Source of the DNA: Candidatus Kaiserbacteria bacterium
GTDB lineage: Bacteria; Patescibacteriota; Minisyncoccia; Phycocordibacterales; UBA2100
DNA length: 42,833 nt
Reading direction: 5' to 3'
Assembly: GCA_016867375.1 (NCBI GenBank)
Contig: VGJQ01000006.1
Location: 1-42,833 of the forward strand
Shown here: positions 1 through 42,833 of the stretch, piece after piece
Layout of the letters: each line of letters opens with the position of its first letter
Position numbering within the stretch: position 1 is the stretch's first letter
Program-made: the position numbers and the translations under genes
The notes under the pieces: generated by a model
Database searches by the model: none
What the model saw: only the letters and a program-made list of their open reading frames with translations
Told to the model about the DNA's origin: nothing

Positions 1-136
1 ATCCCACGATTACGAGCTTGCCGGGGACCTTGGCATGCATCGTACCTTTGCGGGTATGTGCAGATGCAGAAGCATGCGCGTGATGCGTATGTGATGCATG
101 TGCGCGCGCATGCCGCACGGGGATTTTGGTCGCCAT
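1..136 (-). CDS. Partial protein with His/Ala-rich N-terminus (runs off left edge)
   Basis: An open frame starts at the ATG at 134-136 and stays open for 45 codons to the window edge. The first 35 residues are very rich in His and Ala (alternating H-A, H-T-H-H-A-H), then the sequence turns hydrophobic with K-L-V-I-V-G, as in the first beta strand of many nucleotide-binding proteins. MiaA-type enzymes often begin this way, but too little is present to name it. The His-rich tract might bind metal; that is inference. No strong ribosome binding site is visible before the ATG. Confidence 0.45.
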   Translation of the reverse strand, partial: MATKIPVRHARAHASHTHHAHASASAHTRKGTMHAKVPGKLVIVG

Positions 137-253
137 GATGCCATTGTAATACATCAAAAGATGCGGATACGCGCGACAATGCGGGATATGTGGAGAAGCA
201 AGAGCACACGTATCGAACTCCCGTACAATCACACGGGTGCACACAGTAAAAGT

Positions 254-278
254 CCCCGGACGCACACCGCGTCCGGGG
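254..278 (-). terminator. Rho-independent terminator of the acyl-ACP synthetase gene
   Basis: A ten-base-pair GC-rich hairpin (CCCCGGACGC, loop, GCGTCCGGGG) lies directly after the minus-strand stop at 285 and is followed on the minus strand by ACTTTTACTG. Confidence 0.7.
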
Positions 279-284
279 ATATTG

Positions 285-2528
285 TTATGCAACTTCAAGG
301 ACGCTTTCGTCCACCGTGTCGGGATTGGGGAGGCTCTTGTGAGCCACCTTCATCCCGCCGCCGAGCATCGGAATCTCCGCAAGGACAATCCGACACGAGA
401 CGAAGCTGCGCCGATGCAAGCCGGCATCCTTGAGGGCAGCGTTTGCCATCTGCACCGTGATGGCGACATCGATCGTGCAGAGCATGATGCGCGGATCTTT
501 GTTTTCATCCGTGCGATCCTTGCCCGCAGAGATGGCCACGCGCGGACCAGATTCATCCGACAAAGGCGGGAATGCGCTCGCGAGCACATCCTCGATCTCC
601 GTGTAGTTGATCATCTCACCGCTGCGGTCCTTACCAAAACGACTCTCCCGACCAGTGATCGTGAGATAGCCGTTTGTCATAAAACCCAGATCGCCCGGCA
701 TATAGTACCGTTTACCGGCGACATTGATGAACGAGACTTTTTCTCCTGCGAGGTATCCGGCAAAAATGCCGGGTCCGCTGACCAAGATCCTGCCCTGCAC
801 ACCATCCGCTACCGGCAGTCCCGCCTCAATATCGACGACGAGGACTTCCGTACCCTCGATAGAACGGCCGACTCCGATCAGAGGCTCGCCGATGCGCGTC
901 ATGGTGACGAGCGGCGCCCCTTCGGTAAAGCCGTATCCTTCGACAAACTTCTTTCGAAAGGTCTGCGTGATGCGATCTTTGAGCGACTGCGGCGTCTTTT
1001 GGGCGCCCGTCATGATCACATCGAGACTCGCGAGATATTCGACACCCACCTGATCAGCGGCATCCAATATACTCGTGATGAGTCCTGCCGTGCCCGGCAG
1101 CATCTGGATATTCCACTTCTTGATCTGCCGCACGATGTGCTTGAATCGCTTGGGGTCGGCCTCGAACAGAGTCGGGACACCACCCACGAGACACAAAAGC
1201 GTCACGAGTGACAAGCCAAAGCTATGGAACACTGGTAGAAAGCCGAGCAAACGACCTTCGGCGGCACCACTGATCGCACTCATCGCACCCTTCACATTGG
1301 AGAGGATGTTGCGATGCGACAAAGGTACGCCCTTGGGCGCTTTTTCGGAGCCAGAGGTGAACAAGATAACAGCGACATCACCCGACTGAGCCTTGGTACC
1401 GAAATACCACTGCACCATCGGGCTCATGCGCGCCAACACCTTACCCATGATCAAGCCGGAAATACCGACCTGCGAGCGCATATTCTCGAGCGGGACGATC
1501 ATTTCTGCCGTCACGTCCGAAAGCGGAACATTCGCCTTATCCAGAAAGACGTCCGAACTAAAGATCCGGTGGACGCCCGACATCTTGATGCAGTGGTCGA
1601 GATTTTTCTGACCTCCTGTCCAGTTGAGGAGCACTGCTTTCTTGCCGGAGAGCAGGATGGCGAATAAGGTAATGGTCGCCATCGTCGAGGCAGGGAGCAT
1701 CACGCCGATCGCATCCTCCGGATACTTCTGGATGATGCGCGCAAACATGATGACCCGCTCAAGCACCTGTCGATACGTGAGCACACCGAAACGCTCATCC
1801 GCCATGGCTGCCGCGTCCCATCCTTGGTAACGCGCCGTCATGAGGAAAGCCTGGAAGAGCGTCTGCGCCCCATCGGGGAATCGACGCGCCTTGCGAGGAG
1901 CATTCCATATCGGCAACACATGTTTCGCTTTCTGGTGACTCGTGTCGACTTCCGCCAAGTATCCCTGAGCGGCCGCGACGAGGTCGCGGACTGTCTCGAG
2001 CTTGGCGCTTTCGTCGATGTCTTGCGAGAAAGTGTCCCCAATCCACATCACTTCTTCGCTCATCCCGAGCGAGTCGATACCGCACTGGTGCACGAGATCG
2101 CTATCCAAATCGATCGTAGACCGATCGACGCCGTATTTCTTCACCAGGCGATCGACGACTTTCTGATAGATTGCCGGATCAACCTCCGCATCATCCATGT
2201 GGACGTGCGAAGCCGACACGACGAAATCATCCTGTGCGCGCATTTCCGCGCGCCCCGGGATCACCGGATCGGGTCGCTCGTTGTATTGATCTTCGAGCGC
2301 CTTGTTCATTTCAAGCGCAGTCTGGTATCCGGACAGGTCCATCTCCTTGAAGACAAGGGTTACCTTGACTCTACGGAAGATGAACTGCAGCCAGTATTTA
2401 CGCAGAAGCGCACGACGATGCCGTTGCGACAAGACCTGCTTGCCGCGTGTCCAAAAACGCGAGTAGATCGTACCCCAGAGTCCGTAGATGTTGACGACGA
2501 GCACCGGCGTATCCGGATGATCGCGCAA
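285..2528 (-). CDS. Acyltransferase C-terminus - acyl carrier protein - acyl-ACP synthetase fusion (Aas-like)
   Basis: This 747-residue frame carries three parts. Residues 1-95 are the end of a PlsC-type acyltransferase. Residues 105-195 form an acyl carrier protein domain with the phosphopantetheine site GIDSLGM (Ser153). Residues 215-747 form an ANL-superfamily adenylating enzyme with TSGSEKAPKG near 391, YGFTEG, the GDLGFMTNG region and a late GRESRFGK-GEMINYTEIE stretch, closest in style to the ligase half of E. coli Aas. The likely role is to activate a free fatty acid, load it on the built-in ACP and pass it to the acyltransferase for phospholipid synthesis or repair at the membrane. 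The listed start is a TTG without a ribosome binding site. The frame continues upstream without an ATG to an in-frame UGA at 2670-2672, so the true protein probably starts at 2963. Family assignment is secure; specificity and function in vivo are inferred. Confidence 0.85.
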   Translation of the reverse strand: MRDHPDTPVLVVNIYGLWGTIYSRFWTRGKQVLSQRHRRALLRKYWLQFIFRRVKVTLVFKEMDLSGYQTALEMNKALEDQYNERPDPVIPGRAEMRAQDDFVVSASHVHMDDAEVDPAIYQKVVDRLVKKYGVDRSTIDLDSDLVHQCGIDSLGMSEEVMWIGDTFSQDIDESAKLETVRDLVAAAQGYLAEVDTSHQKAKHVLPIWNAPRKARRFPDGAQTLFQAFLMTARYQGWDAAAMADERFGVLTYRQVLERVIMFARIIQKYPEDAIGVMLPASTMATITLFAILLSGKKAVLLNWTGGQKNLDHCIKMSGVHRIFSSDVFLDKANVPLSDVTAEMIVPLENMRSQVGISGLIMGKVLARMSPMVQWYFGTKAQSGDVAVILFTSGSEKAPKGVPLSHRNILSNVKGAMSAISGAAEGRLLGFLPVFHSFGLSLVTLLCLVGGVPTLFEADPKRFKHIVRQIKKWNIQMLPGTAGLITSILDAADQVGVEYLASLDVIMTGAQKTPQSLKDRITQTFRKKFVEGYGFTEGAPLVTMTRIGEPLIGVGRSIEGTEVLVVDIEAGLPVADGVQGRILVSGPGIFAGYLAGEKVSFINVAGKRYYMPGDLGFMTNGYLTITGRESRFGKDRSGEMINYTEIEDVLASAFPPLSDESGPRVAISAGKDRTDENKDPRIMLCTIDVAITVQMANAALKDAGLHRRSFVSCRIVLAEIPMLGGGMKVAHKSLPNPDTVDESVLEVA

Positions 2529-2669
2529 GATGTCGAAGAGGCTTGACTTGGCGCCCAGCGACTCCTTCTCCTGACTTTTGGTCTGACCGGAAGGATAGAT
2601 AAGAATCGTCCATCCGTCGGCGACCGCATACTTAATCGCGTTGACCGTGTTTCTGATCTTCCAGGTTTT

Positions 2670-2963
2670 TCAGATCGAAGCGCCGTCGGATGTGCTCTCG
2701 ATGCGAAAGCCCCGGACGAGCGGCATGATCCAGCGCAGAGCATCATACATTTTTGAATAGACGACCGGCCGCGGATAGATACCGAAGCGCGCCAGTGTCG
2801 CCATCACAATCGGCGGATCGTCATATGATGTATGACCGATGCCAGCCACGATACCCTGCTTGAAGTGCCGCGCTGCGTAAGCGCCCTCGATCACAATCTT
2901 GTAATGGAGGGGGAGAAGCAGGCGTGTGAGAAGAATGAGTAGATATCGTCCTATAGAACGCAT
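2670..2963 (-). pseudogene. N-terminal acyltransferase part, same frame as the downstream gene, ended by in-frame UGA
   Basis: The start is the ATG at 2961-2963, preceded by AGAAAGGAACGTGTC, a good ribosome binding site. The 97 residues hold an N-terminal hydrophobic stretch and the acyltransferase HX4D motif (GHTSYDDPP, His44/Asp49). The frame is closed by UGA at 2670-2672, but reading on in the same frame gives a continuous acyltransferase (KTWKIRNTVNAIKYAV, then the IYPSGQT block) that joins the ACP-ligase frame. The two catalytic blocks of one domain therefore lie on opposite sides of the stop. Options are a nonsense mutation, an assembly error, or readthrough; there is no frameshift. A consensus promoter sits upstream, so the locus looks expressed. 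Confidence 0.75.
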
Positions 2964-3032
2964 GACACGTTCCTTTCTGTTGCATGTCAGAGAACAAAGA
3001 AAATACGCTCCATGAGAGCGCATCCGTGCCGG

Positions 3033-3061
3033 AATATAGCTTGATTTACTCTATATGTCAA
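3033..3061 (-). promoter_or_regulatory. Sigma70-type promoter for the acyltransferase-ACP-ligase gene
   Basis: On the minus strand TTGACA (3056-3061) is followed after 17 bases by TATATT (3033-3038), a near-consensus promoter about 70 bases before the ATG at 2963. Confidence 0.7.
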
Positions 3062-3267
3062 TGCAAAACGACATGCAAAACGACAGTATCTTTTGTGCCC
3101 TGTCCCTTTTGTTCCTAGTATCACAACATCCCTTGTATACCCCAGCCAGCAGCGTCAGCCATAAGTGTCGATAATAGGTGCCCCTCACTACACTAACTCT
3201 ACGCTATAGCGTTGTTTTAGTGTATGTGAAAATGTTGTTTCAGAAATCGGTCGCCTTCAAACGTACA

Positions 3268-3290
3268 CTCCGGCTAAAGCCGGAGGTTTT
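3268..3290 (+). terminator. Terminator-like hairpin on the plus strand
   Basis: CTCCGGC-TAAA-GCCGGAG is followed by GTTTTTCTC. No plus-strand gene is evident upstream, so it may end a small RNA or be a relic of a mobile element end. Confidence 0.5.
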
Positions 3291-3341
3291 TCTCTTGTGC
3301 CAACCTCGTGCTGATGCGGATGTATCGAGGACCTGGAGACA

Positions 3342-4778
3342 TTACTCTTCATCCCATGTCAGGGTCACATATTGATCAGAGGTGAGCGGGAAGCTTGGCG
3401 GCGGGCCGTAGAGCAGACTGCCATCATAATTGAGATTGCGCGTCGTGTAGCCGGTGCCGTCGGTATAGGCGAAGCCGTATCGCTGATTGGTCGCGATCAT
3501 GCCCCAGAGCGTGATGACGGTTCTCTGATGATACGGCGAGCAGCGCTGCGATCCGCCGCCAGGCGCTCGGTAGTAATGTCTCCCCACGCGGCCATTCTGA
3601 GCGATGAGCGCAGCGTCGATCCGCAAGTCATCCTCGCTCACCAAGCCGACGTTCACATTATTTTGTGCGATGAGGCCGACGACATCCGTGCCGTCGTAAG
3701 TCGAATACAGAAGATCGTTGTTGATAATGATGTTCTTGCGTGTCGCCGGACTGTCGGGGAGTGTGGCCGCGATGATCGTGAGGCGTGCGCCATTGATCTG
3801 GCCGTTGATATACACATGATCTTCGAGAAAGATGATGCCGTTGGGGGGAAACGCATAATTGCCCAAGAGCGCCTGATTTTGGACACTCCAGGTACCCCAA
3901 TCCGTCTGACTCGTATTGGTACAGCCCGACGGCGCGGCGATCAGACTCGTCACACGGTAGAGATCGAAGGTGTCGTCGGTCTTGAGTACGACATGAAATC
4001 CAAGCCCTCCCGACGCTGCGCGATAAAATCCGCTCGCCTGCGCATCGGTCTTCATCTGTGCGAGGTCAGCGGTGATACCCGTAAAATCCAGTGCCGGCAC
4101 CGGAAACTGCCTGCCGATTGCAAACACATCCGTGCGGGCGGGGACCGCTGCAGGCGGGAGCGGGTCCGTCGGAGAGACGTGCGTATGTACGCCAAATTCG
4201 TTACCGCCGCTATGATCGGGATCATCGTATGATGCGACGGCGCTCGTCACCAGATTATGTGCAAAACCATCGAAGCGAATACCCTGATTCGAGTGAAGCG
4301 GACCAAACACCACCGTCCCCGCGCCAAATCGCATGACATCATTGGCGACGACCGCATATTTCGCGATGGATGGTTTGGCGAATCGCACGGCGACCTTGCG
4401 CGACACCAGGGAACTCGCGAGCACACTGCCCGTGGATTGGACTTCCACCAGAGTCGATCCCAAAGACGGCGGCGTAATCATGAGGCTAAACGCACCGATC
4501 ACCGTACCGTCTTTGTCCTTAAAACTATGGACATAGGGCCCCGGGCCGCCCGTGCCATCCTGAAAATCAGTCGGGGCATGCGCAAGGTGCCAGCGATAGT
4601 AGTCGATACCGGCTTCGGCAATCTGCAGCGAGCGCTCGCGCTCGATAGCCAGTCGTGATGACTTTGCATTGAGAATGGTCCAACTTACAAATGCGCCAAA
4701 GAGGTAGATGGCGAGCGATCCAAACACCATCACGAGTATGAGCGACTGTCCGCGTGCGCTGAGAGTCCGTCTGTTCAT
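3342..4778 (-). CDS. PilX-like pilus-associated membrane-anchored protein
   Basis: The 478-residue protein starts with a short basic segment, then one hydrophobic helix (about residues 10-35, GQSLILVMVFGSLAIYLFGA) and a helical ERSLQIAEAGIDYYRWHL region, as in PilX-type minor pilins and related Parcubacteria proteins. A long extracytoplasmic part follows with a central region rich in beta-type and Gly/Asn segments. There is no strict GFTLIE cleavage motif. Its ATG overlaps the stop of the preceding prepilin gene by 4 bases, so it is the last gene of a three-gene pilus operon (7255 to 3342). The role is probably as a minor pilin or surface protein; this is from context and the N-terminal pattern only. 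Confidence 0.6.
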   Translation of the reverse strand: MNRRTLSARGQSLILVMVFGSLAIYLFGAFVSWTILNAKSSRLAIERERSLQIAEAGIDYYRWHLAHAPTDFQDGTGGPGPYVHSFKDKDGTVIGAFSLMITPPSLGSTLVEVQSTGSVLASSLVSRKVAVRFAKPSIAKYAVVANDVMRFGAGTVVFGPLHSNQGIRFDGFAHNLVTSAVASYDDPDHSGGNEFGVHTHVSPTDPLPPAAVPARTDVFAIGRQFPVPALDFTGITADLAQMKTDAQASGFYRAASGGLGFHVVLKTDDTFDLYRVTSLIAAPSGCTNTSQTDWGTWSVQNQALLGNYAFPPNGIIFLEDHVYINGQINGARLTIIAATLPDSPATRKNIIINNDLLYSTYDGTDVVGLIAQNNVNVGLVSEDDLRIDAALIAQNGRVGRHYYRAPGGGSQRCSPYHQRTVITLWGMIATNQRYGFAYTDGTGYTTRNLNYDGSLLYGPPPSFPLTSDQYVTLTWDEE

Positions 4779-5401
4779 AGATTATCTTTGAGATTTCTCA
4801 TGGAGATCTGGGTGGTAAGTATGAGCGGGCCGGGGGATTTCTGCGGATCTTTATCGATAATGATCATGACTTTCACCAAGCGTACGGCGGCAATATTGAC
4901 CGGACTTGCAAGCGGTGCGGTCGTCCCATCGTAGTCTTCATTGTAGTACGAAAAAATCGGTGCCGTGCTCGAGGCCGACACATCATGCACCACTTCGGAT
5001 ATCTGCTCTTGCGCCGCACCGTAGGCCAGCGGTGTGCCGGAGGGCTTGATGACGCCTTTCTTGAGCGTCGTGCCCTGGAGGAAATAACGCACCTGCTCTT
5101 TATATGAATCACCATCGACGTTGCTGTAAAAGGTAATCGACGACGTGGCAGCCTGCGCGATCGCATACGCCCCGAGATTCGACGGCGAGGCGACGCGAAT
5201 TTCCGCACTCATCATTTTGATCGCACGACGCCCTTCGCCTTGCGCGGTGAGACTGCCTGATATCATCCGATTCAACGAATACGTGTCTTTCAGCAGGATG
5301 ACCGCCACAGAAGCGACGATCGAGATGATGGCCACACTGATCATCACTTCAATGAGTGAGATTCCTGAGCGGGTATTTCGATATATCTTGTGGCGCGTCA
5401 T
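4775..5401 (-). CDS. Prepilin-type protein with N-methylation motif (PilW/GspJ-like)
   Basis: The 208-residue protein has a basic leader (MTRHKIYRNTRSG) followed by ISLIEVMISVAIISIVASV, a prepilin peptidase site of the G^(F/I)xLIE class with Glu at position +5 and a hydrophobic helix. The rest resembles PilW/GspJ-type minor pilins (QGEGRRAIKMMSAEIRVAS, YYNEDYDG, ending in TTQISMRNL). It sits between a PilV-like gene (6-base gap) and the PilX-like gene (4-base overlap). It is probably a minor pilin of a type IV pilus; the assembly machinery is not in this window. Confidence 0.75.
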   Translation of the reverse strand: MTRHKIYRNTRSGISLIEVMISVAIISIVASVAVILLKDTYSLNRMISGSLTAQGEGRRAIKMMSAEIRVASPSNLGAYAIAQAATSSITFYSNVDGDSYKEQVRYFLQGTTLKKGVIKPSGTPLAYGAAQEQISEVVHDVSASSTAPIFSYYNEDYDGTTAPLASPVNIAAVRLVKVMIIIDKDPQKSPGPLILTTQISMRNLKDNL

Positions 5402-5407
5402 ACTTCT

Positions 5408-7255
5408 TTAAGGGGTAATAACGACTTCTTGCTTCTGCCAATTGGACGAGACAGAGATCGTATCGGAGAAATTCTGGTACCCCGTCTTGGATACCGTGAG
5501 CGTGTAGTCGCCCGCATTGAGTCCGGTAAAGAATACTTGGCCGGGAGGCACGCAGGAAGATGTGAAGGTAAACGACACGTCGGAGACGGACGGTGTCCAC
5601 GTCGAGCTGGCTGTTTGTAGAAATGCCTTGTATCGGAAATACCGATCGCCATTGTGTGCGATGCTGATGTTTTGATTGGCGACCGTGTAATAGGTATTTT
5701 CAGTATCATCAGGGCCGCGGAAATTCCATGTCGCGTTGTCATTGTTGGTCGCGACCTGGAAACGTACGCTCTCAGCGCCGGTATCCGGCGGCTGTGTCTG
5801 CGGCTGCCAGAGAATCTGATGAAAATTGCTCACCGAACCGGTATCAAACGTCGAAGATACCAGGTATCCATTGGTCGCATATCCCGAGAGCGCATCGCCC
5901 CAGAGTCTGATCTCGCCTGCAGGGTTGGCATGCTCGATATTCGAGGATATGGAAAAATGTGTCGTATCCGTGAATGAGGACTGACCTGGGCCGCCGGACC
6001 AATCGGTCTGTCGGATGAAGCCGCGACCTGTCGTGAGTGTCGTGTCATAGCCACCCGGTCCTTCAAGCCGCACCGAAGCACCCGAAAGCGGCAACTGCGT
6101 TGAGCCGTCTTTGACGGTGATGAGGACGCTGCGCGGATCTTTTGGAGCCACGATCAGCTTGAAATCCTGCGCAGCATTGGGATTGAGTGTAAGCGGCAAC
6201 AGAGGAATGGTTCCCGACAAGTCATATGATCCGTCGGTAAAAGCGATATTATACGTATCCCACTCGAGCGTCGGAATAGTCTTGAGACCCGATCCATCGG
6301 TGACATGAGATGCGCTGTATTTGAGTACATCGGGACTCGTACCGATCAGCTTGGCGCCACTGAGTGAGAAATCGATCGACCCGATGGGTGTACAGGTGTC
6401 GGTCACGCTCGAGACATTGAGTGTGCTGGTCCGATCAATCGCAAAGCTCAGTTGCGTCAGCTGCTGCACTGCGACAGTCGCATGCGGCTTGGTCGGATTG
6501 GGATTCCCGGGCGCACCGGCTTCATGGGTCTGCTCCGATGAGTAGCCGGATTTTGAAACGGAAATCTCGTATGCTCCGACTCCCGGCGGTGCATCGACAA
6601 TCTTGAGGAAGCCGTCGCTGTCTGTCGTATCATTGATCACGATTACAGGGACCGCGAGATTATTCTCCACATGCACGTCTGCTCCGACGACCGGCTGACC
6701 TGCCGCGTCGAATACTCGGACAAACAAGGCGCCATTGGTCGACGCCGACTCAAGCGCGCGCGGCCCGACGTATGTCGTAAAATGCACGGGAGAGAAGTTG
6801 ATGCATGTCGGGCACACCACTTCGATATGGACGAGCCGATAGTCGGCGGGGGAGAGGTCATTGGGGGATCCTCCGATCGTGCCATCAAACGGATCGTCGA
6901 CATTGCGGATGGTGGTCTCGACGTCAAAGGTCGTCCCGTCTCGGACGAGCGTCTGCGTGCGCAGCACTTTGCCGTCGGGAATACCGCCCTGTATACCCAC
7001 ATCATCGTACGGCATATTGCGGATGATCTCGAACTGTTCGTTCGCTAATGCGGAGGCGGTGATTTTCAGGCGCGAGAGCACGACGGCTTTCATGGTGGCC
7101 ACATACGACTGATAGAGGCCGCTCCCGATGAGCATGAACACGGCGACACTGACCAATGCTTCTATGAGCGTGAATCCAGTCCGTCGCCTATTGCGGTGTA
7201 TACGAGAAGCTGCTCCGTGCATAGCTTCTAGTGTACCAATCAAAACGGCAGTCAT
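5408..7255 (-). CDS. PilV-like prepilin with carboxypeptidase-regulatory-like adhesin domains
   Basis: The 615-residue protein has the prepilin motif RRRTG^FTLIEALVSVAVFML near residues 24-44, followed by a helix and NEQFEIIRNMPYDD, typical of PilV-type minor pilins. The extracytoplasmic part has several beta-sandwich units of the carboxypeptidase-regulatory/PEGA kind: GQPVVGADVHVENN with AYEISVSKSGYSSE near 185-235, a second LPLSGASVRLEG unit near 395, and a C-terminal GLNAGDYTLTVSKTGYQNFS unit. This suggests a surface-exposed tip adhesin. The start could be the ATG at 7255 or 7222; neither has a strong ribosome binding site, and both precede the leader. First gene of the pilus operon, divergent from the MscS genes. 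Confidence 0.75.
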   Translation of the reverse strand: MTAVLIGTLEAMHGAASRIHRNRRRTGFTLIEALVSVAVFMLIGSGLYQSYVATMKAVVLSRLKITASALANEQFEIIRNMPYDDVGIQGGIPDGKVLRTQTLVRDGTTFDVETTIRNVDDPFDGTIGGSPNDLSPADYRLVHIEVVCPTCINFSPVHFTTYVGPRALESASTNGALFVRVFDAAGQPVVGADVHVENNLAVPVIVINDTTDSDGFLKIVDAPPGVGAYEISVSKSGYSSEQTHEAGAPGNPNPTKPHATVAVQQLTQLSFAIDRTSTLNVSSVTDTCTPIGSIDFSLSGAKLIGTSPDVLKYSASHVTDGSGLKTIPTLEWDTYNIAFTDGSYDLSGTIPLLPLTLNPNAAQDFKLIVAPKDPRSVLITVKDGSTQLPLSGASVRLEGPGGYDTTLTTGRGFIRQTDWSGGPGQSSFTDTTHFSISSNIEHANPAGEIRLWGDALSGYATNGYLVSSTFDTGSVSNFHQILWQPQTQPPDTGAESVRFQVATNNDNATWNFRGPDDTENTYYTVANQNISIAHNGDRYFRYKAFLQTASSTWTPSVSDVSFTFTSSCVPPGQVFFTGLNAGDYTLTVSKTGYQNFSDTISVSSNWQKQEVVITP

Positions 7256-7310
7256 CGGGCGTTATCTACAATTTCCGAAGGTACCTCTCGAAATCACATG
7301 GAGATCACTT

Positions 7311-7335
7311 GAACTATCTCCCTATCTGATACAAT
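7311..7335 (+). promoter_or_regulatory. Possible promoter giving a leaderless MscS transcript
   Basis: TTGAAC (7311-7316) and TACAAT (7330-7335) are 13 bases apart, which is short for a standard promoter; the -10 box ends only 7 bases before the ATG at 7343, so the mRNA would start at or very near the start codon. Confidence 0.35.
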
Positions 7336-7342
7336 AGAACGT

Positions 7343-7867
7343 ATGGCACCGACCGATCTCGACATGATCGTATTTGATCTTCTGCGCGATGCGCTGCGGA
7401 TCGCCTTTGTCATCGCAATCGGCAAGCTCCTCATCCATCTGATCACCACCGCGGTCCTCACGTCGATCGCCATCGCCAAAGGCACCGACGGCTACAAGGA
7501 GCGCGCGCAGACGATCCAAAACGTAATTCGCCTCATCGGCAACACGATTACCTATAGCATCGCACTCTTCCTCCTCCTGACCGCACTCGGCATCGACATC
7601 CGACCGCTTCTTGCAGGTGCGGGTGTATTGGGACTCATCGCGGGTCTGGGTGCACAGACGCTCATGAAGGACTTTTTCACTGGTATCGTCATCTCTGCCG
7701 AAGACCAGTACCGCGTCGGCGAGCGTATCAAGATCAATTCCGGTATCGAGGGCACGGTCGTGGAGATCGCACTGCGCCTCACGACGCTCCGTGGGACCGA
7801 TGGCGAGCTACACCACATCCTCAACAGCGCGATCACCACGGTCACCAATTACTCGCGCAAGAGGTAA
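7343..7867 (+). CDS. Small MscS-family mechanosensitive channel
   Basis: The 174-residue protein has two or three membrane helices, the pore-lining TM3 pattern of MscS (GIDIRPLLAGAGVLGLIAGLGAQTLMKDFFTGIVI, about residues 85-120) and the start of the beta domain (DQYRVGERIKI, GTVVEIALRLTTLR). It ends shortly after the beta domain (NSAITTVTNYSRKR) and lacks the large C-terminal cage of full MscS (about 286 residues in E. coli). It would form an osmotic safety valve in the cytoplasmic membrane. A second MscS gene follows, so the two may be paralogous subunits. Confidence 0.88.
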   Translation: MAPTDLDMIVFDLLRDALRIAFVIAIGKLLIHLITTAVLTSIAIAKGTDGYKERAQTIQNVIRLIGNTITYSIALFLLLTALGIDIRPLLAGAGVLGLIAGLGAQTLMKDFFTGIVISAEDQYRVGERIKINSGIEGTVVEIALRLTTLRGTDGELHHILNSAITTVTNYSRKR

Positions 7868-7959
7868 GGCTAGACAAGCGAGTAGACCGCCGACTTCGTG
7901 TGGTGATACACTACCATACAGAATGAATCCTATACCTGAAAAAGGGGAGGAAATGGGTG

Positions 7960-8634
7960 ATGAACACGTGGATGTCTACTACTTGGAATAATGGTGTAGA
8001 ATGGCTCGCCACACACATACCGTCGTTCTCTTTCGCCGACTTCAAGCCAACACTGGAAACACTTTACACAGGCAGCATCCGCATTTTCTTCATTTATCTC
8101 GCAAGCAAAGTGCTGATACGGATGGCACTCGGTACGAATAAAGTGTGGGATGATGCGCATCCGATTAAAAATGCACTCAAGGCGTGGAGCGACCCGATCA
8201 TCTATACGATTGTCCTACTCTCGATTCCCCCGTCATTCGATGTAAATATCGGTCCGATACTTACCGGTGCGGGCTTCTTGGGACTGGTCCTCGGACTGCT
8301 GCTCAAAGAGTTCACCTACGGTATCGTGATCCGTTTTCAGGACCAGTACCGCGAAGGTGAACACGTCAAACTCAACGAGACGCACGAGGGAATCGTCGGG
8401 AAGCTCGGCCTCCGTGTGACGCTTCTCTACGACAAGGATGGCAACGTTGAGGGCGTCATCAATAATTCGATCACGAGATGGATCAACTATTCGCGGCAAG
8501 ACAAGTCGAAAGCGGGGTCACAGAGCATCAAGCAATCAGGATGGACGCGGCGGCCTATGCCGACAGACCATCGCCCGCTATACACAGCAGGGTACGGATG
8601 TCGCGACAGACAGCAGCGGAACCGGCGTTATTGA
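7960..8634 (+). CDS. Second small MscS-family mechanosensitive channel
   Basis: The ATG at 7960 is preceded at a suitable distance by GGGGAGG (7944-7950). The roughly 224-residue protein has N-terminal helices, the TM3-like segment IGPILTGAGFLGLVLGLLLKEFTYGIVI, and a beta domain with DQYREGEHVKL, GIVGKLGLRVTLL and NNSITRWINYSR. The final 30 residues are basic and low in hydrophobicity. It is clearly related to the upstream MscS protein, which shares the DQYRxGE and INYSR/TNYSR segments, and it also lacks the full C-terminal cage. It ends just before a terminator hairpin shared with the convergent PLP enzyme gene. Confidence 0.85.
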   Translation: MNTWMSTTWNNGVEWLATHIPSFSFADFKPTLETLYTGSIRIFFIYLASKVLIRMALGTNKVWDDAHPIKNALKAWSDPIIYTIVLLSIPPSFDVNIGPILTGAGFLGLVLGLLLKEFTYGIVIRFQDQYREGEHVKLNETHEGIVGKLGLRVTLLYDKDGNVEGVINNSITRWINYSRQDKSKAGSQSIKQSGWTRRPMPTDHRPLYTAGYGCRDRQQRNRRY

Positions 8635-8640
8635 CGAAGA

Positions 8641-8676
8641 AAAGCCCGCAACGTTTTTCAAAACGTTTGCGGGCTT
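8641..8676. terminator. Bidirectional terminator between the MscS gene and the PLP enzyme gene
   Basis: AAGCCCGCAACGTTTT pairs with AAAACGTTTGCGGGCTT with one bulged base, between two convergent genes. Confidence 0.75.
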
Positions 8677-8696
8677 CGAATGTACACTCCCAGCGC

Positions 8697-9899
8697 TCAA
8701 ATGAGCTCGAGCGCTTGCTCAAGATCTTCGATCAGATCCGCCGGGTCCTCGCGGCCGACGGAATACCTGATCGTACTCTCCGACATACCTGCGGCGGCGA
8801 GCTCTTCGGTATTCATCTGACCGTGCGTCGTCGTCGCCGGATGGATGACCAAGGATCGCGCTTCACCGATATTGGCGGCAAGCCAGGGCATTTTCAACGC
8901 TTCGATTACCATCCGCGCCTCATCGAGACCACCGACGATATCAAACGCCATGAGCCCACCAAATCCTTTCGGCATCAGTTCCTTGTTACGCCGCGAATCC
9001 TCGCCAAAGGCTGGGTGATGCACTTTCCGCACCTTGGGATGCGCGGAGAGATATTCGGCTATCCGAAATGCATTTGTGGAATGCTCAATCATACGCGCCG
9101 AGAGCGACTCGAGATGCGACATGAGAATGACCGCGTTGTCGGGCGAAAGGCATCCGCCCATATCGCGAAACCATCCATTGCGCAGATCGCTGATCACCTT
9201 TTTCTTCCCCAGGATGCACCCGCCGATCACTTCGCCGTTGCCCATATACTTGGACGCCGAGTGGACGACAATATCCGCTCCCAAAGAAAGCGGTTTAAGC
9301 AGGACAGGCGTCGCGAGCGTGCTATCCACCACCAGGGGAATCCCGTAGGAGTAAGCCACGGCAGCAATCATACGGATGTCAAACACGTCGATGAGCGGAT
9401 TTGATGGCGCTTCGAGATACAGGAATCGCGTCGTGCCAGGCCGTATCGCTGCCTGCCATGCCTCGACAGAGTGCGGATTGTCTACAAATGTCACATGGAT
9501 GCCGAGCTTGGGCAGATATTCGCGGAAGAGATGGAACACGCCGCCATAGAGGCGATTGGACGAGACGATATGGCCGCCATGCCCGAGCGCCAGCGCGAGG
9601 AGCATGATTGCCGACATACCAGAGGATGTGGCGAGCGCCGCTTCGGCACCCTCCATCGCCATAAGGCGTTCCTCGAATTTTTTTACTGTCGGATTGTTGA
9701 TCCGAGTGTACACGAAGCCATCTTTCTTGCCTGCGAATATATCTTGGGCGCGACGCAGACGTCGCAAGGGAAATGCGGTCACCCGCGCGACTCCGGGACG
9801 AATCTCTCGCTCGGCGAGCGTCTCGCCACCATGGATTTCGAGCGTCTTGGGGCGCTGCTTGTTCGGCTTCTTGCCGCCAGGATACAGAGTCCTACTCAT
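8697..9899 (-). CDS. Cys/Met metabolism PLP-dependent enzyme (trans-sulfuration / methionine gamma-lyase type)
   Basis: The 400-residue protein has the whole family pattern: YTRINNPT near 65-72 (Tyr and Arg that contact the PLP phosphate across the dimer), SSGMSAIML near 92-100, YLEAPSNPLIDV near 161-172, VDSTLATP near 191-198 (Asp192 pairs with the pyridine nitrogen) and VHSASKYMGNGEVIGG with the PLP lysine at about 217. Members include cystathionine gamma-synthase and gamma-lyase, O-acetylhomoserine sulfhydrylase and methionine gamma-lyase; the motifs do not decide between them. The start at 9899 has AAAGGAATACCCC before it. It acts in the cytosol. No other sulfur gene is adjacent, which favours a stand-alone lyase, but that is inference. 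Confidence 0.88.
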   Translation of the reverse strand: MSRTLYPGGKKPNKQRPKTLEIHGGETLAEREIRPGVARVTAFPLRRLRRAQDIFAGKKDGFVYTRINNPTVKKFEERLMAMEGAEAALATSSGMSAIMLLALALGHGGHIVSSNRLYGGVFHLFREYLPKLGIHVTFVDNPHSVEAWQAAIRPGTTRFLYLEAPSNPLIDVFDIRMIAAVAYSYGIPLVVDSTLATPVLLKPLSLGADIVVHSASKYMGNGEVIGGCILGKKKVISDLRNGWFRDMGGCLSPDNAVILMSHLESLSARMIEHSTNAFRIAEYLSAHPKVRKVHHPAFGEDSRRNKELMPKGFGGLMAFDIVGGLDEARMVIEALKMPWLAANIGEARSLVIHPATTTHGQMNTEELAAAGMSESTIRYSVGREDPADLIEDLEQALELI

Positions 9900-10206
9900 G
9901 GGGTATTCCTTTCAATGATCTGACACACGATAGTTCTCTACGCACACAATACCCATAACCGAAGCATGATGCAATCCTCACCAGACACATCCCCGCCCTT
10001 ATGGTATTTCGTATGCTATGTATGCGCTATAGCGTAGGGATAGTGTATGGTGCGGGGTGTCGACTCTTTTTTGTGTCACTATTTTCCTGCCACCATTCCA
10101 CTTTTTGATTCCTTATAAAATCCAACGCGGGAGGTCTCGACAGATGTCCCTTTTTAGTGTTTACTGCGGCCAGTCTCACTAACGTTCCTTGAGAAAGAAA
10201 AGAGCG
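9900..10206. other. Intergenic region between divergent PLP-enzyme genes
   Basis: It holds the ribosome binding site of the minus gene, a copy of the CTACGCTATAGCG-containing motif (minus strand, 10025-10046), and otherwise no recognisable gene. No TnaC-like leader peptide with a critical Trp was found upstream of the tryptophanase-like gene. Confidence 0.45.
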
Positions 10207-11652
10207 ATGCAAGAACTACCGAACTCCAAAGCGACAGCACTCATGCAATTTGAGTGTGCACACAGTCCACGTCCGCATGCAAACGCCCTCGTGCGGCCAC
10301 ATCAGCGCTTTACTTTAGAACAGCGCCTGACGGAGGCTATCCGGGCCGGATGGAACGTTTTTCAGTTTCCTTCCAAAATGCTTCAAGGTGGCGATCTCCT
10401 CTCTGATTCGGGTACCACCACTCTGACACTCGAACAATTCGCCGCATCGATCCTTGGAGACGAGGCATACGGCAGTAACTGGGGGTACCCTCAGTTAGTC
10501 GAAACGCTCAAGGAGACATTTGGCCTCGAGGGTGCGTGGAAATACTACATTTTCCACCAGGGTCGCGCCGCCGAGCACGCCCTCTATTCGCAGCTACGCG
10601 GACGCGGCACACTCGTTCTCTCAAACGGCTTCTTCGACACGACGCGTGCAAATGCCGAAGCGAATGGATTTCTCGCCGTGGATCTGTGCGACACATCAGT
10701 ACAGGCATTCAAGGGCAATATCGACTGTGCGCGCCTTGAAGAGAATCTCAAGAAGCAATCGGCCGATGTCCCGTTCGTGCTCATAACGATCACCAACAAC
10801 ACCGGCGGCGGACAACCTGTCTCAATGGCGAATCTCCGCGCTGCCCAAAAAGTTGCGGACACGTACCAGACACCGCTTCTTCTCGACGCCTGCCGATTCG
10901 CGGAGAATGCATGGTTCATCAAACACTATGAGGAAGGGTACGAGCAGCACTCAATCTCGTCGATCGTGCATGAAATGTTCTCATTGTGCGATGGTTTCGT
11001 CATATCGCTCAAGAAAGATGGCTTGGCCAATATGGGTGGAGCGCTCGTACTGCGCACGGATTCTATATTCACGCGGAGCCACCCGGATCTTCTTGAGAAT
11101 ATCTACGATCACCAGGTCCTGACCGAGGGACACCCGACCTATGGCGGCCTCACGGGCGGTACTATCATGACGATTGTTGAAGGGCTGAAGTATGTCACAA
11201 CCGATCAATATCTCGACGGGCGTATCGGCCTTGTGCGGGATTTCGGGACATATCTGACGTCGCTTGGGGTCCCGATTCTCGAACCGATCGGCGGACACGC
11301 CGTCTATATCGACATAGATCGCTTCTTTGCCGGCACACGGATGCGGCGGGAAGACTTTGGTGGTATATCGCTTACGGCACTGCTTCTCCTGAAGGGTGTA
11401 CGGCTCTGCGAACTCGGCGCATTTGCCTTTGGCAAGTACGACTCGAGCACGGGGCGGGAGACATTTCCCCCGCACAACTACGTGCGTGCGGCAGTCCCGC
11501 GTCAAAAGTATGAACTACAGGACCTCTATCATGTCGCGGAATGCATCCAGACACTCTATGATCGTCGAGATGAATTACCCAAAGCGATACCGACGTGGGG
11601 CCGCGACAAAACGTTGCGCCACTTCAAGGCACGATTTGCACTTGAGTGGTGA
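10207..11652 (+). CDS. tnaA: Tryptophanase-family beta-eliminating lyase
   Basis: The protein (481 residues from the ATG at 10207; a TTG lies at 10189) matches the tryptophanase / tyrosine phenol-lyase family along its length: YYIFHQGRAAEHAL near 113-126, TITNNTGGGQPVS near 194-206, LLLDACRFAENAW near 224-236 and the PLP-lysine motif SLKKDGLANMGG with Lys270, ending LRHFKARF. Tyrosine phenol-lyases have an Arg in a GVRSMERG-like segment; here it reads GVRLCELG with Leu at that place, closer to tryptophanase (GIRAVEIG). It would convert tryptophan to indole, pyruvate and ammonia in the cytosol. Substrate assignment rests on remembered alignments. Its own terminator follows, so it seems to be a single-gene unit. 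Confidence 0.82.
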   Translation: MQELPNSKATALMQFECAHSPRPHANALVRPHQRFTLEQRLTEAIRAGWNVFQFPSKMLQGGDLLSDSGTTTLTLEQFAASILGDEAYGSNWGYPQLVETLKETFGLEGAWKYYIFHQGRAAEHALYSQLRGRGTLVLSNGFFDTTRANAEANGFLAVDLCDTSVQAFKGNIDCARLEENLKKQSADVPFVLITITNNTGGGQPVSMANLRAAQKVADTYQTPLLLDACRFAENAWFIKHYEEGYEQHSISSIVHEMFSLCDGFVISLKKDGLANMGGALVLRTDSIFTRSHPDLLENIYDHQVLTEGHPTYGGLTGGTIMTIVEGLKYVTTDQYLDGRIGLVRDFGTYLTSLGVPILEPIGGHAVYIDIDRFFAGTRMRREDFGGISLTALLLLKGVRLCELGAFAFGKYDSSTGRETFPPHNYVRAAVPRQKYELQDLYHVAECIQTLYDRRDELPKAIPTWGRDKTLRHFKARFALEW

Positions 11653-11687
11653 TACCTAATCACCCTGACAAAAACTCAAAAGCCACT

Positions 11688-11712
11688 GGCGACAAACCGG
11701 TGGCTTTTTTTC
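11688..11712 (+). terminator. Terminator of the tryptophanase-like gene
   Basis: AAAGCCACTGG and CCGGTGGCTTT form a hairpin followed by a run of seven T, 35 bases after the stop. Confidence 0.8.
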
Positions 11713-11730
11713 TGCATACACAGAAAAAGA

Positions 11731-11756
11731 GGCCGTCGACTCAAGAGTCGGCGGCC
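11731..11756 (-). terminator. Terminator of phoU
   Basis: GGCCGTCGACTC-AA-GAGTCGGCGGCC forms a hairpin with one G-U pair; on the minus strand it is followed by TCTTTTTCTG. It lies downstream of the minus-strand PhoU gene. Confidence 0.7.
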
Positions 11757-11817
11757 TTCTTCTTTTTCATTCCTGTTTCAATATGACTTTCAAAGCCACA
11801 AGCATACACCACATCAC

Positions 11818-12801
11818 CTACTGCTCCTGCACGATGTAGTCGATCGTCATTTCGGCGATATTCATGATGTACCCGCGCATGCGATCGAGTGCGATCTCCA
11901 GTATCATGCCGCGGTGAGTCTCATGATGCACTGCATCTCCCATCCGGGCAATCTCTTTTTCGATCTGGGCGCTGCGGTCCAGGATGGAATGCGCCACGGC
12001 ACCATCCTGACGCGACACCATAGCAGACGCCTCCTGAAGGAGAGAGAGTACCTTCTCGGCCGTACGGGCAGTCTCAGGTGCGGCGAGCTTGCGCTTGAGC
12101 GGACGATTGGACGAGAGGACCGCGTCGGCGACCTTGGATGCATGGTCGGCGATACGCTCGATCTGCACGGCGACCTTCTCGTAGTAGTCGAGCTTGTGGA
12201 GCGTGATGGCGAGGTCTCCTCCCACCGCCTTGCCAGAGAGCAGTGAATAGTACTGACGCGTGATCGCAAGCTGGAGTTTGTTGACCTCCTGATCGCGATC
12301 AATGACGTCCTGCGCGAGCTTCTTGTCGTCGGTCCGGAGCGCCGCAAACGCATCGCGAAACATCGAGTCGGTGACGCCAAAGAGCGTATCGACAGTCTGA
12401 GTGATCGGCAATGTCTTGGGATCGAAGATATTTTTAATCAGCATCTCTGTCCCCGACTCGTCGATAATCTCGAGACCCATGAGCGATTGGGAAAACGTGC
12501 GGATGCGCTGACGCAGCGCAGGGGAGATGCTATGCCCCTTGAGGAGTATCTCGTCAGCGCCCGCGATATAGCGCGACACGATCTCACGCTCGACATGAGC
12601 AGGGGAACTGCCGTCTATGTCGTACACCATACGCTCGAGCGCTACAGCCTGCTCACGCGCCTGGATGAGCAAATCGCCCGTCGGGAGCGTGTGCGCATAG
12701 ACAGTGCTCGACTTTTCAAGCTGCCGTGCTTTGACCCATTCTTTGGGCAAGATGAGCGAGAGGCTAGCGCCGCCGATAGACTGGAGTTTTCTTGGTTTCA
12801 T
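11818..12801 (-). CDS. phoU: PhoU-family phosphate uptake regulator with N-terminal AbrB/SpoVT-like domain
   Basis: Residues 1-45 (MKPRKLQSIGGASLSLILPKEW...) match a swapped-hairpin AbrB/SpoVT-type DNA-binding domain as found in archaeal-type PhoU regulators. Residues about 110-327 form two PhoU three-helix repeats (DSMFRDAFAALRTDDKKLAQDVIDRD; VAVQIERIADHASKVADAVL; ILDRSAQIEKEIARMGDAVHH), whose Glu/Asp residues bind metal. The gene is divergent from pstSCAB, with a short AT-rich intergenic region between them. The domain order suggests a combined sensor and DNA-binding repressor of the pst operon, unlike E. coli PhoU, which works through PhoR; that is inference. The start has an AGGACC ribosome binding site. 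Confidence 0.85.
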   Translation of the reverse strand: MKPRKLQSIGGASLSLILPKEWVKARQLEKSSTVYAHTLPTGDLLIQAREQAVALERMVYDIDGSSPAHVEREIVSRYIAGADEILLKGHSISPALRQRIRTFSQSLMGLEIIDESGTEMLIKNIFDPKTLPITQTVDTLFGVTDSMFRDAFAALRTDDKKLAQDVIDRDQEVNKLQLAITRQYYSLLSGKAVGGDLAITLHKLDYYEKVAVQIERIADHASKVADAVLSSNRPLKRKLAAPETARTAEKVLSLLQEASAMVSRQDGAVAHSILDRSAQIEKEIARMGDAVHHETHRGMILEIALDRMRGYIMNIAEMTIDYIVQEQ

Positions 12802-12898
12802 GGTCCTGTGGAAAAGTCGCTTGTGAAGAATAAAAGCACGTTATATATTGGATATATATAGATTATCAGAATATATATATATTTGCAAGTAGTGGCAT
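12802..12898. promoter_or_regulatory. Divergent phoU/pstS control region
   Basis: The 97 bases are strongly AT-rich with repeated TATATAT runs (around 12842-12887) in an otherwise GC-rich neighbourhood. This would place both promoters and a likely operator for the AbrB-type domain of PhoU here. Exact boxes cannot be fixed by eye because the TATA runs offer many alternatives. Confidence 0.45.
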
Positions 12899-13807
12899 AT
12901 GAATACAAAGCAAGGAATCATCTTTGGAGGAATCGCCGTGATCGCGCTTGCGATCTTCGGCTTCTCTCAGTTTAGTACAGATCAGTCGCCGCAGACAGCG
13001 GCAGTGGTGGCGAGTCAGACAGATATCGCCTGCGTGGAGGGGAGTCTCACCGCCTCGGGCTCGACAGCGCTCGCACCTCTGGCACAGAAAGTCGCTCAGC
13101 AATACCAAAAACAGTGCCCTGATACACGCATCACCATCAATCTCGGCGGCAGCGGCACGGGGCTCACCAATGTGATGAACGGTGTCTCTGATATCGCCAA
13201 TTCAGACATCTTCTCCAAGCCGGGCCAAGAAGGCTTGGTCGATCATCAGGTAGCAGTGGTCATCTTCGGCCTCATGGTCAATGACAAAGTACAAGTCGAT
13301 TCACTCACTACTGAGCAGATCAAAGGCATCTACGCTGGCACCGTGACCAACTGGGGTCAAGTCGGCGGCAACGATCTGCCGATCGTGGTCATCAGCCGAC
13401 CACCGAGCTCGGGTACGCGCGCGACATTCCAAAACTACGTCCTCGGCGGACCCGAGACCATCTCCGGACCATCGCGCCTTACCTCAGATAGCAACGGCAC
13501 TGTCATCAAAAACGTCCGACAGACCGCGGGCGCAATCGGCTACGCGGGCACTGGCCCTATCAAAGAGGCCGGCCTCAAGACCCTGAAGATCAATGACGTC
13601 GAAGCCATCGCGGCCAATGTCGCAGACGGCAGCTATCCATACTGGAACATCGAACACATGTACACCAAGGGGCCCGCATCGGCGCTCGCGCAATCATTCA
13701 TCGACTACGTGATGAGCGATGCGAGTAAGCCCACGCTCCTGACGCTCGACTTCGTCCCGATATCAGACATCTCACCTCAAATCCTCGCGACACATCAGCA
13801 GCAATAA
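12899..13807 (+). CDS. pstS: Phosphate ABC transporter substrate-binding protein PstS
   Basis: The 302-residue protein has an N-terminal hydrophobic anchor (about residues 7-24, no clear lipobox), then the phosphate-binding fold: GSLTASGSTALAPLAQ near 46-60, NLGGSGTGLTNVMNG near 81-95, SRPPSSGTRATF near 163-174 (Ser/Arg/Thr contacts to phosphate) and the hinge region INDVEAI. It captures inorganic phosphate outside the membrane and hands it to PstC/PstA. It opens a four-gene operon divergent from phoU. A 5-base leader gap and no obvious ribosome binding site precede the ATG. Confidence 0.93.
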   Translation: MNTKQGIIFGGIAVIALAIFGFSQFSTDQSPQTAAVVASQTDIACVEGSLTASGSTALAPLAQKVAQQYQKQCPDTRITINLGGSGTGLTNVMNGVSDIANSDIFSKPGQEGLVDHQVAVVIFGLMVNDKVQVDSLTTEQIKGIYAGTVTNWGQVGGNDLPIVVISRPPSSGTRATFQNYVLGGPETISGPSRLTSDSNGTVIKNVRQTAGAIGYAGTGPIKEAGLKTLKINDVEAIAANVADGSYPYWNIEHMYTKGPASALAQSFIDYVMSDASKPTLLTLDFVPISDISPQILATHQQQ

Positions 13808-13815
13808 TCCACTTC

Positions 13816-14733
13816 ATGCGCTATCCCGTCGATACAATCGCCCGCACCATACTGCTTCTCTGCGCCGTCCAGGTCGTGATCGTCATCCTCGGCGTCTTCC
13901 TCTTCCTCGGCCTCAAAGCATTCAATGTCTTCGGGCAGGGCGCCACTATCACCGGATTCCTCTTTGATACGCACTGGGATCCGATGGGTCTCGGGAGTGC
14001 AGATGGCATCCCGGCCTTCGGCGCAGGTGGCCTCATCCTCGGCTCTCTCGTGATCACGCTTGGATCGGTCCTCATCGCCACCCCGCTCTCTATCGGCCTG
14101 GCACTCTTCCTGACCGACGTCAGTTCGCCCGTGCTACAGAAAATCTTCCGCCCGATCCTCGAAGTCTTCACCGGAGTGCCGTCGGTCGTGATCGGATTTT
14201 ACGGACTCGTCGTGGTGGTCCCGCTCCTGCAAGCGCTCGTCGGCAATCTGACGGGCAACCACGTGACAGCAGGCTACGGATGGGGAGCAGCCATCATCGT
14301 ACTCGTGATCATGATCCTGCCGACGATCACGAGCATCTCGATCGATGCCCTACGCGCCGTGCCGGGGAGCGTGCGTGAAGCATCGCTAGCGCTCGGTGCC
14401 ACCCGCTGGCAGATGATGATGACGACCGTCGTGCCGGCGGCAGCAGCGGGGCTCGCGACAGCGGTCGTGCTCGGCATGGCTCGCGCGATAGGGGAGACGC
14501 TCGCTGTGAGCCTCGTGCTCGCCGGACACCGTGTACCATCCTGGGATCAGCCACTCTTCAACATCTTCTTCCAGCCCAATGTAAACATCACGCAGTACAT
14601 CGCGATCGACTTTGGCGAATCCTACGGTGCCGGGCGCGACGCATACTTCACGCTCGCATTCGTCCTCTTACTGACATCATTCATCTTCGTCGTGGTGAGC
14701 CGCCGCCTCAGTAGTAAGAAAGCATACCTATGA
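13816..14733 (+). CDS. pstC: Phosphate ABC transporter permease PstC
   Basis: The 305-residue protein has about six membrane helices and the ABC permease coupling loop (ALRAVPGSVREASLALGATRWQMM region near 175-195) with the EAA-type Gly. It starts 6 bases after the pstS stop and overlaps pstA by 4 bases. It forms the translocation channel with PstA. Early residues 55-70 hold a short extracytoplasmic loop (GLGSADGIPAFGAGG) typical of PstC. Confidence 0.93.
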   Translation: MRYPVDTIARTILLLCAVQVVIVILGVFLFLGLKAFNVFGQGATITGFLFDTHWDPMGLGSADGIPAFGAGGLILGSLVITLGSVLIATPLSIGLALFLTDVSSPVLQKIFRPILEVFTGVPSVVIGFYGLVVVVPLLQALVGNLTGNHVTAGYGWGAAIIVLVIMILPTITSISIDALRAVPGSVREASLALGATRWQMMMTTVVPAAAAGLATAVVLGMARAIGETLAVSLVLAGHRVPSWDQPLFNIFFQPNVNITQYIAIDFGESYGAGRDAYFTLAFVLLLTSFIFVVVSRRLSSKKAYL

Positions 14734-15614
14734 ACACCATCCGCACACACGCACGGCATCGAGGTCATCTGAGTAACGCACTCGGCATCGGCCTCCTATG
14801 GACTATCGCGAGTATCGTCGCACTACTATTCCTGGGTATCATAGCCTACATCATGTGGGAAGGCGTGCAGTATCTCTTTGATCCCGTCTTTTATGGCACG
14901 CGCGAATACGGCATCGGCCGCGAGCTCTTCAACACGTTGTATCTCCTCATCTTGTCGCAAGTACTACTCTTGCCGATAGCGCTCGGTGCCGCGATCTACC
15001 TGACCGAATACGCCCGTACGCGCGCTCTGGTAGACGCTATTCATTTTGCAGCCGAGACCTTGGCAAGCGTCCCATCGCTCGTCCTCGGACTCTTTGGTGT
15101 CCTCATCTTCGTCTCGTACTTTGGCTTGGGCACGAGCCGCATCGCGGGAGCGCTCGCACTCGTCTGCCTCAATCTACCGTTTGCATTGCGCCTTTTTGAA
15201 AACGCGATCACTGCGGTGCCACACGAGCTACGCGAGGGTGCCTATGCGCTCGGCGCTACCACCTGGCATACGATCTGGACGATCGTCTTGCCATCGGCCC
15301 TTCCCGACATCGTCACGACGACCATCCTCACCTCAAACCGTGTCATCGGCGAGTCCGCCGTACTGCTATTCACCATGGGGCTCTTTAGTCCGGCCAATTC
15401 GCTCACACTGGACTGGTCGCTTCCCGGCGCGACACTGACGACCCATCTGTACAACGTCACCGGACCGGGCGCTGGCACAACAGGCCTCTCGATGCACCAA
15501 GAGATGATCGTGACTGCAGGCTCGGCAGCGCTCCTGATAACCGTCATTCTCTTGTTCAACATCTTCGCACGCGTCATCGGGCATGCAGTATCAAAATCAT
15601 TAGCAGCAGAATAA
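14730..15614 (+). CDS. pstA: Phosphate ABC transporter permease PstA
   Basis: The 294-residue protein has six membrane helices and the coupling loop VPHELREGAYALGATTWHT near 160-180. It starts with a 4-base ATGA overlap with pstC and is followed 10 bases later by pstB. The TYLTEYA segment is typical of PstA. It is the second permease subunit of the high-affinity phosphate importer. Confidence 0.93.
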   Translation: MNTIRTHARHRGHLSNALGIGLLWTIASIVALLFLGIIAYIMWEGVQYLFDPVFYGTREYGIGRELFNTLYLLILSQVLLLPIALGAAIYLTEYARTRALVDAIHFAAETLASVPSLVLGLFGVLIFVSYFGLGTSRIAGALALVCLNLPFALRLFENAITAVPHELREGAYALGATTWHTIWTIVLPSALPDIVTTTILTSNRVIGESAVLLFTMGLFSPANSLTLDWSLPGATLTTHLYNVTGPGAGTTGLSMHQEMIVTAGSAALLITVILLFNIFARVIGHAVSKSLAAE

Positions 15615-15624
15615 CTATTTATCT

Positions 15625-16452
15625 ATGGATACCACCGCACTACAAGCACAGAACGTACGCGTCACCTACGACGGACACGAGGCCCTCAAAGGCGTGACTC
15701 TCGACATCCCGCGCAACCAGATCACCGCGCTCATCGGCGCATCGGGAAGCGGCAAATCGACCTTCTTGCGCACACTCAATCGCATGCACGACGTCACGCC
15801 GAGTGCTGCGATGTCGGGCAGCATCACCTTCAACGGCCACAACATCCTCGACAAGGACACCGATGTGATCGAGCTGCGCACCAAGATTGGCATGGTCTTC
15901 CAGCACCCGGTACCATTTCCCAAATCGACCTTTGACAACGTCGCCTACGGGCTCAGGATCCAGGGGGAACGCGCGCCGCGCTCACGTGGCGTGGTCAAGC
16001 TGCTGGGGAAGCGCATGATCGACTGGAAAAAGCTCGAGGCGAGCACAGATCGCATGGAGAGCACGGTAGTGCAGAGTCTCAAAGACGCCGCACTCTGGGA
16101 CGAGGTCAAAGAGCGGCTCCACCTCTCGGCCCTGCGCCTCTCCGGTGGACAAAAGCAGCGCCTCTGCATCGCGCGCATGATCGCTGTGCGCCCGGACGTC
16201 CTCCTGCTCGACGAACCCTGCTCGGCACTCGACCCGATATCGACGCGCAAAATCGAAGACCTGTTGATGAAGCTCAAGGAGAAATATACGATCGTCATCG
16301 TCACTCACAACATGCAGCAGGCGAAGCGCATCGCCGACTACACCGGCTTCTTCCACATGGGCGAACTCGTCGAATTCGACGCGACGAAGAAGATCTTCGA
16401 AGAAGCCGAGAAACAGCTCACGCGCAACTATGTAAAAGGGTATTTTGGATAA
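15625..16452 (+). CDS. pstB: Phosphate ABC transporter ATP-binding protein PstB
   Basis: The 275-residue protein has Walker A IGASGSGKST (37-46), Q-loop VFQHPVPFP, signature LSGGQKQRLCIAR, Walker B VLLLDEPCSALDP and the switch His in IVTHNMQQA. It is slightly longer than E. coli PstB because of an insertion after RIQGERAPRS. It powers phosphate import. The C-terminus reads KQLTRNYVKGYFG and the corresponding DNA recurs twice downstream (17421-17460, 18405-18448), see findings. Confidence 0.94.
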   Translation: MDTTALQAQNVRVTYDGHEALKGVTLDIPRNQITALIGASGSGKSTFLRTLNRMHDVTPSAAMSGSITFNGHNILDKDTDVIELRTKIGMVFQHPVPFPKSTFDNVAYGLRIQGERAPRSRGVVKLLGKRMIDWKKLEASTDRMESTVVQSLKDAALWDEVKERLHLSALRLSGGQKQRLCIARMIAVRPDVLLLDEPCSALDPISTRKIEDLLMKLKEKYTIVIVTHNMQQAKRIADYTGFFHMGELVEFDATKKIFEEAEKQLTRNYVKGYFG

Positions 16453-16539
16453 AAAACAACACCTTTCACAGATTTTCGAATTTGGATTTCATCAAATATC
16501 CTTTATTTATAGTCTCATTTCAGGTTGTGTAAAACTTCA

Positions 16540-16568
16540 TTGCTTATCCCTAAAGGATGCGGTATTGT
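16540..16568 (+). promoter_or_regulatory. Possible promoter of a small RNA
   Basis: TTGCTT (16540-16545) is followed after 17 bases by TATTGT (16563-16568), placing a start near 16575, just before the structured RNA candidate. Confidence 0.4.
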
Positions 16569-16574
16569 ACCAGT

Positions 16575-16652
16575 ACGGAAGTGCCCTCGGCCCAAACGGT
16601 GGCGTTTATCGCCGCTTTCCCGCAAGGGATAGGTCCGAGGGCTTCCTTTTGG
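16575..16652 (+). ncRNA. Candidate structured small RNA ending in a terminator-like stem
   Basis: GCCCTCGG (16583-16590) pairs with CCGAGGGC (16635-16642), followed by TTCCTTTT. Inside this stem lie two further hairpins: GGCG-TTTAT-CGCC and TCCC-GCAA-GGGA, the latter a GNRA tetraloop. The result is a three-way junction of about 75 bases in a region without an open frame, between pstB and a convergent gene. I do not recognise the family; it lacks the SRP RNA signature. It could equally be an elaborate terminator of the pst operon. Confidence 0.4.
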
Positions 16653-16657
16653 GAAAA

Positions 16658-17287
16658 TCACCGGGGCCAAACTTGCACATATATCTCCCGATGCGCAATC
16701 ATTTTACGAAAATCGTCACTACTGTGTTTCGTATTTGTCACTGAACGGTTAACTGTACTCGCGATATAGTCCGCAAGCTGTAAAAGATTATTTGCCTCAG
16801 ACCGCTGCATTTTGACTTTTTTGATCTTTTTCTCGCCCGCATTGATCTTCCGCTTTAGATAACTCGCCAGTTGCATACGGAAATCCAAGCTGCCACTTTT
16901 ATCAATGACGACTATTGCACTCTGTAATTTCTCCTTAGCGTTCTCAAAAACAAGTCCGCATGCATATTTATAAAAAGACTTTGTATTCTTGAATCCTTCT
17001 CCATAGAGCTTCTTTGGATCTTTATTTATCGCGATACCATAGTAGAAGAAATTGTAGGGTGCGACAGCCGCCAGAAAAGCCTTGCGGATTCGATCCGAAT
17101 TACGCTTGAAATGAAACTCTTCGTTCGCCGGCCATCCGACTTCTTTCTTTAAGAGCTGAATACGCTGATCACACGCGATTGCTTCGTCATGATCTTCGAA
17201 TACCAACAGACCGACGGTAAAGAATCGACTTGAACCCTCATCGAGATTCAATCCCGGATCACCTGATTCATCGATAAATACGAGCAT
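16658..17287 (-). CDS. DUF3800 domain protein
   Basis: The 209-residue protein starts MLVFIDESGDPG, the signature of DUF3800, and keeps the acidic residues of the family (FIDESGDPG near 4-12; VVIDKSG near 137; a late QLADYIASTVNRS near 178-190) that suggest an RNase H-like fold. DUF3800 genes are common in accessory and mobile regions; function is not established. It is convergent with pstB and is flanked by the pstB 3' end and a second copy of that end at 17421-17460. Its base composition is lower in GC than the pst genes, consistent with transfer. Confidence 0.85.
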   Translation of the reverse strand: MLVFIDESGDPGLNLDEGSSRFFTVGLLVFEDHDEAIACDQRIQLLKKEVGWPANEEFHFKRNSDRIRKAFLAAVAPYNFFYYGIAINKDPKKLYGEGFKNTKSFYKYACGLVFENAKEKLQSAIVVIDKSGSLDFRMQLASYLKRKINAGEKKIKKVKMQRSEANNLLQLADYIASTVNRSVTNTKHSSDDFRKMIAHREIYVQVWPR

Positions 17288-17385
17288 ATGCGGTGCACTA
17301 TTCTAACCGATACGAACCTCGCATGGAAATTAACCCCTTTCGCTACAAATAACTGTTACCAAGAAAGGTACGGTTAGACAATAAA

Positions 17386-17465
17386 TGGGTTACCGCGGAG
17401 CGGAGCTAAGCCCCTCAAAAAGCAACTAACCCGCAACTATGTACGGGGGTATTTTGGGTAAAAAG
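17386..17465. repeat. pstB 3'-end-like repeat, copy A
   Basis: Read on the plus strand, 17418-17460 encodes K-K-Q-L-T-R-N-Y-V-R-G-Y-F-G-stop, the same C-terminus as PstB but with mostly synonymous base changes. It is preceded by GGAGCTAAGCCCCTC, which copies B and C share. Confidence 0.75.
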
Positions 17466-17498
17466 TATCCAAAGTGTTATAGCTGTATCTAAAAAATA

Positions 17499-17532
17499 AT
17501 CCCCGCCGAGCACATCGTACTCGGCGGGAACA
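17499..17532 (-). terminator. Terminator of the 17537 membrane protein gene
   Basis: CCCGCCGAG and CTCGGCGGG form a hairpin, followed on the minus strand by GATTATTTTTTAG. Confidence 0.75.
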
Positions 17533-17536
17533 TAGA

Positions 17537-18199
17537 TTAGGCGTAACCGCGCTTGCGCGACAAGGTCTCGCCATATTCTTCGAGCCGCGACTGGCTCGTG
17601 CTCATGTAGTGACGCACCAACGTAAACGTGATGATCACGCCAGCGACGAGCGCAAGGACGACAATGATGAGGGCGAGGAACGCAAGCTTAGCCTTGCCAC
17701 TATCCTTACTCGACAAGACGCCACTGAAGAGCTGACCGACGGAATTGAACGCTCCGCCGACATGCTGATATGCGTTTAGCGTGTTGCTGATCTGCGCATA
17801 GGTATTCCAGCCGGCAGTCGCAATGCTCGCAAAATCGCGGCGCTGATAAGCGGCACGCAACGAATGCGCCCAGATCGCCAGACCGCTGCCCAGCACCGGG
17901 AAGATCACCGCGAGATACCACAGGCTGAAAATGCCGTCCATGAACTGACGCCCTTCTTCGAGAGTCAGATACGGGGGCTGGCCGCTCGTCAGCACGGCAA
18001 CCGCGCCGTAGGCCAGGACGAGAAGAATCGGCATCGAAAAGCCGACCACTGACTGGATTACGCCAGACCAGAGGATCGTCTTATCGAACCAATTACCCAT
18101 GGCCATCACGTCTTTCCACGAGACGCCGACGGCGTAGCAGTTCCACCACGAGATCGCGACATTGAGGGCCAAGAGCCCAATCAATAGCAGCATCTCCAT
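17537..18199 (-). CDS. Multi-pass membrane protein of unknown function
   Basis: The start chosen is the ATG at 18199, which has CAGGAGTCGAAATA before it; a longer frame reaches 18265. The roughly 220-residue protein has about four membrane helices: MEMLLLIGLLALNVAISWW, WSGVIQSVVGFSMPILLVLAYG, GIFSLWYLAVIFPVLGSGL and a C-terminal LAFLALIIVVLALVAGVII. Between the last two lies a soluble part with AYQRRDFASIATAGWNTYAQI. I do not recognise a family. It sits alone between two copies of the pstB-end repeat, with its own terminator, so it looks like an accessory single-gene unit. Confidence 0.7.
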   Translation of the reverse strand: MEMLLLIGLLALNVAISWWNCYAVGVSWKDVMAMGNWFDKTILWSGVIQSVVGFSMPILLVLAYGAVAVLTSGQPPYLTLEEGRQFMDGIFSLWYLAVIFPVLGSGLAIWAHSLRAAYQRRDFASIATAGWNTYAQISNTLNAYQHVGGAFNSVGQLFSGVLSSKDSGKAKLAFLALIIVVLALVAGVIITFTLVRHYMSTSQSRLEEYGETLSRKRGYA

Positions 18200-18373
18200 T
18201 ATTTCGACTCCTGTTGTGTTGAGGTGTGTCAAACAGAGAAGAGGTACCTCAAGCCCCTTCTCCAAACTTATCTTTTTCCATTATAAACTATATCTTATAA
18301 ATGTCAATGTCGGAGATAATGTGTGGACACATACGGCGATTTTCCGTAAGGACGCGAGGTTCAGCCCTAAAAA

Positions 18374-18450
18374 ACGGAGACAGGGCGCTAAGCCCCTCAA
18401 AACAAGGAGCAACTGACCCGCAACTATTTACGGGGGTATTTTGGGTGATG
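18374..18450. repeat. pstB 3'-end-like repeat, copy B
   Basis: Plus-strand bases 18405-18448 encode K-E-Q-L-T-R-N-Y-L-R-G-Y-F-G-stop(TGA), again the PstB C-terminus. The preceding GGAGACAGGGCGCTAAGCCCCTC is shared with copies A and C. Confidence 0.75.
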
Positions 18451-18466
18451 TGTGATCATCAAAACA

Positions 18467-18496
18467 AAAACGGGTCGGTACCATACCGACCCGCCC
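18467..18496 (-). terminator. Terminator of the 18502 gene
   Basis: CGGGTCGGTA and TACCGACCCG form a hairpin, followed on the minus strand by TTTTTGTTTTG. Confidence 0.7.
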
Positions 18497-18501
18497 AAAG
18501 T

Positions 18502-19074
18502 TCAGGCAGCCTGAGCCACTTTTTTACGCGCCTTATGCCTCACGATTGCTTCAAGTGCACTGTCAGAGAATTCTTCTGGATTTTCGCGCACTTCACTCAC
18601 CCAATACTTATCGTAGGGTAAGAAATTAATCACAAGGTATAGGTAGCGCCCTTCAAAGAAAAGTACCCCTTGCTCCCCTTTTAGGATTAGAAACTCACCT
18701 TGATACGTCAACCTTCTCCGATACTTCTGGTACTGATCATCCACCTCTTTTTCCAGCAATCGTCGCGGAATAGTCCACTCCACTTCCACGTTCTCATCGA
18801 ATGCCTCATGACAAGCGATCTCATTACCGATATCTTTCAGTCGTTTGCGGATTTTCTTACGTGCTTCAAGTCGTCTTCTGTCATGAAGTTCCTGCTCAAA
18901 CGGACAATCGAACCGCTTGCGTCGGGAGGTTTTAAGGTCTTTCTGCAAGGTCTGCTGTTCTATTTTGAGATCTTCCAGCCCTTTTTTCCTACCACTCACA
19001 TATTCGCTACATTCCTTCTCGTAACGAGCCTGCGTCTCAGAAAAAAGGAACTGAATCTCAGTTGTAATGCTCAT
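18502..19074 (-). CDS. Hypothetical protein with charged coiled-coil N-terminus
   Basis: The 190-residue protein has a long charged helical part (about residues 12-90, many Lys/Glu/Arg, with two Cys) and a compact C-terminal region with beta-type segments (YQGEFLILKGEQGVLFFEGRYLYLVINFL) ending in a basic ARKKVAQAA tail. I do not recognise a family. It lies between the pstB-end repeat copy B and the partial copy C with its own terminator, like its neighbours, which suggests an acquired single-gene unit. Confidence 0.65.
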   Translation of the reverse strand: MSITTEIQFLFSETQARYEKECSEYVSGRKKGLEDLKIEQQTLQKDLKTSRRKRFDCPFEQELHDRRRLEARKKIRKRLKDIGNEIACHEAFDENVEVEWTIPRRLLEKEVDDQYQKYRRRLTYQGEFLILKGEQGVLFFEGRYLYLVINFLPYDKYWVSEVRENPEEFSDSALEAIVRHKARKKVAQAA

Positions 19075-19136
19075 CTCAACCTCCTACCATCTACCGCATG
19101 CATGCTATTATATCTGGAGATTTTTGTCAACTCCCC

Positions 19137-19166
19137 GGAGACAGGGGGCTAAGCCCCTTAAAAAGC
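19137..19166. repeat. Partial repeat, copy C (GGAGACAGGG...GCTAAGCCCCT part only)
   Basis: It shares the first half of copies A and B but lacks the PstB C-terminal codons. Confidence 0.55.
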
Positions 19167-19287
19167 TAAAACGTGTGGTCTGATTTTCTTTCGTAGATCG
19201 GTGCCTGGCACCTCAAAAACCATAAATTCGTGGCGTGATTTTGTTGAGAGACGCGAGGGTGGGGTGGGGAAGTGAGCATCAAAAAAG

Positions 19288-19314
19288 AAAAGCCGCCTTT
19301 GGAAGGGCGGCTTT
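19288..19314. terminator. Bidirectional-looking terminator
   Basis: AAAAGCCGCC-TTTGG-AAGGGCGGCTTTT forms a hairpin with A and T runs on both sides, downstream of the minus-strand gene ending at 19387. Confidence 0.65.
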
Positions 19315-19386
19315 TGATCTTGGTGAGCTCATTTCTATGGACGGCGCCCATGATAATCGAAGTCGGATTTCGTTCGTTCCCTCTTT

Positions 19387-19665
19387 TTATTCGATCCCAA
19401 ACTTCGCGGCAAATCGCTTGACCATTTCCCCGGTCGGCAACATGGCATCTGCGGACAACTCCGGAAGCACATCTGAGATGAGGCGGAGTGTCATGGGCAC
19501 ATCAAACTCTTGCCAAGATCCGCGCTCGTTTCCTTCCAAGAACTCCACATCGTAATATGCCAGGATCCGCCGAACAAACTGTTCTTGATCGGGGTAGGCG
19601 CGCATCATGCAATACGTGTGGGCAAAGACGAAATAGATCAGAGTCGTAGGGGAGTCTGTCCGCAT
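19387..19665 (-). CDS. Small hypothetical protein
   Basis: About 92 residues from the ATG at 19665 (a longer frame starts at 19695). It is acidic and mixed alpha in pattern: TLIYFVFAHTYCMMRAYPDQEQFVRRILAYY, then MTLRLISDVLPELS and EMVKRFAAKFGIE. No family recognised. A terminator hairpin follows downstream, which supports it being a real gene. Confidence 0.55.
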   Translation of the reverse strand: MRTDSPTTLIYFVFAHTYCMMRAYPDQEQFVRRILAYYDVEFLEGNERGSWQEFDVPMTLRLISDVLPELSADAMLPTGEMVKRFAAKFGIE

Positions 19666-19919
19666 TGATCCCTCCAAAGAATCATCCGCCGGCACAATAG
19701 CAGCTTTTCAATGAAATCACCAGCGAAATAGGCCGTAGGCATCCGCACTATCAAGAACATCATTCACCGCTACGGGACCAAGTATTTGTTGGTAGCGGGA
19801 CCTTATGTCTTGCGGATTTACATTCCGACCCTGTGAGCCAATGTTCGACACATAGTCTCTTTCTGTCGATTATCCATGATAAAATATGTATCATTACCAC
19901 ATTAAGAACCAGAAAGAAT

Positions 19920-20660
19920 ATGAGAGAGGGTCATCATGAGCAATTGCAACATAAGAATACGGAAGGGCTGAATGCGGAGTCCTTGCGAAAAATACAGTTA
20001 CGAGTCACGGCTATGCTGGATGATGCCTATAAGAAAACAGCGGGATTGGCATCGGCTGATGATTATACAGCGCTCAAATGGCAAGATGAAATAGCCGACA
20101 TGAGAGGACGACAGCGCATCATCGAAGCAAAAGTCAGAGAAACGCGGGAAATCGCCGGTATTCCTGCTCCCGAACAGGTATGGGGAAGTCGACCAGGTAT
20201 CACGCTTTTGACACCACGAGAGATTGAAAAAATCAGCGACGAATCAATACGTAGCAGAGTGATCGGACTCTATAAGGACATTATGGACGAACTCGATCGC
20301 GAAGAACCATCAGTAGATGTAAGCCAAGTGGAAACTCTACGTAAAACACAATTACTGGTCACGGGGATGCTGGAAGACATGGGTAAAAAAAGAGACCTTA
20401 TTAAAACAACAGACGAACATACTGTCCTCAAATTGCAAGATGAGCTCGCTGATATGGGTGAACGCCAGAAGGTTATCGAGACCAAGGCGAAGGAGGCACG
20501 AGAAATCGCCGGTATTCCTGCTCCCGAACAGGCATGGGGAAGTCGACCAGGTATCACGCTTTTGACACCACGAGAGATAGGGAATATAGCGGATGAGTCG
20601 ACTCGTAATCGCGTACTCGCTCTCTATAGAGATATTGGGGATGAATTAAATCGCGCGTAG
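19920..20660 (+). CDS. Hypothetical protein built from two tandem ~105-residue repeats
   Basis: From the ATG at 19920 (a longer frame starts at 19833) the protein has about 246 residues. It consists of two copies of one unit: LRKIQLRVTAMLDD...DYTALKWQDEIADMRGRQRIIEAK and LRKTQLLVTGMLED...EHTVLKLQDELADMGERQKVIETK, each followed by REIAGIPAPEQ(V/A)WGSRPGITL and LLTPREI...DES(I/T)R(S/N)RV. The unit is helical and charged. The duplicated DNA is nearly identical over a core at 20151-20224 and 20508-20581, so the duplication is recent or kept uniform. No family recognised. AGAAAGAAT precedes the start. Confidence 0.65.
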   Translation: MREGHHEQLQHKNTEGLNAESLRKIQLRVTAMLDDAYKKTAGLASADDYTALKWQDEIADMRGRQRIIEAKVRETREIAGIPAPEQVWGSRPGITLLTPREIEKISDESIRSRVIGLYKDIMDELDREEPSVDVSQVETLRKTQLLVTGMLEDMGKKRDLIKTTDEHTVLKLQDELADMGERQKVIETKAKEAREIAGIPAPEQAWGSRPGITLLTPREIGNIADESTRNRVLALYRDIGDELNRA

Positions 20661-20679
20661 CATTTGGAAATATAAAAAA

Positions 20680-20701
20680 GGGCCCGGAATATTCCGGGCC
20701 C
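20680..20701 (-). terminator. Terminator of the SleB-type hydrolase gene
   Basis: A perfect 22-base palindrome (GGGCCCGGAAT and its complement) is followed on the minus strand by CTTTTTTATA; it also lies just after the convergent plus gene. Confidence 0.8.
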
Positions 20702-20731
20702 TTGCGAGTCTCAGGGAAGACAAGAAAAGAA

Positions 20732-21415
20732 TCACTTCTTTTTCTTGCTCCTCTTTTTTGGAGGAGCTTTTTTCTCCGGTGCCTGGGGTAGCGACATCTG
20801 CTCAGCAGCCCACGCCGCTAGCAGCTGCAGCTTCTCCCCGATGGTCTGAGGTTCTCGAAAAGCCTGATGCCTCCCGACGAAACCGACCGGGACAAGATGG
20901 TGCTTGAACCACCGCCGACCGCGTGGATCGCTCGTCTGTGGATTCATGTACCACATGACCTCAGGAGACGGATCGCCCAACGAACGCATCGCATCCCACG
21001 CTTCGCGCGCGATGCGCTGTGCTGTATCCCACGCGACCCCAACTTGGGGGACCGGATCATCGGCGCTCCACGAGAACTGCGCCGTGGTAATCTCTCGACC
21101 ATTCACGACTCTCGTCGTCTTGTGATAGACGACATCGCGCAGCGTCGGGCCGCCAAATTCGCGTCGATGAGAGAGCCAGCGCCGAAGTGTAACATCTGCC
21201 ACGAACCGCTGCCCCTCCTTCGATTCTCCTCGAGCTTCGAAATAGACGTTCTTTGCCAAGCAGAGAAAGTCGTCTTCCGAGAGCGTCACTCCCTCTTTAT
21301 CCTTCGCCACGTGTACCGGTACCACCGGCACATCGTGGACGTATTGTGCAAAGAACAACACAATTGCACACGCCCCGATGGAGGCGAGTGCGCTTCGAAG
21401 CAAAAGCTTGCGCAT
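20732..21415 (-). CDS. Cell wall hydrolase, SleB-like (Hydrolase_2)
   Basis: The ATG at 21415 is preceded by AAAAAGGAGGTACCA, so it is chosen over a longer frame. The roughly 227-residue protein has an N-terminal membrane anchor or signal (RKLLLRSALASIGACAIVLFFAQ), then the SleB fold: LAKNVYFEARGESKEGQ with the catalytic Glu of the ARGE motif near 70, VADVTLRRW, TTAQFSWSADDP near 115 and MWYMNPQTSDP near 160. The C-terminus is a basic Lys-rich tail (KKAPPKKRSKKKK). It should cleave peptidoglycan as a lytic transglycosylase-type enzyme at the cell surface, in envelope growth or turnover. Confidence 0.85.
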   Translation of the reverse strand: MRKLLLRSALASIGACAIVLFFAQYVHDVPVVPVHVAKDKEGVTLSEDDFLCLAKNVYFEARGESKEGQRFVADVTLRRWLSHRREFGGPTLRDVVYHKTTRVVNGREITTAQFSWSADDPVPQVGVAWDTAQRIAREAWDAMRSLGDPSPEVMWYMNPQTSDPRGRRWFKHHLVPVGFVGRHQAFREPQTIGEKLQLLAAWAAEQMSLPQAPEKKAPPKKRSKKKK

Positions 21416-21594
21416 TGGTACCTCCTTTTTAGGTTTGTATATATTGTATCTACAAAAGCTTAACGTGTCAAGTCTTTTTGTGCCGTTTGAATGGTCTGTA
21501 ATCACAGTCTCAAGCATGCAGGAGGCCCCCATTCATTGCCGATATCACCGGTGGGCGCTACACTGCGACTATTATCACTCTATACAAATTCCCT

Positions 21595-21975
21595 ATGCTT
21601 ACCGGATTCAGAGACTTTATCCTCCGCGGCAATGTCGTCGACCTCGCCGTGGGCGTCGTCATCGGTGCTGCGTTTGGCACGGTCGTCGCGTCGCTCGTGA
21701 AGGACCTGCTCACACCCCTGATCGCCGCGATCTTTGCCGCCCCCGATTTTTCGGGACTCATGTTTACCATCAACGGCAGCAAATTCATGTACGGCACATT
21801 CCTCAATGCACTCATTGCATTCCTGATCGCCGCAGGCTCTATCTACTTCTTTGTCGTAGCACCCATGAACAAGCTTCTGGCGAAATTCAAAAAAGAGCAG
21901 GCCGCCGCACCCGCCGCACCCAGCTCGACCGACACGCTTCTCATCGAAATCCGCGACCTCCTCAAGCAGCGATAG
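21595..21975 (+). CDS. mscL: Large-conductance mechanosensitive channel MscL
   Basis: The 126-residue protein is full length for the family: N-terminal helix MLTGFRDFILRGNVVDLAVGVVIGAAFG (TM1 with the conserved Gly-rich pore), an extracytoplasmic loop (FSGLMFTINGSKFMYG), TM2 (LNALIAFLIAAGSIYFFVVAPMNKL) and a C-terminal helix. It opens as an emergency valve under hypo-osmotic shock. With the two MscS genes at 7343-8634 the window codes for three such channels. Confidence 0.95.
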   Translation: MLTGFRDFILRGNVVDLAVGVVIGAAFGTVVASLVKDLLTPLIAAIFAAPDFSGLMFTINGSKFMYGTFLNALIAFLIAAGSIYFFVVAPMNKLLAKFKKEQAAAPAAPSSTDTLLIEIRDLLKQR

Positions 21976-22041
21976 GGGATAGCGAGCGTGGACAGACACG
22001 CCACCTCTAACTGGTGCTCGATACTTCTCAAAAAAGAAAGA

Positions 22042-22069
22042 CCGCCCCAGTCATCGGATGCTGGGGCGG
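22042..22069 (-). terminator. Terminator of the 22090 gene
   Basis: CCGCCCCAG and CTGGGGCGG form a hairpin, followed on the minus strand by TCTTTCTTTTTTG. Confidence 0.75.
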
Positions 22070-22089
22070 GTGAGCTTCAAAAAGCTTGT

Positions 22090-22572
22090 CTACGAGACGC
22101 GTTCTCCCCAGATGGGATAACGGTCGTCGTGATTTAGATATTCAGGCACGAGTTCCAGACCTTCGTCAGTCAGGAAGACGAAGACGTTCTTGACTCTCCA
22201 GCGAGTCCATCCTTCGGCGCAGTCGCCGTCGAGATAGTCCCGATGGACATCAAACGACGCGATAATCGTCTCCCGACTTTGCTCGCCCTCTCGGGCTAAG
22301 ACAGTGATATGCCGCAGTTCGCTCATCGGCCACGGACTATCGGGATCAGTCTGCACATCCGCTGCTTCGAGCCGAGTGAAGCGGAAGCCGGATAGCGCAC
22401 ACCTCAGATCCGCGATTCGTTCAGTGGTAAACCACTTAGTCGCGCGATCGACTTCAAACAATGGACATCCCTCGGCGTCGTAGTCGATTCTCATATTGAG
22501 AAGCCCCGACATCAACTTCAAGGCAAACTCAATCGCCAGCGCGAGTGAGGCGGAAAATTCCATCTTAGTCAT
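22090..22572 (-). CDS. Hypothetical protein
   Basis: The 160-residue acidic protein has a helical N-terminus (MTKMEFSASLALAIEFALKLMSGLL) and then a mixed alpha/beta part with many Asp/Glu and Trp (CPLFEVDRATKWFTTERI, ETIIASFDVHRDYLDGD, GWTRWRVKNVFVFLTDEGLELV). No family recognised. ACAGGAGATTC precedes the ATG, and a terminator follows the stop, so it is very likely expressed as a single gene. Confidence 0.65.
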   Translation of the reverse strand: MTKMEFSASLALAIEFALKLMSGLLNMRIDYDAEGCPLFEVDRATKWFTTERIADLRCALSGFRFTRLEAADVQTDPDSPWPMSELRHITVLAREGEQSRETIIASFDVHRDYLDGDCAEGWTRWRVKNVFVFLTDEGLELVPEYLNHDDRYPIWGERVS

Positions 22573-22725
22573 CAGAATCTCCTGTCAAGGAGCTAGCAAG
22601 GCAGGGTACACCTGACTTGGAACAGGACCATCCTGTTCAGCATCCATTTTATCATATATCGATCTTTTGTCAATATGGTCCACCGTGGGATACAGGGCAT
22701 ACAGTATGGGGAAATGCACCTACAT

Positions 22726-23057
22726 TGGCTCCGCGGGTAGGACTCGAACCTACGACCAACCCGTTACACGTATCCTCTCATTTCTGAAAGGGGTGGACTA
22801 TATCATCACCCGAACACTGAGTGTTCTTGGGTGCGAGGCGCTTCCTGGGAATTCTTGAATTGCATTCAGAATTCCGAGTACTCCCTTTCGGGATAGTCTC
22901 TACACCTTCCGACTCTTTTGAGTTGGCTTGGCTCGGGATTACCCAACTGCCTTTCGACGATTGAGGGTTTCCCCGAATTCACCTCGTTTTTCAACCGAAA
23001 TCACTTTCGGAAGCTGCCTTTGACAGCGGGCCGCTCTACCGACTGAGCTACCGCGGA
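22726..23057 (-). tRNA. tRNA-Asn(GUU) interrupted by a group I intron
   Basis: Exon 1 (23057-23023, 35 bases) gives acceptor TCCGCGG, D arm GCTC..GAGC, anticodon stem GCCCG and loop start CTGT. Exon 2 (22766-22726, 41 bases) gives TAA, stem CGGGT, variable TGGTC, T arm GTAGG-TTCGAGT-CCTAC, acceptor CCGCGGA, discriminator G and an encoded CCA. Joined, the 76-base tRNA has loop CTGTTAA, anticodon GUU (Asn), with all stems intact. Reading only exon 1 into the intron would wrongly suggest GTC (Asp). Confidence 0.93.
22767..23022 (-). other. Group I intron in the tRNA-Asn anticodon (between positions 35 and 36)
   Basis: Exon 1 ends in U (GCTGT) and pairs with the internal guide GGCAGC to form P1 with a U-G pair at the splice site. 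The intron ends in G. The core is readable: Q element AATCCCGAGCCAAGCC (22923-22940 on the complement), R element GTGTAGAGACTA (22894-22905) and S element GATGATATAGTCC (22795-22807), giving P7 from GACTAT and ATAGTC. The intron is about 256 bases and has no open frame, so it carries no homing endonuclease. Confidence 0.9.
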
Positions 23058-23067
23058 ATATGCTTCA

Positions 23068-23097
23068 GATATACTGAAGCTTTTCCAGTATAGACAA
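23068..23097 (-). promoter_or_regulatory. Promoter of the tRNA-Asn gene
   Basis: On the minus strand TTGTCT (23092-23097), an 18-base spacer and TATATC (23068-23073) place a start near 23060, three bases before the tRNA. The -10 box lies inside the palindrome GCTTCAGTATATCTGAAGC. Confidence 0.55.
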
Positions 23098-23117
23098 TTT
23101 ATCCAAAAAAGACAAAA

Positions 23118-23143
23118 GGCGTCCTCGGCTTGGCGAGGACGCC
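23118..23143 (-). terminator. Terminator of the 23149 small gene
   Basis: GGCGTCCTCG and CGAGGACGCC form a hairpin, followed on the minus strand by TTTTGTCTTTTTTGG. Confidence 0.8.
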
Positions 23144-23148
23144 TCGAT

Positions 23149-23346
23149 TCAGTGTTGCGACACCCTGTCGGTGCCGGCCTTTTTGAGTCTCTTGAGGCGT
23201 GAGGGGAGCATATGACTCCCGAAGCCAATCTCACGAAGTTCGCGCACCAATCGGCAGCGCTCCTGAAAATCAAACGGTTCGCGAGCGCGAGAAATATGGA
23301 TCAATCCGCCCGCATACGCTTCGCGGCCACTTGTTGATTTAGGCAT
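23149..23346 (-). CDS. Small basic hypothetical protein (65 residues)
   Basis: The frame starts with ATG after AACGGGAGTGTCAA, a fair ribosome binding site, and is closed directly before a strong terminator. The protein is basic (RLVRELREIGFGSHMLPSRLKRLKKAG). No family recognised. The start, terminator and position just upstream of the tRNA gene support it being a real small gene. Confidence 0.55.
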   Translation of the reverse strand: MPKSTSGREAYAGGLIHISRAREPFDFQERCRLVRELREIGFGSHMLPSRLKRLKKAGTDRVSQH

Positions 23347-23500
23347 TTGACACTCCCGTTATTATGTCTCCCATCTTTATACTATAGCTTCTTTATGGAA
23401 TCAATGCGGGTGGGGGATCTTTCGGAGGATATGCGGTACCGCTCGCCCGCGAGGGACTGTATCTTTCATTTCTCGATAATTTGTCTTAGAATTGGTGCAT

Positions 23501-23884
23501 ATGGATATACGCATCAAAACAACCGATTATGAGATTACGCCCGACACGTCCCGCTACCTCGACAAATGCCTCAGAGCAGTCGAGAAGCTCGTCGCGGGGA
23601 TAGACGGCGCCCGCTGCGAAGTGGAGCTCGGACAGAGCGCCAAGCATTCCAAGAAGACCGACAAGAGCTGGTTTGCCGAGGTCAATCTCAAGGCACAAAA
23701 AGACACGTGGCGCGCAGCCGCGAAGGCCGCGAGCGTGAAAGCCGCTATCGATATGGTCAAAGATCAGATCGTCATGCAGGTGAAAAAGGCAAAAGACCTC
23801 AAAAAGACCGCCGTCAAGAAAGGCGGGCAGAAGGTCAAAGAGATGGCAAAAAGCGGTCGTAGCAAGGTGATGAAGAAGAGGTAG
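23501..23884 (+). CDS. raiA: Ribosome hibernation / translation inhibitor (RaiA/HPF short form)
   Basis: From the ATG at 23501 the protein has 127 residues with the beta-alpha-beta-beta-beta-alpha fold of the family: MDIRIKTTDYEITPDTSRYLDKCL, CEVELGQSAKHSKKTDKSWFAEVNL, the Trp-Arg-Ala helix DTWRAAAKAASVKAAIDMVKDQI, then a Lys-rich tail of about 40 residues. It binds the 30S subunit in stationary phase to block the decoding site. The basic tail (QVKKAKDLKKTAVKKGG...) is longer than in YfiA and may touch rRNA; that is inference. Confidence 0.85.
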   Translation: MDIRIKTTDYEITPDTSRYLDKCLRAVEKLVAGIDGARCEVELGQSAKHSKKTDKSWFAEVNLKAQKDTWRAAAKAASVKAAIDMVKDQIVMQVKKAKDLKKTAVKKGGQKVKEMAKSGRSKVMKKR

Positions 23885-23887
23885 GGG

Positions 23888-23941
23888 ATTGCGCCGCGAA
23901 AATACTATTTGATTTACAACAAATGGTATTTTCGCGGCGCT
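23888..23941. terminator. Bidirectional terminator between raiA and fmt
   Basis: GCGCCGCGAAAATAC and GTATTTTCGCGGCGC form a long stem with an inner CAAAT pairing, between two convergent genes. Confidence 0.7.
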
Positions 23942-24857
23942 ACAAGATTTTTACCCCCGATCGCACAAAATCTGCATAGCTCATCTCATTTTTTCCGGCG
24001 GGCTTCACGATGTCGGGCAAAAATTTTCCATTCGCAAAATGTGCGGTCACTATAGTGACGCGAAATCGGTCACCGTTTCTTTCAGCCTCAAACGACACGC
24101 GCGGCCACTGTGCGTATGCGCGATATTTTCGCCAATTCATCTCATCATCTTGCCCGAGAGTGATATATCCGTCTTCTTTTTTCATCTTGCCTGCACGCGT
24201 GACCTGCGCGGGGTCTTGCGGCATCGGCGCTAGGGCGCCTGCGAGGTACTCGGGCAGCATGCGCACGAGCAGTTCGCCGCCGATCTGTATGAGGCGCGCG
24301 CGCAGATCAATCGTGGTCTCGGATGCACCGATCAGCGTCTTCTCGCTCGCGAGTATGTCGCCCGCATCGAGTGCATACACCATTTTCTGTATCGATACGC
24401 CCGTCTCTGTGTCGCCATTGAGCAGCGCCGACTCGACGGGAGAGGCACCGCGGTATTTGGGAAGGAGCGAATAGTGCACATTGAGTGCACCGCGGGGAAA
24501 TGCATCCAGGAGCGCTTGCGGCAAGATCTTGCCATACGCGACCACGATCGCATACGCACATCCGTATGTGCGAATACTTTCGATGACCGACGCGTCGATC
24601 TGCTCCGGCGTGAGCACGGGGATACCGTGCTCGTCGGCCCACACACGCGTCTCTGATGGTGTGAGTATGAGCCCGCGACCACGCGGCGTATCCGGCGCCG
24701 TGACAACGACCGCCGGGCGAAAGCCATGCGCGTCGAGTATGGCGAGCGTATCGCGCGCCACATACGGCGTACCGAAGAATGCGAACCGCACATCTACCCA
24801 TGCGCAAGATGTGCAAGCCAGGCCTGCACAACCCGCGTGCAGGCCTGGCTTGCACAT
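23940..24857 (-). CDS. fmt: Methionyl-tRNA formyltransferase
   Basis: The core matches Fmt: FAFFGTPYVARDTL near the start, APDTPRGRG, IVVAYGKILP, the catalytic LNVHYSLLPKYRGASPVE block (Asn, His) and the later Asp in VYALDAGDIL, then a C-terminal OB-fold tRNA-binding part. It formylates initiator Met-tRNA. The 5' end is unusual: the frame runs back through a palindromic repeat (24810-24855), giving an N-terminal extension CKPGLHAGCAGLACTSC before VDVRFAFFG. Possible starts are ATG 24887 (listed frame of 315 residues), ATG 24857 (used here) or GTG 24791 without the repeat. def lies upstream in the same direction and overlaps or abuts it, the usual def-fmt pairing. Confidence 0.9.
   Translation of the reverse strand: MCKPGLHAGCAGLACTSCAWVDVRFAFFGTPYVARDTLAILDAHGFRPAVVVTAPDTPRGRGLILTPSETRVWADEHGIPVLTPEQIDASVIESIRTYGCAYAIVVAYGKILPQALLDAFPRGALNVHYSLLPKYRGASPVESALLNGDTETGVSIQKMVYALDAGDILASEKTLIGASETTIDLRARLIQIGGELLVRMLPEYLAGALAPMPQDPAQVTRAGKMKKEDGYITLGQDDEMNWRKYRAYAQWPRVSFEAERNGDRFRVTIVTAHFANGKFLPDIVKPAGKNEMSYADFVRSGVKIL
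24810..24855. repeat. Palindromic repeat family B in the fmt 5' end
   Basis: TGTGCAAGCCAGGCCTGCAC, a short loop, and the complementary GTGCAGGCCTGGCTTGCACA. The outer TGTGCAAGCC/GGCTTGCACA arms match the copies at 35909-35959, and the encoded CKPGLH peptide is the same. Confidence 0.85.
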
Positions 24858-24861
24858 GGGT

Positions 24862-25410
24862 TCATGTATCCTGGGGTTTGTCGTCATAAAGTTCTTTTGC
24901 TTTGTCTATATAGAGAATACCGTCCAAATGATCCATCTCATGCTGAAATACGTGTGCGAGGAATCCCGATGCGCCGCGCGTAAAGAGCTTACCATGCTCA
25001 TCATAGGCGCGTATGGTCGCTTTTTCCGCACGGAGTACATACCCCCATTTGCCTTTGACCGACAGACAGCCTTCATGTTTGAGCTTCCTGCCACGCGACA
25101 TCTTGATCATCACAGGATTGATGTACACCGCATCAGGAAGCATTCGCTCTGACTTTGATGCCTCCCCATGAGCCTCGTCGGATTCGTCGCCCCCATGTTT
25201 GGCAAGCGCACGGCCCGATACGATAAACAACCGTATCGCGGCACCGACCTGCGGCGCAGCAATCGCGACACCGTATTTCTCCTGCGCGAGCAGATGCTTC
25301 ATATCGCGGATGAGTTCGCACAACGAGGTGCCCCCGATCTCCGAGAGCGGAATTTCTTTTGAAATTTCCCGCAACGCGGGATTTTCCGTATATGGTAGTA
25401 TGGCGCGCAT
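24862..25410 (-). CDS. def: Peptide deformylase
   Basis: The 182-residue protein has all three motifs: GVAIAAPQVG (47-56; family GxGxAAxQ), EGCLSV (113-118, Cys115 metal ligand) and HEMDH (157-161, with the catalytic Glu158). It removes the formyl group from nascent proteins and partners the adjacent fmt. There is an insertion of about 20 acidic, hydrophilic residues after VSGRALAKHGG (about 66-90) compared with short deformylases. It starts at 25410 without a strong ribosome binding site. Confidence 0.95.
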   Translation of the reverse strand: MRAILPYTENPALREISKEIPLSEIGGTSLCELIRDMKHLLAQEKYGVAIAAPQVGAAIRLFIVSGRALAKHGGDESDEAHGEASKSERMLPDAVYINPVMIKMSRGRKLKHEGCLSVKGKWGYVLRAEKATIRAYDEHGKLFTRGASGFLAHVFQHEMDHLDGILYIDKAKELYDDKPQDT

Positions 25411-25458
25411 ATTTTTTATACTGTACCTTGTGTTTTCATTTTATAAAAACAAAAAAAG

Positions 25459-25483
25459 CGGGCCGGCGCGATGCACCGGCCCG
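25459..25483 (-). terminator. Minus-strand terminator upstream of def
   Basis: CGGGCCGG and CCGGCCCG form a hairpin, followed on the minus strand by CTTTTTTTGTTTTTA. It would end a transcript coming from the HAD gene or from the unassigned region. Confidence 0.7.
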
Positions 25484-25846
25484 AGTCGGGGGAATGGGAC
25501 AGAACAATTACAACGGTAGGCAGGGGTGGGCGGGAGAATGTCTTCAAACTCCAATGGCCTGTATGGTCGTTTATACACAAATACCCACGACCGGGCACAC
25601 TGAAGCTTTTCGGAGATTCTCCCGCCACCAGCTCTGTGAAAGCGCTACTCCAGAAGGAGGCGCCCGAGTCCGCCCCACAGAGCACCACCCACCTCGGGGA
25701 TCTGCGATCTAAGACCGTGCTTGACCTCGCGGTCGGAGCGATCACCCAAGCTTTTAGGACTCGGGGTATCATGACATACCACCCCACAAAAAGCAAGAAA
25801 AAATGACCCCTTATCGGGATTGGCGGAGGTAGCACCTCCACCAACT

Positions 25847-25867
25847 TGTCGAGGTCTGACCTCCACA
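25847..25867. repeat. Palindromic repeat family A (GAGGTCnGACCTC)
   Basis: TGTCGAGGTCTGACCTCCACA; the same core occurs at 26691, 26714, 30945, 32516, 38219, 38399 and 39000. Confidence 0.8.
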
Positions 25868-25902
25868 CACCTCGTTCCCCAAGAGGAACGGCCGCACAGG
25901 CC

Positions 25903-26598
25903 TCAATAGTACTCATACCGTATCATCCCTTCATGATGCTTTTCCATCCACGCCGGAAGCTCATCGATAGATGAAATGATGTTTTCCAAAGCTATCGGAT
26001 ACTGCTTCGTATGCTCGAGCATGTATGGACCGGTCTGCACGACGACAGTCGTCAGGCTGGCCTGGGCACCACCGAGGATGTCTGCCGGCGTATCGCCCAC
26101 AAAGATACACTGCTCACGATGTATTCCAAGATCACTCCTCAGTGTCTCGAGTGCATAACGAAACGCGCGCGGATCCGGCTTGGCATAGTAGAAGTCATCG
26201 CGCGTCGAAAGGAAGGCAAACTCCCGCAGGAAGTCCATCCGATCGAATATCGCTGTGATGTTTTCCCTGTTGCGTGACGTGAGGAGCACAGCCTTAATGT
26301 CGTTCCTGCGCAGCCAGTACAGCACTTCTCGTGCGCCCGGCACATGCGGCACCGGCTCGCTCAAATCAAACTTTTCCCACCGCTCATACATCGCCTTTGC
26401 AAGCTCCGCTGAGATACCGAGACCTTTTTCAAGGAGCACTACCCCTGGTGCACCCCACGCTTCGGTAAGCCGACGGCGCTCCGCAAGCCCATACGGCACA
26501 TCGTGGAATGCGCAAAGTATTTTGATGCGACGCAGACCCTCCCGAAACGAATCGAGGATGGGCCCATCGCAATCGCAGATGACAGCTTGGATATCCAT
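25903..26598 (-). CDS. HAD-superfamily hydrolase (phosphoglycolate phosphatase-like)
   Basis: The 231-residue protein has HAD motif I ICDCDGPILDS (Asp9, Asp11), motif II LLTSRN, the Lys region and motif IV FVGDTPADI, with a helical cap inserted after motif I as in phosphoglycolate-phosphatase-type HADs. The substrate cannot be told. GGGAGAATACTG precedes the ATG at 26598. It acts in the cytosol on a small phosphorylated metabolite. Downstream lies the unassigned stretch and then def. Confidence 0.85.
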   Translation of the reverse strand: MDIQAVICDCDGPILDSFREGLRRIKILCAFHDVPYGLAERRRLTEAWGAPGVVLLEKGLGISAELAKAMYERWEKFDLSEPVPHVPGAREVLYWLRRNDIKAVLLTSRNRENITAIFDRMDFLREFAFLSTRDDFYYAKPDPRAFRYALETLRSDLGIHREQCIFVGDTPADILGGAQASLTTVVVQTGPYMLEHTKQYPIALENIISSIDELPAWMEKHHEGMIRYEYY

Positions 26599-26690
26599 CA
26601 GTATTCTCCCTATGTAAGTCTTCTGACGACACTATACATGAAAATGATGTATATAAGTATCGGATCAGGAGTGTTGGCGGAGGTGGTCAG

Positions 26691-26737
26691 TAGAGGTCTG
26701 ACCTCGACAGGTCGGTGGAGGTCAGACCTCCACACAC
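26691..26737. repeat. Two adjacent family A palindromes
   Basis: TAGAGGTCTGACCTCGACA (26691-26709) and GTGGAGGTCAGACCTCCACA (26715-26734) lie head to tail in the region upstream of the metallophosphoesterase gene. Confidence 0.8.
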
Positions 26738-26888
26738 CTTGAAATCTTTTTGACCACCGCGCAAGCATGCGGTATCCACAGGCACGATGGGATAGACGGC
26801 AAAAAGCGACAGGTACGATGCATACAGGACTGAATCTCTGTCCTTTGACACCCCCACAGTGTCAGATACAAACCATGAGGAGGCCACA

Positions 26889-28502
26889 ATGGCTGCTCGC
26901 AAAAAAGCGGAGGTCATCAAACAGGCCTCCGTCAATGAACGCCCTAAGTATGGGTATTGTCCCCAATGTGGAAGTGGTTGGGTCATCAAGAAGGGCGTCA
27001 CCACGAACGCCGGCAGCGAGAAGCAGCGTTATACCTGCAGATCATGCGGCTACATGACCACCGCACCGCTGAAAGAGCCACCCAAGCCCGCCACACCGAT
27101 GCGGCACACGCTTCCGAGAGCGAAACGCTACATCATCACCGCCGCGCAGAATGCGACGCCGATCCACAAACCGACGTGGGCAACACTCTTGCAGTGTGCC
27201 AAGTATTACGACGCAGAGATCGTGGTCATCCCCGGTCGCTATAAGAACCCGACCAGTCTTTGGTCAAAGAAAAACATGAACGACGAGTGGTGGGATAAGG
27301 CGCTCCAAGACTATTTATACAGCGGGTGGTTTGAGCTCAATGAGCGCCTCGTTATCGTCGGCGACTGCAAGGTCGAGTGGGCATCGCGCAATCCGCTCAG
27401 CGGCATGGATGCGCTCACCGAGGATATGAGTGGTATCGTGGGACATGGAATGCGCGAAATGCGGTCGATCCCGACCCCACAGTACAAGCATCCGAAGATC
27501 ATGTACACGACCGGCACCTGTACAGTGGCGAACTACACCGATACAAAACGGGGAAGGATCGCTAGACCCCGTCACTGTCTCGGCGCATTGCTCGTCGAAG
27601 TGGATGGCAAGACGTTCTTTGCGCGACAGCTCGATGCGAATAAAAACGGGAGCTTCATCGATCTGGATATGGAGTTTACTCCTGATGAGGTGCGCCCAGC
27701 CAAGCGCGCGCTTGGGCTCTGCATGGGTGATATTCATCGTCGTTGGATCCTCCCCGCGGTCGTTCGCGCGACCTTTACGGCTCCAGACAGCATGGTCAAA
27801 CTGACCAACCCGGAAAATCTCTTTTGGCACGACACAATTGATGGCCACGCCCGCAATCATCATCATGAGGGTAATTGGGTCATTCGATACGGCAAATGGA
27901 AATTTGGCATCGAATCAGTGCGTACGGAGATCGAAGAGGCGATCAACTTTGTGAATCAACACACGACAGCGGATCGTAAATCGTTCATCGTCCCAAGCAA
28001 TCACGATAAAGTCATCGACAAATGGCTAAATCGTGTTGACTTCCGAAATGATCCGGTGAATATCGATCATTACCTCGACTCCGCCAAGAAGACAAAGGAC
28101 AGCGTCCGATTGACCGAGGGGGGCATCACATACAACGATCCCTTCATCAGTTTCGGCCGAACTCTTGCAAACAAAAACGTCCTGTTCCTCGAAGAAGGTG
28201 AGAGCAAAGTCCTCGCTCGTGTCGACTATGGTTTCCACGGCGACAAGGGCCCGGGTGGGTCAAGGGGCACCACCGCCAATCTTTCACGGATGGGCGTTAA
28301 GGTCTCCAAAGGTCACAATCACACCGCCGAAATCATCAACGGCTGCTACAGTGTTGGTAAAAGCACCGGCATGCTTGAATATGAGAAGGGGGCGCCCAGC
28401 GCGCACACCAACTCTCATATTTTGCAGTATGCGAATGGCAAACGGACGATCATCACAATCATCAATGGTCGCTTTTGCCTGCCGCGTCCGAAGAAAAACT
28501 AA
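26889..28502 (+). CDS. Phage-A1-like metallophosphoesterase with N-terminal zinc ribbon
   Basis: The ATG at 26889 follows a strong GAGGAGG (26877-26883), which decides the start over a GTG at 26859. Of 537 residues, 20-56 form a four-Cys zinc ribbon (CPQC 24/27, CRSC 50/53) of the transposase/regulator style. The C-terminal half carries calcineurin-type metal motifs: GDIH (280-283), SNHD (370-373), HGDKG (450-454) and GHNH (475-478). The length and layout resemble the A1 pre-early protein of phage T5, an Mn-dependent nuclease that degrades host DNA. A role as a DNA nuclease, from a phage or in defence, is inference. The gene is a single unit with its own terminator, flanked by palindromic repeats. 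Confidence 0.75.
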   Translation: MAARKKAEVIKQASVNERPKYGYCPQCGSGWVIKKGVTTNAGSEKQRYTCRSCGYMTTAPLKEPPKPATPMRHTLPRAKRYIITAAQNATPIHKPTWATLLQCAKYYDAEIVVIPGRYKNPTSLWSKKNMNDEWWDKALQDYLYSGWFELNERLVIVGDCKVEWASRNPLSGMDALTEDMSGIVGHGMREMRSIPTPQYKHPKIMYTTGTCTVANYTDTKRGRIARPRHCLGALLVEVDGKTFFARQLDANKNGSFIDLDMEFTPDEVRPAKRALGLCMGDIHRRWILPAVVRATFTAPDSMVKLTNPENLFWHDTIDGHARNHHHEGNWVIRYGKWKFGIESVRTEIEEAINFVNQHTTADRKSFIVPSNHDKVIDKWLNRVDFRNDPVNIDHYLDSAKKTKDSVRLTEGGITYNDPFISFGRTLANKNVLFLEEGESKVLARVDYGFHGDKGPGGSRGTTANLSRMGVKVSKGHNHTAEIINGCYSVGKSTGMLEYEKGAPSAHTNSHILQYANGKRTIITIINGRFCLPRPKKN

Positions 28503-28506
28503 GACC

Positions 28507-28541
28507 CACCCCCGCGCCTACACGGCACGGGGGTGCTTTTT
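28507..28541 (+). terminator. Terminator of the metallophosphoesterase gene
   Basis: CACCCCCG and CGGGGGTG form a hairpin followed by CTTTTTC, just after the stop at 28502. Confidence 0.8.
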
Positions 28542-28572
28542 CACTTGATGCCGACCACACAATGTACATGGT

Positions 28573-29079
28573 CTATCGACCGATGATAGTGCCTTTGTCA
28601 GCCGGATTGAACAGTATTTCGCTTTTTTCCAGCAGATACAGATGCGTGATTCCTGCAGAGATAATGGCGTCCCAACATGGCTCACACGCCCACCAATGTC
28701 CCCACAGATACATCGCCGCACCGCGCATGTCGTGTCCGTTCGCTTGCGCGTGTGTGATCGCTGTACGCTCGGCATGATTCTTGGGATGACATCCTTCGCA
28801 CAGATCGTATCCTTGGCCTGTCGGGATGCCGAGGCGCATACGCTCGCATCCATGATGTTCGTGGTAGTCGCATCCATTCACACCTCGTCCGACGAGCACT
28901 TGATCGCAGACTATGACCGCGCCAACTTTTTGTTTCTTGTCGAGCGAATACTGCAGCGCGACATCCCGCGCCGCCTGCATAAAGATATTATCTTCTCCCA
29001 CATACAACATAGCTCGGCCCACGGGAATGTAGGGATATCGTATCACCATCATGTCGTGTCCCTGTTTCCATGTGTCCAT
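28573..29079 (-). CDS. dCMP deaminase-family protein (ComEB-like)
   Basis: The 168-residue protein has the zinc-dependent deaminase motifs HAERTAI (His102, Glu104) and CEPC (132-135), and the extra Cys/His segment NGCDYHEHHGCER...CEGC typical of deoxycytidylate deaminases. It should convert dCMP to dUMP for thymidylate synthesis. The N-terminus before NIFMQAARDVAL is about 30 residues and the start could also be an internal ATG at 29052 or 29049. It is convergent with the metallophosphoesterase gene; the two share the short gap with the terminator. Confidence 0.85.
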   Translation of the reverse strand: MDTWKQGHDMMVIRYPYIPVGRAMLYVGEDNIFMQAARDVALQYSLDKKQKVGAVIVCDQVLVGRGVNGCDYHEHHGCERMRLGIPTGQGYDLCEGCHPKNHAERTAITHAQANGHDMRGAAMYLWGHWWACEPCWDAIISAGITHLYLLEKSEILFNPADKGTIIGR

Positions 29080-29136
29080 TTTCTATCGCAATCTTATCAT
29101 CGTCTCTACAACAATGCAGACCATACTAATTGATCA

Positions 29137-29231
29137 GGGCTCGTCCACACATAACGGATCCGTTATGTGTAGGCATCACGTATGGGCCCGTTTATTTTGT
29201 GTTGAACTTACTTATGAACGGACCCTAAGCT
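29137..29231. repeat. Two-hairpin repeat family C, copy 1
   Basis: A roughly 92-base element starting GGGCTCGTCCACACATAACG. It folds into ACACATAACG-CGTTATGTGT and GGGCCCGTTTAT...ATGAACGGACCC. Copy 2 at 42503-42592 has the same order with compensating changes. Confidence 0.8.
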
Positions 29232-29261
29232 GACAATTTTCCCAATTGGGATTTTTGTCAG
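29230..29261. repeat. Palindromic repeat family D, copy 1
   Basis: CTGACAATTTTCCCAATTGG with its complement, directly after family C copy 1. The match at 35465-35496 is nearly identical. Confidence 0.75.
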
Positions 29262-29355
29262 CCTACAGATATGCACGAAGTCTTGCCTCACGCAGCCTTG
29301 TACCTGACACAGTCCTTTCATTGATTTACTTTTACAATACCGACATACTTACCCC

Positions 29356-29685
29356 ATGCAGCACATCAAGCTGGAGCTTGCACGCAAGATCGAGCGCGAT
29401 CGCCGCACCGAACGCGGCGAGCTGATGAAATACTTCCGCGAGCGGCTCAATCCGGGCCGCCGCCAAGAAGGCCTGCCAGCGATCACTATGAGCCGCATGG
29501 GTAAACTCCTCGAAGGTATCCCGACCAAAGACCTCTACTACCTCAAAAGCGTCTGCGACAAGGCGCGCAATTTTTCCACAAAATTCTGGTACGAATTAAA
29601 CCCCGAAAAATACACCGAAGCCGCGAAAGGGAAGCCCGCCAAGTACGAAAAACGGCCCCCCGGCGCCGACGGCCGGTTTTTGTGA
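29356..29685 (+). CDS. Small basic hypothetical protein
   Basis: The 109-residue protein is basic and helical (LARKIERDRRTERGELMKYFRERLNPGRRQEGLP, then MSRMGKLLEGIPTKDLYYLKSVCDKA). Its C-terminus (YEKRPPGADGRFL) is encoded within a GC-rich hairpin followed by T residues, so the terminator overlaps the gene end. No family recognised; the pattern suggests nucleic-acid binding, which is inference. A consensus promoter for the next gene starts 5 bases after its stop. Confidence 0.65.
   Translation: MQHIKLELARKIERDRRTERGELMKYFRERLNPGRRQEGLPAITMSRMGKLLEGIPTKDLYYLKSVCDKARNFSTKFWYELNPEKYTEAAKGKPAKYEKRPPGADGRFL
29652..29681 (+). terminator. Terminator overlapping the 3' end of the 29356 gene
   Basis: AAAACGGCC pairs with GGCCGGTTTT around a GC-rich loop, ending in TTTTTG. 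Confidence 0.55.
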
Positions 29686-29689
29686 AAAG

Positions 29690-29718
29690 TTGACAGATAA
29701 ATATGGATGGTTTATAAT
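29690..29718 (+). promoter_or_regulatory. Consensus sigma70 promoter of the SPFH gene
   Basis: TTGACA (29690-29695), exactly 17 bases, then TATAAT (29713-29718): both boxes perfect. Predicted start near 29725; AAGGAG at 29762-29767 is the ribosome binding site. Confidence 0.85.
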
Positions 29719-29773
29719 GGCATTCTAGTATCCAGATAGGGATACGCTCTTGCACCATTGAAAGGAGTGCATC

Positions 29774-30682
29774 ATGATCTTTGACTCACCCGGCAAGATA
29801 ATAGCGTCGATTTTCGGCGGCCTATTTCTGCTCACCGTCGGCTTCGTCAGCTTCAGCATCGATGAAATCGATGCGGGGCACGTCGGCGTCTTCAAATACC
29901 AGCCCTACTTCTTCGGTAGCGGAGGTCTCGATCCCCAAGTGACCACCGGTCCTGCGCGCGTCTACACGTGGCGCTCTACCACGACTCTCCCTGTGAGGGC
30001 GGCACCTTCGACGCTTTCGATCCACGTGGACGACCTGACGTCCCACGATCGTATCCCGCTCGACTTCGACATCGCTATCACGTTCTTCCTCGCCGACCCT
30101 GCAAAGGCGCCGGCCATGATCGAACATTTTGGCGGTGGCACGGAGACGACATTCCATACACTCGTCCTGCAAAAGACGGGTGAGACGATCACCGGCGAAC
30201 TCATGTCGTTCCTCCGCAACGAGGTGCGTCATTATCATTCGCAGGTCTTCATCGCCGCACAAAACGAGGATGGGACGGAGTCCGACGGCGCGAGCAGGGT
30301 TGAGGTCAACACGAGGACCTACATCAACGAGTTCCTCGCGAAAAACGGCGCCGGCATGATCAAGGTCGCAAATATCGCCCTTGGCCGTGCCAACCCACCG
30401 GAGAACGTCCGCAACCAAATCGCTGCGACGACGGCACAAGCCCAACAGGTGAAAACGGAGCAGGAACGACGTCGAGCCGCCAACGAGCGTGAGGAGACAG
30501 AAAAGGCCGTTGCGGCAGCGGACCTGGCCTACATCAAGAAGCTTGGCCTGACGAACGATCAGTTCATCGCATTTAAGACTCTTGACGCGATTCGATCTGT
30601 CTGTCAGAGCGGCGTGACGTGCGTCCTGACAGTACCCGGAGTTCCGGTCACCGTCCCCGCCGACATCGGCAGTAAAAAATAA
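29774..30682 (+). CDS. SPFH/prohibitin-like membrane protein
   Basis: The 302-residue protein has one N-terminal membrane helix (KIIASIFGGLFLLTVGFVSF) and a Band 7 domain: GHVGVFKYQPYFF, a DLTSHDRIPLDFDIAITFFL beta segment near 90-110, NEVRHYHSQVFI, and a coiled coil (QAQQVKTEQERRRAANEREETEKAVAAADLAYI) near 220-262. Such proteins oligomerise at the membrane and shape membrane microdomains or hold proteases. It has a perfect promoter and a strong terminator, so it is a highly expressed single-gene unit. A second SPFH gene follows. Confidence 0.82.
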   Translation: MIFDSPGKIIASIFGGLFLLTVGFVSFSIDEIDAGHVGVFKYQPYFFGSGGLDPQVTTGPARVYTWRSTTTLPVRAAPSTLSIHVDDLTSHDRIPLDFDIAITFFLADPAKAPAMIEHFGGGTETTFHTLVLQKTGETITGELMSFLRNEVRHYHSQVFIAAQNEDGTESDGASRVEVNTRTYINEFLAKNGAGMIKVANIALGRANPPENVRNQIAATTAQAQQVKTEQERRRAANEREETEKAVAAADLAYIKKLGLTNDQFIAFKTLDAIRSVCQSGVTCVLTVPGVPVTVPADIGSKK

Positions 30683-30703
30683 CCCGAAAAGGGATCATTG
30701 TCC

Positions 30704-30740
30704 CAGCGGCAAGGTGCTTGCACCTTGCCGCTGCTTTTTT
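30704..30740 (+). terminator. Terminator of the first SPFH gene
   Basis: CAGCGGCAAGGTGC and GCACCTTGCCGCTG form a 14-base-pair hairpin followed by CTTTTTTA. Confidence 0.9.
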
Positions 30741-30846
30741 ATGTCCCTACACAAAAAGTAATCATGATCATTCTTCATCCCCTGAGAGTACCATGATGTC
30801 AAAAGTCTGACTTTTGACAATTTGACGTAGGGCGCCCTTCGAAAGG

Positions 30847-30916
30847 GGACGACCTGGAGACCAAGTAATCTGCCTTAAAAGGCATCCCCGCGCGGCTCCA
30901 GGTCGCGCGGGGATTC
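30847..30916 (+). ncRNA. Candidate structured RNA with alternative stems
   Basis: CGACCTGGAG (around 30850) can pair with CTCCAGGTCG (around 30896) enclosing the small hairpin GCCTTAAAAGGC. Alternatively CCCCGCGCG pairs with CGCGCGGGG (30886-30912), a terminator-like stem followed by ATTCTTTAATT. The two are partly exclusive, as in attenuators. No known riboswitch consensus was recognised, and a promoter lies downstream before the next gene. Confidence 0.35.
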
Positions 30917-30944
30917 TTTAATTGTCTCCAATTTATCAAAAGTG

Positions 30945-30966
30945 TGTTGAGGTCAGACCTCCACAA
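30945..30966. repeat. Palindromic repeat family A
   Basis: TGTTGAGGTCAGACCTCCAC plus AA; shares the GAGGTC(A/T)GACCTC core. Confidence 0.75.
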
Positions 30967-31006
30967 TTTTTTATTTTCAACGACGTTTATTACACATCGT
31001 CAATTC

Positions 31007-31035
31007 TTGCATTATTTGTTATAGCATGGTATACA
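31007..31035 (+). promoter_or_regulatory. Promoter of the flotillin-like gene
   Basis: TTGCAT (31007-31012), 17 bases, TATACA (31030-31035), about 50 bases before the ATG at 31092. Confidence 0.6.
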
Positions 31036-31091
31036 GTGCGCGGCAGCGAATGCATCCTGCAAACGCACCACCGTGAACAACGGAGAATACG

Positions 31092-32453
31092 ATGTTCTTT
31101 AACTTTGGAATCCTGGAGTCCGTCAGGTCGCTCCTTTGGGGCACACCACTCTTCCTCCTCCTTTTTGGCGGAGTGAGTCTGGTCTTGGCACTCTTCTTCC
31201 GCGTGGTCGTCAAGACCAACGTGGTCCATATCGTCCAGCGACGTCGCGCCACCGTCTCATACGGTGCCAAACTCCCGGCCGGCAACATTTACTATAAGTG
31301 GCCGTCCTGGATCCCGCGTATTGGCCTTGCGGTCATCGAATTGCCCGTGAGCAATTTCCAGCTTGAGCTGAAGGACTACGAAGCATACGATCAGGATCGA
31401 GTGCCCTTCGTCGTCGACGTAGTGGCATTCTTCCGCATCGACAATACCGAAGTGGCGGCCCAACGCGTTTCCACTTTCAGGGAGCTGATAGACCAGTTGA
31501 GAGTCATTACGCAGGGCGCGGTCCGTAAAGTCCTCGCCGGCGCAAACATCAACCAGATCATGCTTGAACGCGCTACGTTCGGTCAGGCTTTCACGAACGA
31601 AGTGAAAGAGCAGCTGGGACAATGGGGCGTCGAGCCCGTGAAGGCTATCGAATTGATGGACATCCGCGACGGACATGGCAGCAAGGTCATCTCGAGCATC
31701 ATGGCGAAAAAGACTTCGCACATCGAGTCCGAGAGCCGCCAAGAGGTCGCTAAAAACAATCAGGCCGCCAAGGAGGCAGAAATTGCTGCCGGTCAGGCGG
31801 TAGATGTCCGTCAGCAACAAGCTGAGGAACTCGTCGGCAAGCGAACAGCAGAAAAGACGCAGGCCGTCGGCATCGCCAATCAGACCGCCGAGCAGCAAAT
31901 CCTTGTGCAGAAGAAGGAAACTGCAGAGAAAGAAATGGCGGTTAAGCGCGTCCAAGAGGTCCAGCAAGCTACGATCGTCAAAGAGAAGGAGATCGTCACT
32001 GCCGAGCAGGAGAAGCAGAAGGCCGTCCTCAAGTCGGAAGGCGATCTGAAGGCTGAGCAGAACAAGGCGGCAGCCATTGAGGCTGTGGGTAAAGCTCAGG
32101 GCGAGGCCGAGACTGCGAAGCTTCGCGCTCCGGTGGTGACACAGATCGAACTCGCCAAAGAAATCGGCGAGAACATGGGCTACCAGCAGTATCTGCAAGC
32201 CGTCAAGTCGATCGAAGTGGCTGGCCACATCGGCGTGGAACAGGCGAAAGCGCTGCAGCATGCTGAGATCAAGGTCATCGCAAACGCCGATGGTCCGGCC
32301 AACGGACTGTCGAACGTCATGGACTTGTTCACCGCCAAGGGCGGCAAAGGTCTCGGCTTCTCACTCGAAGCGCTCGCCGGCACTCCGCTCGGCGAGAAAC
32401 TGCTTGATCGGCTTGGCGTGAACACCAAGACCGAAAACAAGCCGGCTGAGTGA
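31092..32453 (+). CDS. Flotillin-like SPFH protein
   Basis: The 453-residue protein has an N-terminal membrane helix (about residues 15-38), a Band 7 domain (VVHIVQRRRATVSYGAKLPAGNIYYKWPSW, VIELPVSNFQLELKDYEAYDQDRVPFVVDVVAFF, QGAVRKVLAG) and then a long Ala/Glu/Lys/Gln coiled coil (about 215-335, AEEL, EKEIVTAEQEKQKAVLKSEGDLKAEQ), the layout of flotillins. The C-terminus has the FTAKGGKGLGFSLEALAGTPLGEKLLDRLG segment. It would form scaffold oligomers on the cytoplasmic membrane. Together with the upstream SPFH gene it forms a paired locus, each with its own promoter and terminator. Confidence 0.87.
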   Translation: MFFNFGILESVRSLLWGTPLFLLLFGGVSLVLALFFRVVVKTNVVHIVQRRRATVSYGAKLPAGNIYYKWPSWIPRIGLAVIELPVSNFQLELKDYEAYDQDRVPFVVDVVAFFRIDNTEVAAQRVSTFRELIDQLRVITQGAVRKVLAGANINQIMLERATFGQAFTNEVKEQLGQWGVEPVKAIELMDIRDGHGSKVISSIMAKKTSHIESESRQEVAKNNQAAKEAEIAAGQAVDVRQQQAEELVGKRTAEKTQAVGIANQTAEQQILVQKKETAEKEMAVKRVQEVQQATIVKEKEIVTAEQEKQKAVLKSEGDLKAEQNKAAAIEAVGKAQGEAETAKLRAPVVTQIELAKEIGENMGYQQYLQAVKSIEVAGHIGVEQAKALQHAEIKVIANADGPANGLSNVMDLFTAKGGKGLGFSLEALAGTPLGEKLLDRLGVNTKTENKPAE

Positions 32454-32473
32454 TTCGCAAACAGCGACAAAAT

Positions 32474-32513
32474 AATACCCGCGCGACTCAAAGTCGCGCG
32501 GGTATTCTCTTTT
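32474..32513 (+). terminator. Terminator of the flotillin-like gene
   Basis: AATACCCGCGCGACT and AGTCGCGCGGGTATT form a 15-base-pair hairpin followed by CTCTTTTCC. Confidence 0.85.
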
Positions 32514-32515
32514 CC

Positions 32516-32538
32516 TTGTCGAGGTCTGACCTCGACAA
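32516..32538. repeat. Palindromic repeat family A
   Basis: TTGTCGAGGTC-T-GACCTCGACAA, a perfect palindrome lying between the terminator and the mreB promoter. Confidence 0.85.
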
Positions 32539-32546
32539 TGTATATT

Positions 32547-32575
32547 TTGCCCAAACAGGCATGACCATATACAAT
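32547..32575 (+). promoter_or_regulatory. Promoter of the solitary mreB
   Basis: TTGCCC (32547-32552), 17 bases, TACAAT (32570-32575). The -10 box ends 8 bases before the ATG at 32584, so the message would be nearly leaderless. Confidence 0.65.
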
Positions 32576-32583
32576 ACCTCCAC

Positions 32584-33600
32584 ATGGCATTCTCGCTCAC
32601 ACCCAAATTAGGCATCGATCTGGGCACCACGACGGTGCTCGTGTTCGTGCCGGGCCGCGGGATCGTGCTCAATGAGCCGTCGGTCGTCGCTGTCTCGCAG
32701 GTGGATAATAAAATCCTCGCAATCGGCCTCGATGCCAAAGAAATGATCGGTCGCACGCCGGATGAGATCATCGCGTACCGCCCGATGCGCGACGGTGTCA
32801 TCGCCGACTACCGCGTCACCGAAGCAATGCTCCGCTACTACATCCGCAAGGCACTCGGCCGATGGAATCTCTTCCAGCCCGAAGTGATGATCTCGGTGCC
32901 CGCCGGCGTCACCTCCACCGAGCGTCGCGCCGTGGTAGAGGCGGCGACCAAAGCCGGCGCACGCGAAGCATACGTCGTCAAAGAGCCGATCCTCGCTGCG
33001 ATCGGTGCAGGCATCCCCATCCATGAAGCGCGCGGACACATGATCGTCGACATCGGCGGCGGTACCACCGACGTGGCTGTGATCTCACTCGGCGGCATCG
33101 TCGCATCCACGAGCGTCAAGTGCGCGGGCAATCGCATCGATCACGCGATCGCCGACCATATGAAAAAGACCGAAAATCTCGCGATCGGCGACAAGATGGC
33201 CGAAGAGATCAAAATCAAGATCGGATCGGCAGTACCGGTCGACCAGGAGTTGACCATGATCATCAAAGGACGCGACTATCTCACCGGGCTCCCACGCTCT
33301 GTCGAGATCGGTACCAACGAAGTAGTCCGCGCGATCGGCAAAGAGCTGCGCACCATGGTGCAGGCGATCAAAGACGTCCTTCAGGAGACACCGCCCGAAC
33401 TCGCGAGCGACATCATCGACAACGGCATCATCATGACAGGCGGCAGCTCCCAGCTGCGCAATCTCCCCGAGCTTATCTTCCGCCGCACGGGCGTCAAGGC
33501 GATGCTCGCCAAAGACGCGCCGTACTGCGTCGTCAAAGGCACGGGTGAGGCGCTCAAACACCTCGACACCTACAAAAAGGCGATCATTTCCAAGCGTTGA
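32584..33600 (+). CDS. mreB: MreB/Mbl-family actin homologue (solitary copy)
   Basis: The 338-residue protein has the actin-fold motifs: phosphate 1 GIDLGTTTVLVF (10-21), DIGGGTTDVAVI near 156-167 (phosphate 2), the adenosine region and GIIMTGGSSQLRNLPELI near 283-300. It differs from the second MreB at 40383 by having GIDLGTT rather than GIDLGTA, and it is not linked to mreC. It polymerises on the membrane and guides wall synthesis; an accessory MreB/Mbl-like role is likely. No clear ribosome binding site precedes the ATG. Confidence 0.92.
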   Translation: MAFSLTPKLGIDLGTTTVLVFVPGRGIVLNEPSVVAVSQVDNKILAIGLDAKEMIGRTPDEIIAYRPMRDGVIADYRVTEAMLRYYIRKALGRWNLFQPEVMISVPAGVTSTERRAVVEAATKAGAREAYVVKEPILAAIGAGIPIHEARGHMIVDIGGGTTDVAVISLGGIVASTSVKCAGNRIDHAIADHMKKTENLAIGDKMAEEIKIKIGSAVPVDQELTMIIKGRDYLTGLPRSVEIGTNEVVRAIGKELRTMVQAIKDVLQETPPELASDIIDNGIIMTGGSSQLRNLPELIFRRTGVKAMLAKDAPYCVVKGTGEALKHLDTYKKAIISKR

Positions 33601-33656
33601 CATTTAGTATTAAATGTTATACAATTGCACGAGGTTACGGATGGGGAGAGACACCT

Positions 33657-33824
33657 ATGCTTACGATCATGCTTGAGATACTTGTCTTTATCTGCGCTGG
33701 TGGAGCATTCATCCACTGGATTTTTGAGGGGTGGCGCAGCCGCGTTTTGTGGGGATGCGCTATCGCGGCAGTGTGCGTACAACTCCTCGTGACGTACGGC
33801 ACATATCCATACGAGTTCCATTGA
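33657..33824 (+). CDS. Small membrane protein (55 residues)
   Basis: The ATG at 33657 follows GGATGGGGAGAGACACCT, a good ribosome binding site. The protein has two hydrophobic helices (LTIMLEILVFICAGGAFIHWIF and VLWGCAIAAVCVQLLVTYG) separated by a short basic loop (EGWRSR), and it is followed by a strong terminator. No family recognised. Confidence 0.6.
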   Translation: MLTIMLEILVFICAGGAFIHWIFEGWRSRVLWGCAIAAVCVQLLVTYGTYPYEFH

Positions 33825-33842
33825 TTGGGACACATCGCAACA

Positions 33843-33878
33843 TCGTCCGCAAACCCGACTTGCGGACGATAACTTTTT
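33843..33878 (+). terminator. Terminator of the small membrane protein gene
   Basis: TCGTCCGCAA and TTGCGGACGA form a 10-base-pair hairpin followed by TAACTTTTTT. Confidence 0.85.
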
Positions 33879-34041
33879 TGAACACGTAGCGATGCGTTAA
33901 TCATCTCAGGGTACCAAACAATAGGCGGACACTTTGACCTCCCGTCAAAGCAGATGCGGAGCGCGTTATCCACAGGTGTACACGATGCATCACAGGCTAC
34001 CATTTCAATAGTATAGAGACATCTAGATATAGGAGGTCACC

Positions 34042-34863
34042 ATGGCCACCCGGCAGAGACAGAAAAGGACGCGTGTTTTGTCGCCAATCCTAAATAGTGC
34101 CGCACGTCGGCGCATGCGCATCGGAGATCATTTTCCCGAAGCGATACACACCTATCGTATCGACCGAGAGCAATTCATTATTTATATTGGCGGAGATCCT
34201 GAGGCTGAGGCCGCAGAGGACGGTGGCGAATCCGGAGTAGAGTACCGCATGGCAGATCGATTTGAAAGGAATCTGACGACTCTGAGTGGCATCGACCCGA
34301 AGCGTCCGATCCTTGTCGTGATGGCAAGTTGCGGCGGCGACTGGGAAGAAGGCATGCAAATGGCTGCCGCAATCCTCACCAGTCCAAATCCGATCACGGT
34401 CCTTGCGGTAAAATGGCCGCGATCGATGACTTCGCTCATTCCGCTCGCTGCTGATCGATTCCTCATCAGACCTCCCGCCCGATACATGATCCATCGAGGC
34501 ACGTACGGTTTCACCGGCCTGGATCATCAGGCCGAGACGGAGGATACTGAACGCCGCATATCCCGCGAACTCATGCTTCTGATCTATTGCTCGCGCCTCA
34601 AGGAGCAGGGGATTCACAGCAAACGCTCGGAAGAAGAGATTCGCGATATCGTAAACAAGGAGATGCTCGAAAAGATCGATGTGTGGAAATCCGCAGATCA
34701 GGCAGTACTGGAAGGATATGCGGACGGCGTATATACGGGCGACATGAAAAATCTTCGTGCGACGAAGGTACACCGAGCGCGTCGTGATCGCATGATGAAT
34801 GTCCTTCGTACGGAAATATGTTTTGAAGTAAAGACGACTTTCAAAAAACCGCCAGGTGCGTAG
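34042..34863 (+). CDS. ClpP-like serine protease homologue
   Basis: The 273-residue protein follows a TAGGAGGTCACC ribosome binding site. Its middle part follows the ClpP fold: IIYIGG, PILVVMASCGGDWEEGMQMAAAI (89-111; compare the ClpP INSPGG region), a candidate catalytic Ser128 or Ser131 in WPRSMTSLIPLAADRF, His151 in RYMIHRGTYG and a C-terminal KSADQAVLEGYADGV (compare the ClpP sector AEEAKEYGLID). The GG oxyanion motif and the Ser neighbourhood differ from housekeeping ClpP, and there are a basic 40-residue N-terminus and a long C-terminus, so it is a divergent, ClpP-like enzyme; activity with a Clp ATPase is not shown. Confidence 0.72.
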   Translation: MATRQRQKRTRVLSPILNSAARRRMRIGDHFPEAIHTYRIDREQFIIYIGGDPEAEAAEDGGESGVEYRMADRFERNLTTLSGIDPKRPILVVMASCGGDWEEGMQMAAAILTSPNPITVLAVKWPRSMTSLIPLAADRFLIRPPARYMIHRGTYGFTGLDHQAETEDTERRISRELMLLIYCSRLKEQGIHSKRSEEEIRDIVNKEMLEKIDVWKSADQAVLEGYADGVYTGDMKNLRATKVHRARRDRMMNVLRTEICFEVKTTFKKPPGA

Positions 34864-34881
34864 CGTATCTGTTCTAAAAGC

Positions 34882-34910
34882 GCCGCGGAATCCTTTCAGG
34901 ATTCCGCGGC
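34882..34910. terminator. Terminator between convergent genes
   Basis: GCCGCGGAATCC and GGATTCCGCGGC form a 12-base-pair hairpin just after the ClpP-like gene; it could serve both directions. Confidence 0.75.
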
Positions 34911-34922
34911 CATCTCTTTATT

Positions 34923-35384
34923 CTACCTCTGCAACCGCCCGATATCGTCCATCAGTCTGCGCAAATCCACCTGAATCTGTTCGAGGGTTTTTGCCTGATC
35001 AATATCGCGCTGCTCGTCTTCGGTCTCCTCTTCATTGATCTCCTCGACATCCTCTTGGAGCTCATCGACGTCTTTTTGGATTTCGTCGACGTCTTCCTGT
35101 ATCTCTTCCATGTCTTCCTGGATCTCTTCGATGTCTTCGGCAGCCGCTTCGACCGTCTGTGTCGTATAGTTGACCGTCATCTGGATGAAGAGGGCAAGAT
35201 AGATCGCCTCAAGCGAGACGATCGTCGTGAGGACGAGCAACATCCGATCAAACGCGACCAGACCGATAATCGTAAAGAGGAAACTCAGCGCAAAAAGAAT
35301 CGTGTGGACGAGGATGGATTGCGGGGAGCCAAGCCATCGCGTGATGGCAAGCGCGGTCTTCTGTAAATGCGGGGGTCTTTGCAT
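34923..35384 (-). CDS. Membrane protein with acidic coiled-coil tail (DUF1003-like)
   Basis: The 153-residue protein has two membrane helices (ILVHTILFALSFLFTIIGLVAF and MLLVLTTIVSLEAIYLALFIQM), with the SLEAIYLALFIQM segment resembling DUF1003 / low-affinity iron permease-like proteins. A strongly acidic heptad-type coiled coil follows (about 85-125: IEEIQEDMEEIQEDVDEIQKDVDELQEDVEEINEEE), then a short helix. The role is unknown; the tail is probably a cytoplasmic oligomerisation or docking rod. Confidence 0.7.
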   Translation of the reverse strand: MQRPPHLQKTALAITRWLGSPQSILVHTILFALSFLFTIIGLVAFDRMLLVLTTIVSLEAIYLALFIQMTVNYTTQTVEAAAEDIEEIQEDMEEIQEDVDEIQKDVDELQEDVEEINEEETEDEQRDIDQAKTLEQIQVDLRRLMDDIGRLQR

Positions 35385-35459
35385 GCATGCCAGTATACCA
35401 TGGCAATCATATAAGCTTCAGCGCGCTCGCATGTATCGAAGTGATCCGAAGGAGCTATA

Positions 35460-35502
35460 CATGTCTGACAATTTTCCCAATTGGGAAAATTGTCGGACAT
35501 GT
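35460..35502. repeat. Palindromic repeat family D, copy 2
   Basis: ACATGTCTGACAATTTTCCC and its complement; the inner 32 bases match 29230-29261. It lies just upstream of the holB-like gene. Confidence 0.8.
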
Positions 35503-35537
35503 CAAACTGCCATACTCTTTGCTACACTCAATACTAC

Positions 35538-36245
35538 ATGGACACTCATCTTACATCCCCACTCACCGGCAATGTGTTTTTGATCCGCGATACAGACGCG
35601 TCGGCAACACTCGCATATCTCACAGGCGAGGGGATCGAAGTGCGTGGCAATCCAGATGTGTACGTGCGGACCTATCCCCAATTCGGCATCGACGATGCAC
35701 ACGAGCTTTCAGTACGCTCGCTGACCCGCGCCACACGCGAAAAGGGGAGGGTATTCGTCATCACCACAGCCATCATGACGATCGAAGCCCAAAATGCGCT
35801 TCTCAAGACGATCGAGGAGCCCACCGCAGGCACGCGATTCTTTTTCATCCTCCCCGCACCCGAGACACTCCTACCGACCGTGCGCAGCCGCGCCCAGATA
35901 GTGGACCGGTTGTGCAAGCCTGGCTTGCACAATGGTTGTGCAAGCCAGGCTTGCACAACAGCCGCAGCCTTCCTCGCCGCCACCCCCGCAGAGCGTCTCG
36001 ACCTCATCAAGCCACTCCTCGAAAAAGGCGACGACCCCTCGACAGGGCTCGGGGCAGGCAAGCGCGATCTCGGCGCCATTATCACATTTCTCTCTTTGAT
36101 AGAGCAGGAGCTTGCTTCCAAACCACTCGAAACCGCACAAGAGGGAATCAAAGCCATCTACCAGGCACGTAAGTACATCGGCGATAAAGGCGCGCTTCTG
36201 AAGCCCCTCCTCGAATCCGTCGCGCTTCTGGTACCCCGGATATGA
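35538..36245 (+). CDS. holB: DNA polymerase III delta'/gamma-type clamp-loader subunit with in-frame palindromic insert
   Basis: From the ATG at 35538 the 235-residue protein shows the clamp-loader signature TIEAQNALLKTIEEPTAGTRFFFI (81-104) and the sensor segment LLPTVRSRAQIV (111-122; usual SRCQ). It lacks a P-loop, which fits a delta'-type subunit that does not hydrolyse ATP, and is shorter than typical HolB. Residues 125-141 (CKPGLHNGCASQACT) are encoded entirely by a 51-base palindromic repeat, a multiple of three that keeps the frame. The helical C-terminus (KRDLGAIITFLSLIEQEL, KAIYQARKYIGDKG) follows. The insertion lies at the domain border, where it would be tolerated. Confidence 0.8.
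   Translation: MDTHLTSPLTGNVFLIRDTDASATLAYLTGEGIEVRGNPDVYVRTYPQFGIDDAHELSVRSLTRATREKGRVFVITTAIMTIEAQNALLKTIEEPTAGTRFFFILPAPETLLPTVRSRAQIVDRLCKPGLHNGCASQACTTAAAFLAATPAERLDLIKPLLEKGDDPSTGLGAGKRDLGAIITFLSLIEQELASKPLETAQEGIKAIYQARKYIGDKGALLKPLLESVALLVPRI
35909..35959. repeat. Palindromic repeat family B, in frame in the holB-like gene
   Basis: Two adjacent palindromes, TTGTGCAAGCC-T-GGCTTGCACAA and TTGTGCAAGCC-A-GGCTTGCACAA, total 51 bases. The whole unit can also fold as one large hairpin. Same arms as at 24810-24855. Confidence 0.9.
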
Positions 36246-36257
36246 TATAATTCCACC

Positions 36258-36542
36258 ATGAAGAAAAAAGTGACTCATAAAAAGGGGAAGGTAGACAGTA
36301 TCGAAAAGCTTGCCATCTTGATGGTGGAAGGATTTGCCGATATTGATAAAAGATTCGATGTCTTGGAAACTGAGGTCCGAGGAATCCGAAACGATCTTAT
36401 TGTCCAAAACAAACAACTCGATCGCATCGAGACACGGATCGCCGCACTCGAATTCGCCGTCTTCGGAGTCAAGAACGGACACGCTTCAACAAACTGGTTC
36501 GAGCGCATCGAAAAGCTCGAAAAAGCCGTATTTAAAAAATAA
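36258..36542 (+). CDS. Small coiled-coil hypothetical protein
   Basis: The 94-residue protein has a basic start (MKKKVTHKKGKVDS) and a heptad helix (EKLAILMVEGFADIDKRFDVLETEVRGIRNDLIVQNKQLDRIETRIAALEFAVF). Proteins of this type are frequent in CPR genomes, function unknown. It sits between the holB-like gene (12-base gap) and frr (14-base gap), so it is likely cotranscribed with them. Confidence 0.65.
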   Translation: MKKKVTHKKGKVDSIEKLAILMVEGFADIDKRFDVLETEVRGIRNDLIVQNKQLDRIETRIAALEFAVFGVKNGHASTNWFERIEKLEKAVFKK

Positions 36543-36556
36543 TTACCCAAAAACCT

Positions 36557-37108
36557 ATGAACTACGACTTCAAGCATTTTGATGAGAAACTCACCGCAGC
36601 CCGCGAATGGCTCGCACGTGAATACAAAGGCCTACGCACCGGCCGCGCCACGCCCGCCATCCTCGACGGTGTCTTCGTCTCCGCATACGGCTCCATGATG
36701 CCGCTGAAGCAGGCGGCCAATGTCTCGATCGAAGATGCGCGTACCTTGCGTGTCACTCCATGGGATCTAGGCCTCGTCAAAGACATCGAGCGCGGCATCA
36801 CCAATGCCAATCTCGGCCTCGGCATGGTCACCGATCAATCAGGCGTCCGCGTGACATTCCCCGAGCTCACCGCCGAGCGCCGCCAAGAGCTCGTCAAAGT
36901 CGCCAAAGCCAAGCTCGAAGACGCACGCACCACGGTGCGCCTTGCACGCGATGAAGTCTGGAAAGACATCCAGGAGAAAGAGCGTGCGAGTGAGCTCACC
37001 GAAGACGACAAATTCACCCTCAAAGAGCAGATGCAAAAGAAAGTCGACGCCATGAACGACGAGCTCGAAAAAGCCTTCGATGCCAAGGAAAAAGAGATGA
37101 CTTCCTAA
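36557..37108 (+). CDS. frr: Ribosome recycling factor
   Basis: The 183-residue protein matches RRF over its full length: KLTAAREWLAREYKGLRTGRATPAILDGVFVSAYG with the conserved RTGRA, then PLKQAANVSIEDARTLRVTPWD, AIxxANLGL and LTAERRQELVKVAKAKLEDARTTVRLARDE. It splits the post-termination 70S ribosome with EF-G. The next gene, rseP, starts 7 bases after its stop. Confidence 0.96.
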   Translation: MNYDFKHFDEKLTAAREWLAREYKGLRTGRATPAILDGVFVSAYGSMMPLKQAANVSIEDARTLRVTPWDLGLVKDIERGITNANLGLGMVTDQSGVRVTFPELTAERRQELVKVAKAKLEDARTTVRLARDEVWKDIQEKERASELTEDDKFTLKEQMQKKVDAMNDELEKAFDAKEKEMTS

Positions 37109-37115
37109 TCATCAT

Positions 37116-38210
37116 ATGATCACTGCTCTTTTGGTGATCGTTATCCTCGTCGCGCTTATCGTCGCGCATGAGTTTGGACATTTTCTGGCCGCCAAGCTCT
37201 TCGGCGTGCGTGTGGATGAATTCGGTGTCGGATATCCGCCGCGCGCCTTTACCTTTGGCACCTGGGGCGGCACTGAATACACGCTCAACTGGATCCCCTT
37301 TGGCGGCTTCGTACGCCTCTATGGCGAAGACGAAAAAGCGATGCGCGGACAGGGAAGCCTCATCGACGCGCCGCGATGGAAGCAAGCGATCATCCTCGTC
37401 GCGGGTGTCGCCGGGAATGCGCTGGTAGCGATACTCCTCTTCGTACTCGCGCTTCATGCGGGCATCCCACGCGTCGTCGAGACAGTCAACCCTGGCACTC
37501 CCACACGACTCATCGTGTCCGACGTCGTCGCCGGTTCGCCCGCTTACACTGCCGGCATCATGGCAGGCAGCGAGATCACCGGCATCACGGCCGAGACACC
37601 GCCGCTGCAGCCAGACTCACTCATCCCCCAGGCAGTCACCGCATTCGTGCGCAGCCATCCCGGCGAACCACTCCGCATCTCCTATACACAATCAGGGTCT
37701 CCCAAAGAGGCGATCGTTCACTCCGCCCAAGGAGTGCTACGCGACAACGCCGGCACACCTGCACTCGGCATCGGACTCGTGCTCGTGAGTACGGTAAGCG
37801 TCTCATGGAACGAAGCGATCACGAGTGCGCTTCCGCTTGCATATAGCGAATTCACACGCACACTCGACGGCCTCGGACACATCATCGGCGGCGCCGTGCG
37901 CGGCAATGCCGACCTCACACAAGTCGTCGGACCGGTGGGCCTGGCAGGCGTCGTCGGCGAAGCCGCACACGGAGGGCTCGGGCAGATACTTCTCCTTGCT
38001 GGCCTCATCAGTATCAACCTCGCGATCATCAATCTCATACCGATCCCCGTGCTCGACGGCGGACGACTCTTGGTCGTGATCCTCGAATCCATCCTCCGCA
38101 AACCCGCACCGCGGCTCGCCATCCAGGTACTCAACACCTTTGGCGTCGCGCTCATCATCCTCCTCATGATTTCCGTGACCTACAACGACATCGCGCGCCT
38201 ACTCGCCTAG
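37116..38210 (+). CDS. rseP: Site-2 protease RseP (M50 family)
   Basis: The 364-residue membrane metalloprotease has the zinc motif HEFGH in AHEFGHFLAAKLFGV (His18, Glu19, His22), the following GVGYPPRAF region, a PDZ-like part (TRLIVSDVVAGSPAYTAGIMAGSEIT near 128-155) and the C-terminal NLIPIPVLDGGRLLVV with the third zinc ligand Asp. It cuts membrane-anchored regulators such as anti-sigma factors within the membrane. It has one PDZ-like domain, as many non-proteobacterial RseP proteins do. It shares an operon with frr. Confidence 0.93.
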   Translation: MITALLVIVILVALIVAHEFGHFLAAKLFGVRVDEFGVGYPPRAFTFGTWGGTEYTLNWIPFGGFVRLYGEDEKAMRGQGSLIDAPRWKQAIILVAGVAGNALVAILLFVLALHAGIPRVVETVNPGTPTRLIVSDVVAGSPAYTAGIMAGSEITGITAETPPLQPDSLIPQAVTAFVRSHPGEPLRISYTQSGSPKEAIVHSAQGVLRDNAGTPALGIGLVLVSTVSVSWNEAITSALPLAYSEFTRTLDGLGHIIGGAVRGNADLTQVVGPVGLAGVVGEAAHGGLGQILLLAGLISINLAIINLIPIPVLDGGRLLVVILESILRKPAPRLAIQVLNTFGVALIILLMISVTYNDIARLLA

Positions 38211-38218
38211 CCCAACAC

Positions 38219-38243
38219 TTTGTGGAGGTCAGACCTCCACAAA
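38219..38243. repeat. Palindromic repeat family A, right after rseP
   Basis: TTTGTGGAGGTC-A-GACCTCCACAAA; it flanks the downstream (3') end of the RAYT gene. Confidence 0.9.
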
Positions 38244-38254
38244 TGGCTTTGTTG

Positions 38255-38980
38255 TCATAAGAATGCACCACGAAAGGCATTTTTGTCATCCGTGCCGAGA
38301 TGCGCACGCCCTTCTATGACATCCTTCGAGAAATCCTTGAACTCCTTAAGGGTCCACAGTGATGAAAACAAATCACTCGACACAATCTCGCGCCGCGGCA
38401 TGTGGAGGTCAGACCTCCACACATGGTCATAGAGACTGCCGTAAGGAAAATTGAGACACCATTCGTATGCTTTGTCGAAGTTTTTCTCTGCCATGGCATA
38501 CCCGCCCGGAAATTGTTCAAACGCATTCTTAATCTGGATATACGCAAACACGTATCGCAAATACGCATCACTATCGATCGTCTTCGATTTATATGGGCCC
38601 TGAAATGGTGTGCCATATTCAGCATACTTTTCATTGAGATGACCGGAAAGTCCATTGCCGATTTTCTGCATAAAGCGGCTCACCCCGCCTTCAATTGTCT
38701 CTTCAAGGAGGAAGTGCAGATGATTCGCATGCAGGCAAAAAGCATGTATCCGTGTCAACGGATCTTTTTCTGCCCATGAACTGGCTCGCTCAAATGTACG
38801 AAGTTTTTCTTCCGCGATCAGGTCGCGAAGCCAGAGTGGTCGCAACGACACATCGTTAAAATGTGCAAGCATCAACAACATCCGATCGTAATCTGATTTT
38901 TCTTTCAAGTAAGGCAGTCCGCGGGCCCCACGCTTGACGACATGGATAATCGAACCGACCCCGTAAGGTTCTCGCCGCAT
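38255..38980 (-). CDS. REP-associated tyrosine transposase (RAYT, Y1_Tnp HUH)
   Basis: The ATG at 38980 (MRREPYGVGSIIHVVKRGARG) is the expected start; a longer frame begins inside the flanking palindrome. The roughly 241-residue protein matches RAYT/TnpA_REP: an N-terminal RGARGLPYLKEKSDYDRML segment, the HUH site HAFCLHANHLHFLLEE (about 90-105), FMQKIGNGLSGHLNEKYAEYGTPFQGPYKSK and a C-terminal helix. The segment that usually reads YxxYFN is GLSGHLN, so the nucleophilic Tyr may be missing; a nearby Tyr in EKYAEYG could replace it. One palindrome lies inside the gene, encoding HVWRSDLHM. It is flanked by family A palindromes at both ends and is probably their mobilising enzyme, now or in the past. 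Confidence 0.8.
   Translation of the reverse strand: MRREPYGVGSIIHVVKRGARGLPYLKEKSDYDRMLLMLAHFNDVSLRPLWLRDLIAEEKLRTFERASSWAEKDPLTRIHAFCLHANHLHFLLEETIEGGVSRFMQKIGNGLSGHLNEKYAEYGTPFQGPYKSKTIDSDAYLRYVFAYIQIKNAFEQFPGGYAMAEKNFDKAYEWCLNFPYGSLYDHVWRSDLHMPRREIVSSDLFSSLWTLKEFKDFSKDVIEGRAHLGTDDKNAFRGAFL
38399..38424. repeat. Palindromic repeat family A inside the RAYT gene
   Basis: CATGTGGAGGTC-A-GACCTCCACACATG; in the minus reading frame it encodes H-V-W-R-S-D-L-H-M without breaking the frame. Confidence 0.85.
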
Positions 38981-38999
38981 GCGACCATTATACATATAT

Positions 39000-39038
39000 A
39001 AAACCATCTGTGGAGGTCTGACCTCCACAGATGGTTTT
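39000..39038. repeat. Palindromic repeat family A with extended arms, upstream of the RAYT
   Basis: A 39-base perfect palindrome: AAAACCATCTGTGGAGGTC, central T, and the complement. It is the longest copy in the window. Confidence 0.9.
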
Positions 39039-39100
39039 ATATAGTATCTTACTCATTGTCAAGTATAGTCCCTGCAAATCTAGGTTAGAATAAGGCCATC

Positions 39101-40378
39101 ATGCGGCAATCCACACTCTTTACCAAAACACGCCGCGAGGCGCCAAAAGACGAAGTCGCGAAAAACGCGCAGCTCCTCATCCGCGCCGGCTACATCCACA
39201 AGGAAATGGCGGGGGTATATGATTTCCTTCCTCTCGGATTGCGCACCTTAAACAAGATTATCGGCGTGATTCGGGAAGAGATGAACGCAATCGGCGGGCA
39301 AGAAATTTTAATGAGCAGTCTGCAGCGAAAAGAATTGTGGGAAACGACTGATCGGTGGGATGACTCAAAAATCGACAACTGGTTCAAAGTAGACTTGAAA
39401 CACGATTCTGAACCGGACGGGTCCCGTTCAAAAGAAGTAGGCCTTGCATTCACGCACGAAGAGCCGATTACAAATATGATGGAGCAGTTTATTCCATCGT
39501 ATAAAGATCTGCCAAAGTACGTGTACCAATTTCAAACGAAATTCCGCAATGAAAAACGCGCAAAGTCGGGGATCATGCGCACGAGAGAGTTCATCATGAA
39601 AGACATGTATTCTTTCAGTCGCGACGAGGAGCAGTTTCGCGAATTTTACGAGCAATGTGCGAAAGCATACCAAAAGATTTTCTCGAGAGTTGGCCTTGGA
39701 GACAAGACATTCCGCACATTCGCTTCCGGTGGTGTCTTCTCCAAATTCAGCGATGAATTTCAAACGGTATGTGACGCGGGAGAGGACACAATCTATATTG
39801 ATCGCAAAAAGAATATCGCGGTGAATAAGGAAGTGTGCACCGATGAAGTATTGGCGGACCTTGGACTTTCGAGAAAAGACCTGGAAGAGGCGAAAGCGAT
39901 TGAGGTCGGGAATATTTTTCCGCTCAGCACACGTTTCTCGAAAACGCTACTTAATCGATTCAAGGATGAAGCGGGGAGCGAGGCAAACCCCTACATGGGT
40001 TCGTACGGCATCGGGCCCGCGCGCCTCATGGGCACCATCGTCGAAGTCCTCTCGGACGACAAAGGCATCGTCTGGCCGCGCGAAGTGGCGCCATTCCCCG
40101 TGCACCTCGTCTCCATCGCACATGGCAACAAAGATATCGAAGCGGAAGCAGATCATCTATACGATTCACTCAAAGAAAACGGCATCGAAGCACTCTACGA
40201 CGACCGCGATGTACGTGCAGGGGAGAAGTTTGCCGACGCTGATCTCATTGGTATTCCCACACACATCGTCATCTCCGAAAAGACCGTCGCCGGTGGCGCC
40301 TTCGAGGTGGTCGATCGTGCGACAGGCACCGCATCGATGATCCCCGAGAGCTCGATCATTCAGCATTTGAAAAAATAG
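39101..40378 (+). CDS. proS: Prolyl-tRNA synthetase, short form without the editing domain
   Basis: The 425-residue class II synthetase has motif 1 around GVYDFLPLGLRTLNKI, motif 2 FRNEKRAKSGIMRTREFIMKDMYSF and motif 3 GSYGIGPARLMGTIVEVL, then the anticodon-binding domain (PFPVHLVSIAHGNKD, YDDRDVRAGEKFADADLIGIPTHIVI). It lacks the approximately 180-residue INS editing insert of E. coli ProS, as in mitochondrial and some alphaproteobacterial forms, so misacylated Ala-tRNA-Pro would have to be cleared otherwise. Codons from about 39210 to 39980 look less GC-rich (more AAT, TTT, GAA, ATT) than the flanks, which suggests a recombined segment; judged by eye. Confidence 0.94.
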   Translation: MRQSTLFTKTRREAPKDEVAKNAQLLIRAGYIHKEMAGVYDFLPLGLRTLNKIIGVIREEMNAIGGQEILMSSLQRKELWETTDRWDDSKIDNWFKVDLKHDSEPDGSRSKEVGLAFTHEEPITNMMEQFIPSYKDLPKYVYQFQTKFRNEKRAKSGIMRTREFIMKDMYSFSRDEEQFREFYEQCAKAYQKIFSRVGLGDKTFRTFASGGVFSKFSDEFQTVCDAGEDTIYIDRKKNIAVNKEVCTDEVLADLGLSRKDLEEAKAIEVGNIFPLSTRFSKTLLNRFKDEAGSEANPYMGSYGIGPARLMGTIVEVLSDDKGIVWPREVAPFPVHLVSIAHGNKDIEAEADHLYDSLKENGIEALYDDRDVRAGEKFADADLIGIPTHIVISEKTVAGGAFEVVDRATGTASMIPESSIIQHLKK

Positions 40379-40382
40379 CATT

Positions 40383-41471
40383 ATGAAGGAAAAGAGCCTC
40401 GCCGAACGCATCCGCACCAAGAAAGACTCGCTACTGAGTCTCTTTTCCAACGACATCGGCATCGACCTCGGCACTGCCAACACTCTCGTGTATGTCAAAG
40501 GCCGCGGCATCGTCATCAATGAGCCATCGATCGTCGCGGTCAATCAAAAGACCGGCGCCGTGGTCGCCGTCGGGCAGCAGGCCAAGGACATGATCGGACG
40601 CACGCCGGCACACATCGTCGCGGTGCAGCCCGTGATCGACGGCGTAATCTCCGACTTCGAGATCACCTCTGAGATGCTCAATTACCTCCTCAACAAAGCA
40701 CAGGCCGGCCACACCAAGCTCCTTGGGCCCCGCGTCACCATCGGTGTCCCATCCGGCATCACCTCGGTCGAAGTGCGCGCCGTGCGCGACGCCGCGCGAT
40801 CGGCGGGCGCGCGCGAAGTCCACATCATCGAAGAGCCAATGGCCGCAGCGATCGGTATTGAGCTTCCCGTCCACGAACCGACCGGCAGTATGATCATCGA
40901 CATCGGCGGAGGTACCAGCGACGTCGGCATCGCTGCACTCGGTGGCCTCGTCAATGCGCGCAACGTCCGCATCGCGGGAGACAAATTCAATCAGGACATC
41001 GTCAGCCATATCCGCAACGAATACAAACTCCTCATCGGCGACAAAAGCGCTGAAGAGATCAAGATTGCGATCGGTTCCGTCTCGCCACATGGAGGGTCTT
41101 TGCAGGCCTTGGTACGCGGGCGCGATCTCGTCACCGGCCTCCCGCGCGAGATCGCCATATCCGACCAAGACGTCCGCAACGCGATCGGTCACTCGATCGA
41201 AGAGCTCGTCGAGGCCATCAAAGACGTCCTCGAGACGACACCTCCCGAAATCCTCTCCGATGTCATGCAGCGCGGCATCTATCTCGCGGGAGGTGGAGCT
41301 TTGATACGCGGTATCGCTGATTTCCTCTCTCAAGAGCTCGGTGTCCTCGTCACCGTCGCACCGGATCCATTGACTGCAGTCGTGCGCGGCACTGCGGCCG
41401 TCCTCGAAGACCTTGACCTCTACCGGGAATCACTCCTGCGAAGCGACGATGAACTTGTACCGACGCACTAA
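40383..41471 (+). CDS. mreB: Rod shape-determining protein MreB (operon copy)
   Basis: The 362-residue actin homologue has an N-terminal extension of about 20 residues, then GIDLGTANTLVYVKGRGIVINEPSIVAV, DIGGGTSDVGIAALGGLV and GIYLAGGGALIRGIADFL. It forms membrane-bound filaments that direct the elongation machinery. It starts 5 bases after proS and overlaps mreC by 23 bases, the standard mreBCD order. It is the canonical copy of the two MreB genes in the window. Confidence 0.96.
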   Translation: MKEKSLAERIRTKKDSLLSLFSNDIGIDLGTANTLVYVKGRGIVINEPSIVAVNQKTGAVVAVGQQAKDMIGRTPAHIVAVQPVIDGVISDFEITSEMLNYLLNKAQAGHTKLLGPRVTIGVPSGITSVEVRAVRDAARSAGAREVHIIEEPMAAAIGIELPVHEPTGSMIIDIGGGTSDVGIAALGGLVNARNVRIAGDKFNQDIVSHIRNEYKLLIGDKSAEEIKIAIGSVSPHGGSLQALVRGRDLVTGLPREIAISDQDVRNAIGHSIEELVEAIKDVLETTPPEILSDVMQRGIYLAGGGALIRGIADFLSQELGVLVTVAPDPLTAVVRGTAAVLEDLDLYRESLLRSDDELVPTH

Positions 41472-42231
41472 CACGACCGCCCGACGGCGGTTATGGGCGG
41501 CGACTTTCCTTGTCGTCGCCATATTCCTACTCGATCTAGCGACACAAGGCCTGATCCGCTCCGCGACACAAAGCGCGGCAGCAAGCCTCTCCGGCACGGG
41601 CATCAAGACATTCGAGGCGATCAAAGAAAGCGGCATCTTCCGTACACGCGCATCACTTGCTGCAGAAAACGAAGATCTGAAGGCCCGTCTCGCCACATAC
41701 GAATCACAAGCCCTCTCCTTCAAGGCACTCAAAGAAGAAAACAAACAGCTCGCCGAGATGGCGCGCCTCGCACACGCCGATTCGGGGCTCACGGTATCGG
41801 TCGTATCCGCATTCCGCTCATCACCTTATGGCACATTCCTGATCGGCGCAGGCGCAGATGATGGCATCACGATCGGCTCCCTCGTACTCACCGACGATGG
41901 CTTCGTGATCGGACATGTGACTGATGTGAGTACCCGCACAGCACTCGTCTCAGAGATACTCGGACCAAGCAAGAAAATAGATGCAATCGTCGCCGGCAGC
42001 GCAACAGTCTTCACCGGATCAGGCGGCGGCAATGCGCGTGCGCAAGTGCCACGCGATATCGAGGTGTCAGTGGGTGATCGTATTACCTCCCAAGACACAC
42101 ACGCACGCACTATCGGCGTCGTCGGCAAGATCGAATCCTCACCAGCCGACGCATACAGCACGGTATACATGCGCCTGCCACAAAACATCGCAACACTCCG
42201 GCACGTCTTCGTCGCCACCACTGCACCATGA
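41449..42231 (+). CDS. mreC: Rod shape-determining protein MreC
   Basis: The start chosen is the ATG at 41449, inside mreB; a longer frame starts at 41413. The roughly 260-residue protein has one membrane helix (LWAATFLVVAIFLLDLATQ), a coiled coil (SLAAENEDLKARLATYESQALSFKALKEENKQLAEM) and the beta-domain pattern GTFLIGAGADDGITIGSLVLTDDGFVIGHVTDVSTRTALV near 130-175, as in MreC. It links MreB to periplasmic wall synthesis. Confidence 0.9.
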   Translation: MNLYRRTNTTARRRLWAATFLVVAIFLLDLATQGLIRSATQSAAASLSGTGIKTFEAIKESGIFRTRASLAAENEDLKARLATYESQALSFKALKEENKQLAEMARLAHADSGLTVSVVSAFRSSPYGTFLIGAGADDGITIGSLVLTDDGFVIGHVTDVSTRTALVSEILGPSKKIDAIVAGSATVFTGSGGGNARAQVPRDIEVSVGDRITSQDTHARTIGVVGKIESSPADAYSTVYMRLPQNIATLRHVFVATTAP

Positions 42232-42491
42232 TCCTGCGAATCACGATCGCGAGCATCGGTTTTTTGAGTATCCTCACCGGCCCGTGGTGGGTGCCTCTTG
42301 TATGCATGATCCTATTGAGTGCACGCTGGGTCGCATGGGAAGCACTCGCGATCGGACTCCTGATGGATTTCATCTGGCAGGGAAGTGGCACCTTCGCCAT
42401 ATCATCCTGGCACACCTGGCCCCTTTTCACGATCGTGGCGATCATATTGCTTTGGGCATTTGACCCGCTGCGCCGCCGGTTTCTGTTTTGA
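42228..42491 (+). CDS. mreD: MreD-like short membrane protein
   Basis: The 87-residue protein overlaps mreC by 4 bases (ATGA) and is almost entirely hydrophobic, with three helices (RITIASIGFLSILTG, PLVCMILLSARWVAWEALAIGLLMDFI, WPLFTIVAIILLWAF). It is half the length of classical MreD (about 160 residues), so the assignment rests on position and the membrane pattern. A LLMDFIW segment recalls the MreD G(L)xxD motif. Confidence 0.5.
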   Translation: MILRITIASIGFLSILTGPWWVPLVCMILLSARWVAWEALAIGLLMDFIWQGSGTFAISSWHTWPLFTIVAIILLWAFDPLRRRFLF

Positions 42492-42502
42492 AAAGTGGAT
42501 AA

Positions 42503-42592
42503 GGGCTCGTCCACACATAACATACCCGTTATGTGTGGACTACATGCATGGGCCCGTTCATTTGTGAGCCTTATGTATGAACGGGCCCTAAC
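42503..42592. repeat. Two-hairpin repeat family C, copy 2
   Basis: GGGCTCGTCCACACATAACA... with hairpins ACACATAAC...GTTATGTGTGG and GGGCCCGTTCAT...ATGAACGGGCCC; matches 29137-29228 along its length. It separates the mre genes from the next promoter. Confidence 0.85.
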
Positions 42593-42651
42593 CAGAATGA
42601 AAAGGTGGCACCTTTTAACACCCGATGCCGAATGAATCCCCACCCCTTCAG

Positions 42652-42679
42652 TTGCAGGGAGGCTAGCCGGGGATATAAT
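42652..42679 (+). promoter_or_regulatory. Promoter of the gene at the right edge
   Basis: TTGCAG (42652-42657), 16 bases, TATAAT (42674-42679); predicted start near 42686, some 30 bases before the ATG at 42718. Confidence 0.65.
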
Positions 42680-42717
42680 ACATATGATCGAAACCGAAAA
42701 AATAGTTTGCATAGAAT

Positions 42718-42833
42718 ATGGACCAATACAATGAACCATCACGAATCACTATTGAGGGCGGGGAATTTCGACGCCCTGTTCAATCGTTTCAAACGCAGAC
42801 GCCAAAAATCGTCCAATGGGTTATGCGATATTC
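42718..42833 (+). CDS. Partial protein at the right edge, possibly a penicillin-binding protein
   Basis: The frame from the ATG at 42718 (MDQYNEPSRITIEGGEF...) is open for 38 codons to the window end. It follows mreBCD, where PBP2 (mrdA) is usual, and a hydrophilic N-terminus before a membrane helix would fit, but no diagnostic motif is included. It has its own promoter. Confidence 0.4.
   Translation, partial: MDQYNEPSRITIEGGEFRRPVQSFQTQTPKIVQWVMRY

Follow-up and report, generated by a model that had tools for sequence, protein, structure and literature searches.

Group I introns in bacterial tRNA genes are known from tRNA-Leu(UAA) in cyanobacteria and plastids, tRNA-Ile(CAU) in Azoarcus, tRNA-Arg(CCU) and tRNA-fMet. 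The cut falls after U33 in tRNA-fMet, after U34 in tRNA-Leu, and after U36 in tRNA-Ile and tRNA-Arg; an intron between positions 35 and 36 therefore fills a gap among these sites. The tRNA hosts named in the reviews and surveys of group I introns consulted here are tRNA-Leu, tRNA-Ile and tRNA-fMet, with one survey adding tRNA-Arg, tRNA-Gly and tRNA-Lys in cyanobacteria; none of them names tRNA-Asn.

For CPR/Patescibacteria, group I introns have been described in the 16S and 23S rRNA genes, mostly with LAGLIDADG endonucleases (Tsurumaki 2024, PMC11270868). CPR tRNAs with group I introns receive one sentence in Lui 2021 (PMC8172020), and the title of a preprint that Nakagawa and colleagues posted in 2025 (10.1101/2025.07.03.662931, cited in PMC12641178) announces a novel site for introns in the tRNA genes of Patescibacteria. 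Nawrocki 2018 (PMC6125680) collected 39 group I introns from archaea, DPANN lineages included, all of them in rRNA genes, and according to a 2014 review phage introns were then found only in protein genes.

We consider here the window, that is, the whole stretch of 42,833 nucleotides that was analysed (contig VGJQ01000006.1 of a Candidatus Kaiserbacteria bacterium, assembly GCA_016867375.1), in which a tRNA-Asn(GUU) gene is split at this position. Judged from its sequence, the gene would be an essential, single-copy tRNA-Asn carrying a self-splicing and formerly homing group I intron, a reading to which we assign a probability of about 0.94. Because this essential tRNA has no other detected gene and the one that it has needs splicing, the locus offers a clean natural experiment on group I splicing in uncultured bacteria with reduced genomes.

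The split gene and its host tRNA

The gene lies on the minus strand of the window (23057-22726) and, read base by base, is a tRNA-Asn(GUU) in two exons around a group I intron. The 5' exon (23023-23057, 35 nt) ends in C32 U33 G34 U35, and this end, CTGT in the DNA, is common to at least 111 related loci among the matches listed. The 3' exon (22726-22766, 41 nt) starts with U36 A37 A38 and has the CCA encoded. The intron (22767-23022, 256 nt) sits between U35 and U36, within the anticodon, and its junctions are fixed by intron-less alleles. The limits given in the original prediction, 22726-23057 with an intron between positions 35 and 36, are exact. The prediction that the two exons join to a complete 76-base tRNA-Asn is borne out as well, the joined halves being called tRNA-Asn(gtt) by ARAGORN with a full cloverleaf, all arms and a GUU anticodon.

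It had also been expected that simple scanners would either miss the gene or miscall it as Asp. The former is the case, as ARAGORN reports no tRNA in the window for the unspliced gene; the latter is not, the call in intron mode being Thr(tgt) instead. Since standard pipelines overlook such split genes, a tRNA-Asn that appears to be missing from a CPR genome can be an artefact, and tRNA sets serve as a completeness check for these genomes.

Fold of the intron

The covariance-model search proposed as a check on the group I assignment returns a full-length match to Rfam RF00028 (model positions 1-253) with 70.2 bits and an E-value of 6e-16, above the curated gathering score of 50. The assignment rests further on covariation and on the presence of empty sites within one genus.

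All elements of the fold are given on the minus strand. P1 is formed by CUGU and GCAG, has U.G at the splice site and is extended by one pair between C1 of the intron and G; its 3' strand, with the internal guide sequence GGCAGC, lies at 23013-23018 and pairs with the anticodon-loop CUGU and intron nucleotide 1. It is followed by the P2 hairpin (22995-23010), of which 6/6 pairs covary, the 5' strands of P3 (22980-22986) and P4 (22972-22977), the 3' strand of P4 (22932-22937) and P6/P6a (22905-22931). The 5' strand of P7, the guanosine-binding helix, reads GACUA (22894-22898), and its 3' strand reads UAGUC (22796-22800). Between P7 and P3 are two peripheral hairpins that are P7.1/P7.2-like (22847-22892), after which come the 3' strand of P3 (22834-22840) and the P8 hairpin (22807-22833). 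The P9 hairpin (22774-22791) is followed by P9.0 and the terminal G, up to 22767. The start after U, the P1 with guide GGCAGC, the final G and the readable core elements had all been anticipated; they are found in the window, and the core is supported by covariation in 33 relatives.

This covariation is measured on an alignment of 33 short introns of the same type as that in the window, from which the elements beyond P1 take their support. Over the 51 pairs of P1 to P9, 95.4% of the cells are paired and both sides change in 30 pairs; 0/500 shuffles reach the observed value, and the pairing falls to 44-46% when the partners are slid by one column. With compensatory changes, the paired cells amount to 97.8% in P3, 97.5% in P4 and 95.2% in P8. 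The U.G pair at the splice site is present in 33/33 aligned introns, and P7 (GACUA/UAGUC) is invariant in all 33, an invariance that is partly imposed by the search pattern. RNAalifold independently finds P1-P4, P6, P8 and P9.0 together with the anticodon stem of the exons, and this stem also shows compensatory changes.

The guide itself can be followed in a larger set. Among the matches listed, GCAG, the partner of C32-U33-G34-U35, is present in 104/104 unique introns with a located guide. Intron nucleotide 1 and the nucleotide before the guide form a Watson-Crick pair in 87 of these 104, using four pair types, while shuffled controls average 36 and never exceed 57 for this inner P1 pair. The last base of the intron is G in the window and in the family loci from BLAST; in the loci of the wider search a terminal G is no independent support, because the search pattern demanded it.

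By eye, we take the P4-P6 and P7 motifs to resemble those of IC3 tRNA introns and the P7-P3 hairpins to be more like those of IA. A second intron core, GGGATAACGGTGAA...GACTAGATACC, which is without the P7-P3 hairpins, is found with the same guide at the same site (L050, L052, L083, L089, L096, L111, L141 and others), even in the window's genus. As the two core types share one site and one guide, an exchange of cores is suggested.

Intron-less alleles and copy number

With the gene as BLAST query, 70 genomes of the family (52 from the same genus, the window's own included) yield 12 interrupted tRNA-Asn genes, with CTGT and TAA on the two sides of the intron (the window's included), and 18 intact genes in which CTGT runs directly into TAA. 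Interrupted and intact alleles coexist within one genus. In three pairs of loci (L046/L069, L048/L063 and L052/L060) the mature tRNA with the intron is identical to that without it, and the mature tRNA of the window is two edits apart from its nearest intact relative.

For a broader view we use an even sample of 380 Patescibacteria genomes, in which the patterns are strict and the counts are therefore lower bounds: at least 34 genomes have the intron pattern, at least 238 the intron-less pattern, and 4 both. Thus 30 of the 34 genomes with the intron pattern are without an intron-less match. Within the order, outside the genus, at least 7 of 16 genomes have the intron. In one genome (G080, contig C1, 770171-770580) an intron-type and an intron-less tRNA-Asn match lie about 380 bases apart.

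The window's own genome comprises 1.008 Mb in 50 contigs and is 96% complete. An intact tRNA-Asn elsewhere in it, which the original prediction named, together with a failed splicing test, as a refuting result, is found neither among the 36 tRNA matches of the covariance search nor by the intron-less Asn pattern, which has zero matches in this assembly. Given the completeness and the number of contigs, a second tRNA-Asn could lie in an assembly gap.

Six group I matches are found in this genome: the tRNA-Asn, a tRNA-fMet, and the rest on the contig with the rRNA genes. The tRNA-fMet(CAU) (contig C15, about 7291-7585, plus strand; L003, 1479-1773) has a 220-nt group I intron after U33; the split gene is missed by ARAGORN, and its joined exons are called tRNA-Met. 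The rRNA contig (C22, L042) carries 16S and 23S rRNA genes interrupted by several group I introns as well as by other large insertions. The genome also has a tRNA-Ile with a UAU anticodon (contig C20, 20679-20751), and no tRNA-Ile(CAU) is identified in it, so that AUA may be read without lysidine. In the window itself, a DUF3800-IX RNA match at 16583-16646 on the plus strand reaches 50.5 bits, above its gathering score of 36.8.

Hosts beyond Patescibacteria

Scanning the junction pattern across GTDB genomes gives at least 115 loci. Of the loci listed, 99 are tRNA-Asn genes split at the same site, with a 5' half ending in CTGT, which makes at least 99 further public loci; together with the 12 family loci there are at least 111 loci, some of which duplicate genomes from the family search, and at least 105 unique introns. 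The hosts among the matches listed are mostly Patescibacteria (Kaiserbacteria, Nomurabacteria, Falkowbacteria and other CPR groups), and the others include Omnitrophota, Elusimicrobia, Marinamargulisbacteria (Margulisbacteria) and three Pacearchaeota. Matches in Tessaracoccus (L081), Spirochaetaceae (L091) and Thauera (L093, L176), and some others, are without a tRNA-Asn 5' exon and are not counted; that in Spirochaetaceae is an intact tRNA that lies by chance near TATAGTC.

In each of the three Pacearchaeota loci (L075, L078, L187) a group I intron interrupts tRNA-Asn at the 35/36 site, and RF00028 scores above its cut-off in 3/3 of these genomes. L075 and L078 adjoin a protein that matches the universal archaeal KH family arCOG04150, and L078 is also near Taw3. 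The tRNAs of these two loci start with G, those of the bacterial loci here with U. Two of the three archaeal introns contain an HNH-like frame, one of which has no Pfam match.

In IMG/VR, 21 of 30 matching virus-labelled contigs (L190-L218) have a split tRNA-Asn, and some of the neighbouring genes encode phage-type proteins. On L196 and L207 the gene interrupted at the 35/36 site is a tRNA-Lys(UUU), and here the guide reads GAAG in place of GCAG, which is what a P1 with CUUU requires. A BLAST comparison of two virus-labelled pre-tRNAs with named phages returns short matches only, and because a named phage is not found the viral case is the weaker one.

It seems to us an even bet that homing at the 35/36 junction of tRNA-Asn crosses domains, a single HNH-linked intron family, its guide set on the invariant Asn anticodon loop, having spread through Patescibacteria, Omnitrophota and other phyla, phages and Pacearchaeota. 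The archaeal and phage tRNA group I introns would on this proposal be of kinds so far undescribed.

Endonuclease and mobility

The intron lengths among the matches listed have two modes: most are 180-350 nt or else about 490-720 nt. Most of the long introns contain an HNH-type frame of about 100 aa with CxxCGY...FHH...CANCHRE; the HNH domain of Pfam is above the cut-off in L054 (24.2 bits) and just below it in L143, and no NCBIfam model names the protein. The frame is mostly 5' of the guide, i.e., in the P1 loop, and in several introns it extends into the P2-P4 region. The window's 256-nt intron has no endonuclease reading frame, and because no HNH frame remains, current mobility of this copy is unlikely.

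In a FastTree phylogeny of the introns (232 columns, with SH-like support only) the introns of the window's genus fall into three supported clades. The window's intron groups with L171 and an Elusimicrobia intron (0.94), that of G014 with Nomurabacteria and Adlerbacteria introns (0.93), and those of G045, G046 and G061 lie near a Taylorbacteria intron. Such a scatter is expected from repeated acquisition of the intron within the genus, which it would fit.

Proposed mechanism and alternatives

Established knowledge of group I introns provides the two transesterification steps and the HNH homing of our model. In the transcript, P1 would arise by pairing of the anticodon loop 5'-CUGU-3' to the guide GCAG. 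A guanosine from outside, bound in P7, would attack after U35; in the second step U35 would attack behind the terminal G and so become ligated to U36, which yields the mature tRNA-Asn. With a guide directed at the invariant anticodon loop, the intron should be able to insert into almost any tRNA-Asn gene, and this pairing would explain its movement between very distant hosts. Its spread was probably by homing via the HNH endonuclease starting in the P1 loop, which the window's copy would since have lost.

The gene could be assigned to tRNA-Asp or some other isotype, or its splicing placed at a different point in the loop, given that the unspliced sequence across the 5' junction reads GUC and that the intron mode of ARAGORN gives Thr. 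We reject the tRNA-Asp reading because contig C15 of the same genome carries an intact tRNA-Asp(GUC) and because the intron-less alleles fix the junction, which at 35/36 leaves a 7-base loop and matches their CTGT-TAA; any such reassignment has practically no chance of being right. Very improbable, too, is that the locus is defunct, a tRNA pseudogene whose intron has decayed, and that the Asn codons are read by another, unassembled tRNA-Asn. The draft state of the assembly and the vanished endonuclease frame would suit it, but the cloverleaf is perfect, the catalytic core positions are intact, the P1 pair is retained, the anticodon stem has compensatory changes across the intron, and most of the sampled intron-bearing genomes have no intron-less copy.

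A further question is whether the intron, while real, needs a host protein for splicing and so would not act as a ribozyme on its own in this organism. A need for protein helpers is on record for several group I introns (PMC3984707), and here P5 is short and a P10 pairing with the 3' exon is not evident. The intron is nevertheless small and compact, with a full core and a GAAA-capped P9, and no helper is identified; we consider such a dependence rather unlikely.

Comparison with known systems

With the rRNA introns of Tsurumaki 2024 (PMC11270868) the locus shares the phylum, the group I type and the association with a homing endonuclease, while here the host is a tRNA gene and the relatives carry a small HNH frame. 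The three Pacearchaeota loci differ from the introns of Nawrocki 2018 (PMC6125680) in lying in tRNA-Asn and not in rRNA genes. The 2025 preprint (10.1101/2025.07.03.662931) concerns, by its title, the same phylum and gene class and possibly the same site. The view in the original prediction that tRNA-Asn had not been well described as a host is in keeping with the reviews consulted: the element is of a known kind, its host gene and site are absent from them, and tRNA introns in CPR have already been noticed in Lui 2021 and, possibly at this very site, in the preprint. The features shared with the bacterial tRNA introns are a site in the anticodon loop, a 5' exon ending in U, a small size, a P1 formed with the anticodon loop and a patchy distribution; unlike them, the intron described here has tRNA-Asn as its host and interrupts it between positions 35 and 36.

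Follow-up and report, generated by a model that had tools for sequence, protein, structure and literature searches.

A REP-like doublet with a candidate cognate RAYT lies in frame in a holB-like clamp-loader gene of a Candidatus Kaiserbacteria genome

INTRODUCTION

REP sequences take their name from being extragenic, and the REP-associated tyrosine transposases (RAYTs) are often called domesticated. The REP, BIME and REPIN elements that go with RAYTs (TnpA-REP) are short dispersed palindromes that occur singly or as inverted doublets (PMC2817692, PMC3116915, PMC8266576), and TnpA-REP enzymes other than the one described here cut and join REP hairpins in vitro (PMC8266576). In-frame intragenic REPs are already known (Opitutus, Rickettsia). 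A 2013 study described them, often in dimeric form, in genes for replication, repair and tRNA functions that include uvrA, DNA ligase and tRNA synthetases, proposed loops and linkers as the sites at which REPs are tolerated, and reported that two Xanthomonas species had a hit at nearly the same position of recB (PMC3733652). The Rickettsia palindromic element (RPE) is described there as a palindromic repeat inserted without loss of frame into genes whose products are likely functional (PMC3733652).

Here we describe a palindromic doublet that lies in frame in a holB-like clamp-loader gene of a CPR bacterium. As in the REP/RAYT systems, its palindrome flanks a Y1/HUH gene on both sides, and RAYT and palindrome have diversified together. 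Unlike in those systems, there is no conserved GTAG outside the palindrome, the units are 21 nt long and form near-perfect palindromes around one central base, copy number is low (~10 to 20 loci), a large share of the copies is in genes, and the host belongs to the CPR. The copies resemble the intragenic GTAG and CGTC REPs (PMC3733652) in lying in frame, in often being dimeric and in occurring in replication, repair and tRNA genes, but they have neither head, a cognate RAYT can be named for the family, and, across many species of a single genus, the same loops hold palindromes that are unrelated to one another. In-frame insertion in HolB, MutY, Dus, LigA and other proteins, whose function we assume, also fits the description of RPEs, from which a RAYT for the family and the many intergenic copies set our element apart. 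The Rickettsia precedent that the earlier note had invoked is a good analogy for how such a repeat works, whereas the closer identity appears to be REP/REPIN, with a cognate RAYT in the genome. Perfect inverted repeats in conserved protein genes have also been found in nematomorph mitochondria, where they reach up to 284 bp (PMC6649704); ours belong to a dispersed, RAYT-linked family.

RESULTS

The window, a stretch of 42,833 nucleotides, is contig C6 of a draft genome of 1.008 Mb (50 contigs, 96% complete). The double palindrome of 51 bases that the earlier note had reported in it (Table 1) is real and not a product of chance. Its two arms (35909-35932 and 35936-35959) are 100% complementary, either arm alone is also palindromic, and the whole is an inverted pair of the 21-nt palindrome TGTGCAAGCCnGGCTTGCACA, which had no match in 100 dinucleotide shuffles of the window. 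As single-stranded DNA, the element folds into one 24-bp hairpin (-32.5 kcal/mol, z = -10); the doublets in HolB, MutY and Dus each fold as a single long hairpin, which is a feature of REPINs. The repeat recurs across the genome as had been proposed, with 17 forward sites for TGTGCAAGCCnGGCTTGCACA compared with none for a reversed control pattern (up to 2 mismatches allowed); such genome counts combine pattern searches with retrieved stretches. Conservation at the 17 oriented sites is limited to the 21 nt. No GTAG or CGTC head is conserved beside the 21 nt, only a weak T at position -1 (17 and 27 oriented sites in two families), and we therefore file the element as a RAYT-linked variant and not as a GTAG or CGTC REP. 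An Rfam search returned no match for the 51-nt element. All six frames of the TGTGCAAGCCnGGCTTGCACA palindrome are free of stop codons; coding optimization of the palindromes was considered and rejected, as the RAYT palindromes of this genome are no more open than shuffled arms (P 0.29).

Table 1. Coordinates of the palindromes and genes described in the window
Feature	Position	Strand	Basis
REP doublet (REPIN-like), two 24-nt complementary arms and 3-nt spacer	35909..35959		Palindrome search, shuffles, folding
First 21-nt REP unit, TGTGCAAGCCTGGCTTGCACA	35911..35931	+	Genome pattern search; conserved unit ends exactly at TGT..ACA
Second 21-nt REP unit, inverted, TGTGCAAGCCAGGCTTGCACA	35937..35957	+	Genome pattern search, site-conservation analysis
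holB-like (delta prime) clamp-loader gene with the element in frame	35538..36245	+	ORF, Pfam, homologue alignment, AlphaFold2 model
Second REP doublet, same TGTGCAAGCCnGGCTTGCACA family, def-fmt junction, probably 5' of the true fmt start	24801..24856		Palindrome and pattern searches
Y1/RAYT-like transposase gene, flanked by GAGGTC family (TGTGGAGGTCnGACCTCCACA), one internal in-frame copy	38255..39028	-	ORF, Pfam, PF01797
GAGGTC-family REP, 3' side of RAYT	38221..38241		Pattern search
GAGGTC-family REP within RAYT coding sequence (HVWRSDLHM)	38401..38421		Pattern search
GAGGTC-family REP, RAYT 5' end, centre of 49-nt palindrome 38995-39043	39009..39029		Pattern and palindrome searches
GAGGTC-family REP, intergenic	25847..25867		Pattern search, gene context
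GAGGTC-family REP pair, intergenic	26689..26734		Pattern search, gene context
GAGGTC-family REP, intergenic	30945..30965		Pattern search, gene context
GAGGTC-family REP, intergenic	32517..32537		Pattern search, gene context

A profile search with PF01797 found 12 Y1 transposase genes in the genome, and 11 of them have gene-specific palindromes at or near both ends; at the twelfth (L028), only the downstream palindrome passed the threshold. The gene on contig C27 (6771-7475; L024:2771-3475) is flanked by TGTGCAAGCCnGGCTTGCACA-type doublets at 6697-6750 and 7502-7554. Its 234-residue product has an NHFH motif and a conserved Tyr147, NHxH and Tyr are invariant across the aligned RAYT proteins, and Pfam Y1_Tnp scores above its cut-off. 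The modelled fold is closest to REP-bound TnpA-REP (4er8_A; Z 14.6, rmsd 3.0, 157 of 165 residues aligned) and includes the part beyond the IS200 core; the next match, IS608 TnpA, reaches Z 8.5 over 99 residues. PDB sequence searches with the RAYT returned no relative, and it was the fold comparison that gave one. The only family match of the protein is NCBIfam NF047646 (REP-associated tyrosine transposase), at 21.5 bits against a cut-off of 80, which points to a divergent relative of that RAYT family. Because TGTGCAAGCCnGGCTTGCACA flanks a Y1/HUH gene whose predicted fold is TnpA-REP-like, we class the 51-nt element, from sequence and model, as a REP doublet (REPIN-like) with its putative RAYT in the same cell, by which it would be cleaved.

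RAYT relatives occur in 35 of 40 genomes of the genus, with up to 13 matches per genome of ~1 Mb. The TGTGCAAGCCnGGCTTGCACA palindrome itself is present in two of the 40, this one and G022, where it again adjoins a RAYT; the family pattern, sought in 148 genomes of the order, was found in this genome only. The RAYTs closest to that of C27, from G007, G001, G022 and G033, are 49 to 52% identical to it, and the palindromes around them have TGTGCAAG in common and differ in the core. Transposase and palindrome have thus diversified together.

Clamp loaders are essential. The holB-like protein matches Pfam DNA_pol3_delta2 (8.6e-15, 55.5 bits against a cut-off of 27), and its best NCBIfam match is TIGR00678 holB, under the cut-off of that model. 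The open frame continues through the 51-nt element and, in an alignment with 29 homologues of the same genus, the conserved blocks on both sides of the insert are intact, which bears out the earlier claim of an in-frame insert. The claim that it adds 17 residues did not hold. The segment from SRxQ to FL has 24 residues here, 17 of them palindrome-encoded, whereas in the homologues it has 15 to 32 (median 18, mostly 15 to 20, one outlier of 32), and the net gain is therefore ~6 residues, or 4 relative to the nearest homologue. The earlier note had taken an aligned segment of equal length in homologues as evidence against an insertion; this objection holds in part, as a segment is present there but shorter, and the linker is intrinsically variable. 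A net gain smaller than the 17-residue element is not explained by simple insertion, and native linker may have been lost or replaced when the insert arrived. As no same-species empty site is known, we infer the HolB insertion from homologues at 44 to 62% identity. In the AlphaFold2 model, mean pLDDT is 45 for residues 131-140, 73 for 121-130 and 93 to 96 in the adjoining blocks. The insert is thus predicted to be disordered and to connect the AAA+-like part with the C-terminal helices, at the domain border where the earlier note had placed it.

Outside its RAYT locus, the TGTGCAAGCCnGGCTTGCACA family occupies nine loci. At four it is in frame, in holB, mutY (C15:17032-17077), dus (C29:2287-2335) and, as judged from the open frame, a candidate copy in a cytochrome oxidase subunit I gene (cox1; C9:34156); the other five comprise one doubtful ligA match, the def-fmt junction and three intergenic sites. 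A second RAYT-linked family (GAGGTC; TGTnGAGGTCnGACCTCnACA) has 18 loci by pattern search outside its two RAYT loci, and the six in-frame ones lie in rsmA, uvrA, miaA, a valS-like gene and a two-domain glycosyltransferase gene and, as a second insert, in dus. Alignment revealed an extra doublet in ligA. In-gene copies thus keep the frame in mutY, dus, ligA and others, although copies that break the frame may have been missed, since the gene around them would then count as intergenic sequence. Gene context came from a codon-score gene caller and was also read by hand, because the caller had missed MutY and the C11 RAYT. Compared with homologues from the genus, the net gains are 13 and 16 residues in Dus, 19 in MutY, 5 in LigA and 6 in HolB. 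RsmA and MiaA each have one Pfam domain that spans the insert, and UvrA, the valS-like protein and the glycosyltransferase have theirs between domains. The doubtful ligA match (C12:5215; L022:2016-2036; SVHAWLAQ, one mismatch) aligns to SVHxWF of the homologues without a change in length and was not counted as an insertion; this REP-like match on native SVHxWF codons may reflect chance, conversion or replacement.

The copy beside fmt belongs to the same palindrome family, as the earlier note had observed, but the CKPGLH peptide read from it there is probably not translated. The doublet sits between the def stop codon and the canonical fmt start (GTG 24791, ..RFAFFGTP), and the CKPGLH frame requires an ATG upstream of that GTG, at 24857 or 24887; the copy is probably extragenic. 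In the C11 RAYT, an in-frame REP (HLSRSDLDS) lies at the place equivalent to HVWRSDLHM of the window RAYT, and both may therefore be ancient in the RAYT genes or serve a function there.

Palindromes also recur in the genes of relatives. By a single common palindrome criterion, we counted 12, 19 and 27 palindromes in 30 HolB, 30 Dus and 30 MutY genes, compared with 0.55, 1.1 and 0.6 after codon shuffling, and 30 LigA genes had 14 compared with 1.9; GC-rich codon runs in conserved segments give part of this excess. In 13 of 30 genomes a palindrome sits in the MutY loop ahead of the D..LLP motif; for the second Dus loop we counted seven palindromes in six genomes, and for the HolB linker one each in three genomes (this one, G035 and G026). 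The arms found in the same loops of relatives are mostly unrelated to one another. Among the 38 in-gene palindromes listed, one of which is counted twice (as unit and as doublet), 21 have an 11-mer in common with RAYT-bordering palindromes, compared with a mean of 0.66 and a maximum of 3 in the shuffled control. The doublet in the HolB linker of G026 has the same 13-nt core as the palindrome that flanks a RAYT of G026, and the MutY loop of G015 has the same palindrome as one of the RAYTs of G015. The remaining 17 have no match to RAYT palindromes in these data, which argues for a second source of palindromes.

Two palindromes of the sister species G035 may be of another kind. Its HolB (L039) contains a perfect palindrome of 34 nt: one arm codes for the conserved AFLAA and the other is the inverted copy of that arm, and this looks like fold-back copying and not like REP insertion. 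At the Dus loop that is occupied here, G035 (L069) has a perfect double palindrome of different sequence (VEPGSPNMGEPGST), which a search for REP copies showed to be single-copy in its genome.

DISCUSSION

It is very likely, in our assessment, that the insert is a REPIN-type element of the C27 RAYT that lodged in a tolerant HolB linker and is carried as a passenger loop. The C27 RAYT would have spread the TGTGCAAGCCnGGCTTGCACA family as single-stranded hairpins, cutting and joining them such that copies landed at many places, and one copy would have entered the holB-like gene at the linker that joins the AAA+-like part to the C-terminal helices, where its peptide would be translated. In-gene copies would persist only in loops or linkers, and only if they preserve the frame. 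The HolB copy may have survived selection because it keeps the frame, contains no stop codon and sits in a linker that tolerates changes in sequence and length; since the RAYT palindromes are not more open than shuffled arms, selection after insertion suffices for the pattern. The loss of native residues in HolB and LigA could reflect later trimming or a deletion coupled to the insertion. We see no evidence for a beneficial role of the HolB insert, which is presumably neutral.

A selfish coding repeat of the Rickettsia kind, specialized for genes and lacking a transposase of its own, is very improbable here. The in-frame behavior in housekeeping genes does match the R. conorii repeats (PMC3733652), but a RAYT flanked by the same palindrome is present in the genome, about half of the loci are intergenic, and open frames are not enriched. 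Domestication of a REP, with the insert serving for example as a regulatory mRNA hairpin or a functional clamp-loader linker, would accord with the strong hairpin and with the several replication and repair genes that contain such inserts (altered repair activity is speculated on in PMC3733652); we hold it to be very improbable, as the element is conserved in the HolB of no relative, the inserts lie in unrelated proteins, and the HolB segment is predicted to be disordered.

The palindromes might also have arisen locally, by fold-back (hairpin-templated) copying during replication and not by mobile insertion. This would fit the single-copy Dus palindrome and the inverted AFLAA arm of G035, but the 21-mer of the window recurs at many unrelated loci and adjoins a RAYT, fold-back cannot yield identical arms at sites unrelated to one another, and for our element such an origin is extremely improbable. 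Least credible of all is an assembly artefact or a decayed pseudogene: although the draft has 50 contigs and repeats can mis-assemble, the frame and the conserved blocks on both sides are intact, the same type of event is seen in several genes and genomes, and, besides the holB-like gene, only a DnaX-type match (C29) was found in the genome.

PMC3733652 supports the REP reading of the insert, and most categorical novelty is thereby removed; new here are the CPR lineage, the lack of a GTAG or CGTC head, the density (12 RAYT-like genes in 1 Mb) and the recurrence of unrelated families in the same loops. A literature search with partial coverage returned no RAYT/REP report for CPR bacteria. With 12 RAYT-like genes in a small CPR genome, and with their palindromes in frame in clamp-loader, ligase, glycosylase, excinuclease and tRNA-modification proteins, housekeeping proteins would seem to be continually remodelled by this process. 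Recurrent hits in the same loops across species reveal tolerated sites, as a natural insertion scan would, and could be used to test the timing and mechanism of REP movement. It is conceivable, though rather unlikely, that the RAYT/REP systems are a continuing generator of protein loops in this CPR genus and that a preference of target or process, beyond in-frame survival, makes true hot spots of these loops; if so, many RAYTs would repeatedly place unrelated palindromes in the loops of replication, repair and tRNA enzymes.

OTHER REPEATS AND RNAS

A near-perfect palindrome of 44 nt (ACATGTCTGACAATTTTCCCAATTGGG..) lies at 35459-35502, just 5' of the holB-like gene, and a related copy lies at 29230-29259; the two are possibly a further palindrome family. 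A 66-nt repeat (GATAAGGGCTCGTCCACACATAAC..GGGCCCGTT) occurs at 29132-29197 and 42498-42563, its window copies being 83% identical, and a sequence that resembles it (GGGCCCGTTCAT) is found in L018 near position 1830; this repeat belongs to neither of the REP families above. Rfam searches of the window matched only two RNAs, a group I intron (RF00028, 22774-23086, minus strand, 70 bits) and a DUF3800-IX RNA (RF02968, 16583-16646, plus strand), the latter at 50.5 bits, which exceeds the gathering score.
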